This document shows, one piece after another, positions 1-46,998 of a stretch of DNA of 46,998 nucleotides. A model generated the notes under the pieces. That model saw only the letters and a program-made list of their open reading frames with translations. It did not search any database and had not been told where the DNA came from. The translations under genes and the position numbers were made by a program. Location of the stretch: assembly GCA_012838035.1 (NCBI GenBank), contig DUQB01000205.1:1-46998 (forward strand), written 5' to 3'. Source of the DNA: Bacillota bacterium. GTDB lineage: Bacteria; Bacillota; Limnochordia; DTU080. Every line of letters begins with the position of its first letter. Position 1 is the stretch's first letter.

Positions 1-143
1 GGTCATGGATCGTGACCACAATGCAGCCTGCAACATAAGGAGTCGGGGCATCAACTCCGGGCGAGGAGGCGTAAGACGGTCTCAGACCGCAGCCTCTGCT
101 TGAACCCAAGAATCTCACGACTTTAGTTGTGGGAGTATGTCAA
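1..143 (+). mobile_element. Right end of an IS200/IS605-type (tnpB) element
   Basis: The window opens inside the 3' end of a tnpB reading frame. This is followed by an imperfect hairpin at about 114-135 (arms ACGAC/GTTGT) and the tetranucleotide TCAA at 140-143. Directly after TCAA the sequence becomes DegT-aminotransferase coding in frame, so the element boundary is probably at 143. Subterminal hairpins and a TCAA-like right cleavage site are known for IS608-type elements. The left end lies outside the window. In this family the guide RNA (omega RNA) is encoded across the tnpB 3' end and right end, with its guide taken from the adjacent flank, here about 144-163. That RNA is inferred, not seen. 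Confidence 0.75.
2..103 (+). CDS. tnpB: TnpB RNA-guided nuclease of IS200/IS605 family, C-terminal fragment
   Basis: Only the last 33 codons are in the window. The visible protein begins VMDRDHNAACNI, the conserved RuvC-III block (DRDxNAAxNI) that supplies the last catalytic Asp of TnpB/Cas12-like nucleases. It then runs through a short basic tail (RSRG, VRRSQ) to a TGA at 101-103. TnpB is the omega-RNA-guided DNA endonuclease that helps IS605-type elements persist. Nothing can be said about whether the rest of the gene is intact. The stop lies about ten bases before the right-end hairpin, the normal arrangement for this family. Confidence 0.85.
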   Translation, partial: VMDRDHNAACNIRSRGINSGRGGVRRSQTAASA

Positions 144-802
144 AGCAATCGAAGCACATCACTACCGGTGACGGCGGTTTCGCCATCACGGATGATCGGC
201 TCTTGGCTGATAAAATGCGCCGCTCTACGGACAAGGGGCGTCTGCGGCAGCAAACAGCCGAAATCGACACCTGTGAAAGACTTGCTCCTAATTACCGGAT
301 GACCGCCTTGCAGGCAGCGGTAGCTATGGCGCAACTGGAAAAAGTAAAAGAACGGGTGAATATCCGATACCAACTGGGATCTTTGCTCATCGAGTTAATT
401 AGTGATTGCGCAGGAATTGCGCTGCTGCCGGTATTGGCGAACGCAAAACCCAGCTAATGGGTTTACCCCTTCTTTAGCCGGATATGTTCTGCGGAAACCT
501 TCGCCAAGGCTTTACGCGCAGAAGGTATACCGGCCGGCAACGGCATGTACTTGGGGAAGCCTATTTTTCTGTGTTCGCCGATGCTCTATGCCGGTTGCAC
601 CTATGGCGACTCGCACTTCCCGTTTGACAGCCCGTATACTACCAGGCGTTACCAGGATCTCTACGCACCGGGTGTCTGTCCCAACGCTGAGCAGATCCTG
701 GAGCATACGGTCATGCTGCCCATTCATGAGCAAACTACGGAGTCCGAAGTAAGGTATATGGCTAAAGCAGTGAGAAAAGTAGCGGCGGGACTTAGGCGCT
801 GA
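144..802 (+). pseudogene. DegT/DnrJ/EryC1-type sugar aminotransferase, 5' end lost to IS insertion, internal stop
   Basis: The reading frame after the IS boundary encodes QSKHITTGDGG, the PLP-lysine block of DegT/DnrJ/EryC1 aminotransferases (Lys at 152-154). It continues with NYRMTALQAAVAMAQLEKV, also typical. The frame is interrupted by TAA at 455-457 and then continues in the same frame with WVYPFFS, GIPAGNGMYLGKP, YAPGVCPNAEQILEHTVMLPI and a stop at 800-802. In the family the position before WVYPF is usually aromatic (SYW or SFW), so a Tyr codon appears to have mutated to TAA. The N-terminal half is missing because the IS element ends here. These PLP enzymes aminate keto-sugars, or act on related substrates next to Gfo/Idh dehydrogenases. 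Dead by two independent lesions. Confidence 0.85.
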
Positions 803-1262
803 GCCTTATTTCGGTAATGGTTAAAACGGCATACACCTGCCGATAAACGATGCGAGGAGCGCGCAGGAGCACGGCCATGCGCGTTTCCTGCATTCTGCAT
901 AATGAGGGAATAATTGGTAAGACGCTTCCTGGTTTAGAACAAAGATTGCCGGAAAATACCCCAATTCTTCGACTTCCTATCCACTGCGCGCCGGCGTAAG
1001 TGGACTTCTTGAAACCCAACTCAAAATCAATCCCATAAAAAGTACACAGGTTCACATAGCATTTTTGACCAATTATGAGACTATGCGGTCGATGCTTGCG
1101 TATTTTACGCACGCATTGAGTTCTCGGTCTGTGGCGGGATCAAGAGCCCATCAACATCATCGATTGTTTCAGCAGCTCGCCGGTGGTTTACATGAGGCCA
1201 TGAGGTACGGCAACCATAAAGGGATGAGAACAACGGAGGCATTAACAAAGAGGTGAATAAAG
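803..1262. other. Gene-free stretch, no recognised feature
   Basis: About 460 bases separate the DegT remnant from the next gene. Reading all frames I find only short frames without family motifs, and no convincing promoter or terminator. A possible ribosome binding site (AAGAGGTG) at its right end belongs to the next gene. The stretch may be decayed coding sequence, but I cannot name a family. Confidence 0.5.
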
Positions 1263-3164
1263 GTGGTTGGGATGAGATTGATAGGTTTGTTATTATTGCT
1301 CATTGCACTGTTCTTGTCGCTGGAAAGCGTTTGCAGCGCTGCGGAGTTCAGTGCGGATCTACTTTTTGCCGCTACGTTCGATAACGGCTTTCACCCGGAT
1401 TACGCCCAAGGGAATCCGCAGGTATTGGTGCATGGCGCTCAGTTGGTCAGCGAGGGCAAATCGGGTGGTGCGCTGAGCCTGCAAAAAGGCCAGTACATTT
1501 CACTTGATCCGGCAGGGAACTTCGACATTGCCGAAGGCACCCTTATGTTTTGGTTAAAACCCGACTGGCTGCCGGATCCAGCGCAATCGCACACCTTGTT
1601 ATCAATGGCCCTTGGTGAAAATGGAGCTACCAGAGCTTACTTCGTTTTGAGCCAAGGGTGGTGGGAAACCAGCGGCGGGGCCGGACGCATCTACTTCATA
1701 TTAGATAACCAAGCACGGATGCACGCGAGCACTCCCGACTTCTTGACCAAGAAAAATCTGCAAGACTGGCATCACATTGCCATCACCTGGACGGAAGGCG
1801 GCGTGGCGCAAACCCGGTTTATCAATTTGTACATCGACGGAGATAGAGTAGCCCGGACATCGGTCAACTGGACGCCGACATGGACACCTGTCTATCGGCC
1901 GACTTCGCGCTTATTCATCGGATCGGATCAGGGTGCCGGCAGTTTAGCTACCGGCCGCTCCTTAGACGGCCTCCTGGATGAATTGCTCATCTACAACCGT
2001 CCATTCACCGACGAGGAGATTAAGCAGGCATATGACAAGCAAGGTGGGGATTGGGCCGCGGTGCAGGCTGAGAAATGGACCTGGTTGACGAGCGTCATCG
2101 ATCACCAAGAACCAAATCCGCCGCGCGATGCCGAGGGCCGTATTCTGGAAACCCGGGCTTTGTTTGACGAGGGGTATGCGTGGACTGATCCAGCTAATAT
2201 CCCGGTCATTGTGGCAAAGGTTAAGCAAGCCGGATTCAATGCCTACATGCCTTGCATATGGCACGGCGCAGGCGCGCGGTGGCCCAGCGCAAGCGAACCG
2301 GTAGACCCTGGTCTTGCAGGGCGGTTCCGCAGTACGGACGTTGATCCTCTGGCCGAGCTGATTAGACAGATGCACGCAGCCGGCATTGAAGTGCATCCCT
2401 GGTTCACCGTCGCCAAGCGAGAGCAGATGCTCCATCCCGAATTTGCCGATGAGGGAACGCCGGAGGGCTTTTTCAACGTCCATCTGCCGGCTTTTCGGGA
2501 ACACATCACCAATGTGATCCTCGAGGTCGTACGGAACTACGATGTCGACGGCATTAACCTAGACTATGTGCGTACGGGAGGTTACTGTACAAGTTCTTAT
2601 TGTCAAGAAGACTACAGTAGCCGATATGGCCGGAACCTGCTCGCCGATGTGTCGCGCGCCGAGCAAACGAAGCAACCGGTCGAGCAGCTGTTGCAGTGGC
2701 AAGACGACGCAGTAGCCGAAATCATCAAGCAGGTGGCGGTACAGGCTCGGCAAATGAAGCCGGAGCTCATCATCAGCGTTGATGGACGACCGAAAATAAA
2801 GGCGGATACCCCCAGCCCGGACGGGCGCAATGAGGTACCTTGGGTAGATGCCGGTTGGGTCGACGTCGTGTATTTCATGGACTACGATCAGATCCCCGCT
2901 TGGGAGTATTTCGACGCATTGAGAGCGGAAGTAAAGAAGCCGGAAGCTTTTGTGATGCTGTTGGGTAATTACGATCGGGCGTTGGATAGAAGCGCCGTAT
3001 CGCGTGACGGCAAGTTGGTAGCGGACTTGGTGCTGTATTCGCAAATTAAGTGGCCGGGCAACGGTGTTGGGCTCTACCTTTATAGTCTGCTGAATGAAGA
3101 CCAAATGAAGGCGCTGCGCATGCGGCCCTTCAAGGAAGATGCTTTAACTGATTGGAGGAGATGA
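1263..3164 (+). CDS. Secreted LamG-domain protein with a family-10-like glycosidase (TIM-barrel) domain
   Basis: Predicted exported protein of 633 residues. Residues 1-27 form a signal peptide ending VCSAA. Residues about 30-255 form a concanavalin-type LamG fold (TLMFWLKPDW, WHHIAITWT, LFIGSD, LDGLLDELLIYNRPFTDEEI). Residues about 290-620 resemble GHL10/DUF187-type putative glycoside hydrolases, with the hallmark DGINLDYVR (Asp434 a likely catalytic acid) and the strand motifs HPWFTV and VYFMDYD. It probably binds and cleaves an extracellular polysaccharide; the substrate is unknown. The GTG start at 1263 follows AAGAGGTG. An ATG at 1272 behind AAAGGTGG is equally plausible. It is the first gene of an apparent cluster running to 7944. 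There is no lipobox, so the product is free or periplasmic. Confidence 0.8.
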   Translation: MVGMRLIGLLLLLIALFLSLESVCSAAEFSADLLFAATFDNGFHPDYAQGNPQVLVHGAQLVSEGKSGGALSLQKGQYISLDPAGNFDIAEGTLMFWLKPDWLPDPAQSHTLLSMALGENGATRAYFVLSQGWWETSGGAGRIYFILDNQARMHASTPDFLTKKNLQDWHHIAITWTEGGVAQTRFINLYIDGDRVARTSVNWTPTWTPVYRPTSRLFIGSDQGAGSLATGRSLDGLLDELLIYNRPFTDEEIKQAYDKQGGDWAAVQAEKWTWLTSVIDHQEPNPPRDAEGRILETRALFDEGYAWTDPANIPVIVAKVKQAGFNAYMPCIWHGAGARWPSASEPVDPGLAGRFRSTDVDPLAELIRQMHAAGIEVHPWFTVAKREQMLHPEFADEGTPEGFFNVHLPAFREHITNVILEVVRNYDVDGINLDYVRTGGYCTSSYCQEDYSSRYGRNLLADVSRAEQTKQPVEQLLQWQDDAVAEIIKQVAVQARQMKPELIISVDGRPKIKADTPSPDGRNEVPWVDAGWVDVVYFMDYDQIPAWEYFDALRAEVKKPEAFVMLLGNYDRALDRSAVSRDGKLVADLVLYSQIKWPGNGVGLYLYSLLNEDQMKALRMRPFKEDALTDWRR

Positions 3165-3225
3165 GATGTAGAGCAAAGGTGATGGCTGTTTTAGACAAAT
3201 ATCAAGAGATATGGGAGGTACGTAT

Positions 3226-4497
3226 ATGCAAGCGAAAAAGCGGTTTTTTGCCGTGATGGCGGCCATAGCGACGGTGTTCTGTCTGACGCTTTCCTGTACG
3301 GTATTTGGTGCGGAGAAAATTAAGCTGACAATGGGCACGTGGGGCAGCGAAACATTTTGGGGGTTCCATGAGAAAGCAATCGCCGATTTTGAGGCGCTCA
3401 ACCCGGATATCGAAGTCGAGTTACTTAAGATGGGCGGCGGCGGCGCCAACTACTGGGAGCGACTGGTCACGCTGCAGGCGGCAGGTCAGATGCCGGACAT
3501 TTTCCGAGTTGTCTCGTCGCAGCAGACGGATGTGTATCGCTCCGGCATGGCTTTGGAGCTCACGCCCTTCATTAACAATGATCCGGCATTTAGCCGGGAC
3601 TTCATTCTGCCGCCCATGGGAATAGGCGATAAAGCCTACGCTATTGCCGACGGCATTATCGTCAACATCATCCACTTGAATGAAGAGAAACTTGCTGAAC
3701 GCGGTCTGGTTTCTCCCACCGCCCTCTATAAACAGGGGATATGGGACTACGACGCCCTTGCCGATACGGCGCGCAAAGTTACACAGCTCAATGCCGATGA
3801 CCAGGTTGTATCCGTAGGCTTTGCCATGGTCACGCCGGCGCTTATTACTGTCGGACCTTGGGTGCAATCGTTCGGCGGCAGCTGGTTTGGACCAGAGAAT
3901 AACACTGTGATGTTCAATCGGCCGGAAGCGATTGCCGGGTTAGCTTGGCTGCGGGATCGGTTCTTGGAGAAGAGCTTTTCCGATCGTAATCCGCAGGATG
4001 TAAGGGCAATGATGGCGGACGGTAAATGGGGCATGGCGTTTAACTGGTCTTTGCCTAAGGTGGAAGATGTGCAGTATGGCAACGTCAAGACGGAGTACGT
4101 TCCGTGGCCAAAGGGACCGGTACAGGATGTAACCACCTTTAGAACAGAGCCTTGGGCTATCGCCAGTACCAGCAATAACAAAGAGGCGGCATACAAGCTG
4201 GCCCGCTTTATGGCTGCGCAAGGGTATATCTACCAGGTGCAAGAGGCCGGTAAAGTGCCGAATTATAAGCCGCTGATGAAGGAATTGGTCGCACATGCCG
4301 ATCGTTTTGTGGGCGGCGTAGATTATCTGAACGAGCAGCTGAATAAGCTGACTCCGCAGCCCGTCCCTCCGTCTGAGAGTCAGGTGATGGCGATTCTGAA
4401 CCCGACGCTGACGGCCATTATTAAAGGCGAGGTAAGCATCGAAAACGTGTTGGAGAGTATTGCCGGCCCCATTCAAAACATCCTGGACGGCAAATAA
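3226..4497 (+). CDS. ABC sugar transporter, extracellular solute-binding protein (family 1)
   Basis: Predicted periplasmic/exported sugar-binding protein of 423 residues. The N-terminus is a signal peptide (basic MQAKKRF, hydrophobic core, cleavage near VFGA). The only Cys-containing stretch, LTLSC, is a poor lipobox. The mature part has the family 1 pattern: LTMGTWGSETFWGF, a FEALNPDIEVELLKMGGG strand, LVTLQAAGQMPDIFRV and the late motif EPWAIASTSNNKEAAYKLARFM. I use the ATG at 3226 rather than one 15 bases upstream, because GGGAGG lies seven bases before it. It follows the LamG-glycosidase gene by 61 bases and precedes GH31. It would normally work with two MalF/MalG-type permeases, but none is adjacent. 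Confidence 0.85.
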   Translation: MQAKKRFFAVMAAIATVFCLTLSCTVFGAEKIKLTMGTWGSETFWGFHEKAIADFEALNPDIEVELLKMGGGGANYWERLVTLQAAGQMPDIFRVVSSQQTDVYRSGMALELTPFINNDPAFSRDFILPPMGIGDKAYAIADGIIVNIIHLNEEKLAERGLVSPTALYKQGIWDYDALADTARKVTQLNADDQVVSVGFAMVTPALITVGPWVQSFGGSWFGPENNTVMFNRPEAIAGLAWLRDRFLEKSFSDRNPQDVRAMMADGKWGMAFNWSLPKVEDVQYGNVKTEYVPWPKGPVQDVTTFRTEPWAIASTSNNKEAAYKLARFMAAQGYIYQVQEAGKVPNYKPLMKELVAHADRFVGGVDYLNEQLNKLTPQPVPPSESQVMAILNPTLTAIIKGEVSIENVLESIAGPIQNILDGK

Positions 4498-4527
4498 GTT
4501 CCGTAGTCAGTCTGTAATGTAAACCTG

Positions 4528-4560
4528 CCGTTATCAGAAGGTATGCCCTTCTGGTAACGG
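4528..4560 (+). promoter_or_regulatory. Intercistronic hairpin after the solute-binding protein gene
   Basis: The arms CCGTTATCAGAAG and CTTCTGGTAACGG pair over 13 positions with one G-T, around a six-base loop. No T-run follows, so this is not a simple terminator. Hairpins here in sugar-uptake operons often protect the upstream binding-protein mRNA from 3' decay and so raise its level over the downstream enzyme. That role is inferred. Confidence 0.6.
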
Positions 4561-4592
4561 CTGACCCACCAAACATCAAAGGGGCTCAGAAC

Positions 4593-6893
4593 ATGAATCT
4601 TGGGCAAATAATCTCCTGGCGGCAAGACGACCGAGCTGTTCTCTTCCGCTGCGCGTCCGGCGCTACGGGGCGAATCGATTTTATTATGCCGCAAATAGTG
4701 CGGATACGGGCTACTCAAAAAGAGCGATTCCCAACCGCTGTCCTTCATAAATACGGTTTTATAGCAGAGCAAATTGCGGGTCCGCCCTTTGCCGTAGCCG
4801 CGAGAGAGAGCGAAGGCCGGTTGGAGGTCGGTGCCGATGCGCTACAGGTGAAGATTCATCAGGAGACCGGTCAATTGGCGTTTTACGATGCGCAAGGACA
4901 GTGTTTGCTGCAAGGTACGGATAACGGCGTGCAACTGGAGCCGGCTGGTTATGTGGTCCGCTTTAATATTACGCCGGACGAGAAGTTCTATGGGTTTGGC
5001 GACCAGAACCGGGAGCAGCTTGAGCACCGCGGGACCAAGCCGCGTATGTGGATCGTGAACGTGAAACGTTATATCCCCATCCCCTTCTTTATGAGCAGCA
5101 AGGGATACGGTTTGTTCGTCAACACCACACGGGATATCGCCTTCGATTTGGGAGCGACTGATTCGGAGCAACTGGCATTTAGCAGCCCGGGCTCGTGCGT
5201 CGACATCTATGTGATGGCTGGTTCCGGCATGCCTGAGTTACTCGATCTATACACCCGCTTAACAGGTCGGCCGGTTCTGCCTCCCAAGTGGTCCTTCGGT
5301 TTGTGGTTCATCTGTCGGCAACAGGCCAATGACCACGAGGTGATCACTGATGCCCACAACATGAGGAAAGAAGGCGTTCCGTGCGATGTCATCGGCCTGG
5401 AGCCGGGGTGGATGAAGGTTTACTATGATGCTTCTACCCAAAAAGACTGGCATTCCGAACGTTTTCCGCGGCCTAAATGGGAACACCTCAAGCCGTATAC
5501 GTTTACGTCGGCGCTCAAGCGCATGGGCTTCAAGCTGGAACTTTGGGAGTGCAACGACTACGACCTCTCCTATGAGGCGGAACGGATGGCCGCTAAACGG
5601 GCGGAGACCAACGTTTACGCCGGTCATCCGGAAGAAGAGGAGCAGCTCTACCAAGGTTACCTGGAACCCGATGAGCATCTGAGCCGGCCGCGCCGACTCG
5701 ATAAGATCACTATTCCGGAAGAACCCTGGTTTGAGCACCACAAGAAGTTCATCGACCAAGGTGTGGATTTCTTCAAGCAAGATGGTGCCTACCAGGTGTT
5801 GGAGCATCCGGATCGGCTTTGGGGCAACCAAATGACGGATGCGCAGATGCATAATTTGTATCCCTTGCTCTATTCCCAACAAATGTATGAAGGCTTTAAG
5901 GAGTACACAGGGCGTCGGCCGTGTTGCTTCACCCCCGCAGGTTGGGCGGGCCTGCAACGCTACACCGGAACTTGGACAGGCGATACCGGCGGGAAAAAGG
6001 AAACGTTGGTAGCCTGCCAGAATTTGGCCTTGAGCGGCCATCACCTGGTCACCTGCGATATGGACGTGACGATTGCGGAAGGTATACACTACGGCTTTTT
6101 GCTGCCCTGGGCTACGGTGAACAGCTTTAATTACTGGCGTCACCCTTGGTTGTTGGGCGAAGACTTGGCTCCCATATTTAAAGACTACGCCCGACTGCGT
6201 TCCCGCTTGATACCCTATATCTACAGTTGTGCCTACGAAGCTCATCTAACCGGCATGCCCATGATGCGGCCGATGGTGTTGGCATTCCCGGAGGAACAGG
6301 CCGGGCATGGGTATAAATACCAATATATGCTGGGACCGTCGCTGTTGGTAGGAGCGTTTACGCATGAGCTGCATCTGCCGACCGGGGAGTGGTACGACTA
6401 CTGGAACGGGCAAAAGTACTCAGGGGGACGAACGATAAGCTATAATCCGCCGGAAAACCGAGGTGGCGCCCTGTTTGTTAGGGCAGGTACGCTCTTGCCG
6501 ACTCAGCCGGTGCAACCTTATGTAGGGGCGGATAAATCCCGAGCGTTGATTATCGAGGTTTTCCCCGGCGCTCAGGGCTCATTCACGTTATTCGATGACG
6601 ATGGAGTGAGTATGGAGTTCGAGCAAGGGATGTACGGCAGAACCGAGCTGCGCATGCAAGGTGACGAGCACGGATTGGTGATCCGGATTGGTGAGCGCAA
6701 AGGAAGCTATACGAACCAGCCGGAACGCATCCCCACCACCTTGCGGGTTCTGAGCGAAAAGAGGCCTAGGCGCGTTTTAAAGGATAATCAGGAGTTGGCT
6801 GCAGGCGCATGGCGGCATGACGGGCGCTACCTCACGATAGAATTGGGCGATGTACCGCAGGCAGGTTGTACTTGTTCCATCGGTTGGTCATAG
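4593..6893 (+). CDS. Glycoside hydrolase family 31 (alpha-glucosidase/alpha-xylosidase type)
   Basis: Cytoplasmic enzyme of 766 residues without a signal peptide, expected to hydrolyse alpha-linked glucosides or xylosides after import. An N-terminal beta-sandwich (about 1-215, with EKFYGFGDQNREQLEHRG) leads to the TIM barrel. The barrel carries KWSFGLWFICRQQ, DVIGLEPGWMKV and the nucleophile region GVDFFKQDG (Asp397). The acid/base region is TWTGDTGG (Asp464). C-terminal sandwiches (about 590-766) show the usual PGAQGSFTLFDDDG motif. Length and motif order fit GH31. Exact specificity cannot be read from the sequence. The ATG follows AAAGGGGCT. It sits between a sugar-binding protein and an NAD-dependent sugar dehydrogenase, probably in one transcript. 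Confidence 0.9.
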   Translation: MNLGQIISWRQDDRAVLFRCASGATGRIDFIMPQIVRIRATQKERFPTAVLHKYGFIAEQIAGPPFAVAARESEGRLEVGADALQVKIHQETGQLAFYDAQGQCLLQGTDNGVQLEPAGYVVRFNITPDEKFYGFGDQNREQLEHRGTKPRMWIVNVKRYIPIPFFMSSKGYGLFVNTTRDIAFDLGATDSEQLAFSSPGSCVDIYVMAGSGMPELLDLYTRLTGRPVLPPKWSFGLWFICRQQANDHEVITDAHNMRKEGVPCDVIGLEPGWMKVYYDASTQKDWHSERFPRPKWEHLKPYTFTSALKRMGFKLELWECNDYDLSYEAERMAAKRAETNVYAGHPEEEEQLYQGYLEPDEHLSRPRRLDKITIPEEPWFEHHKKFIDQGVDFFKQDGAYQVLEHPDRLWGNQMTDAQMHNLYPLLYSQQMYEGFKEYTGRRPCCFTPAGWAGLQRYTGTWTGDTGGKKETLVACQNLALSGHHLVTCDMDVTIAEGIHYGFLLPWATVNSFNYWRHPWLLGEDLAPIFKDYARLRSRLIPYIYSCAYEAHLTGMPMMRPMVLAFPEEQAGHGYKYQYMLGPSLLVGAFTHELHLPTGEWYDYWNGQKYSGGRTISYNPPENRGGALFVRAGTLLPTQPVQPYVGADKSRALIIEVFPGAQGSFTLFDDDGVSMEFEQGMYGRTELRMQGDEHGLVIRIGERKGSYTNQPERIPTTLRVLSEKRPRRVLKDNQELAAGAWRHDGRYLTIELGDVPQAGCTCSIGWS

Positions 6894-6930
6894 ATGATAG
6901 TTCATTAAAACTAATAGAGGTGTGGATTCC

Positions 6931-7944
6931 GTGTCAGATCAAGTAAGGATAGGCGTCATCGGAGTAGGTGGTATGGCCAGAAGCGTGCACTTGCCGTCAT
7001 TGGCCGCCATGAAGGATGTTCAGATTGTGGCTCTATGCGACATCATTGAACAAAGGGCGGCGCAGCAAGCCGAAAAATACGGCGTAGGCAAGGTATATAC
7101 GCTTTATAAGCAGATGCTGGAGAAAGAGCGGCTGGATGCGGTTTTTTGCCTAGTCCAACCCGACCAGCACTTCCGAATTGTGGACGACTGTTTGTCCGCC
7201 GGCGTCGACGTGTTTATGGAGAAGCCGCCGGGCATCACGGCCTTCCAGGCGGAGTCGCTGCAGCGCGCGGCGCAGAAGGCGAACAAGATTCTGCAAGTAG
7301 GCTTTAACCGGCGTTACATCCCCGTGGTGCAAAAGACCGTAGAGATGATGCGGGAGTTAACTCCCATCACCCAGGTTGAGGGCGCATTTCTGAAGCATGG
7401 GACGGCTGCTTTCTGCCAGGGAGCGTTGAGCGCATTCCCTTCCGATACGGTCCATGCCATCGACTTGGTACGCTGGATTGCAGGTGGCAAACCTGTTCAG
7501 GCGGCGACATTACGGAATCAGGTGAACGATGTAGTGCCCAATGTTTGGAACTCGCTTGTACGCTTTGACAACGACTGCATCGGGATCATCAAGGCAAATT
7601 ACATGACGGGCGGCCGCGTACACACCTTTGAGATCCACGGTCCCAATGCCAGCGCGTTCATCAGCTTAGGATTCGGCGCTATTACCTGCAAAGCTGAGAT
7701 TATGATCCACGGCGGCAAGACTTCCTACTCCATTGCTTCCACAGGGCCGCAATCGCAGCAGGTAATTCAGTTGGACGGCATGGAGTTGGCCGGCAGCGAT
7801 GAGTTCTACAAGTTTTACGGGTTCTACCAGGAAGACGCCGCTTTCATCGAGTGCGTAAAGGAACGCAAACAGCCTCTGGCTGATATTTCCGAAGGCGCGG
7901 AGACCATGCGAATGGTGGAAATGTTGTTAGGTTCGACCATATAA
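6931..7944 (+). CDS. Gfo/Idh/MocA family NAD(P)-dependent oxidoreductase
   Basis: Predicted sugar or inositol-type dehydrogenase of 337 residues. The N-terminal Rossmann fold begins RIGVIGVGGMARSVHLPSL. The family motif EKPP follows (MEKPPGIT), then FNRRYIPV and the catalytic-region helix DTVHAIDLVRW. The C-terminal beta-sheet domain ends normally. I place the start at the GTG of 6931, ten bases after AGAGG. An in-frame GTG at 6922 would sit too close to that site. It lies 37 bases after GH31 and is followed by a strong terminator, so it is the last gene of the cluster. It probably oxidises the sugar released by the upstream enzymes, but the substrate is not identifiable. Confidence 0.88.
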   Translation: MSDQVRIGVIGVGGMARSVHLPSLAAMKDVQIVALCDIIEQRAAQQAEKYGVGKVYTLYKQMLEKERLDAVFCLVQPDQHFRIVDDCLSAGVDVFMEKPPGITAFQAESLQRAAQKANKILQVGFNRRYIPVVQKTVEMMRELTPITQVEGAFLKHGTAAFCQGALSAFPSDTVHAIDLVRWIAGGKPVQAATLRNQVNDVVPNVWNSLVRFDNDCIGIIKANYMTGGRVHTFEIHGPNASAFISLGFGAITCKAEIMIHGGKTSYSIASTGPQSQQVIQLDGMELAGSDEFYKFYGFYQEDAAFIECVKERKQPLADISEGAETMRMVEMLLGSTI

Positions 7945-7991
7945 CAAACGCCTTGCGGTGATCAGCCTTTACGGCAGTCGCCGGGACGTGC

Positions 7992-8028
7992 AAAGGCCTA
8001 CGCGGAAGCCATCTGTGTAGGCCTTTTT
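7992..8028 (+). terminator. Intrinsic terminator after the oxidoreductase gene
   Basis: The arms AAAGGCCTAC and GTAGGCCTTT form a perfect ten-base stem around a 15-base loop, running into a T-tract. It closes the 1263-7944 gene cluster. Confidence 0.85.
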
Positions 8029-8394
8029 GGCGTGCGGACGACGGTATGATGAGGAAGGAACTCTGAGGTTCAGTCTTCTACGCCTTGTCGCCTGGAACCC
8101 CATGGCGCACATGAGGATGCTCTCGAATATGACGCTAGAACAACAGCATCTATGTTAAGGCGTCAGGCGCGGACTTATCAACGCTATAAACGCGGTTGAT
8201 ACGTTCCCGGCGCTGGAATACGCCCATCACAAGCTTTTTTCGGTTGATTACAACCAGTAACTAGGAAACTCGCGCCAGAGTGACCGCCATGGAGTTGGAG
8301 ATTTTCAGCTACGCTACCGGTGTACCTGGCAGGGATCTGCGGTTTTGGGATGAACCCCTATAGGCATAACAGTACGAAAAGTGGGGTGGATGTT
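8029..8394. other. Gene-free stretch with traces of decayed coding sequence
   Basis: No intact gene is visible. Between stops at 8136-8138 and 8187-8189 a 16-codon frame reads NNSIYVKASGADLSTL, which recalls the N-terminal motif of class II aldolase/rhamnulose-phosphate aldolase proteins. A neighbouring frame, ending with a stop at about 8263, reads INAVDTFPALEYAHHKLF. These look like relics, but the assignment is weak. The ribosome binding site of the next gene (GGGGTGG) is at 8383-8389. Confidence 0.35.
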
Positions 8395-9765
8395 TTGAAT
8401 CACAAGTATACTCGGTTAGTGATTGGGTTGTCGTTACTGTTGGCGCTGTTTGGTATGGGTGCCGTCAGTGGAGCAGAAACGAACCTTGTAGTGAATGGCG
8501 GCTTTGAAGAGTTGGATGCAAACGGTTGGCCGCTACACTGGGGTAAATACTGGGGCGTCGCCGGTGCTCCCAGCCCTGGTGTTGAATATCTTGCTAAAAG
8601 CGACGGCGCACCTGAAGGGGAGCACTACCTCTACTTGAATGATCAAAGTAATGCGGGTGCAATAGTGATTTACTCTGATCCCATCATTGTTAAACCCGGC
8701 GGTACATACACCATCAGCGTAATATCTAAAGGCAAGTCGGAGACCATATATTGCCGCTTACGCACATTTAGTAAAGTCACTGCGGGACCCATGGATACTT
8801 CCTTAATTGTGAAAAACCTAGCTTCCGACCTGGAACTATCGTCTGGTGATTGGACTATCAGCAGCTCCGTGGTAACCATCCCGGATAACGCCGTTATGGC
8901 CCGAGTACTTATCTATACTTCTTCCGCCGCATTTGGCAGCGTATCCATAGATCATGTTGCGCTTACCGGAGGAGAGGTCCCAGTGAAACCCACGTATGAT
9001 GTGGTGGCCGACAGATACCTGAAGCCGGTTTTTCCCCAAGTGAAGATTCACGATGGTATTCATTTTAGTAGCGCTGTTGATCTTCAAGGCGTCAACCGAA
9101 AGTTACTCCTTGATGTGTACGAACCGGTAGGTGATACCCAGGAATTGAGACCGGCCATTCTTTGGCTGCATGGTGGCGGACTCAAAGCGGGAGATCGTAA
9201 ACAGGGTTACATCGGCACCGTATCAATGGAATTCGCCAAACGGGGTTATGTTTGCGTATCAGCTGATTACCGCCTTGGTACGAATGCGGATAATGGTCTC
9301 GCGATACTGAACAACGCCGTGATAGACGGCATCTCCGCTTATAACTGGATTGTAGAAAATGGAGCCAAGTACGGTATTGATACGAACAATATCATCGTCG
9401 GTGGCGGTTCGGCGGGAGGGTATCTAGCCGTTAACATAGGTGTGCTCGATGACGACAGCAGAGGCGCCTTCGACAAAAGTAGGCTGAAGGCCATTCTCAA
9501 CTTATGGGGATCACCGACGCTCGATAACTATCTAGGTAAAATAGATCAGACGGATCCACCCATGTTCATCATTCACGGTACGGCTGACCGAACAGTTGCT
9601 TACAGTCGCAGCGAATACCTAGCCGCTCAGTTGGCTAAGGCAGGGGTCTACCATGTGCTCTACCCGTTACCGGGCCTAGACCATACGCCTGCTTCGGAAA
9701 TGAACACGATCCTGGAGCAGTCATCACAGTTTCTGTATCAGGTCTTGTTTCCCAACGGCAGGTAG
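8395..9765 (+). CDS. Secreted carbohydrate-binding alpha/beta-hydrolase (carboxylesterase, BD-FAE/Abhydrolase_3 type)
   Basis: Exported esterase of 456 residues. A signal peptide (to about SGAET) is followed by a jelly-roll carbohydrate-binding-like module (NLVVNGGFEELDANGWP, residues about 25-190). The alpha/beta hydrolase domain has oxyanion motif WLHGGGLKAGD, nucleophile elbow GGGSAGG (Ser339), an acid in HGTADRTV and His in GLDHTP. This layout fits secreted acetyl- or feruloyl-type esterases that deacylate plant polysaccharides; the true ester is unknown. The start is taken as TTG at 8395, five bases after GGGGTGG. Upstream in-frame codons would add a non-signal leader. It has its own terminator and stands as a single gene. 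Confidence 0.82.
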   Translation: MNHKYTRLVIGLSLLLALFGMGAVSGAETNLVVNGGFEELDANGWPLHWGKYWGVAGAPSPGVEYLAKSDGAPEGEHYLYLNDQSNAGAIVIYSDPIIVKPGGTYTISVISKGKSETIYCRLRTFSKVTAGPMDTSLIVKNLASDLELSSGDWTISSSVVTIPDNAVMARVLIYTSSAAFGSVSIDHVALTGGEVPVKPTYDVVADRYLKPVFPQVKIHDGIHFSSAVDLQGVNRKLLLDVYEPVGDTQELRPAILWLHGGGLKAGDRKQGYIGTVSMEFAKRGYVCVSADYRLGTNADNGLAILNNAVIDGISAYNWIVENGAKYGIDTNNIIVGGGSAGGYLAVNIGVLDDDSRGAFDKSRLKAILNLWGSPTLDNYLGKIDQTDPPMFIIHGTADRTVAYSRSEYLAAQLAKAGVYHVLYPLPGLDHTPASEMNTILEQSSQFLYQVLFPNGR

Positions 9766-9780
9766 AACCTAGGTAAGCCA

Positions 9781-9825
9781 AGCTACTCATGCGTCAGAAG
9801 CGGCGTATGGGTAGCTTTTTGTTTT
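9781..9825 (+). terminator. Intrinsic terminator after the esterase gene
   Basis: A 13-base stem (AGCTACTCATGCG with a GTAGCT-ending partner, including G-T pairs) is followed by TTTTTGTTTT. It lies 15 bases after the esterase stop. Confidence 0.85.
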
Positions 9826-10273
9826 CTACCTGACATTAGGTGAGACGGCATGGAGTGGGCCGCAGCCCTTTGAGCTCATTTGCCTTAGCTGAGCGATATA
9901 GCCTTGGTAGCGAAACCGTCGCATGAGTCTAACACCGGTGGAAGCTTGTAACAAACCGCCAAAGCAGCTTGTTGAAATGCGCCGATCAAATATTCCTTCT
10001 ATTTCCTCGTCTCAACAGGAGAAGGGAGAATAAGGTCGAATAAAGACGGCGTAAGGAAACAGTTTCCTGATATCAACGGTAGGTTTCCGGCTAGTGCGGC
10101 TTTCCCATTAGATTCATCTACTGCTTGCAATTAGGAGGCCGGTTACCTTGGCGTTCATGCTTCAGGTTTAAAATGGAGGTGATACCGCTAGACTGTGCAT
10201 ACGTTTCCGTAGCCCGAGTAAGCAGCAACTTTTTGGTCAAGTACGCGTGCAAACCGAATAAGGGGGCTGTACC
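9826..10273. other. Gene-free stretch before the heparinase-like gene
   Basis: About 450 bases without an open frame of recognisable content. A TTGGCG followed 15 bases later by TAAAAT (about 10148-10174) could be a weak promoter for the next gene. An AAGGGGG sequence just before the GTG at 10274 is its likely ribosome binding site. Confidence 0.4.
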
Positions 10274-13180
10274 GTGAGATTATTCAGGTTAGTAACAGTA
10301 TGCGTGTTTCTATTACTGGCTTTCGTAAGCCAGGTTACGGCAGCGGAAAATCTATTGCGAAACCCGACTTTTACAGGGGCTGAGGAAACAATACCGCCGC
10401 AGGGGTGGAATCTGTACGGCCAGTTGCACGAGAGTAACACCATCACCGTGGTCGATGCAGACAACCCGGAGGAACGAGCGTTGCACATTGTCGACGGGAT
10501 TATCATCGATCGCGGCTTGGTCGGCCAAATCGGCCTGACGCAAAACGTACCCGCTCAACCAAATCAGGCCTACCGGGTGAGCGCTCTTGTCAAGGCTTTG
10601 CCTGGTGTTTCCACAGACGGCGCTTTCTTGCAATTGCGGTTCATGCCGTCGGGTAAGCTGCAGGATCTTCCTTTGGCAAACTTGAGCGCGGACAAATGGC
10701 AGGAAGTATCGATCGAGGGCGTGTCTCCGGCCGATACGAAAAGCATTTCCGTATACATCTGGACAGGGGCAAAGAAGTCACCGCAGATTCTCCTGCGTCA
10801 GGTGTTGTTAGAGGAGCTCAACTCGGACGGTGCGGCGCAACCTACGGCGAAAGCAGCTTCGGCGGACGAGACAAAGAGCTCCAGTACAGCAATGCAAACT
10901 AGCAAAAGTGTTCTGCCGGTAGTTCCACCACTACCGGCAGATCATGCTTCCAGGCACCCCAGCATTCTGGTTCGCTCTGAGGATGTGCAGGCACTACGCG
11001 CTCTACGCCGTACCGCACCTTATTCGGTCTTATACTCTTATGTTTTACCTAAAGCTGAGAGTGCGTTTGTGACGCCTTTGCCTGACGAACCGGAACCCTA
11101 TCCCAGCGGTTGGGAAGTGAACAACTGGCGTAAAATGCGCGCTGTGGCTACACAGGTGAGCGACACCTTGGAAGCTTTGGGTTTTGCCTATTTGGTGACG
11201 GGTCAGGAACGCTATGCCGCTGAAGCCAAACGCTGGATAAAGCATGTGTGCGGTTGGGACGTCAACGGCACTACCAGTACAGCTTATCATGATGATTTAG
11301 GTCGCTGGATCGTGAGCTCGATGAGCCTGGCTGTTGACTGGATCTACGATACGCTGACTCCGGAGGAACTGGCGGAAATCCGCTCCGTATTGCTTGCCCG
11401 CGGCCGAGAGCTCTATCAAGTGCAGGTGCAAAAATTGGCTGCAGATCCTTACCAATCGCACGTTGTTTCATCACTGACCTACATTACCAGAGCCGCCTTG
11501 GTCCTCTCCGACATACCTGAAGCGCAGCAGTGGCTGGACTTTTCTTTGCGGTTCTTTCAGGAAAAATATCCGCCGTGGGGTGGTGACGACGGTGGCTGGA
11601 GCGAAGGGCTGAACTACTGGCGGTTCAGCATGAACCTAGCCCTTGAGGCCGCAGAGATGTTTCGCGCAGCGGGACTGACTGACCTATATCAAAAAGAGTG
11701 GTACAAAAACACCGGCTATTTTCAAATGTATTTTATGCCGAGCGGTTCCGCGACGCTGAATGCTTTTGGTGACGGTTCTATGGGCAAAGCACTCGTAAGC
11801 AGTGACTTTTCGCACATTACGCGGCTTGCCGGCGTTATGCAGGATCCCTATTTAAAATGGCACGCACAGAAGATGGCCGGCATGTTCGATTCACCCATGG
11901 CGGCCTACCTGTTTTTTTATCGCTATGGCGATACTTACCGAGAGCTGAATCAGGTTTCGGCATCGGATTTGTCCAGATCGCGCGCTTTCTACGATGTGGG
12001 CTGGGTGGCGTTACACTCGAACCTCGCCAATGCTACGGACGATGTAGCGCTCTACTTCAAAAGCAGTCCTTTCGGCAGCGCCAGTCATAGCCATGGTGAG
12101 CAGAACTCTTTCACCTTAACGGCGTGGAACACTCCGCTGGCCATTTCCAGCGGTTACTACGACTACTACGGTAGCCCGCACCATAACCAATTCACGCGGC
12201 AGACCCGCTCGAAGAACAGCATTTTGATCGACGGAGCAGGGCAACATTATCGCAGTATCGAGGCGGCAGGCGAGATTGTCGAGTTCTTCACAGGTGCCGG
12301 CTATGATTTTACCGCCGGACAGGCGGCGCAAGCCTACCTGGTCAAACTGGACGATTTTCGGCGTGAGATACTCTTTTCCGTCCCGGACTATTTCGTGATC
12401 ATCGATCGCCTCCAGGCTCCCAATCCGGCGCATTACAACTGGTTGCTTCATACCTTGGCGCCGCCTACTCTGGATGCTGACACGCAGACAGTGCACGTGC
12501 GTCAAGAGAAGGTCGGTTTACAGGTACGCTTTCTACATCCGCAGGAACTGTCGTTTGAAGTGACGGATCGTTTCATGACGATCGGCGATAAACTCACGGT
12601 ATACAAGACGAATGAGGTGCCGTCGGAGACCGACCAACCTACTCAATATCACTTGGCAGCTACCACGCCGGACGCTTCTCCCCACGGGTTCTTTGTTACC
12701 GTGCTGCAACCGTATAGGCAAGCGGCGCCCGATCTGCAGTTTACCGGCAGCCGGATAGGCGGCACCTATCTGGTACTGGCCGAAGGAACCGGGCGCCAGG
12801 ATGTTACGCTCATCAGCGTCGACGGGTCAACCGCCGAACTGCAGGGCAAAGGGGTCGCTGCTCGAGCCCAAATGGTTGCCGTGAGCCGGCAGAACGGCGT
12901 ATTAAGGAAGCTGTTGCTTAAAGAGGGCGATCTGATTACATTGGCTGATGCCGGCTCTGTGAAAGCAAGCAGGCCTATTACGTTATCCGTGGAGTATATG
13001 GACGAGCAGGTGGCTTTGGCAGCTCAGGTAAGCCAAGCAGTTGTTGTGGAGCTGCCGATGCCGCGCAAGCCTATAGCGGTATTGATTGATGAGGTCGCCG
13101 TGTCGGACTGCACTTGGGAAGACGGCAGGTTGACAATCCCATTGCCTGCGGGCGAGGTGCGAGCACAGATCGGTTTCTAG
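10274..13180 (+). CDS. Secreted heparinase II/III-like polysaccharide lyase with N-terminal binding module
   Basis: Exported protein of 968 residues. A signal peptide (cleavage near QVTAAE) is followed by a carbohydrate-binding-like jelly roll (NLLRNPTFTGAEE, about 25-190) and an Ala/Ser/Thr-rich linker (about 190-230). An alpha-toroid domain (about 230-570) begins HASRHPSILVRSEDV and includes WGGDDGGWSEGLNYW. The heparinase II/III beta-sandwich follows, with SHSHGEQNSFTL (His605, His607), NQFTRQTRSKNSILIDG and DYFVIIDRL. Such enzymes cleave uronic-acid-containing polysaccharides by beta-elimination. The actual polymer (heparin-like, alginate, ulvan or pectin-like) cannot be told. The GTG start follows AAGGGGG. 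It is flanked by terminators and appears monocistronic. Confidence 0.83.
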   Translation: MRLFRLVTVCVFLLLAFVSQVTAAENLLRNPTFTGAEETIPPQGWNLYGQLHESNTITVVDADNPEERALHIVDGIIIDRGLVGQIGLTQNVPAQPNQAYRVSALVKALPGVSTDGAFLQLRFMPSGKLQDLPLANLSADKWQEVSIEGVSPADTKSISVYIWTGAKKSPQILLRQVLLEELNSDGAAQPTAKAASADETKSSSTAMQTSKSVLPVVPPLPADHASRHPSILVRSEDVQALRALRRTAPYSVLYSYVLPKAESAFVTPLPDEPEPYPSGWEVNNWRKMRAVATQVSDTLEALGFAYLVTGQERYAAEAKRWIKHVCGWDVNGTTSTAYHDDLGRWIVSSMSLAVDWIYDTLTPEELAEIRSVLLARGRELYQVQVQKLAADPYQSHVVSSLTYITRAALVLSDIPEAQQWLDFSLRFFQEKYPPWGGDDGGWSEGLNYWRFSMNLALEAAEMFRAAGLTDLYQKEWYKNTGYFQMYFMPSGSATLNAFGDGSMGKALVSSDFSHITRLAGVMQDPYLKWHAQKMAGMFDSPMAAYLFFYRYGDTYRELNQVSASDLSRSRAFYDVGWVALHSNLANATDDVALYFKSSPFGSASHSHGEQNSFTLTAWNTPLAISSGYYDYYGSPHHNQFTRQTRSKNSILIDGAGQHYRSIEAAGEIVEFFTGAGYDFTAGQAAQAYLVKLDDFRREILFSVPDYFVIIDRLQAPNPAHYNWLLHTLAPPTLDADTQTVHVRQEKVGLQVRFLHPQELSFEVTDRFMTIGDKLTVYKTNEVPSETDQPTQYHLAATTPDASPHGFFVTVLQPYRQAAPDLQFTGSRIGGTYLVLAEGTGRQDVTLISVDGSTAELQGKGVAARAQMVAVSRQNGVLRKLLLKEGDLITLADAGSVKASRPITLSVEYMDEQVALAAQVSQAVVVELPMPRKPIAVLIDEVAVSDCTWEDGRLTIPLPAGEVRAQIGF

Positions 13181-13286
13181 TTGGTGGCCGGTTAAGTTGA
13201 GGACAACTGCAGCCTGGTAGCGATGGTTTTGGCCGGCGTCCTGTTATCTCGGTGCCGGCCATATGGTACAGACACGAAAATGAGTA

Positions 13287-13347
13287 ACCGGTGGAAACGG
13301 GTTGGCAATGCCGCTTCGGCGCATGCAGCCCTACCACCGGTTTTTTT
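13287..13347 (+). terminator. Intrinsic terminator after the lyase gene
   Basis: The arms ACCGGTGG (13287-13294) and CCACCGGT (13334-13341) pair perfectly across a 39-base loop that can fold further. Seven T follow. It lies about 105 bases after the lyase stop. Confidence 0.75.
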
Positions 13348-13760
13348 GCATTGGCGCAATACGCGGTGGAGTGGAATGGCCGGCCGGGGGATACGGCTAA
13401 AGCTGCCTGGGCGGTAGGCGGTAGCGGGGAAGTTTGCATGTAGCTGCGGCGAGGACGGTGGCAGGAAAACCGCCGGAAGCGTTCCGGCATCAATGTAATT
13501 GAGATTGCGTTAGAATTGCCGGTCATGGTAATCGTCCAAAAAGAAACGGTGTGAAAGTAACGCCGGTAGCTGCGTGGTTCTTGGCGCCGGCAGCATGGGA
13601 GGATTGCAAATGGCCTATACTATGGCGTTCTCCGGTCGGCGTGGTAAAGAGTGTCCTTTTTGGGCGATCGGCGTTGCTTACTTATTGTGACTATACCTAG
13701 CCGAACTGATGGAGGTGGCAGTTTAAGTCGGACCTCAGCGATGCCATACCAACCGTTTTA

Positions 13761-13840
13761 GAGGAGGTGGAGGAATGATGAGGAAATAATCCTTACTGTT
13801 CTTGCTATGGTGCGGGTTCCATGCGATTAGTCTTATATAA
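13761..13840 (+). pseudogene. Aborted leader: strong ribosome binding site with a stop-interrupted signal-peptide-like frame
   Basis: A very strong Shine-Dalgarno stretch, GAGGAGGTGGAGG (13761-13773), precedes ATGATG at 13775. The frame reads MMRK, then TAA at 13787-13789, and continues in the same frame as SLLFLLWCGFHAISLI to a stop at 13838-13840. That hydrophobic run after a basic start looks like a signal peptide broken by one stop codon. It is probably the remnant of a secreted protein gene, or a short leader ORF before the binding-protein gene at 13866. Confidence 0.4.
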
Positions 13841-13865
13841 AGAGAAAATTATCGGAGGTGTAATA

Positions 13866-15200
13866 ATGCGAAGCGTTAAGTCCGGCCGGAAATGGCATGT
13901 CTGGTTGTTGTGCTGCACTTTAATCTCCTTATGCTTGGGTTTGCTGACGCCTTTCGGCACCGCGCAGCCCATTGTCGTTGAGCATTTGTTGTCTACGGGA
14001 AGCGGCGCGGCCATTAGTCAGGCGACTGAAGAGATCGTAGAGTTGTTTAACGCTTCTCAGGATAAGATCCAGGTCAAAGTGACTTATGTAGGTGGTAACT
14101 ACTTAGAACAGCTGATCCTGCGTGTTGCCGCCGGTGATTATCCCGACGTGCTCACCAGCAGCCTGCTGGGAGAGATCGGTGGCTTAGGTTTAGCGCTGCC
14201 CCTCGACGATTTTATCGAAAGGGACAATCTGAGAAAACAATTCGTACCTTCCGCTTTAGAGCATAGCATTTGGGATGGACAACTTATCCAACTGCCTCAG
14301 TATGTACAGCCCGTTTCGACCTACTACAACCAAACGCTGTTTCAGAAAGCCGGTGTGGAAAACCCTTGGGAAATGAGTAGGAAAGGCGTTTGGAACTGGG
14401 AAACGATGGCTAAGGCGGCCAGAGCCATTACTAAGGATGCTAATGGTGACGGTGTTTACGAAATCTGGGGTATGAGCGTACGTGCCCATGAGGTTCACCG
14501 GGTCGGCTGGTGGTTGAGTCAGGCAGGTGGGTACTTCTTTGATCATTACATCAACCCCACCGAGAGTCGGATGAACACTCCTGAAGTTGCGCTTGCCTAT
14601 TCGTTCCTGCACTCTCTGGTGCATGAAACGAACACCATGCCTTTGGACGCGGCGATTACCACCAGAGGTATGCCTTACTTCTCTCAACATAACGTCGGGA
14701 TGATTTTTGAGGGCGTTTGGGCGATTGGTTATATGCGGACGCAGGGCATGCCCGATGAGGAGTGGGATATTGCCACCCTGCCTAAGGGGCCGGTAGCCGA
14801 GCCCACCTATATTCATATCGGCGGCCTGCAGATCTCACGCGGGTCTAAGAATCCGGAAGCGGCTTGGGAATGGATCAAGTTTCTGATGACCAACCGTGAG
14901 GCAGGTATTATCGCCATGAAGCACACGGGACGTCCTTCCGCTTATATTCCGCATCTGAGTCTATACACAGACGCCATTGTGGTGCAGGGACGTCCCGCCA
15001 ATACTCAGGTGTTGATCGACGCCATGCTTGCTCCCAGCAGCATGCCCGTGTTTCCCATCGTGGCTAACGAGGCGGCATTCAACCGAGCCTTGGGTCCGGA
15101 AGTGCAGAAGTATTTCCGGAATCAGCAGTCGCTATCGCAGATGCAGCAGAACATCCATACCCAATTCGAAGCGCTGTTGAGTGAGATAAGACCGAAATAG
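13866..15200 (+). CDS. ABC sugar transporter, extracellular solute-binding protein
   Basis: Predicted periplasmic sugar-binding protein of 444 residues. A basic N-terminus (MRSVKSGRKW), hydrophobic core and AQP cleavage region form a type I signal peptide; there is no lipobox. Family 1 features include the N-terminal strand VEHLLSTGSG, DYPDVLTSS, a Trp-rich hinge (GVWNWETMAKAARAIT), DANGDGVYEIWGM, and GGLQISRGSKNPEAAWEWIKFLM near the C-terminus. The chosen ATG is nine bases after GGAGGTG; an in-frame ATG 45 bases earlier lacks a site. No permease gene follows; instead there is over 1 kb without genes. It differs clearly in sequence from the other two binding proteins here, so they are not recent duplicates. 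Confidence 0.85.
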   Translation: MRSVKSGRKWHVWLLCCTLISLCLGLLTPFGTAQPIVVEHLLSTGSGAAISQATEEIVELFNASQDKIQVKVTYVGGNYLEQLILRVAAGDYPDVLTSSLLGEIGGLGLALPLDDFIERDNLRKQFVPSALEHSIWDGQLIQLPQYVQPVSTYYNQTLFQKAGVENPWEMSRKGVWNWETMAKAARAITKDANGDGVYEIWGMSVRAHEVHRVGWWLSQAGGYFFDHYINPTESRMNTPEVALAYSFLHSLVHETNTMPLDAAITTRGMPYFSQHNVGMIFEGVWAIGYMRTQGMPDEEWDIATLPKGPVAEPTYIHIGGLQISRGSKNPEAAWEWIKFLMTNREAGIIAMKHTGRPSAYIPHLSLYTDAIVVQGRPANTQVLIDAMLAPSSMPVFPIVANEAAFNRALGPEVQKYFRNQQSLSQMQQNIHTQFEALLSEIRPK

Positions 15201-15244
15201 GCGACGTGCTACGAGATGGCGGCATTGTACAAGACAGGTATCGA

Positions 15245-15281
15245 GAGGGTGCTTTGCCACTTCACGCGGCAACGCGCCCTC
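15245..15281 (+). terminator. Hairpin after the second solute-binding protein gene (possible terminator)
   Basis: The arms GAGGGTGC and GCGCCCTC pair over eight positions with one G-T, and an inner GCC/GGC extends the fold. There is no clear T-run after it, so it may be an mRNA-stabilising hairpin instead. Confidence 0.4.
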
Positions 15282-16333
15282 AACATATAGGCTGTTGGTC
15301 TAGGTAAGCTGGAGAACGCCGACATTGAGCCTGACGGGGAATAATGCTTCTAGTGCAGATCATATTGGGAATACGGTTCGCCTTAGTGCCGAGGCTGTGC
15401 GAACATGCTATACCGATGCAGGTATACAGATTTCCGGTAGGCTGCGCTAGTTTTCGCGTAGCACTGCAAGCAATTCGGCCCTATTAAGGGTGCTTGTCGG
15501 TCGTCATTTTACCTATGATGCCGCGAACACCGCATGTAGTATAGAACGAGTCGCATGCGGCATGTTTTGCCTAGCTGAGCTTACAGACCTGAACATAGGT
15601 GCTGAGGTGACGCTGCCGATCAGCGCCGCAATACCGCTTTCGCATTGTTGTGCGTCTCGATCTACAACCTGGGGAGTACGGCTCGGCGTGTATCAAAACA
15701 CGAAGCGGAAATCAACCACGGTGAGCGTGGGTTTTACAGCCGATAGCGTTCCGCACTTCGGTTACCGGCAGTGCCGGTCACACGGCATGATCCTACAAAA
15801 AGACTGTCGAGGCCGGCGATTCGATACTCGTGTCATATCTGCAAAACCACTCCCATCACCACATTAATGAAGCCGCCGCAGCTAAAGGAGCAGCGGTATT
15901 TTGGTCGATTCATTGCAGGCTCTTTGTAAACACCTAGCCGACATCCTAGAATCGATCATTTTCCAGCAAACACTTGTAGCAGGTCGTTTGCAGCTTTTCC
16001 GCCGCTAAATATCTCGTCACCTCTTTGATCGATTCACGCGGGCCGATTTACATCGTGTAGGGAATAAGGATGATATTTGGTTTGCTTGGTAGCGAGATAG
16101 CGGGTACATGGTTATGTGTTGCATGAATCGTCACTGAAAGGCGGTTTTCTTCAGCTCCAAGTCTGTATTTATTCTGCGGAAGTTAAAAAAGAGATCCAGC
16201 AGCCCATTATGAAGGGTATAAAGTAAATTGGAAGGATGAATTTCTGATTTTATAAGGCGGATAAAGGAGGAAAACACAAGTAGGTGTTAAAATAAATTGT
16301 GGCAGGCAATAGTATAGAGGGAGCGTCATAGCT
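15282..16333. other. Gene-free stretch of about 1 kb, probably decayed sequence
   Basis: No intact gene is recognisable. The longest frame (15490-15867) has no family motif and unnatural composition. One frame from about 15797 to 15936 reads KKTVEAGDSILVSYLQ followed by NEAAAAKGAAVFW, vaguely like a phosphosugar-isomerase (SIS) strand-loop-helix, but upstream stops break it. Just before the ROK gene the sequence becomes AT-rich with GGAGG-like runs (16263-16272). Promoter elements are not clear enough to call. Confidence 0.4.
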
Positions 16334-17554
16334 ATGCGAATGAACGGTACAGAAGCTCAAGTATACAACCGCATGCTGGTGTTGGCCACTTTGCGTAATT
16401 GCGCAGGGCGCTCCCGTGCGAACATTGCCCGCCTTACCGGGTTGAGCCCTACCGCTACTACGAACATTGTCAACGACTTACTGGATGAAGGGTTGCTCCT
16501 TGAAACAGAAAAAGCAAAGCAAGAAGGGCGCGGTCGTAAAGGGCGGATGGTTGCCGTCAATCCCAACTACGCCATGGCTATCGGAGTGGAAGTCACCGAC
16601 CGGCAGCTGTACGCCGTGTTGGTCGACTTCGCCGAGCAGCCGGTACACGTCATATCCCGCGATGTTTATCAAGCTGATGCATCCGATTTGCTGAACATCA
16701 TCGTCGCTGCCGTCACCGAACTGCAAACGGCAATTCCTCGCGCAACTAAGCGGCCGGGGGTTTGCCTGGCGGTGCAAGGCGCATCGCTGAACTTTCCCGT
16801 CAGTAAAGGTTGGCGACTGGAGACCTTGGCAGGCGCCGTAGAGGAGCGGGTGGGCATGCCCGTATATGCGCAAGTGCGCATGCTTGCCGCCACTACCGCC
16901 GAGCTGCGTTACGGATATGGGCGCGACGTAACCGATTTCGTCTACTTTAACTCAGCGGCAGGAAGCGGATTCGGTATAGGCATTGTAGCGGACGGTCGGT
17001 TGGTGCGCGGTATACAGGGGTTCAGTGGTCAGTTCGGTCATTTGTGCGTGAAGCCGGACGGACCGCAGTGTTATTGCGGCGGTCGCGGTTGCCTGGCGGC
17101 GATTGCGGCGCCAAACGCGATCCTGACCGGTATTCGGCGAGCCATTGATTCCGGTGTGGAGACCAGTTTGGCCAATATCGATCGTGACTCCCTGCAATTC
17201 AGCGATGTGGTAGATGCAGCCAAAAACGGCGACAAACCTTCAATATATACATTGGAGAACGTAGGAGAAGCGCTCGGCTTAGGTTTCAGCTATGTAATCA
17301 ACATGCTGAACCCCCAACTCGTGGTGCTTTCCGGGGTACTGGCCCAAGCGGGTGACCTATTGATGTTGCCAATTATCAGAGCTACACGACTGCATACGGT
17401 GCCGGCTTTATATAAACAAGTGCAATTTGTCCTCTCGGAGCTGAACGAGTACGGCGGCGCAAGAGGGGCGGTGGCTTGTTTAATGGACCGGTTCTTCGAT
17501 TACGGCACGGCGCAAGCAACCGGCAACGGATTGCGCACTCATCTGACAAAGTGA
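16334..17554 (+). CDS. ROK-family transcriptional regulator (NagC/XylR type)
   Basis: DNA-binding sugar-responsive regulator of 406 residues. An N-terminal winged helix-turn-helix (about 12-65, with SRANIARLTGLSPTATTNIV) is fused to a ROK sugar-kinase-like domain. The ROK zinc site is present as CYCGGRGC (Cys246, Cys248, Cys253) after GQFGHLCVKPDG. The helix NAAVRRI-like region is replaced by PNAILTGIRRAI. ROK regulators usually repress sugar-catabolism genes until the sugar or its phosphate binds. Likely targets are the surrounding glycosidase and binding-protein genes, but no operator could be identified. The ATG at 16334 follows GGGAG at about -13. Confidence 0.88.
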   Translation: MRMNGTEAQVYNRMLVLATLRNCAGRSRANIARLTGLSPTATTNIVNDLLDEGLLLETEKAKQEGRGRKGRMVAVNPNYAMAIGVEVTDRQLYAVLVDFAEQPVHVISRDVYQADASDLLNIIVAAVTELQTAIPRATKRPGVCLAVQGASLNFPVSKGWRLETLAGAVEERVGMPVYAQVRMLAATTAELRYGYGRDVTDFVYFNSAAGSGFGIGIVADGRLVRGIQGFSGQFGHLCVKPDGPQCYCGGRGCLAAIAAPNAILTGIRRAIDSGVETSLANIDRDSLQFSDVVDAAKNGDKPSIYTLENVGEALGLGFSYVINMLNPQLVVLSGVLAQAGDLLMLPIIRATRLHTVPALYKQVQFVLSELNEYGGARGAVACLMDRFFDYGTAQATGNGLRTHLTK

Positions 17555-17743
17555 TGGCGAGTTCAGAGGGAACTTTATCTACAGACGGCGCCTGCCAGGA
17601 CCAAGTCAGAGCAGAGCGATCGATTGAGCACATGGATGCTCGTAATGCTCAGGTATGCAATGCTATGTAAGCGGAGACAGGCGATAGCTTGGACCGACGG
17701 CTCGATCTGTTGCAGGCGGCTGCGCTTTGAGTGAGGAGAGATC

Positions 17744-19366
17744 ATGAACGGCAAACCAAGTGGTCTAGTTGTAGCGCCCGAACCGTTAGCGGCACAGGTG
17801 GGCAACAAAATATTAACGCAAGGTGGCAACGCTGTTGATGCGGCGGTAGCGGCAGCTTTTGCGCAAGGTGTAGTCAATCCGCTGCTGTGCGGCATCGGCG
17901 GCAGCGGTTACATCCTGGTGCACCATGCGCCTACGGGCAGATGCGTGCACATCGATTGTTCGTGCGAAATGGGAGCATTACCACCTCCCGTCGATTGGCA
18001 GACCGGTTTCCTTGGGCGTTCCGAGGCCTTCGGCCGTTATGTAGTCGCCGGCGAAGCAAACCAAATGGGTTATCAGTCCATCATGACGCCGGGTTTTGTC
18101 ATGGGCGCTTGGGAGGCCGTGCGGCGCTTCGGTAGCGGCCGAATCAGTTGGGCGGAGTTGCTGGCGCCGGCTGTGTCGTTGGCCCACGCAGGTTTTGCAG
18201 TATACCCCTTCTTAGCAGAAAATTGGCGCTCAACCGAGGATAAGCCGGGTTACCCGGCGCTCGCCCGCAAGTTGGTTCTTTGCCCGGAGGCGCATGCAAT
18301 TTTCGGCCGGCCGTACCAGGTGGGCGAGGTGTTTGTCCAGAGGGACTTAGGTCGCACACTAAGCACTATTGCAAATGAAGGCGCGGTTAGTTTCTACCGG
18401 GGTACGCTGGCGGAGCGCATCAGCGCTCATCTGACAGCGCACAACGCATTGATCACCAAAGCTGACTGGGCAGCGTATCAGGCAGCGGAAATGCCGGTAA
18501 TCTCCGGATACTACAGAGGTTGGGAGATCCGGGCGGCGGTGAGCGGTTGCTCAAGCAGCCCGCAAGTGTTGTCCACACTGCAGGTATTGGCGGGTTTCCC
18601 TCTCTCCTCCATGGATCCAAACAGCCCAGACTACATCGATCTGCTGGCAAAAGCGATGCGAGCCGGTTTCCTCGACCACCTGCGGTTGAAAGGCGATCCG
18701 CCTTACAGTGTAGCCGCTCGGTTCCTGCAGGAGTACACGAGTGAAGAACGCGCACGGTATTGGCAGGAGCGTATAAAGAACGGGCAGGTCAACGGGCTCG
18801 CCTGTGTCGGTGGGTTGGGTGGCGGCACTACCCACCTATCGGCCATTGACTCTTCAGGCTCCCTTGTGAGTTGGACTCATACCATCGGTTCATGCGGAGG
18901 TGCCGGAGTGATCACTCCCGGTTTAGGCTTCCTTTATAACAATTTTGTCGGTCACTTCTATCCCCTGCCGGGAGCTTGGGACAGCATCCTACCCGGTAAA
19001 CGAGGCGGTGGTGGAGCGCCTTTGCTGCTGTACAAAAACGGCAAGCCGGTAATGGCTATCGGAGCGGCAGGGGGTAGTCGGCTGATCACCGCCATAGTGC
19101 AAGTGATCTGTAATGTGGTTGACTTCGGCATGACATTGCAGGAAGCGGTGACCGCCCCCCGCTTTCATGCAGAAGAAACGCGCAAGTTGTTTTTGGAACC
19201 ACAAATACCCGAGCAGATAGAGTCAACGCTGCGCGCCCGGGGCTATGAGACGCACCGAACGACCTATATGGCTAGAGTGCATACGGTCATGGTCGATGAG
19301 CAAGGAGCCATACATTCCGGTTCCGACTCGCGAAGCAAGGGAGGTGAAGAGCCTAGTCTGACGTGA
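17744..19366 (+). CDS. Gamma-glutamyltransferase family protein (Ntn hydrolase)
   Basis: Protein of 540 residues matching gamma-glutamyltranspeptidases along its whole length. It has an N-terminal VAPEPLAAQVGNKILTQGGN, AVDAAVAAAFAQGVVNP and GIGGSGYILV. The autoprocessing site is GGGTTHLSAID, where Thr362 would become the N-terminal nucleophile of the small subunit. The late region GKRGGGGAPLLLYKNGKPVM and AAGGSRLITAIVQV is also typical. Members cleave and transfer gamma-glutamyl groups from glutathione or related amides. There is no signal peptide, so it should be cytoplasmic, unlike the classical periplasmic enzyme. It sits between a ROK regulator and a sugar-type binding protein, an unexplained context. 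The ATG follows GAGGAGAG. Confidence 0.87.
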   Translation: MNGKPSGLVVAPEPLAAQVGNKILTQGGNAVDAAVAAAFAQGVVNPLLCGIGGSGYILVHHAPTGRCVHIDCSCEMGALPPPVDWQTGFLGRSEAFGRYVVAGEANQMGYQSIMTPGFVMGAWEAVRRFGSGRISWAELLAPAVSLAHAGFAVYPFLAENWRSTEDKPGYPALARKLVLCPEAHAIFGRPYQVGEVFVQRDLGRTLSTIANEGAVSFYRGTLAERISAHLTAHNALITKADWAAYQAAEMPVISGYYRGWEIRAAVSGCSSSPQVLSTLQVLAGFPLSSMDPNSPDYIDLLAKAMRAGFLDHLRLKGDPPYSVAARFLQEYTSEERARYWQERIKNGQVNGLACVGGLGGGTTHLSAIDSSGSLVSWTHTIGSCGGAGVITPGLGFLYNNFVGHFYPLPGAWDSILPGKRGGGGAPLLLYKNGKPVMAIGAAGGSRLITAIVQVICNVVDFGMTLQEAVTAPRFHAEETRKLFLEPQIPEQIESTLRARGYETHRTTYMARVHTVMVDEQGAIHSGSDSRSKGGEEPSLT

Positions 19367-19423
19367 TAACACAAGTGTTGGGCGTAGCTATTGGGTCATC
19401 ATTCTAGGAAAGGGGAGTTCGTT

Positions 19424-20671
19424 TTGATTACTAACTTCAGAATCAAGTTTATTCTGGTCATGGCTGTAGTAAGTGTAGTGTTATGCGCAACGATTTCCTC
19501 TGCCGCTACTGTGAATTTGCAGCTTATGACGTGGGCGGCCCCGGAGAATATCGAACCCATCGTTGCTGCATTTGAAGAGGACTATCCCAACGTTGACGTG
19601 GAGATCATCTATGAAGGCAACGCCACGTTCTTCGATAAGTTAAAGGTACTCATCGCCGGCGGCGTGGCTCCCGATGTATTCCTGCTGCCTTACGAGCGGG
19701 TACCGGAGTACGCTTCCTCGGGGCTTCTTTTGGATTTCACGACCATATCCAACAATGACGACGAGTTCGTGTCGCGCAAGCGTGATTATCAGCAATTCCT
19801 ACTTGACGGTTATACCTATCAAGGTAGGTTCTATGGCATGGCTTGGGCCTTCAACCCCATGTGTCTGTACTACAATAAAAATATCCTTGATGCGAGCGGC
19901 GTACCCTATCCCGATAAAGCGCTCAGCTGGGACGCCTTCCTTGATTTAGCTAAGAAACTTACCAGGAAAAACGGCGATACCGTAACCCAGTGGGGCTTCA
20001 CCTGGAACTGGCGCTGGATTGAGTACATCTACCAAAACGGCGGCGGTATTATCGATGCGACCGGGAATAAGAGCTTGTTCAACTCGCCCAACACCGTGCA
20101 GGCGTTGCAATTCATCCATGACATGCTGTATCAATATGAAGTGGCTCCCAGTCCGCTCTTGGGCCTGAACGGCAATACGTTGTTCCAGGAAGGCGACGCC
20201 GCCATGCACCATGACGGCGGTTGGAAGTTGCGTTCCTATAACGACGGCGCAATGAGGTACGATTGGGGAATCGGTCGGTTGCCCAAACAAGTGACGGAGG
20301 CGACTTTAGCCTTTTTCGACGGTCATGTGGCATATGCCGGCACCAAGTATCCGAACGAAGCCTGGAACCTTGTAAAGTACATCGCCGGTCCGAACGGCCA
20401 GGAAATCGTCTCCAAGGGCAATTTCCTCACCGTTCCGGTATTGCGCTCCATTGCATCCAAGTCCATTCCGGTTAATCAGCCCGTCACCGAAAAACTTCTG
20501 GCTAGGTTGGCGCAAACCGAGGTGGCGCGCATTCAGCCCGTCCACGTGAAGCAGACCACTCTCGCGGAGATCTTAGCTGAAGTGGAACAGGTGTTCCGCA
20601 ACGAGGCTTCACCCGCTCAAGTGGTGGAAAACGTGCATAACAAGCTCTCCGTCCTATTGGCCGAGAACTAA
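19424..20671 (+). CDS. ABC sugar transporter, extracellular solute-binding protein (family 1)
   Basis: Predicted periplasmic binding protein of 415 residues. The signal peptide has a hydrophobic core (FILVMAVVSVVLCATIS) and probable cleavage at SSAA; no lipobox. The mature protein opens VNLQLMTWAAPENIEPIV, then FEEDYPNVDVEIIYEG, KVLIAGGVAPDVFLLP, GMAWAFNPMCLYYNKNI, a canonical family 1 series. The start is a TTG at 19424, seven bases after AGGAAAGGGGAG. The annotated frame extends upstream but without a better site. It follows the gamma-glutamyltransferase gene by 57 bases and may be co-transcribed. As with the other two binding proteins, no permease is adjacent. Confidence 0.85.
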   Translation: MITNFRIKFILVMAVVSVVLCATISSAATVNLQLMTWAAPENIEPIVAAFEEDYPNVDVEIIYEGNATFFDKLKVLIAGGVAPDVFLLPYERVPEYASSGLLLDFTTISNNDDEFVSRKRDYQQFLLDGYTYQGRFYGMAWAFNPMCLYYNKNILDASGVPYPDKALSWDAFLDLAKKLTRKNGDTVTQWGFTWNWRWIEYIYQNGGGIIDATGNKSLFNSPNTVQALQFIHDMLYQYEVAPSPLLGLNGNTLFQEGDAAMHHDGGWKLRSYNDGAMRYDWGIGRLPKQVTEATLAFFDGHVAYAGTKYPNEAWNLVKYIAGPNGQEIVSKGNFLTVPVLRSIASKSIPVNQPVTEKLLARLAQTEVARIQPVHVKQTTLAEILAEVEQVFRNEASPAQVVENVHNKLSVLLAEN

Positions 20672-20679
20672 GTGTGCAG

Positions 20680-20726
20680 GCAGTCCGGAAGCGGCATTGT
20701 CACCGCCTCCGGGCTGCAATATTTTG
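20680..20726 (+). terminator. Intrinsic terminator after the third solute-binding protein gene
   Basis: A stem of about 15 pairs (GCAGTCCGG with CCGGGCTGC, inner GCGG with CCGC, one mismatch) around an eight-base loop. It is followed by AATATTTTG. Confidence 0.75.
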
Positions 20727-20824
20727 TGCATCGAAGCCTACACCCCGATCACTCTTAAGTGCGTGGAACAGGTGTAGGCCGCAACTCACTACTTAAACCA
20801 AGAAGAACCAAAGAACCAGGTGAG

Positions 20825-20852
20825 ATACCGGCAGTAGCGCTGCCGGTATTTT
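20825..20852 (+). terminator. Perfect short hairpin with T-run
   Basis: ATACCGGCAG and CTGCCGGTAT pair perfectly around a five-base loop and run into TTTT. It may be a second terminator backing up the one at 20680, placed just before the IS256 fragment. Confidence 0.6.
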
Positions 20853-20877
20853 GCAGGCTTTTAAGATGTAGCGGAGT

Positions 20878-21082
20878 AGAGTCCATTAAGATGGTGTAAA
20901 AAGGATAAGGCCCTATGTAGAAGCAAGAAAGGCCATCGTTCCTCTAGTAAAGGTGAGATTGTACAGAAAACACCTGAGGAGGAAGAACGATGACCCAGTA
21001 CCAGATTACCCTAGATTCAGAGATCTTGCAGCATATTTTTACTAGCGATGATGGCATGACCAAACTGATGGAGTCGGAATAA
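20878..21082 (+). mobile_element. IS256-family insertion sequence, left-end fragment
   Basis: The stretch looks like the left end of an IS256-type element. A terminal-repeat-like start (about 20878-20905, containing GATGGTGTAAAAAGG) is followed by a 5' leader, the ribosome binding site GAGGAGG and the first codons of the transposase. Everything after codon 30 is missing. No matching right end was seen nearby. Confidence 0.6.
20990..21082 (+). pseudogene. IS256-family (mutator type) transposase, N-terminal stub
   Basis: The 30-codon frame begins MTQYQITLDSEILQHIF and continues with DDGMTKLMES. This is the conserved beginning of IS256/mutator transposases, which are normally about 400 residues with a DDE catalytic core. 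It then stops at a TAA that abuts the minus-strand terminator of the neighbouring genes. The catalytic domain is entirely absent, so it is inactive. The good ribosome binding site shows it was once a real start. Confidence 0.75.
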
Positions 21083-21127
21083 GAAAAGGGTTCCACTCTC
21101 GCAGCTCATGCCTTGAGAGTGGAACCC
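21081..21127 (-). terminator. Intrinsic terminator of the minus-strand Fe-S protein genes
   Basis: GGGTTCCACTCTC (21088-21100) and GAGAGTGGAACCC (21115-21127) form a perfect 13-base stem. On the minus strand it is followed by TTTTCTT. It lies 55 bases beyond the stop of the 21183 gene. Confidence 0.88.
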
Positions 21128-21182
21128 ATCTGCCGGATACTATTTCGCCTCAATATATCCGGGCATGCATTTTAGTATTACA

Positions 21183-22301
21183 TTACTGCTCATCATCAGT
21201 GCGTCCTTCGTCAGCAGCTCGGTACGCCTCCACCTGCTCTTTTGTTAGTGGTTGAGTCTTCGACGGCAGGAGCCAACGCGGGCGTTTGATAAATTCACCG
21301 TTGTGAAAACGTGACTTAATGCGCCCTGTCTTCTCCAGGTAGTTGAAACAACTGCGCATGCAACCGCGGGAACCTTCCACGCCGAAACTCGAACTCTCTT
21401 GCTCACCCATACCCCACTTCATCAGCATGGCATGGCCTTCCACCACATAACCTGACGGGAACTCTTCGGAAGGAGCCCACTTAGCACCGGAGAGCGTCCA
21501 GGAAAACTTGTAGGCAGCGCCTTCAGAAACTTCCTGTTCAGTAACATCGAACTTCCAGCCTGGGAAATCTTTGTGCAGGAATGGAGATGTGCGCGGGTCT
21601 CCGCCATGGTACATCAAGGTGCACTTACCCATGTCGACATCGGCCCATTCGTAGTTCTCGCCCTCGATCTGAATCTTAACGGTCTTCCCTTCCCGCAGGT
21701 GGGGGATGGCACCAGGGCAGCCGCGCACGCACTCCATACAGCGGTTACAGATGGTACCCGGTTTCACCAGCGGGGTGGGTTCGAGCGGGGCGTCCGTGAT
21801 GACCGCATGTAGCCGCTGTCTGGGGCCGAATTCTTTGGTGAGGAACACCTTGGACCAACCTATCTCGCCCACACCTGCCGCCACGCCGGCGATGCGAATG
21901 GCCAGGTGCACGTTGTGAGGAACAGATCCCTGCCGCAGCGGCTTCCTGTTCATCTGCCGCTCAGGCACCCCAGGATAATAAGGAGTCGCTTCCCAGCCGT
22001 GATCCTCCAGATAACAGGCCAGATGATAGGAACCAAAAGGGATGAAAAAGCTATTCAGAAGGCCGGAATAGTCGAAATATGTGTAGCTAGGCCAGTAGGT
22101 ACCTTCCTCGATACCCCGCCAACCGCCGCGCAGGATGCGCTTGCCCACCACGATGACGGATTTGGCCTCCGGCATAATTGCTGCCGGGTGCATGCGGGGC
22201 GGCGCATCTTTGAAGCGCTCGATGTTGGCCACACCGAACAGATCGAGCCCCACCGATTCCGCATATTGTCGCAGTTTCTCAGTTGTAATAGTCATCTTCA
22301 T
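21183..22301 (-). CDS. QueG/reductive-dehalogenase-like Fe-S protein
   Basis: Soluble protein of 372 residues related to the epoxyqueuosine-reductase/reductive-dehalogenase superfamily. The N-terminal part (AESVGLDLFGVANIERF, IMPEAKSVIVVGKRIL, GVGEIGWSKVFLTKEFGPRQR) is the cobalamin-binding-like fold of that group. One [4Fe-4S] motif is clear, CNRCMECVRGCPGAIP. The second cluster is not a normal CxxCxxC; Cys residues lie in GKCTLMY and in GCMRSCFNYLE further on. There is no Tat signal, so it is not a classical respiratory dehalogenase. The start may be the ATG at 22301 or, better spaced from GGAGGG, the one at 22295. It is a paralogue of the next gene upstream. Substrate unknown. Confidence 0.75.
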   Translation of the reverse strand: MKMTITTEKLRQYAESVGLDLFGVANIERFKDAPPRMHPAAIMPEAKSVIVVGKRILRGGWRGIEEGTYWPSYTYFDYSGLLNSFFIPFGSYHLACYLEDHGWEATPYYPGVPERQMNRKPLRQGSVPHNVHLAIRIAGVAAGVGEIGWSKVFLTKEFGPRQRLHAVITDAPLEPTPLVKPGTICNRCMECVRGCPGAIPHLREGKTVKIQIEGENYEWADVDMGKCTLMYHGGDPRTSPFLHKDFPGWKFDVTEQEVSEGAAYKFSWTLSGAKWAPSEEFPSGYVVEGHAMLMKWGMGEQESSSFGVEGSRGCMRSCFNYLEKTGRIKSRFHNGEFIKRPRWLLPSKTQPLTKEQVEAYRAADEGRTDDEQ

Positions 22302-22323
22302 TTCCCTCCGCTCGCAGGTTCAC

Positions 22324-23211
22324 CTAAGAAATGACCCGGCGTTCGTCGATGATCTGCCAGGGCCGGCGTTTCCGGAAGGCATTTTCAAAGGTGTTCTCCA
22401 CCAACCCGTTCTCTTCCAAATGCGTCAGGCAATTGCGGGTGCACAAAGCAGCCAGGCGATCCGGTCTGCCCGTGGCATAATGCGGGTTCGGAGCGGCACC
22501 GTTGGCACACCGGCGGCAGCGGCTGTAATCGATGGTAGCAACAGTCATGCTCATCCCGCACACACTCTGCGTCCGGGCGGCATCCACCTGAATAGCACCC
22601 ATCGGGCAGACCGGCTCCCGTTCTGCGCAGCGATCGCAAATTGCCTTTGTCAGCAGGGCATCAGGCACCAGCGGAGCATCGGTGAGTATGAGTTGGATAC
22701 GTTGGCGCGGGCCATATTGCGGAGTGAGCAGCACCCCGCACAATCCGATCTCTCCGACACCCGCTCTTACTGCGGCGTCCTCGAAGTCGATCATCACGTT
22801 GGGTGCCGGCTGACCTTCACGCACCGGAATGCCCATCGGCGGCGTTTCCGGAGGCAGATTGGGCAGCGGTACCGCCTCCCAGCCGTGATCTTCCAAAAAT
22901 TCCGCCGCTTTGAAGGTGCACATGGCCAGGAAGCGGTTGTTGAGCCAGTCCCGGCCGTACTGACTGTACAGCGAGAACTGCGTGCCCTCTTCCACCCCCC
23001 GCAAGGTGCCGCGGGTGATGCGCTTGCCGATGATCACAACGCTCTGCGCTTCAGGAAAGATGGAGCTTGGATGCCGGTTGGCAGCAACATCGGCAAACCG
23101 CTCAATATTCGCTATTCCTATCAGATCGACATTGATGCTTTTGGCAAACGCTTTGAATTCAGCAGTTAGAGCCTGGTTTCCTTCAGCCGCGCTCACCGGG
23201 ATGGTAGACAT
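22324..23211 (-). CDS. QueG/reductive-dehalogenase-like Fe-S protein, paralogue
   Basis: Protein of 295 residues, parallel to the 21183 gene over its length. It shares FAKSINVDLIGIANIERF, FPEAQSVVIIGKRITRG, LEDHGWEAVPLPNLPPE and GVGEIGLCGVLLTPQYGPRQR. Cys residues occur as CDRCAEREPVCPMGAI, CGMS, CRRC and CTRNC, so the first cluster motif is altered (no third Cys in the usual spacing). The C-terminal LCTRNCLTHLEENGLVENTF matches the paralogue's CMRSCFNYLEKTGRIKSRF. The start is the ATG at 23211, seven bases after AGGAGGT. An upstream in-frame ATG lies before the site. The gap to the downstream gene is 22 bases, so the pair is an operon. Confidence 0.72.
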   Translation of the reverse strand: MSTIPVSAAEGNQALTAEFKAFAKSINVDLIGIANIERFADVAANRHPSSIFPEAQSVVIIGKRITRGTLRGVEEGTQFSLYSQYGRDWLNNRFLAMCTFKAAEFLEDHGWEAVPLPNLPPETPPMGIPVREGQPAPNVMIDFEDAAVRAGVGEIGLCGVLLTPQYGPRQRIQLILTDAPLVPDALLTKAICDRCAEREPVCPMGAIQVDAARTQSVCGMSMTVATIDYSRCRRCANGAAPNPHYATGRPDRLAALCTRNCLTHLEENGLVENTFENAFRKRRPWQIIDERRVIS

Positions 23212-23647
23212 AGAACGACCTCCTGACATATTTATTGGGATTGTAATGATAGGGGATTATGATTACACAAATATATGATGGCATGGTAATGTTGTTTGGA
23301 CTACACGCTTTTTTCAGCCGTTTTGAACGTATTTTTGGTTGCGGTATTGCGTAGGAGTACAGCCTAGTACTCCTGCCGGCTTGCCAGTTACTTTGTCGGA
23401 GTAGCGGGAGTTGGAAATCTCCGCGCGCATTGTGCATCAAATGCACAACGCGGTGGACGCGGTGAATAGGCTCTACAACATGGATCACAACTGACATCCT
23501 TCGCAAAATAGAGCGCCGTCATCTGTGCATAGCGTAACACTCATAAACGCGAGGAGAAGCTCAAGAAGCTGTGCTCTCGCTATGCAGGCAGGTTGTTAAG
23601 GCCAGAAAGACGAAGTAAAGCTCACTCGAGAACGGGAGTGAGCGTAC
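23212..23647. other. Gene-free stretch between divergent units
   Basis: An AT-rich part (about 23230-23330) probably holds the promoter of the minus-strand Fe-S genes. A TACAAT box can be read on that strand, but no good -35 at proper spacing. The rest shows no recognisable gene. Confidence 0.4.
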
Positions 23648-24090
23648 GTGCATGCTGAATTTGACCGAAACGTCGGCCCGAAACTACAGCGTTTAGTGCG
23701 ACAAAGCGGTAATGAGAGTACTGCCGTCCGAGCCGAGTTGCTGCTGCGATCCGGCCTGGGCTGCGACGTTGAACAATTGACCGCCGATTACGAACCAGAA
23801 AGCGGCCCGTCACTTTCACCCAAACCATGACCGATGAGGATCGAGCCGTTATCGATGAGTTGATCAGACTCTCGCCGGAGGCCTTTGGTTTCCCGGATAT
23901 GCGTTGGTTGGCTGACGAGCTTATTTCATTTGTCAAGGAACACGGACTTGTACAAGGCATTGATAGGGAATATATCACTGCCAGGTTGAGGGAGCATCGT
24001 CACCGGAATTCTTTTAGACTTAAGTTGATTGACAACGAACCTGGCAACCTGGCAGGAGCGCTAGTATTAATTAGTAAAGATTGCCGCTAA
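23648..24090 (+). pseudogene. IS630-like transposase N-terminal relic (helix-turn-helix), frameshifted
   Basis: Two frames in tandem encode parts of one protein. The first (23648-23830) reads LQRLVRQSGNESTAVRAELL, then GCDVEQL, the helix-turn-helix start of IS630-type transposases. Near 23775 the sense shifts frame and continues as DRRLRTRKRPVTFTQ, then MTDEDRAVIDELIRLSPEAF and DREYITARLREHRHR, the second winged-helix part. An alternative start at 23651 reads MLNLTE, also shifted relative to the rest. No DDE catalytic region follows; the frame ends at 24090. It is therefore a decayed transposase relic rather than an active regulator. Confidence 0.6.
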
Positions 24091-24106
24091 GTATGGAGGT
24101 GTGATT

Positions 24107-24829
24107 ATGGCGCATACTCCTGCGTACCGTATCTGGCTTGTCGAGGATGACCACAAGCTGGCGAGTCTGTTGGCTACGGAGCTACGCCGCTTCGGTTATG
24201 AGGTGATCTTGGCTGATGATTACAAACTCCTGCGTGATGAGTTCCTCACCGTTCAGCCCGACTTGGTACTGTTGGATATCAATTTGCCGCAATACGACGG
24301 TTTTTACTGGTGTCGGCAAATCCGAGCGGTTTCGCGCGTGCCCATCATTTTCATCTCTGCGCGTGCCGACGATATGGATCAAGTGAGAGCGCTGGAAAAC
24401 GGCGGTGACGATTACATCACTAAACCTTTTAATATCGAACTAGCCTTGGCCAAGGTGTCGAGCTGCCTAAGACGCACCTACGGAGAGTATGCTCTAGTCA
24501 AGGATCCCCAGGTGCTCCGGAGAGGACAACTCCTGTTCAAAAAGAACGGGAATCAAGTTGTCTTTGGCGATGCCACCTTGGAACTGACCGGCAAAGAGTT
24601 CCAGCTCCTTTGGTGTCTGGCGGAACACGCCGGAGATATAGTCGATCGCAACACGCTGCTGGAGGCCCTTTGGGACGATATGGACTTCATTGATGACAAC
24701 ACCTTGACGGTAAACGTAGCTCGGGTCAGACGCCGCTTAGCCGAGCTGGGCCTGCCGGATGCAATTGAGACCAAACGTGGCCAAGGTTACTCCTTGAATG
24801 TTGCCAAGCTGCAATATTCCACCAAATAG
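24107..24829 (+). CDS. OmpR-family response regulator of a BceRS-type two-component system
   Basis: DNA-binding response regulator of 240 residues. The receiver domain has acidic pocket VEDD, phospho-acceptor Asp57 in LVLLDINLP, the Thr/Ser switch in IFISARADD and Lys in TKPF. The C-terminal winged helix (about 140-235) includes LTGKEFQLLWCLAEHAG and DDNTLTVNVARVRRRL, OmpR/PhoB type. The ATG at 24107 is six bases after GGAGGT. It lies 16 bases before the kinase gene and heads a complete BceRSAB-like module, so it should activate the transporter genes via the inverted repeat at 25944. The system class senses and resists peptide antibiotics such as bacitracin. Confidence 0.92.
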   Translation: MAHTPAYRIWLVEDDHKLASLLATELRRFGYEVILADDYKLLRDEFLTVQPDLVLLDINLPQYDGFYWCRQIRAVSRVPIIFISARADDMDQVRALENGGDDYITKPFNIELALAKVSSCLRRTYGEYALVKDPQVLRRGQLLFKKNGNQVVFGDATLELTGKEFQLLWCLAEHAGDIVDRNTLLEALWDDMDFIDDNTLTVNVARVRRRLAELGLPDAIETKRGQGYSLNVAKLQYSTK

Positions 24830-24845
24830 GGAGGTGACCGCACCC

Positions 24846-25946
24846 TTGAACCGCCGGCAATTCCTCTACAACAGACTCATCTTCATAGCCGCCTATATCG
24901 GTTTCGGTATCCTTGCAACACTGGTCGTCCAGCTTGATCTTTGGCTCTCCGGATCCAGCCTTCAGATTATGAACATCCTCTATATCTGGCTGCTGGGCAT
25001 CATTATCTTAGGAGTAGCCGTATGGGTGGACTATACCCGCTGGGCGGCCTATTTGCGTCATCTTTTGAGTATGGATGCCGCCCGAACCTTGGACGATCCA
25101 GCCGTGCTGCCTGCCCCGCGTACTTATGAACAGAGCGTCTTTGGCGCGGCCTGGGCAAAGCTCTATTCTCGCCTTAACACCACGATTATGCAAGAAAGGG
25201 ACCGTGGGCGACATCATCTGCAGATGATCAGTCAGTGGGCGCATCATATGAAGACCCCGGTTGCTATCATCGATTTAGAGTTACAGAAAGCCAAAGGCGA
25301 AGGCCTTGCCGCGTCTTCCGAGCTTACCGCCGTATTAGGCAGTATTGAAGAAGAGAACCAGCGTTTACATCAGACGTTGCAAGCACTGCTAAACATGGTG
25401 CGCTTAGAGGCGTTTTCCGCCGACTTTAGCGTGGTCACCCTAGACCTCATCGAATTGGTGCGCACGTTGATCAACGACCACAAGCGTGACTTCATCGTCC
25501 ACCGGGTTTATCCCAAGATAGAGCAGGAAATGCCGGCCGACGGACCGGTGCATGTGGTCAGCGACGCCAAGTGGCTGCGCTTCGTGCTGGAACAGCTTCT
25601 CAGCAATGCGATCAAGTACTCGTCGGCAGCCGATCGGGAAGGACATGTCATTTTCCGATGCCGACGCACAGAGCAGGGAGTCGTGCTTGAGGTTGCCGAT
25701 AACGGCATCGGCATTTGCCTGCAAGATTTGCCCCGTGTCTTTAACCCCTTCTTTACCGGAGAAAACGGTCGCTTGTTCCCCCATTCCACCGGTATGGGCA
25801 TGTACCTGGCCAAAGAGACTTGTCGACGGCTGGGGCACTCTATACATATCGCCTCACAACCCGGCGTAGGCACCCAAGTTTACATCACATTTCCTGATCA
25901 TCCGACCACATTTCAAAATCTGCATGTGGCAGTGACGTCAAGGTGA
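24846..25946 (+). CDS. BceS-type intramembrane-sensing histidine kinase
   Basis: Membrane sensor kinase of 366 residues. Two close transmembrane helices (about 10-35 and 40-63) are joined by only a few external residues. This is the hallmark of kinases that sense through a partner ABC transporter rather than their own sensor domain. The H-box is QWAHHMKTPVAI (His133), followed by N-box EQLLSNAIKYSS, G1 VADNGIGI and G2 STGMGMYLAKE. The start is taken as TTG at 24846 after GGGAGGTGA. The longer frame would overlap the regulator gene. Its partner permease is encoded just downstream. Confidence 0.9.
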   Translation: MNRRQFLYNRLIFIAAYIGFGILATLVVQLDLWLSGSSLQIMNILYIWLLGIIILGVAVWVDYTRWAAYLRHLLSMDAARTLDDPAVLPAPRTYEQSVFGAAWAKLYSRLNTTIMQERDRGRHHLQMISQWAHHMKTPVAIIDLELQKAKGEGLAASSELTAVLGSIEEENQRLHQTLQALLNMVRLEAFSADFSVVTLDLIELVRTLINDHKRDFIVHRVYPKIEQEMPADGPVHVVSDAKWLRFVLEQLLSNAIKYSSAADREGHVIFRCRRTEQGVVLEVADNGIGICLQDLPRVFNPFFTGENGRLFPHSTGMGMYLAKETCRRLGHSIHIASQPGVGTQVYITFPDHPTTFQNLHVAVTSR

Positions 25947-25957
25947 CAAAAATGTAA
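25944..25957 (+). promoter_or_regulatory. Candidate BceR-type operator (TNACA-N4-TGTAA)
   Basis: TGACA-AAAA-TGTAA is a perfect match to the inverted repeat reported for BceR-like regulators. It overlaps the kinase stop codon and lies about 100 bases before the ABC ATPase start. A TATACA box (about 26011) could be the -10 of the dependent promoter, with a poor -35, as expected for an activated promoter. Its function is inferred from position and match. Confidence 0.65.
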
Positions 25958-26048
25958 GGTTGGGAGCCGCATATGCAAGGTTAATCGATGGTTCCTCCCG
26001 ACCATGTGCTATACACTGCTGCTAACAGGTTTTGGGGGAGGTTAGGTT

Positions 26049-26825
26049 ATGTTGGTATTGGAAGCTCATGGGTTAACCAAGATCTACGATAGCCGCGGTA
26101 AGGTTAAAACCCGGGCTCTGGACAACTTCTCGTTCCAGGTCCATGAAGGTGAGTTCATCGGCATTATGGGGCCCTCCGGCAGCGGTAAGACGACGCTGCT
26201 CAATCTGTTGGCTACGATTGATCGGCCGACTTCCGGCACTATACGATTGGACGGCGTCGACACCTCGCAATTGAAGGGCGATCAGCTGGCGCTGTTTCGA
26301 CGTCGTCGCTTGGGTTTCGTATTTCAGGACTACAATTTGATCGACAGCCTGACCATCGGCGAAAATATCATCTTACCGCTGGTTTTAGATCGCCTGCCCC
26401 TGAAGGAGATCAAGGCTCGCCAAGCAGATGTTGCGGCGATCCTGGGGCTTAGCGATCTATTGCAGAAGTATCCTTACGAAGTATCCGGTGGGCAACAGCA
26501 AAGGACTGCAGCGGCGCGGGCGATAATCCACAAGCCTGCAATTGTGTTGGCCGATGAACCTACCGGTAATTTGGATTCCCGGGCAGCCAGGCAGCTTATG
26601 GAGACCTTTACGCAACTTAATGCGGCCGCCGAAACAACGATCACGATGGTGACCCACGATCCTTTTGCCGCCAGTTTTTGCCGGCGCATTTTGTTCATTA
26701 GAGACGGCCGCTTCTACAGCGAGATCCAAAGAGGAGAGAGCAGGCAGGCTTTCTTTCAGCAAATCCTGGACGTACTCTCGTTGATTGGAGGCGGGAATAA
26801 TGACTCTATGGGGCATCGCTTTTAA
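26049..26825 (+). CDS. BceA-type ABC transporter ATP-binding protein
   Basis: Cytoplasmic ATPase subunit of 258 residues. Walker A is GPSGSGKTT (Lys47), the Q-loop FVFQDYNLIDSL, the signature VSGGQQQRTA, Walker B IVLADEPTGNLDS and the switch His in MVTHD. These are typical of the MacB/LolD/BceA class, which uses ATP for signalling and to free peptide targets rather than simple transport. The ATG follows GGGGGAGG. The gene overlaps the permease by 26 bases, indicating translational coupling. It is the first gene behind the candidate BceR operator. Confidence 0.92.
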   Translation: MLVLEAHGLTKIYDSRGKVKTRALDNFSFQVHEGEFIGIMGPSGSGKTTLLNLLATIDRPTSGTIRLDGVDTSQLKGDQLALFRRRRLGFVFQDYNLIDSLTIGENIILPLVLDRLPLKEIKARQADVAAILGLSDLLQKYPYEVSGGQQQRTAAARAIIHKPAIVLADEPTGNLDSRAARQLMETFTQLNAAAETTITMVTHDPFAASFCRRILFIRDGRFYSEIQRGESRQAFFQQILDVLSLIGGGNNDSMGHRF

Positions 26826-28713
26826 GAACTTCTGGCAGAATCGCCGGCGTTATATGGCCTATGTCGCCAGCGCGGCCTTCTCCGTGATGATCTACTTTCT
26901 CTATACAGCCTTGGTTTTACATCCGCAGTTGCAGGAAGGCTACCGCGGCGCCATAGAAGCCGTGCAAGGGATGAAAGCCGCCTCTGTGGTCATTGCCGTT
27001 TTTACCTTGCTGTTCCTGCTCTACTCGAACTCCGCCTTTTTCCGCTCCCGAATGAAGGAATTCGGTATGCTGAGCCTTCTGGGAGTGTCCAAACGGCAAC
27101 TGATTCGGATCATCCTTTGGGAGAGCTTGTGTATAGGTTCCCTGGCCATGGTGATCGGTCTGGCGCTGGGACTACTATTTGTAAAGCTGTTCTTTATGGG
27201 CGTCAGCGTGCTTATGGGGTTATCTGAGCAGATCCCCTTCTATGCCGGTCGCCCCGTATGGATCCAGACGATCGCCGTGTTCGGAGCTTTCTTCATCGTG
27301 GTTTCGTTGGCTTCGCTACGCACGGTGTTGAGCAAGAACATCATTGAATTGGTGCGTGCAGCCGGACAACCCAAGGAAACACCTCATTTTTCTCGCTGGA
27401 AGGCCATTCTTGGTCTGCTGTTGTTGGTTGTGGGCTATGGCTGGGCTTGTGCTCCTAACCCCATGCTTGTGGTGCTTGGTGCTATTCCAGTCACGTTCAT
27501 CGTTTCGATTGGCACTTATTTGCTAATGCGAGAGGGCAGTATGGCCGGACTGGACTTCTTGCATCGACGAGAGTGGTTTTTCTACCGGCAAGCACCGTTT
27601 CTTACCGTGAGCCAGTTGATCCACAAAATCCAGGAAAATTATCGGGTTCTGACAGCGGTGGCCATTCTGGTGGCCGTGATTCTAACCGCTATTGGGACGA
27701 TCGCTTCACTCTTCGTAGTGTACGTGCGGGATGCCGTGAAAACTACACCTCATGCCATTCAGCTCGTGTTGTCGGAACCCGGTGAGCTGGACCTGGCCGC
27801 CAACCGCATCACCCAGGTACTTGCGGAGAACAATGTCACCGACTTCCACTATACGCAAATGACGTTTTTCCGAGCGGAGATAGATGGTAACTCGCGCGGT
27901 GTGACCGTAATCCCCTACTCGTTATATCAGTCGATTCGGGCCGGTAGGAACGTCCCGGTTACATTGAGCGATAAAAACGAGGCTGTACTCATCACGATGT
28001 ATGCTTTTTTGACTGAAGGCGATACGGTGCAGCGCGAAGAGGTTCTTAAGGTGGGTACACGGCAGGTCCCCTTGCAGGTGCATCCGGCGATCAACGCCCA
28101 ACCGGTGAATGCCGACCGCTACCTCAGTTACTTTTTGTGCGTCCCCGATGCGCTCTTTGAAGAGCTTATTATCCAAGCCTCAAAAGAAAGTCTGCTGTAC
28201 ATCGCTATTTGGGATGTAGTCGATTGGAACAGTAAAGAGATGTGGATGGCCGTTACCCAGTTGCGAGAGCTGTATCCGGAGTATGAGTTTACGGCCACGG
28301 CGGAGAACTACCGCAGCTCTTTGCTGGAACTCGGCATGCTATTCTTCATTGGATTCTTTGTGTCGCTCGTTTTTCTTGCCGCCTGTTGTAGTCTGCTGTA
28401 CTTCCGTCTGTTCACGGAGATCGACGATAATCGGCGTTATTACCTGCAACTGGAGAAGGTAGGCGTCAGCGATAGAGAATTGAAGAAGCTGACCTGGCAT
28501 CAGTCGCTTATCCTGTTCTTTACGCCGTTCATCGCAGGCTTGATTCATTCTACCTTTGCCATGCAGGCGCTCGGAACACTGCTCAACCGCACCGTGCTGC
28601 AATTCGGCTGGGCGGTTGCCCTGGGGTACTTGGTGCTGTACGGCGCCTTCTACTTGGTAATGTATGCGATCTATTGGCGCTCGTTGCGAGTAACTCGTCT
28701 AGCTGAGATTTGA
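26800..28713 (+). CDS. BceB-type FtsX-family ABC transporter permease
   Basis: Membrane permease of 637 residues, the normal BceB size. Residue runs consistent with about ten transmembrane segments are visible. An N-terminal FtsX block (NFWQNRRRYMAYVASAAFSV, EFGMLSLLGVSKRQLIRII) precedes further helices. Between the central and last helices lies a large extracytoplasmic domain (about 310-520). C-terminal helices include FFIGFFVSLVFLAACCSLLY. In this class the permease recognises the peptide antibiotic complex and signals to the kinase. The start is the ATG at 26800 after GGAGGCGGG. An upstream TTG (26785) belongs to the site region. Confidence 0.92.
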   Translation: MTLWGIAFKNFWQNRRRYMAYVASAAFSVMIYFLYTALVLHPQLQEGYRGAIEAVQGMKAASVVIAVFTLLFLLYSNSAFFRSRMKEFGMLSLLGVSKRQLIRIILWESLCIGSLAMVIGLALGLLFVKLFFMGVSVLMGLSEQIPFYAGRPVWIQTIAVFGAFFIVVSLASLRTVLSKNIIELVRAAGQPKETPHFSRWKAILGLLLLVVGYGWACAPNPMLVVLGAIPVTFIVSIGTYLLMREGSMAGLDFLHRREWFFYRQAPFLTVSQLIHKIQENYRVLTAVAILVAVILTAIGTIASLFVVYVRDAVKTTPHAIQLVLSEPGELDLAANRITQVLAENNVTDFHYTQMTFFRAEIDGNSRGVTVIPYSLYQSIRAGRNVPVTLSDKNEAVLITMYAFLTEGDTVQREEVLKVGTRQVPLQVHPAINAQPVNADRYLSYFLCVPDALFEELIIQASKESLLYIAIWDVVDWNSKEMWMAVTQLRELYPEYEFTATAENYRSSLLELGMLFFIGFFVSLVFLAACCSLLYFRLFTEIDDNRRYYLQLEKVGVSDRELKKLTWHQSLILFFTPFIAGLIHSTFAMQALGTLLNRTVLQFGWAVALGYLVLYGAFYLVMYAIYWRSLRVTRLAEI

Positions 28714-28734
28714 ATAGACTAATAGGGATGTGGA

Positions 28735-28761
28735 GCCCCGGTGTTGAAACGCCGCCGGGGC
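28735..28761. terminator. GC-rich hairpin between convergent units
   Basis: GCCCCGG and CCGGGGC pair perfectly around a 13-base loop, 22 bases after the permease stop. It sits in the gap between the plus-strand Bce module and the minus-strand dapL end. There is no T-run on either strand, so termination here is uncertain. Confidence 0.45.
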
Positions 28762-28897
28762 TGCAGCGAAACAAGTGGCCGCATCAATGGCTTTATTTGC
28801 ACAGCTTGGATGCCGAAAGATGTTCTTTGGGACCGGACTGAAAATGTACTTATCGGGCTGGACCAGGCCGAGGATGTCAAACTGCCGCGCCAACTCT

Positions 28898-30088
28898 CTA
28901 CCGTCTGCTCAACAACGCGTACAACCGCTCCGCAGCCTCTTTGGTGTCTTCAGGGTTGCCGAAGGTGGAGAAGCGAAAATAGCCTTCGCCGCAGGTGCCA
29001 AAGCCCGCTCCGGGGGTGCCGATCACCTGAATTTCCTGCAACAGATAATCGAAGAACTCCCAGCTGGTCATGTCTGACGGACACTCCAACCAAATGTACG
29101 GCGCATTCTTGCCGCCGCAGTACCAAACGGCCAGTTTATCCAGCGTGCGCATCAAATAGGTCGCGTTCTGCTTGTAAACCTTGATGTTTTCCCGGATTTG
29201 CCGTTGGCCCAGCGGCGTGAATACGGCGGATGCGCCTTTTTGCAGAATGTAGGATACCCCGTTGGTTTTGGTGGTCCGATTGCGCACCCACATGTCATTG
29301 AAGTTCATCCCGTAGCGGGAGAGCTCTTGCGGAATCACCGTATAACCGAACCGAGTGCCCGTAAACCCCGCCGTTTTGGAAAGAGAGCAGATCTCTAGAG
29401 CACAGGTGCGCGCTCCTGCGATTTCAAAGATGCTCCGCGGCAGATCCGCATCTTCGATGAATGCCTCGTAAGCCGCATCGAAGAGGATGATCGCGCCCGC
29501 TCGGTTCGCATAGTCCACCCAGGCTTGCAGTTGCTCCCGGCTGAATACGGCGCCGGTAGGATTATTGGGTGAGCAGATGTAGATAATATCCGCCTCAAGG
29601 CTGTTATCCGGCTGCGGCAAAAAGCCGTTCTCCTTCCCGGAAGCGAGGTGGACGATTTTCCTGCCGCCCATCACGTTGGCGTCCACATAAGCCGGATAAG
29701 CCGGCTCAATCACCAACGTCGTATTGCTCCGGTCGAACAAATCGAGGATGTCTCCTAATTCGTCGCTGGCGCCGTAAGAAACAAAGACGTCCTGGGAACT
29801 GAGGTTGACGCCTCGACTCGCATAATGCGTCGCAATGGTTTCTCGCAGAGACGGTGCGCCGCACTCGGGCATATAGCCGTGAAACGTCTCCGCCTCGGCT
29901 TGGTCGTCCACCGCTTCATGCAACGCTTGGATCACCGCGTCGCAAAGCGGCAGCGACACATCGCCGATACCCAGGCGATACAGGCGGGCCCCGGGGTGCT
30001 CTTCCAGATACGCCTTGATCTTCTGGGAAATCTTGAAGAAAAGGTAAGAGTCCTTCAGATCTTTGTAATGCAGGTTCGGGATCACCAT
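28898..30088 (-). CDS. dapL: LL-diaminopimelate aminotransferase
   Basis: PLP enzyme of 396 residues that converts tetrahydrodipicolinate plus glutamate directly to LL-diaminopimelate, bypassing the acyl-intermediate steps of lysine and peptidoglycan synthesis. Signature stretches are YLFFKISQKI, LGIGDVSLPL, FHGYMPECGAPSLRE, YICSPNNPTG and the PLP lysine in SLSKTAGFTGTRFGY (Lys238). The C-terminus reads GEGYFRFSTFG. The length equals typical bacterial DapL. Its ATG shares one base with the dapF stop (TGATG), giving tight coupling. Last gene of the glnN-pyrG-carA-carB-dapF-dapL operon. Confidence 0.93.
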   Translation of the reverse strand: MVIPNLHYKDLKDSYLFFKISQKIKAYLEEHPGARLYRLGIGDVSLPLCDAVIQALHEAVDDQAEAETFHGYMPECGAPSLRETIATHYASRGVNLSSQDVFVSYGASDELGDILDLFDRSNTTLVIEPAYPAYVDANVMGGRKIVHLASGKENGFLPQPDNSLEADIIYICSPNNPTGAVFSREQLQAWVDYANRAGAIILFDAAYEAFIEDADLPRSIFEIAGARTCALEICSLSKTAGFTGTRFGYTVIPQELSRYGMNFNDMWVRNRTTKTNGVSYILQKGASAVFTPLGQRQIRENIKVYKQNATYLMRTLDKLAVWYCGGKNAPYIWLECPSDMTSWEFFDYLLQEIQVIGTPGAGFGTCGEGYFRFSTFGNPEDTKEAAERLYALLSRR

Positions 30089-30873
30089 CAGACTGTTTCT
30101 CCTTCACATACGGTTTCGGCCGGACCAAGCATCGTCACGTTTTTATCAGGCGCTACCCTCACATGCAGTATGCCACCGTCAAGCTGCACCGCGATCTGCT
30201 CATCGTATGGGCAACAGCCTTTGTTAATCGCCGCCACTGTCGAAGCGCAGGCGCCGGTACCGCAAGCCATGGTTACGCCGCTGCCGCGCTCCCACACCCG
30301 CATACGTAGGGTGCGCTCATCGAGCACCTGCACAAACTCTACGTTCACACCTTCCGGAAAGGCTTCATGGCGCTCCAGTTTCGGCCCCAACGTCGTTAGC
30401 GGCGCCTGGTTGATATCCGGCACAAAAATAACAACGTGCGGATTACCAACAGAGACGGGAGTACACCAAACAGTCATGTCTTCCACCGTCAAGCGCAAAT
30501 CATCCTGCACCATCGCCACGCCCATCTCCACTGCTACGCTCTTCACCTGGCCGTTTTCTACCTCCAGCCGCAAGGTGCGCACGCCCGACAAGGTTTCAAT
30601 CTTTAATTCCGTTTTGGTTGTGTACCCTTTGTCGTAGACATACTTGCCGATACAACGAATGCCGTTACCGCACATTTTGGCTTCACTACCGTCGGCATTG
30701 AAAATCCGCATTTTAAAGTCCGCTACAACTGAGGGCGATATCCACACCATGCCGTCGGAGCCTACGCCGAAATGTCGATCTGACAGCTTAATCGAGAGTT
30801 CCTGCGGGTTTTCCGGCTCACCGTAAACAAACAAATAGTCGTTGCCAAGTCCGTGCATCTTGGTAAAGCGCAT
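30088..30873 (-). CDS. dapF: Diaminopimelate epimerase
   Basis: Cofactor-free epimerase of 261 residues converting LL- to meso-diaminopimelate. The two catalytic cysteines are present in MCGNGIRC (Cys68) and MACGTGACAS (Cys204). The motifs MHGLGNDYLFV, VGNPHVVIFV and RVWERGSGVT complete the family pattern. It is slightly shorter than the usual 270-280 residues but has both lobes. The ATG follows GGAGAG at eight bases. It is 24 bases from carB and overlaps dapL by one base. This order makes the substrate-producing DapL and the epimerase stoichiometric partners. Confidence 0.95.
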   Translation of the reverse strand: MRFTKMHGLGNDYLFVYGEPENPQELSIKLSDRHFGVGSDGMVWISPSVVADFKMRIFNADGSEAKMCGNGIRCIGKYVYDKGYTTKTELKIETLSGVRTLRLEVENGQVKSVAVEMGVAMVQDDLRLTVEDMTVWCTPVSVGNPHVVIFVPDINQAPLTTLGPKLERHEAFPEGVNVEFVQVLDERTLRMRVWERGSGVTMACGTGACASTVAAINKGCCPYDEQIAVQLDGGILHVRVAPDKNVTMLGPAETVCEGETV

Positions 30874-30897
30874 TGATAACTCTCCATTCGCTCTTTA

Positions 30898-33800
30898 CTA
30901 ATTTATAGTCGAGATGCGCAGCGTGATTTCTTCCAACACGTCAAGCAACACGCGTGCCGTATCGAGCGCAGTAATCACCGTCACGTCGTTTTCCACCGCA
31001 CATCGGCGGATAATTCGACTGTCGGAGTTCTTGTGTATCGATTGGTCGCTCCGAGTGTTGATCACATAGGCGATATGACCCTGACGGATGGCATCCAAGA
31101 TGTCGGTTGCGCCTTCACTGATTCTACGCTTGACGCGAGTCCGTATACCGTGGTCTTGCAAAAACTGCGCGGTACCGGCGGTCGCTGCAATGTTAAAACC
31201 CAGATTATAGAAGCGTCTAATCAGCGGCAGTGCTTCCTTTTTATCGCTATCAGCCAACATGGCTAACACCGTGCCGTGGGTAGGCAGTTTTACTCCGGCT
31301 GCCTGCAGGGCTTTATAGAGCGCATGAGTCAACTTGTCATCGTAACCGATGGCTTCGCCCGTTGACTTCATTTCCGGCGAAAGGTAAGCATCGAGCCCTT
31401 TCAACTTGGAAAAAGAGAATGCCGGCACCTTTACATACCAGCGCTCCTTTTCTTTTGGGTACATTGTGTTTATCCCCTGATCCGTCAGACTAACGCCGAG
31501 CATGACCAGCGTGGCGATGTCCGCCAAATTGTAGCCGGTCGCTTTGGATATGAACGGCACGGTACGAGATGAGCGTGGGTTCACTTCGATAACATACACA
31601 TTCTCGTCTTGATCGACGATGAATTGCACATTGAAAAGGCCGATAATACCGATGCCGAACCCCAGACGCTTGATATGAGCAAGGATCAGAGCCTTCACCT
31701 TGTCCGAAATGCTGAAAGTGGGATAAACGCTGATGGAATCGCCGGAATGGATGCCTGTACGCTCCACCAGCTCCATAATGCCGGGAACGAACACGTTCTC
31801 GCCATCGCAGACGGCATCTACCTCCAACTCTTTGCCGCGGATATATTTATCTACCAACACCGGCTTATCTTCATCTACAGCCACAGCCGTTTTCAGGTAG
31901 TACCTCAGTTGCTCCTCGTTAGCCACAATCTGCATCGCCCGCCCACCGAGCACAAAACTGGGCCGCACCAATACAGGGTAACCGACTTCCCGGGCGACAT
32001 TCACTCCATCCGCCAAATTAGTCACCGCTTGACCTTTAGGTTGCGGTATATCCAACGCTTCGAGGAGTTTCTCAAAGGCCTCCCGGTTCTCCGCTTTTTC
32101 AATGGCTTCGCAATCCGTGCCGATGATTTTCACCCCTCTGGCCTGCAGCGGCCCTGCCAGGTTAATCGCCGTCTGGCCGCCGAGCGTGGCGATCACGCCT
32201 GCCGGTTTTTCCAGCGTAATCACGTTCATGACGTCTTCAACGCAGAGGGGCTCAAAGTACAGCTTGTCGGAGGTGGTGTAATCGGTAGACACCGTTTCCG
32301 GATTGTTGTTGATGATGATCGCTTCATACCCGGCCTTCTTTATCGTTTGGACAGCATGAACGGTGGAATAGTCGAACTCCACCCCCTGACCGATCCGAAT
32401 GGGACCGGAGCCGAGGACGATCACCTTTTTCTTATCCGATACAATCGACTCGTTCTCGTCTTCGTACGTGGAATAGAAGTACGGGATATAACTGTCGAAC
32501 TCCGACGCGCAACTGTCGATCATCTTATATACCGGCGTAATATCGTACCGCATGCGCAACTGGAATACGTCGTTTTCGCTCATGCCCCACTGTCTGGCGA
32601 TTTCTCTATCCGAAAAACCCATTTTTTTCGCTTGCGCCAGGACCTGTACATCACCGGGAGAGTTTTTCAGAACAGCTTCCTGATCGATGATGCACTTCAG
32701 TTTGCTCACATACAGTTGATCGATTTGCGTAACTGCGGTGATCTGTTCAGTAGCACAGCCTCTGCGTAAAAGCTCCGCGATGGCGAAAATCCTGTCGTCA
32801 GTTCCTTTCTGAATGTACTCCATTAGCCATGCGTAGCTTTGCTGCTCAAACTTCGGCATATACAAATGCCATGCTCCGACTTCCAACGAGCGAATGGCCT
32901 TGAGCAAGCTTTCTTCAATGGTTCTGCCGATGCTCATCACTTCTCCGGTCGCCATCATCTGGGTAGTGAGAGAGTTGTCAGCATCGGCGAACTTGTCGAA
33001 CGGAAACCGGGGCATCTTGGTCACTACATAATCCAGGGCAGGCTCAAACGCGGCGATTGTATCGGCCGTCTTAATTTCATCTAGGGTCATGCCGACGGCG
33101 ATTTTCGCCGATACATAAGCTATCGGGTATCCGCTTGCTTTGGATGCCAACGCGGAGGAACGCGACACGCGGGGGTTGACCTCGATCACATAGTACTGCA
33201 GCGAGTGGGGGTCCAACGCAAACTGGATATTGCAGCCGCCCTCCACTTTGAGCGCCCGAATAATCTTCAAGGCGCTGTCGCGCAGCATGTGGTACTCTTT
33301 GTTGGTCAGCGTCTGCGAAGGACAAACCACAATGGAATCTCCCGTATGAATACCGACGGGATCCACATTTTCCATGTTGCAGATGGTGATGGCGGTGTCG
33401 TTCTTATCGCGCATCACTTCATACTCAATTTCCTTATAGCCCTTGATGCATTTTTCCACCAGTACCAGCTGCGCGGGCGACAATGCCAATGCGGTCTTCA
33501 TCAATTGCCGCAACTGCACTTCATCATAGGCGAATCCGCTGCCGGAACCGCCCAGTGTAAAAGCGGGCCGCAAAACTACCGGGTAACCGATTTCGGCCGC
33601 GATCACCGCCCCTTCTTCTATGGAGCCGGCGACTGCCGACGGCAGCACCGGTTCACCCAGGCTTTCACACAACTCCTTGAACCGTCGGCGATCTTCCGCT
33701 TGTTCGATGCTGCTGCTCTTGGTACCCAGCAGCTCCACCCCGCACTCTTCTAAAACGCCCTGCTTTTCCAGCTGCATGGCCAGGTTCAGGCCGGTTTGCC

Positions 33801-34051
33801 CCCCCAAGCCCGGTAGAATGGCGTCGGGCCGCTCGCAGCGAATAATCTGGGCGACATAGGGAAAAGTCAACGGCTCCATGTACACTTTGTCGGCAATCGC
33901 CGGGTCGGTCATGATGGTGGCCGGGTTCGAATTGCAGAGTACCACTTGGTACCCTTCCTCTTTTAAGGCAAGGCAGGCTTGTGTGCCGGCATAATCGAAT
34001 TCCGCCGCTTGTCCGATCACAATGGGTCCGGAACCGATAACCAGGACTTTT

Positions 34052-34074
<23 letters not shown>
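30898..34074 (-). CDS. carB: Carbamoyl-phosphate synthase large subunit
   Basis: ATP-dependent synthetase of 1058 residues, the normal size, making carbamoyl phosphate from ammonia (delivered by CarA), bicarbonate and two ATP. Two tandem ATP-grasp halves are visible: the first opens KKVLVIGSGPIVIGQAAEFD, the second KKVIVLGSGPIRIGQGVEFD. An oligomerisation helix region lies between and a C-terminal MGS-like allosteric domain (about 930-1058) follows. I use the GTG at 34074 (MPKRTDIKK), because the upstream frame runs antisense-free but has no homology. It overlaps carA by 23 bases. A product for pyrimidines and arginine. Confidence 0.95.
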
Positions 34075-36803
<2,729 letters not shown>

Positions 36804-36818
36804 CTATCTCGGCTCGGC

Positions 36819-38915
36819 TTACTTGACGCCGAACAGCAACTCGCCGTAAGTGGGAAACGGCCAATACTTTCTGGCGCAAACCAACTCAGCCTCGTCGCAT
36901 ACTACACGCAGCTCGCCCATACAAGGCAGTACGATATCGCGTATGTCGTAGGCTTTCTGACGCGCATCCGGCGCGGCTTTCAGTTTCAGCAACGCGGATT
37001 CCAGGTTGTCGGTTCTGAGAGCAATTTGCTCCGCCAGCCCCGAGAGCTTGTTGACCAATCGTTTTTCCACAACGCACGGTATGGTGTCGTCCAGCGCTCG
37101 TTTCACCGCGGCAGTAGCGGCAATATCATGCGTATATGCCTCTACCGCCGGTAAGATCTCTCTTCTTACCATGTCCACCATGGTGTTGGCCTCAATAATT
37201 ACCGTGCGGCAGTAATTCTCCAGCATAATCTCACACCGCGACTCCAATTCCGCCGTGGTGTAAACACCGTGCGAGGTCAGCATATCGACGTTCTTTTTAT
37301 CCAGCAGATGAGGCATGCAATCCGGCGTCGTCCGATAGTTGCGCAATCCTCTCTTCTCCGTAGCCTCTATTACCCAGGCTTCATCGTAGCCATTGCCGTT
37401 GAAGATAATCCGCTTATGCTCCTTGATCGTCCTTTTGGTCAACGCTTGCAAGGCGGCGTTGAAGTCGGCCGCGCCTTCCAACTGGTCCGCAAACTGCCTT
37501 AACACTTCAGCTACAGCCGTATTGAGCATGATGTTGGCGCAAGCGATGCTGTTGGACGAACCCAGCATGCGGAACTCAAACTTGTTGCCTGTAAACGCGA
37601 AAGGAGAGGTCCGGTTGCGGTCGGTGTTGTCTTTCGGAATTCCGGGCAGCACATCGACGCCCAACTTGATATGGGATTTGCCGCTGCCGTTGTAAGGCGA
37701 ATCCGTTTCAATGGCAGCCAATATGGCGGTCAGCTCGTCGCCGAGGAACATGGAGACAATGGCCGGAGGCGCTTCGTTAGCTCCCAGCCGGTGGTCATTA
37801 CCGGCGGTGGCGACCGATAGGCGCAGCAGATCTTGATACTCATCGACCGCCTTGATTACTGCGCAAAGGAACAACAGGAACTGAGCATTGCTGTACGGGG
37901 TATCGCCCGGCGTCAACAAATTCATGCCTGTATCGGTAGTCAACGACCAGTTGTTGTGCTTGCCGCTGCCGTTCACGCCGGCAAAAGGTTTTTCGTGCAG
38001 CAGACAAACCAGTCCGTGCTTCAACGCCACTTTCTGCATAATCTCCATCGTCAATTGATTGTGATCGGTGGCGATGTTTACGGTGGTGTAAACAGGCGCC
38101 AACTCGTGCTGAGAAGGTGCGACCTCGTTGTGAGCCGTTTTGGCGAGGATGCCCAGCTTCCAAAGCTCTTCGTTCAGCTCAGCCATATAGGCCGCAACGC
38201 GCGGCTTGATGGCGCCGAAGTAGTGGTCGTCCATCTCCTGACCCTTAGGCGGCTTCGCGCCGAATAGCGTGCGTCCCGTGTACATTAGGTCGCGGCGCAG
38301 CGCGAACATCTCTTTATCCACCAGGAAGTATTCCTGTTCGGGACCCACCGCAGGTCGCACGCACTTGACGGAGTTGTTTCCGAATAAGCGCAGAATGCGC
38401 AGCGCCTGCCGGTTCAGCGCCTCCATGGAACGCAGCAATGGTGTTTTCTTATCCAGAGCCTCGCCGCCATAGGAACAAAACGCCGTGGGAATACACAACG
38501 TCTTGGCTTTGATGAATGCATATGAAGTCGGATCCCAGGCGGTATAGCCCCTAGCCTCGAAGGTGGCCCGTAGTCCGCCGGACGGAAAAGAGGAGGCGTC
38601 GGGTTCGCCTTTGATCAGCTCTTTTCCGCTGAACTCCATGATGACTCTGCCCTCAGGAGCAGGGGAGATGAAGCTGTCATGTTTTTCCGCAGTGATGCCG
38701 GTCAATGGTTGAAACCAATGCGTAAAATGAGTAGCGCCTTTTGCAATGGCCCAGTCCTTCATGGCATTAGCCACTGCGTCGGCCACCGATTCTTCCAACG
38801 GCGCCCCCTCGTCGATCGTCTTCTTTAACGACTGGTAAGTTGCGGCAGACAATTTGGCCCGCATCACCTGTTCGTTAAACACCATACAGCCGAAATACTC
38901 CGAAACACCTGCCAT
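36819..38915 (-). CDS. glnN: Type III glutamine synthetase (GSIII)
   Basis: ATP-dependent glutamine synthetase of 698 residues, the GSIII class length, making glutamine from glutamate and ammonia. N-terminal [20 protein letters not shown] is class specific. Central motifs are [40 protein letters not shown] and [16 protein letters not shown]/metal sites include [10 protein letters not shown] and [15 protein letters not shown]. The start is the ATG at 38915, seven bases after GAGGAGG. The longer frame upstream is only the leader hairpin read through. First gene of the operon with pyrG, carAB and dap genes. Its leader has a promoter and an immediate terminator, suggesting control by antitermination. 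Confidence 0.95.
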
Positions 38916-38956
38916 AATGCGCCTCCTCGCCGTAGTAAAAAGAACCAAGTATACGC

Positions 38957-39008
38957 AAAAAGGCAAAGGCGCCTTCGAGGGATCTTCCTCAAAGACGCCT
39001 TTGCCTTT
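38957..39008 (-). terminator. Leader terminator/attenuator in front of glnN
   Basis: On the minus strand a 19-pair stem (38962-38980 with 38987-39005) closes a six-base loop, AAGATC. It has two G-U pairs, which would be C-A mismatches on the plus strand, so the fold belongs to the glnN transcript. AAA/TTT extend the stem and five T follow. It lies only about 3-5 bases after the predicted start of transcription and 40 bases before the ribosome binding site. Unless relieved, it should stop transcription of the whole operon. The loop has A in position 1 but G in position 3, so it is not a textbook ANTAR loop. Confidence 0.85.
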
Positions 39009-39015
39009 GACGGCT

Positions 39016-39044
39016 ATTTTATATACGCAGAAACGATTTGTCAA
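39016..39044 (-). promoter_or_regulatory. Sigma-A-type promoter of the glnN operon
   Basis: Minus-strand TTGACA (39044-39039), 17-base spacer and TAAAAT (39021-39016). A nearly consensus vegetative promoter that directs transcription straight into the leader terminator. Confidence 0.85.
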
Positions 39045-39115
39045 TCCCCCGTTCGCCATTGTGTCGCGTGTGTTCTGCACACAGGTATACATGGCTCTAT
39101 ACAGCGGTTTAAGCC

Positions 39116-39143
39116 TTGACAAACTGATGCCTGTAGATATAAT
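39116..39143 (+). promoter_or_regulatory. Sigma-A-type promoter of the split glutamate synthase cluster
   Basis: TTGACA (39116-39121), 16-base spacer and TATAAT (39138-39143): both hexamers are perfect consensus. Start of transcription expected near 39150, just before the leader terminator. Confidence 0.88.
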
Positions 39144-39157
39144 TCTTTTCAATGAGC

Positions 39158-39211
39158 AATGGCGTTCATACGGCGAAAGCTATGCCTTTCCGCCGGTGGA
39201 CGCCATTTTTG
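39158..39211 (+). terminator. Leader terminator/attenuator in front of the glutamate synthase cluster
   Basis: Outer arms AATGGCGT (39158-39165) and ACGCCATT (39200-39207) enclose an internal loop and a second stem (CGGC-GAAAG with CTTTC-GCCG, one bulged C) capped by the six-base loop CTATGC. A TTTTTG tail follows. It lies between the promoter and the ribosome binding site of the first gene (GTG at 39238). Arrangement mirrors the glnN leader on the other side. The conserved core of the glutamine (glnA) riboswitch is not present. Confidence 0.8.
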
Positions 39212-39237
39212 TTTACTGCGAAAGGACGGGAGACGTC

Positions 39238-40329
39238 GTGCGCTTAGAAGGTCAGGTACGCATACCATCCGGTTGTGCCGTCGCCGCCGTGATTTCCCGG
39301 GCGGGGAAGGTGATGTCCGGTGAGAAAATCATCACGGCCATGAAGCCGATGCACGATCGCTCAAACGGTCTGGGCGGCGGCTATGCCGGCTACGGCATAT
39401 ACCCGGAATATAGAGATTTCTACGCCTTCCACTTGTTCTTCAACGATAACACCGCCCGCAAACAGTGCGAGCAATTACTGAAGGAAGGCTACGAAGTTGT
39501 CCAAGCGGAGCTTATCCCTACGCGTCAAGTTGCCGCCATTACCGACGCACCGCTCATATGGCGTTATATCGTGCAACCATTGCGCTCTTGTCTTGAGCGT
39601 GTCCAGCTCGATGAAAAGGAATACGTCACCCGCACCGTGATGAAGATCAACACGGAACACGACGGCGCCAACGTGTTTTCCAGCGGGAAAAACATGGGCG
39701 CCTTCAAAGCGGTGGGCTTTCCGGAAGATGTGGGCGCGTTTTACCGCTTGGACGAGTATGCCGGGTATTGTTGGACGGCGCACGGTCGTTATCCTACTAA
39801 TACGCCAGGCTGGTGGGGCGGCGCTCATCCGTTCACGCTGCTCGACTATTCCATCGTGCACAACGGGGAGATTTCTTCCTACGACGCCAACCGCCGGTTC
39901 ATTGAAATGTACGGCTACAAATGTACGTTGCAGACCGATACCGAGGTTATGACCTATATTATGGATTACTTATTGCGCATCCAAAGCTTGACTTTAGAAG
40001 AAGCGGCAGCGGTGATTGCGGCGCCCTTCTGGAGCACGATCGACATGATGAACGACCAGGAACGCGAGAAACTCACCTATTTGAGAGCCGTATTCGCCAG
40101 TTTGCTCGTTACCGGACCGTTCTCCATCGTGCTCGGTTTCAGCGGCGGGCTGATGGCGCTGAACGATCGGCTGAAACTACGCTCTATGGTCGTGGGAGAA
40201 AAGGACGATAAGGTGTTCATCGCCAGCGAAGAAGCCGCCATTCGGGCTATGGAGCCGGATGCGGAGAACATTTTTGCGCCCGCGGGCGGAGAACCGGTAA
40301 TTGTACGTTTGGAAGAGGGTTCTTACTGA
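39238..40329 (+). CDS. Glutamate synthase, class II glutamine amidotransferase subunit (GltB1-like)
   Basis: Separate amidotransferase subunit of 363 residues that would release ammonia from glutamine for the synthase domain next door. Motifs are HDRSNGLGGGYAGYGIYPEY, WTAHGRYPTNTPGWWGGAHP, SIVHNGEISSYDANRRFIE and LQTDTEVMTYI, all Ntn-amidotransferase. I take the GTG at 39238, six bases after a GGACGGGAG site. The catalytic cysteine would then be Cys13 in RIPSGCAVAAV rather than residue 2, so a short propeptide must be cleaved. The longer upstream frame reads through the leader terminator and lacks homology. It shares one base with the next gene (TGATG). Confidence 0.88.
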   Translation: MRLEGQVRIPSGCAVAAVISRAGKVMSGEKIITAMKPMHDRSNGLGGGYAGYGIYPEYRDFYAFHLFFNDNTARKQCEQLLKEGYEVVQAELIPTRQVAAITDAPLIWRYIVQPLRSCLERVQLDEKEYVTRTVMKINTEHDGANVFSSGKNMGAFKAVGFPEDVGAFYRLDEYAGYCWTAHGRYPTNTPGWWGGAHPFTLLDYSIVHNGEISSYDANRRFIEMYGYKCTLQTDTEVMTYIMDYLLRIQSLTLEEAAAVIAAPFWSTIDMMNDQEREKLTYLRAVFASLLVTGPFSIVLGFSGGLMALNDRLKLRSMVVGEKDDKVFIASEEAAIRAMEPDAENIFAPAGGEPVIVRLEEGSY

Positions 40330-41834
40330 TGAGAATTGAGTATGTGTACCCCGAGTTTGAGGTTGTGCGTAATGAAGCGCGTTGTATTCAGTGCCGCGTG
40401 TGTGAGCGCCAGTGCGCCAATGAGGTGCATTCCTTCGACCCCGATACAGGCCTGATGCTGAGCGATGAAAGCAAATGCGTCAACTGTCAGCGCTGCGTCG
40501 CGCTTTGCCCCACGCGGGCGCTGAAAATTGTGAAGAGCGATTGCGCTTTGCGCGAAAACGCCAACTGGCCGCAAGGCTTGATTAAAGAGATCTACAAGCA
40601 GGCGAACAGCGGCGGGGTACTCCTTTCGTCAATGGGCAACCCCAATCCGCTCCCTGTCTATTGGGATAAAATCCTGATCAATGCCTCACAGGTGACCAAT
40701 CCGTCCATCGATCCCTTGCGCGAACCGATGGAGACCCGGGTATTCCTGGGCAAAAAGCCGGCCAAGGTGGAGCGAGACGAAGGCGACGGGCTGAAATGCA
40801 CACTCGCGCCGCAGCTTACCCTGGCGATGCCGGTCATGTTCTCGGCTATGAGTTACGGTTCCATCAGCTACAACGCGCATGAAAGTCTGGCGCGGGCCGC
40901 TGATGCGCTCGGCATCTACTACAACACCGGCGAAGGCGGGCTGCATGAAGACTTCTACCGTTACGGGCAAAACACCATTGTGCAGGTAGCCTCCGGTCGT
41001 TTCGGCGTACACAAGGACTATTTGGCGGCAGGCGCCGCAATTGAGATCAAAATGGGGCAAGGGGCTAAGCCGGGGATCGGCGGTCATCTACCCGGCGCCA
41101 AAATCGTCGGGGACATCTCCAGGACCAGAATGATCTCCGAAGGCACCGACGCCATTTCGCCCGCGCCGCACCACGACATTTATTCCATTGAGGATTTGCG
41201 GCAACTCGTCTACTCGCTAAAGGAAGCGACCGAGTATAAAAAGCCCATCATCGTGAAGGTAGCGGCGGTGCACAATATCGCCGCCATTGCCGGCGGCATC
41301 GCCAGAAGCGGTGCGGATATCATCGCCATCGACGGATTCCGCGGCGGTACCGGCGCCGCCCCCACCAGGATTCGCGATAATGTCGGCATTCCGATAGAAC
41401 CGGCCTTGGCCGCCGTAGACCAACGACTGCGAGAGGAAGGCATCCGGAACCAAACGTCACTAGTGGTAGGCGGCAGCATCCGGAGTGCGGCCGATGTGGT
41501 AAAGGCCATCGCCCTGGGTGCCGATGCCTGCTATATCGCAACTGCCGCTCTGCTGGCGTTGGGCTGTCACCTGTGTCGCTCCTGCCATACCGGCAAGTGC
41601 AACTGGGGCATCGCCACGCAGCGTCCTGATCTGGTGAAGCGTTTGAATCCCGATATCGGCAGCGAGCGGCTCATCCGTCTGATGACGGCGTGGAAGCACG
41701 AGATTATGGAACTGATGGGCGGCATGGGCATCAACTCCATAGAAAGCCTGCGTGGTAACCGCTTGATGCTGCGCGGGGTAAATCTCAATGAAAAGGAGCT
41801 AGAGATACTCGGTATCTCGCATGCGGGAGAATGA
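40329..41834 (+). CDS. Glutamate synthase, FMN/Fe-S synthase subunit (GltB2-like) with N-terminal ferredoxin domain
   Basis: Central subunit of 501 residues, carrying out reductive transfer of ammonia to 2-oxoglutarate. The N-terminus holds two [4Fe-4S] sites (Cys19, 22, 25, 29 and Cys50, 53, 56, 60). The FMN-binding glutamate synthase barrel follows, with MPVMFSAMSYGSISYNAHES, GGLHEDFYRYG, GQGAKPGIGGHLPGAKI and IAIDGFRGGTGAAPTRIRDN. The [3Fe-4S]-type cluster is LGCHLCRSCHTGKCNWGIATQ-like, spaced as usual. This is the archaeal/clostridial split form, in which bacterial GltB is divided. Starts in a one-base overlap with the amidotransferase gene and overlaps the ferredoxin gene by four bases. 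Confidence 0.92.
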   Translation: MRIEYVYPEFEVVRNEARCIQCRVCERQCANEVHSFDPDTGLMLSDESKCVNCQRCVALCPTRALKIVKSDCALRENANWPQGLIKEIYKQANSGGVLLSSMGNPNPLPVYWDKILINASQVTNPSIDPLREPMETRVFLGKKPAKVERDEGDGLKCTLAPQLTLAMPVMFSAMSYGSISYNAHESLARAADALGIYYNTGEGGLHEDFYRYGQNTIVQVASGRFGVHKDYLAAGAAIEIKMGQGAKPGIGGHLPGAKIVGDISRTRMISEGTDAISPAPHHDIYSIEDLRQLVYSLKEATEYKKPIIVKVAAVHNIAAIAGGIARSGADIIAIDGFRGGTGAAPTRIRDNVGIPIEPALAAVDQRLREEGIRNQTSLVVGGSIRSAADVVKAIALGADACYIATAALLALGCHLCRSCHTGKCNWGIATQRPDLVKRLNPDIGSERLIRLMTAWKHEIMELMGGMGINSIESLRGNRLMLRGVNLNEKELEILGISHAGE

Positions 41835-42259
41835 AACGGATATTTGTAAATGAAAAATGGTGTCTGGGATGCCGGCTATGCGAGTACTACTGCGCATTTG
41901 CCAACTCCGGCGAGATCAACATGGTTAAAGCGCTGAAAGACAAGCCGATCTATCCGCGCTTGCGCGTAGAGGACGACGGCGGTGTGACATATGCCGTCTC
42001 CTGTAGACACTGCACCGATCCTCTGTGCGTAAGAAGCTGCATTGCCGCCGCGCTCAGCGTTGACGCAGGGGTGGTCACCATCGATCGCGATCGATGTGTC
42101 AGCTGTTATACCTGCATTTTGGTATGCCCTTACGGCGCACTGGCACACGATGACGCCGGAGTGGTGCGTAAATGCGAGTTGTGCCTAAACAACGCGATCG
42201 GGCAACCTGCCTGCGTAGCCGGTTGCCCGAATAGAGCCATTGTGTATGAAGAGAGGTGA
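41831..42259 (+). CDS. Four-cluster ferredoxin-type electron transfer subunit
   Basis: Iron-sulphur protein of 142 residues like the HycB/DmsB electron-transfer subunits. Four [4Fe-4S] sites are spelled out: Cys11, 14, 17, 21; Cys58, 61, 66, 70; Cys89, 92, 95, 99; Cys115, 118, 128, 132. It probably passes electrons between the FAD oxidoreductase encoded next and the synthase subunit. The ATG overlaps the synthase stop (ATGA), so the genes are coupled. No signal peptide, thus cytoplasmic. Confidence 0.9.
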   Translation: MKRIFVNEKWCLGCRLCEYYCAFANSGEINMVKALKDKPIYPRLRVEDDGGVTYAVSCRHCTDPLCVRSCIAAALSVDAGVVTIDRDRCVSCYTCILVCPYGALAHDDAGVVRKCELCLNNAIGQPACVAGCPNRAIVYEER

Positions 42260-42266
42260 AAGATCC

Positions 42267-43514
42267 ATGCAGCGCTATGTAGTAATCGGCAACGGCGTCG
42301 CAGCTGTGGGCTGTATTGAAGGTTTACGCAGCGTTGATGGCGCAACGCCTATTACCGTTGTATCGGCGGAAAAGCACCCGGTCTACTGCCGCCCGCTCAT
42401 CTCTTATTACCTGGAAGGCAAGACTGACCGCGACAAAATGCAATATCGCCCGGGGGATTTTTACCAAAAAATGGGTTGCGAGGTGTTGTACGGCGTATCG
42501 GCAGTGAGGATCGATCCTCTAGCGAAGACGGTCGCATTGAACAACGGTGACAGCCTTTCCTATTCGGCACTCTGCGTGGCAACCGGATCTTCCCCCTTTC
42601 TTCCACCAATCGCCGGGTTAGACAGTGTGCGGCAGAAGTGCACGTTCATGACATTAGATGATGCGCTGGCGCTGGAAAAGGCCGTCAATCCAGCCAGCCA
42701 GGTGCTGATTGTCGGCGCCGGTCTAATCGGACTCAAATGTGCGGAGGGCTTGTTGGCACGAGTGGGTAGCATTACGGTGTGCGATCTGGCCGATCGTGTT
42801 TTGTCCAGCATACTGGACAACGACTGCGCCGCCGTTGTGCAAAAACACTTAGAAGATCACCGTATCCGGTTTATGCTGAGCGACAGCGTGGAACGCTTTG
42901 AAGGCGACAAGGCTTATATGAAGAGCGGCGCCACAGTGGATTTTGACGTATTGGTAGCGGCAGTGGGCGTACGTGCCAACGCCGCGCTGGCCAAGGATGC
43001 GGGGATCGCAGTGAATAGAGGCATCCTCGTCAACAATCAAATGCAAACATCCGTTTCGGATGTATACGCGGCTGGTGACTGCGCCGAGGGTGAAGACGTT
43101 TCCTGTGGAGAAAAGCGGGTGCTCGCCATCATGCCCAATGCTTATATGCAAGGACGATGCGCCGGAATCAACATGGCCGGCGGCTCCGAGGCGTTTAACA
43201 AGGGCATGCCGATGAACTCCATCGGCTTTTTCGGGTTACATGTGATGACCGCGGGTACGTATTACAGTCCGGAGGCCGGAGGGGACGTATACGAGGAGAC
43301 AGCGGCCGGCATGCGCAAAAAGCTTTTCAGCCGCGGCGGCTTTCTTACCGGATTCGTTTTTGTGGGCAAAACCGAGCGGGTGGGTATCTATACCTCATTG
43401 ATCAGAGAACGGATTCCGCTGAACACCATCAACTACGAGCTGTTGAAAAAGGCTGTCTCTCTGGCGCCATTCTCAGATGATTATCGCCGAGAGAGACTTG
43501 GAGGTGTGGTATAA
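42267..43514 (+). CDS. FAD-dependent NAD(P)H oxidoreductase (pyridine nucleotide-disulphide type)
   Basis: Flavoprotein of 415 residues. FAD-binding RYVVIGNGVAAVGCIEGL at the N-terminus is followed by HPVYCRPLISYYLEGK. The NAD(P)H-binding motif is VLIVGAGLIGLKCAEGL, and the second FAD contact is VSDVYAAGDCAE. It resembles NADH-rubredoxin/ferredoxin reductases and presumably takes the role of GltD, feeding electrons through the four-cluster protein. The start is the ATG at 42267 after GAGAGGTG; an earlier in-frame ATG overlaps the ferredoxin gene. The end overlaps nothing; the next gene starts five bases later. Confidence 0.9.
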   Translation: MQRYVVIGNGVAAVGCIEGLRSVDGATPITVVSAEKHPVYCRPLISYYLEGKTDRDKMQYRPGDFYQKMGCEVLYGVSAVRIDPLAKTVALNNGDSLSYSALCVATGSSPFLPPIAGLDSVRQKCTFMTLDDALALEKAVNPASQVLIVGAGLIGLKCAEGLLARVGSITVCDLADRVLSSILDNDCAAVVQKHLEDHRIRFMLSDSVERFEGDKAYMKSGATVDFDVLVAAVGVRANAALAKDAGIAVNRGILVNNQMQTSVSDVYAAGDCAEGEDVSCGEKRVLAIMPNAYMQGRCAGINMAGGSEAFNKGMPMNSIGFFGLHVMTAGTYYSPEAGGDVYEETAAGMRKKLFSRGGFLTGFVFVGKTERVGIYTSLIRERIPLNTINYELLKKAVSLAPFSDDYRRERLGGVV

Positions 43515-43518
43515 TATT

Positions 43519-44238
43519 ATGTTAATTAATGCTTCACACCTGGATTATGTCGCTTTGAACGAGTCGATTCGCAAGACCGACGAGAACTGCGAGCTCATCG
43601 GCTGCCTGGGACAAAGGTATATTGCGGCGGGCATGGCGCAGCGCTCCATTCGCATTGACGGAGTGCCCGGAAATGCGCTGGGCGCATACCTCAACGGCGC
43701 TACCATTACCGTGTACGGGAACGCCCAAGATGCGGTGGGCGACACCATGAACGACGGCAGAATTATCGTGCACGGCAATGTGGGCGATGCAGTCGGTTAT
43801 GCCATGCGCAGCGGCGAGATCTTCGTGAAGGGAAATGCCGGATACCGTGCCGGCATCCATATGAAGGAGTATCGCGACAAAGTGCCGGTAATGGTCATCG
43901 GCGGAGTCGCCGGCAGTTTTCTAGGTGAGTATCAGGCCGGCGGGAAAATTATCGTACTCGGACTTGGCCGCGCTTCGCGGCCGATCATCAGCAACTTCCC
44001 TTGTACCGGCATGCACGGCGGGAAAGTGTACCTGCGTTCAGACTGTCGCGATGTGTTATTTCCAGATCAGGTAACGGTTAGGTCGACGACAGATGAGGAT
44101 TTGGCAGACATCTTCAAGTATGTATCCGAGTATTGCAACCTGTTTGGATACGACGTCGCGCAAGTGATGAATGCGGCGTTTACCGTGGTTACGCCGAACA
44201 GCAACAATCCATATAAACAGATGTATGTGGCAAACTAA
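43519..44238 (+). CDS. Glutamate synthase GXGXG-domain subunit (GltB3-like)
   Basis: Protein of 239 residues made of the right-handed beta-helix of glutamate synthase alpha subunits. Repeated Gly-rich turns are visible (VYGNAQDAVGDTMNDGRIIV, HGNVGDAVGYAMRSGEIFV, KGNAGYRAGIHMKEY). This piece is a separate subunit in archaeal-type glutamate synthases. In the fused bacterial enzyme it is the C-terminal domain that shapes the ammonia tunnel region. The ATG at 43519 has GGAGGTG 12 bases upstream, a long spacing. A GTG at 43504 is possible but lies inside that site. Downstream is a GSI gene after 18 bases. Confidence 0.88.
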   Translation: MLINASHLDYVALNESIRKTDENCELIGCLGQRYIAAGMAQRSIRIDGVPGNALGAYLNGATITVYGNAQDAVGDTMNDGRIIVHGNVGDAVGYAMRSGEIFVKGNAGYRAGIHMKEYRDKVPVMVIGGVAGSFLGEYQAGGKIIVLGLGRASRPIISNFPCTGMHGGKVYLRSDCRDVLFPDQVTVRSTTDEDLADIFKYVSEYCNLFGYDVAQVMNAAFTVVTPNSNNPYKQMYVAN

Positions 44239-44256
44239 CGGAAAGCGGGTAGAGGT

Positions 44257-45468
44257 ATGGTCTATTCGGCGCAAGAGGTTATGCAATATGTCCAAGAGGA
44301 AGACGTGAAATTCATCCGTCTCGCCTTTTGCGATATCTTCGGCAAACAGAAAAACATATCCATTATGCCAAGCGAACTGCCTCGTGCCTTTGTATCCGGC
44401 ATCGCCATTGACGCCTCGGCGATTGCCGGATTTGGTAATATCACGCGCTCCGATTTGTTTCTCCACCCGGACCCGACTACTCTGGCCGTGTTGCCTTGGC
44501 GACCGGAACACGGCCGAGTTGTCCGCATGTTCTGCAGCATCTCCCACTCCGACGGCAGAATAATTGAGGGCGACACCAGGAGCTTTTTGGTTAATACCAT
44601 CGAAGCGGCCAAGAAAGCCGGCGTCAGTTTCGCCTTTGGTTCGGAAATGGAATTCTACCTGTTTAAGCTGGACGAACGCGGTAATCCCACCAAAGAACCT
44701 TACGACAACGCCGGATATATGGATATCGCGCCTGAAGACAAGGGCGAGAATGTGCGCCGAGAGATTTGCCTTACCCTAGAGCAGATGGGCATTTATCCGG
44801 AGAGCTCGCACCACGAGGAAGGGCCGGGGCAGAACGAAATCGATTTCCGCTACTCCGACCCGCTCTCAGCAGCGGACAACACCATAACGTTTCAGGCGGT
44901 GGTAAAGGCTATAGCGCAGCGCAACGGCCTTTACGCCGATTTTTCCCCTAAACCGCTCCCTGATAAACCCGGAAACGGTTTTCACATTAATATGTCGGTA
45001 AGGGCTGACGACGGCGAGGATCTTCTCCCCTATTTGATTGCCGGGCTGTTGGATAAAGTCATCGACATGACGGTTTTCCTGAATCCGTGCGAGCAATCGT
45101 ACGAACGGTTAGGCAGCAGTAAAGCTCCCCGCTATGTCTCCTGGTCGAGCGAGAACCGCTCGCAGTTGGTCCGCATACCGGCAGCGGCAGGAGAATACCG
45201 GCGAGCCGAACTGCGCTCTCCTGATCCGACGGCAAATCCGTATCTTGCTTTCGCCCTGCTGATTAATGCGGGTCTCCACGGTATAAAGAACAGACTACCT
45301 TTAGGCAGTCCGGCTGATATCGACTTGTTCACAGCAGACCCGGCCACCCTTGCTCAGTTCAAAAAACTGCCTCAGACATTGGAAGAAGCGATGGCAGCGG
45401 CCGCAAACAGCACATTTATCGCCGAGTATCTGCCGACAGAGGTAATCGGCCCCTACATTCGGCGTTAA
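44257..45468 (+). CDS. glnA: Type I glutamine synthetase, short form
   Basis: Glutamine synthetase of 403 residues. Class I motifs are present: VKFIRLAFCDIFGKQKN, RSDLFLHPDP, FAFGSEMEFYLFKLDERG, ESSHHEEGPGQNEIDFR, NGFHINMS, and RSPDPTANPYLAFALLINAG. The usual GSI is about 440 residues; here the C-terminus stops after IAEYLPTEVIGPYIRR, without the last helical tail. No adenylylation loop of the enterobacterial kind is visible, which fits a GSI-alpha. It is the second, unrelated glutamine synthetase in the window and lies at the end of the glutamate synthase cluster, before the ANTAR regulator. Start ATG right after TAGAGGT. Confidence 0.93.
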   Translation: MVYSAQEVMQYVQEEDVKFIRLAFCDIFGKQKNISIMPSELPRAFVSGIAIDASAIAGFGNITRSDLFLHPDPTTLAVLPWRPEHGRVVRMFCSISHSDGRIIEGDTRSFLVNTIEAAKKAGVSFAFGSEMEFYLFKLDERGNPTKEPYDNAGYMDIAPEDKGENVRREICLTLEQMGIYPESSHHEEGPGQNEIDFRYSDPLSAADNTITFQAVVKAIAQRNGLYADFSPKPLPDKPGNGFHINMSVRADDGEDLLPYLIAGLLDKVIDMTVFLNPCEQSYERLGSSKAPRYVSWSSENRSQLVRIPAAAGEYRRAELRSPDPTANPYLAFALLINAGLHGIKNRLPLGSPADIDLFTADPATLAQFKKLPQTLEEAMAAAANSTFIAEYLPTEVIGPYIRR

Positions 45469-45513
45469 ACGCAGCATCGCGAACGCTTGGCGCATAAGCA
45501 GGGGATGAGTAGA

Positions 45514-46101
45514 ATGACTCTTAAAGAACAAGTATACAGCGTGCTTGTGGTATCGTCTTCGGACAGTTTCAACAACGCCATAAAACCCCTGCTCCCCGAG
45601 TCCAAGCTCAATCCGGTTCATATTCTCGGTAGTATCAGCGCAGCCAAACAGACTGTCCTGGCCAGGTTTTATGATTTTGTTCTGATCAACGCTCCCCTCC
45701 CCGACGATCCCGGCACAAGATTCGCCATTGATGTATGCAGCGAAAAAGGCGCCGTCGCCCTCTTGTTTGTGAAAAATGAACTGTACGATGAAATAACGGA
45801 CAAAGTAACCCAACACGGCGTATACACCTTGGCCAAACCAACCTCTAAACAAATGGTATTGCAGGCTTTCAGTTGGATGGCTTCCACAAGAGAACGTTTA
45901 CGGAATTTGGAGAAGAAGACGCTCTCCATTGAAGAAAAAATGGCGGAAATCCGTCTGGTCAACCGCGCCAAATGGCTGCTGATCGACGTGCTGAAAATGA
46001 CGGAGCCCAACGCCCACCGTTATATAGAGAAACAAGCGATGGATAGGTGCGTCTCGCGCCGGGAGATCGCAGAGAGTATTATTCACACTTATGGGCGCTA
46101 A
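45514..46101 (+). CDS. ANTAR-domain RNA-binding antiterminator with pseudo-receiver (NitR-like)
   Basis: RNA-binding regulator of 195 residues. The N-terminal receiver-like fold (about 7-120) lacks the phosphorylatable Asp: the expected position is Asn59 in FVLINAPLP. Lys remains in LAKPTSK. A coiled-coil linker (RERLRNLEKKTLSIEEKMAE) leads to the ANTAR domain (about 140-193): VNRAKWLLIDVLKMTEPNAH and REIAESII. ANTAR proteins bind paired hexaloop RNA hairpins and prevent termination. In clostridia a similar gene next to glnA (NitR) controls nitrogen genes. The ATG at 45514 follows AGGGG. It is the last gene of the plus-strand cluster and the likely regulator of the two leader terminators at 38.9-39.2 kb. 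Confidence 0.85.
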   Translation: MTLKEQVYSVLVVSSSDSFNNAIKPLLPESKLNPVHILGSISAAKQTVLARFYDFVLINAPLPDDPGTRFAIDVCSEKGAVALLFVKNELYDEITDKVTQHGVYTLAKPTSKQMVLQAFSWMASTRERLRNLEKKTLSIEEKMAEIRLVNRAKWLLIDVLKMTEPNAHRYIEKQAMDRCVSRREIAESIIHTYGR

Positions 46102-46116
46102 AAAAAGAGACGCCAA

Positions 46117-46136
46117 CCCACGACTAAAGTCGTGGG
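46117..46136 (-). repeat. IS200/IS605-type end hairpin, isolated copy
   Basis: CCCACGACT and AGTCGTGGG form a perfect nine-base stem around AA. On the minus strand it reads CACGACTTTAGTCGTGGG. This resembles the right-end hairpin at the window start (CACGACTTTAGTTGTGGG) with one change. There is no complete tnpB next to it. It sits 16 bases after the ANTAR gene, and the T-run needed for a plus-strand terminator is missing. Confidence 0.55.
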
Positions 46137-46385
46137 CTCCCTCTCGGCAATACTTTCGTGGAAGTGAGGATCCTTTCGGCGACTTATGCCCTGATCGTGT
46201 CACCAGCTTAGTTGTCTTTCGCGCCAAGACATCACGCCTGCAGATTTCCGGATAGCGCATAGCTGTTGAGCTCCGTTATTACATTGGAGGGCAGCCTTAC
46301 AGGTCTACTGAACAACTATCTGCTTCGTCACGAGGATACCCGCGACATTGCCGTTCATCCGTAATAGTAATACTCGCAGTAGCAC
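46137..46385. other. Gene-free stretch
   Basis: About 250 bases without a supportable gene. If the hairpin at 46117 is an IS605-type right end on the minus strand, this should hold the end of tnpB, but the minus-strand frame (SSLPRKYCREGAHDFSRG) shows no DRDxNAAxN motif. Confidence 0.4.
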
Positions 46386-46998
46386 CTAGAAGCTCAGACT
46401 CAAGCCGGCAAATGCGCTCGTATACCCCACTTCCGCACGCACCGCTGATCTTCTGACGCCGAAACTGACTGAGTTAAAGCCCGCTTCAATGCTCACAGGA
46501 GCTACGAGAGTATGCGAGCATCTGATCTCAATCCCTGCGCCTGAACCGACAGGCACTCCTAAAAAGTCCAGGTTAGGGCTCCAGAACAGCTCGGTGTTTA
46601 ACTTGAGCCTTGGTGACAGCGCCGTCGTAGTAAAGACTGCCAGAGCAGGACCGGAGAAAGTGTCGGCCCCTGATGAGCCCTTAATTGAATGCCATAGTGA
46701 AACCCATCCTCCGCCAACCGAAAACCGGAAATCCTGAACCCAGCCAACACTTTTAACAGCGTCACGTTGTTTTCGTAATCGTATACCTGGCGCTCATACG
46801 GATAATCCTGATATAAAATGACCTTGTCCGCCCCATATACAGAGTATGAACCGGTGAATCCTACAGACGGATAGTCGAGATAACTCGTCACACCGACATA
46901 ACCGCCACGATCTCGATTCAACAGCCTTTATTCGACGAGATGGAGGTAGTAGCTTCCACCTAAAAGAATGGAAGTATCGGCATATGCAACTGATCAAC
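46386..46998 (-). pseudogene. Outer-membrane beta-barrel-like protein, C-terminal part, frameshifted
   Basis: Read on the minus strand, one frame gives VAYADTSILLGGSYYLHLVE, a TAA (46930-46928), then DRGGYVGVTSYLDYPSVGF, TGSYSVYGADKVILYQDYP and VLAGFRISGFRLAEDGFHYG. At a run of four G (46667-46670 on the plus strand) sense passes into another frame: TFSGPALAVFTTTALSPR, LKLNTELFWSP, GVPVGSGAGIEI and ending VGYTSAFAGLSLSF with stop at 46388-46386. Alternating hydrophobic strands and a terminal Phe are typical of outer-membrane beta-barrels. With a stop and a frameshift it is a pseudogene, unless both are sequencing errors. The N-terminus is outside the window. Confidence 0.6.

Follow-up and report, generated by a model that had tools for sequence, protein, structure and literature searches.

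What controls the transcription of two clusters of nitrogen-metabolism genes that diverge from one short intergenic region of a Limnochordia genome? The window, that is, the whole stretch of 46,998 nucleotides analysed (contig DUQB01000205.1), carries six such genes on the minus strand, from glnN to an aminotransferase gene, and seven on the plus strand, from gltB1 to the gene of an ANTAR regulator:

36819-38915, minus strand: glnN, type III glutamine synthetase (PF12437, 5e-82)
35172-36794, minus strand: pyrG, CTP synthase, 24 nt behind glnN (PF06418, PyrG equivalog)
34052-35293, minus strand: carA, carbamoyl-phosphate synthase small (glutaminase) subunit (PF00988)
30898-34212, minus strand: carB, carbamoyl-phosphate synthase large subunit, with an over-extended start in the listed open reading frame (PF02786)
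30088-30873, minus strand: dapF, diaminopimelate epimerase (PF01678)
28898-30088, minus strand: class I/II aminotransferase, probably DapL (PF00155)
39238-40329, plus strand: gltB1, glutamate synthase glutamine-amidotransferase (class II) subunit (PF00310)
40329-41834, plus strand: gltB2, glutamate synthase FMN domain with ferredoxin domain (PF01645, 5e-139)
41831-42259, plus strand: 4Fe-4S ferredoxin-type subunit (PF13247)
42240-43514, plus strand: NAD(P)-linked pyridine nucleotide-disulphide oxidoreductase (PF07992)
43477-44238, plus strand: gltB3, glutamate synthase GXGXG domain (PF01493)
44257-45468, plus strand: glnA, glutamine synthetase (PF00120, 2.2e-87)
45487-46101, plus strand: pseudo-receiver/ANTAR regulator, last gene of the glt operon, probable start ATG at 45514 (PF03861, 1.3e-15)

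Promoters and terminators of the divergent leaders

The region 38916-39237 is the gap between the start codons of glnN (ATG at 38915, minus strand) and gltB1 (GTG at 39238, plus strand). It accommodates, in each direction, a promoter of the sigma70 type followed by an intrinsic terminator:

39016-39044, minus strand: glnN promoter, TTGACA-N17-TAAAAT, 11/12 consensus match
38958-39008, minus strand: glnN terminator, with a hexaloop hairpin (see below) within its 5' strand, then a U-run
39116-39143, plus strand: gltB1 promoter, TTGACA-N16-TATAAT, 12/12 consensus match
39158-39210, plus strand: gltB1 terminator, its 5' strand being the loop and 3' arm of a second hexaloop hairpin; U-run at 39206-39210

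These are the divergent promoters described in an earlier note on this DNA, and they are the top two promoter-like sites within 27.5-47.0 kb, where the remaining four reach 9/12; the same scan found no further strong promoter inside either gene cluster. The stem and T-run reported before glnN are also present, with 22 pairs in place of the 19 first counted, a loop AAGAUC and a free energy of -39.4 kcal/mol over 55 nt (z -8.5; 0/200 shuffles equally good), and the G-U pairs speak for a stem formed in glnN-sense RNA, as had been argued. The second stem-loop, before the glutamate synthase cluster, folds as a terminator-like stem with UUUUU (-29.0 kcal/mol over 63 nt, z -4.4). The positions of the two start codons agree with the claim that both terminators lie in short untranslated leaders. 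If each cluster is a single operon, about 13 closely spaced nitrogen-metabolism genes would stand behind two default-off leader terminators, much as the earlier note had supposed. Its failure to find a glnA riboswitch was repeated in an Rfam scan of the window, which gave no match at either leader, to glutamine or glnA riboswitches or to any other family. A scan of seven related loci found no riboswitch at the leaders and returned only an unrelated pemK RNA. A direct repeat, GCGTATA, flanks the glnN hairpin at 38951-38957 and 39022-39028 (minus strand), probably by chance.

Hexaloop hairpins at the predicted transcript starts

If transcription starts about 7 nt past the -10 box, as predicted, a hairpin begins no more than about 3 nt into each transcript, and the first and fourth of its six loop nucleotides are A and G (A1/G4):

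38989-39010, minus strand: glnN hexaloop hairpin UCAAAGGC[AAAGGC]GUCUUUGA, 5' end of the glnN transcript (as RNA, CAAAGGC[AAAGGC]GUCUUUG)
39152-39169, plus strand: gltB1 hexaloop hairpin AUGAGC[AAUGGC]GUUCAU, 5' end of the glt transcript

Loop positions A1 and G4 are needed for ANTAR proteins (PMC3369936, PMC3369931), and both leaders present them on stems of more than the 3 bp asked of an ANTAR target. The earlier note, which reported no classical paired ANTAR hexaloops, was wrong in discounting them: each leader has one such loop, and 45487-46101 encodes an ANTAR protein. Nor does the signal seem to be of a new form, as had been suggested, since ANTAR-type hexaloops are accompanied by an ANTAR regulator gene at the end of the glt operon. 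The unusual feature is that each leader has one hexaloop, not two. Folded alone, the two hairpins have little stability, at -4.2 and -5.3 kcal/mol, and shuffled sequences fold equally well, so that the case for them rests on conservation.

This was assessed in 80 Clostridia loci encoding gltB1 at 74-81% identity. Most of them share the layout of the window, with glnN divergent from gltB1-gltB2-(Fd-oxidoreductase)-GXGXG-glnA-ANTAR, and a promoter matching at least 10/12 was found in 61 of the 68 glnN leaders examined. When leaders were chosen by promoter alone and a stem of at least 5 bp was required, hexaloops were present in 62/79 gltB1 leaders and 51/61 glnN leaders, in most cases 13-16 nt past the -10 box. 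A1 and G4 are found in all 62 of the former and in 50 of the latter (112/113 together). Moreover, these loci hold 217 promoters matching at least 11/12, and an A1/G4 hexaloop comes after 134 of them, compared with 1 in shuffled sequence. The genes downstream, assigned by Pfam, form a coherent regulon: gltB1 (66), glnN (47), gdhA (8), pyrG (5), purC (4), purA (1) and guaA (1). Two of the 134 have no readable gene downstream and all others precede these seven.

In six of the relatives pyrG is served by a separate hexaloop leader, and purC, purA, guaA and pyrG are preceded by such leaders elsewhere in related loci. Between glnN and gltB1, gdhA has its own in L012, L011, L013, L016, L023, L047, L050, L051, L071 and L086. 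A weaker match, without a clear promoter, precedes amtB in L056, and in single genomes an 863-aa protein and a MATE-type transporter follow hexaloop-like matches (L060 9813, minus strand, and L129). Many gut Clostridia carry tandem pairs of hexaloop-terminator units upstream of glnN, where the window has one; the tandem units (for example in L010, L034, L059 and L083) are usually 60-130 nt apart. In L044 and L068 the loops upstream of gltB1 are GAUGAU and GACGGU, with G replacing A at position 1, and the glnN loops of these genomes are AUUGGC and ACUGGC, a lineage-specific loop change that could be compared with changes in the ANTAR protein.

A covariance model scored the glnN hairpin at 30.3 bits, the best in the genome, and the gltB1 hairpin at 25.5 bits; beyond these two leaders, its search of the same genome found nothing with promoter and terminator context. 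The model was rejected as sole evidence: its E-values are optimistic and it is not specific by itself, with many weak chance matches, about 46 of them at E up to 0.02, in 71 genomes of the class that lack an ANTAR gene. The top context-readable matches there were without promoter and terminator.

In each window leader the start hairpin and the terminator are alternative structures, as emerged from the folding that the earlier note had called for. The two exclude each other because the loop and 3' arm of the hairpin make up the 5' strand of the terminator. In the loci of the relatives, the terminator takes in the hexaloop in 176/178 units. At least three hexaloop bases are paired inside the terminator in 168/169 distinct terminators (all six in 117), which is the overlap of antiterminator hairpin and terminator 5' strand expected of an ANTAR target. 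With loop base 3 masked during folding, this base matched its terminator partner in 138/165 cases, against a maximum of 125 in 2000 shuffles.

The covariation comparison in related genomes, which had also been proposed, showed that the stems covary. In 127 distinct hairpins, 97% of pair cells are paired, with 152 double changes and a covariation of 0.553, versus 0.246 when shuffled. Most of the double changes separate the gltB1-type from the glnN-type stem, which are two paralogous leader types; a third type, ACAGC[AAAGGC]GCUGU, occurs in a relative from the same class (G028). The 5' arm of the gltB1 hexaloop hairpin lies outside the terminator and is still conserved.

The ANTAR regulator and the distribution of the locus

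The product of 45487-46101 has a C-terminal ANTAR domain (PF03861, 57.3 bits against a cut-off of 27.3), and no other ANTAR match occurs in the genome of 3.7 Mb. Its protein profile matches the structures of Rv1626, EutV, AmiR and NasR. Among the residues of EutV that contact RNA (PMC8934654), Lys149, Glu160 and Met172 correspond to K153, E164 and M176, which are invariant among homologues of the regulator. EutV Tyr164, which stacks on G4 (PMC8934654), is replaced by an invariant His168, AmiR appearing to have His there too, and an invariant Ile stands opposite EutV Arg142. This protein is most likely the one that opens both switches. Its receiver is degenerate, the phosphoacceptor position having Asn instead of Asp, as in 25/26 homologues, a departure from the phosphorylated EutV type that makes phosphorylation by a histidine kinase unlikely. 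The regulator may possibly be controlled by a partner, for example the adjacent GlnA or a PII protein.

Hexaloop leaders and the ANTAR gene tend to occur together. Within the class of the window, the gene is present in 2/73 genomes, that of the window itself and G028. Five genomes of the class have a gltB1 homologue, and the two of these with an ANTAR gene have hexaloop leaders. None was found in the three that lack it, the gene start or upstream region being seen in part in G059 and G060. Conversely, 14 of 16 hexaloop-bearing relatives tested encode an ANTAR protein, and the remaining two are probably incomplete MAGs.

The gltB1 product is up to 81% identical to those of Lachnospiraceae (gut Clostridia), versus 55% to that of a genome of the same family (G002). 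This closer relationship to gut Clostridia suggests that the locus moved as a unit, and the region 28898-46101, switches and regulator included, was probably acquired horizontally. Its composition now matches its genome, with a tetranucleotide correlation of 0.91-0.94 with the other contigs. Contamination of the MAG by this contig is not favoured, given that the gut Clostridia loci tested reach at most 0.81; the single-copy state of pyrG in the genome also counts against it.

A proposed single-hexaloop switch and its alternatives

Antitermination controlled by the ANTAR protein, through a variant with a single hexaloop at the transcript start, appears to be the best explanation of these leaders, with a probability of roughly 0.8. 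RNA polymerase would start about 7 nt past the -10 box and make the short A1/G4 hairpin at once. Were the hairpin left unbound, the downstream complementary strand would capture its loop and 3' arm, the long terminator would form and transcription would stop, by default, after about 50-60 nt. Were the active ANTAR protein to bind the hexaloop while RNA polymerase is still near, these bases would be locked, the lower stem of the terminator would be lost, and both glnN-pyrG-carAB-... and gltB1-...-glnA-ANTAR would be transcribed. One of these switches precedes the operon that ends in the regulator gene, from which positive autoregulation of the system is expected. The switches are probably activated by nitrogen or glutamine status, and activation through a partner protein or a ligand reporting that state would be likelier than through a histidine kinase. 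Binding, its positive sign, the activating signal and the sufficiency of one hexaloop are what we infer from this arrangement.

The last point touches on published work, since the characterised ANTAR targets have two hexaloops (PMC3369931). In place of hexaloops P1 and P2 joined by a short linker, the window leaders have one each, and a hairpin starting at about +1 to +3 leaves no room upstream for another. Second hexaloops sought upstream, downstream and at the terminator apex were not generally present in the relatives: an A1/G4 hexaloop lies downstream in 30/176 units (about 17%), and about 83% are without one even when stems of 3 bp are allowed. In the window, the glnN leader has none and the gltB1 leader has only one with a 3-bp UUU/AAA stem, beyond the terminator. 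The leaders are for this reason not placed in the dual-hexaloop RNA family, though they would work like it. A longer linker between the two hexaloops abolishes antitermination by EutV (PMC8934654), so that one hexaloop might not suffice. In the same structural study of EutV with RNA, the minimal site for ANTAR binding was redrawn to a single hexaloop, but antitermination was said to require that two be visited in turn, and work on the existence of single-hexaloop sites was called for (PMC8934654).

It could be argued that the leaders are classical dual-hexaloop attenuators whose second, degenerate hexaloop is the apical loop of the terminator (AAGAUC for glnN, CUAUGC for gltB1). Both window terminators do end in 6-nt loops, A1/G4 apical hexaloops occur in two relatives (ACCGUA in L077, AAGGAC in L083), and second A1/G4 hexaloops are slightly commoner than in shuffles (15/79 versus 7.2; 15/97 versus 10.0). 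However, apical loop lengths peak at 3-5 nt; among about 145 single apical loops only 17 have 6 nt, two of these being A1/G4. Together with the rarity of second hexaloops described above, this makes a degenerate partner unlikely.

A reading in which the hairpin and the ANTAR protein act negatively, or on translation or RNA stability, with the terminator as a fixed partial attenuator, is improbable. An mRNA can be protected by a 5'-terminal hairpin, which would suit an effect on stability, and mycobacterial ANTAR proteins repress translation (PMC8164766). In the window, however, the hairpin is far from the start codon and leaves the ribosome-binding site uncovered, and in nearly every relative its loop and 3' arm can pair with the terminator's 3' strand. 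A riboswitch binding glutamine or a similar ligand, or a new ANTAR-independent antiterminator as the earlier note proposed, would fit leader terminators without an Rfam match, but is very improbable: the leader ahead of the terminator is a hairpin of 18-22 nt, too small for an aptamer, A1 and G4 are known ANTAR determinants and the operon contains an ANTAR gene. That the strong hairpins with U-runs between these divergent genes are ordinary terminators insulating two operons is scarcely credible, since each follows the promoter of its operon and is oriented as that operon is transcribed, and since the conserved 5' arm of the gltB1 hexaloop takes no part in the terminator.

The proposed single-hexaloop antitermination comes closest to the dual-hexaloop leaders of Enterococcus faecalis eut (EutV), Klebsiella oxytoca nasF (NasR) and Pseudomonas aeruginosa amiE (AmiR), which share with it A1/G4 hexaloops, nitrogen genes, an ANTAR regulator and an antiterminator hairpin that has bases in common with the terminator's 5' strand (PMC3369931). 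Unlike these, the window leaders have one hexaloop, at the 5' end of the transcript, and their terminators sequester the loop bases as well as the 3' arm. The regulator resembles AmiR in its degenerate receiver, coiled coil, ANTAR domain and His at the EutV Tyr164 position; AmiR is controlled by AmiC, whereas no AmiC-like gene was seen beside the ANTAR gene of the window. ANTAR targets precede glutamate synthase genes in Desulfotomaculum reducens, and a six-operon set is known in D. acetoxidans (PMC3369931). These are likewise cases of Firmicute glutamate synthase genes under ANTAR-type leaders, with several attenuators per genome, but they were found with a dual-hairpin model, and the set described here adds gdhA, pyrG, purC, purA and guaA. 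Published searches for ANTAR targets used such models and would tend to miss single-hexaloop units.

An ANTAR gene also adjoins a glutamate synthase cluster in solvent clostridia, where it encodes the antiterminator NitR, and in C. thermocellum, where it is co-expressed with the cluster (Clo1313_2030-2036) and the homologue has been suggested to be its antiterminator (PMC4676874). The link between regulator and target is thus not wholly new; that source gives no hexaloop anatomy. The older NitR literature aside, neither the leader anatomy with one hexaloop nor the wider set of genes appears to have been described in the literature on ANTAR targets.

It is rather probable that these leaders represent a natural and widely conserved class, in which one 5'-terminal hexaloop and a dimeric ANTAR protein would compete with the terminator to control a glutamine/glutamate regulon in many gut Clostridia. 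If true, such a class would be contrary to the current model, which needs two successive hexaloops. The family comprises about 180 conserved units in about 80 genomes, complete with promoters and terminators and for the most part bearing a single hexaloop, and it makes the question raised in PMC8934654 directly testable in vitro. The units would also define a concrete nitrogen-control circuit, with one ANTAR protein and several switches preceding GS, GOGAT, GDH and nucleotide-synthesis genes, for gut Clostridia that are abundant and in many cases uncultured.

A minor observation concerns the end of the plus-strand cluster. Just past the ANTAR gene, at 46110-46145, lies the palindrome CCCACGACTAAAGTCGTGGG, which we take to resemble an end of the IS200/IS605 type.
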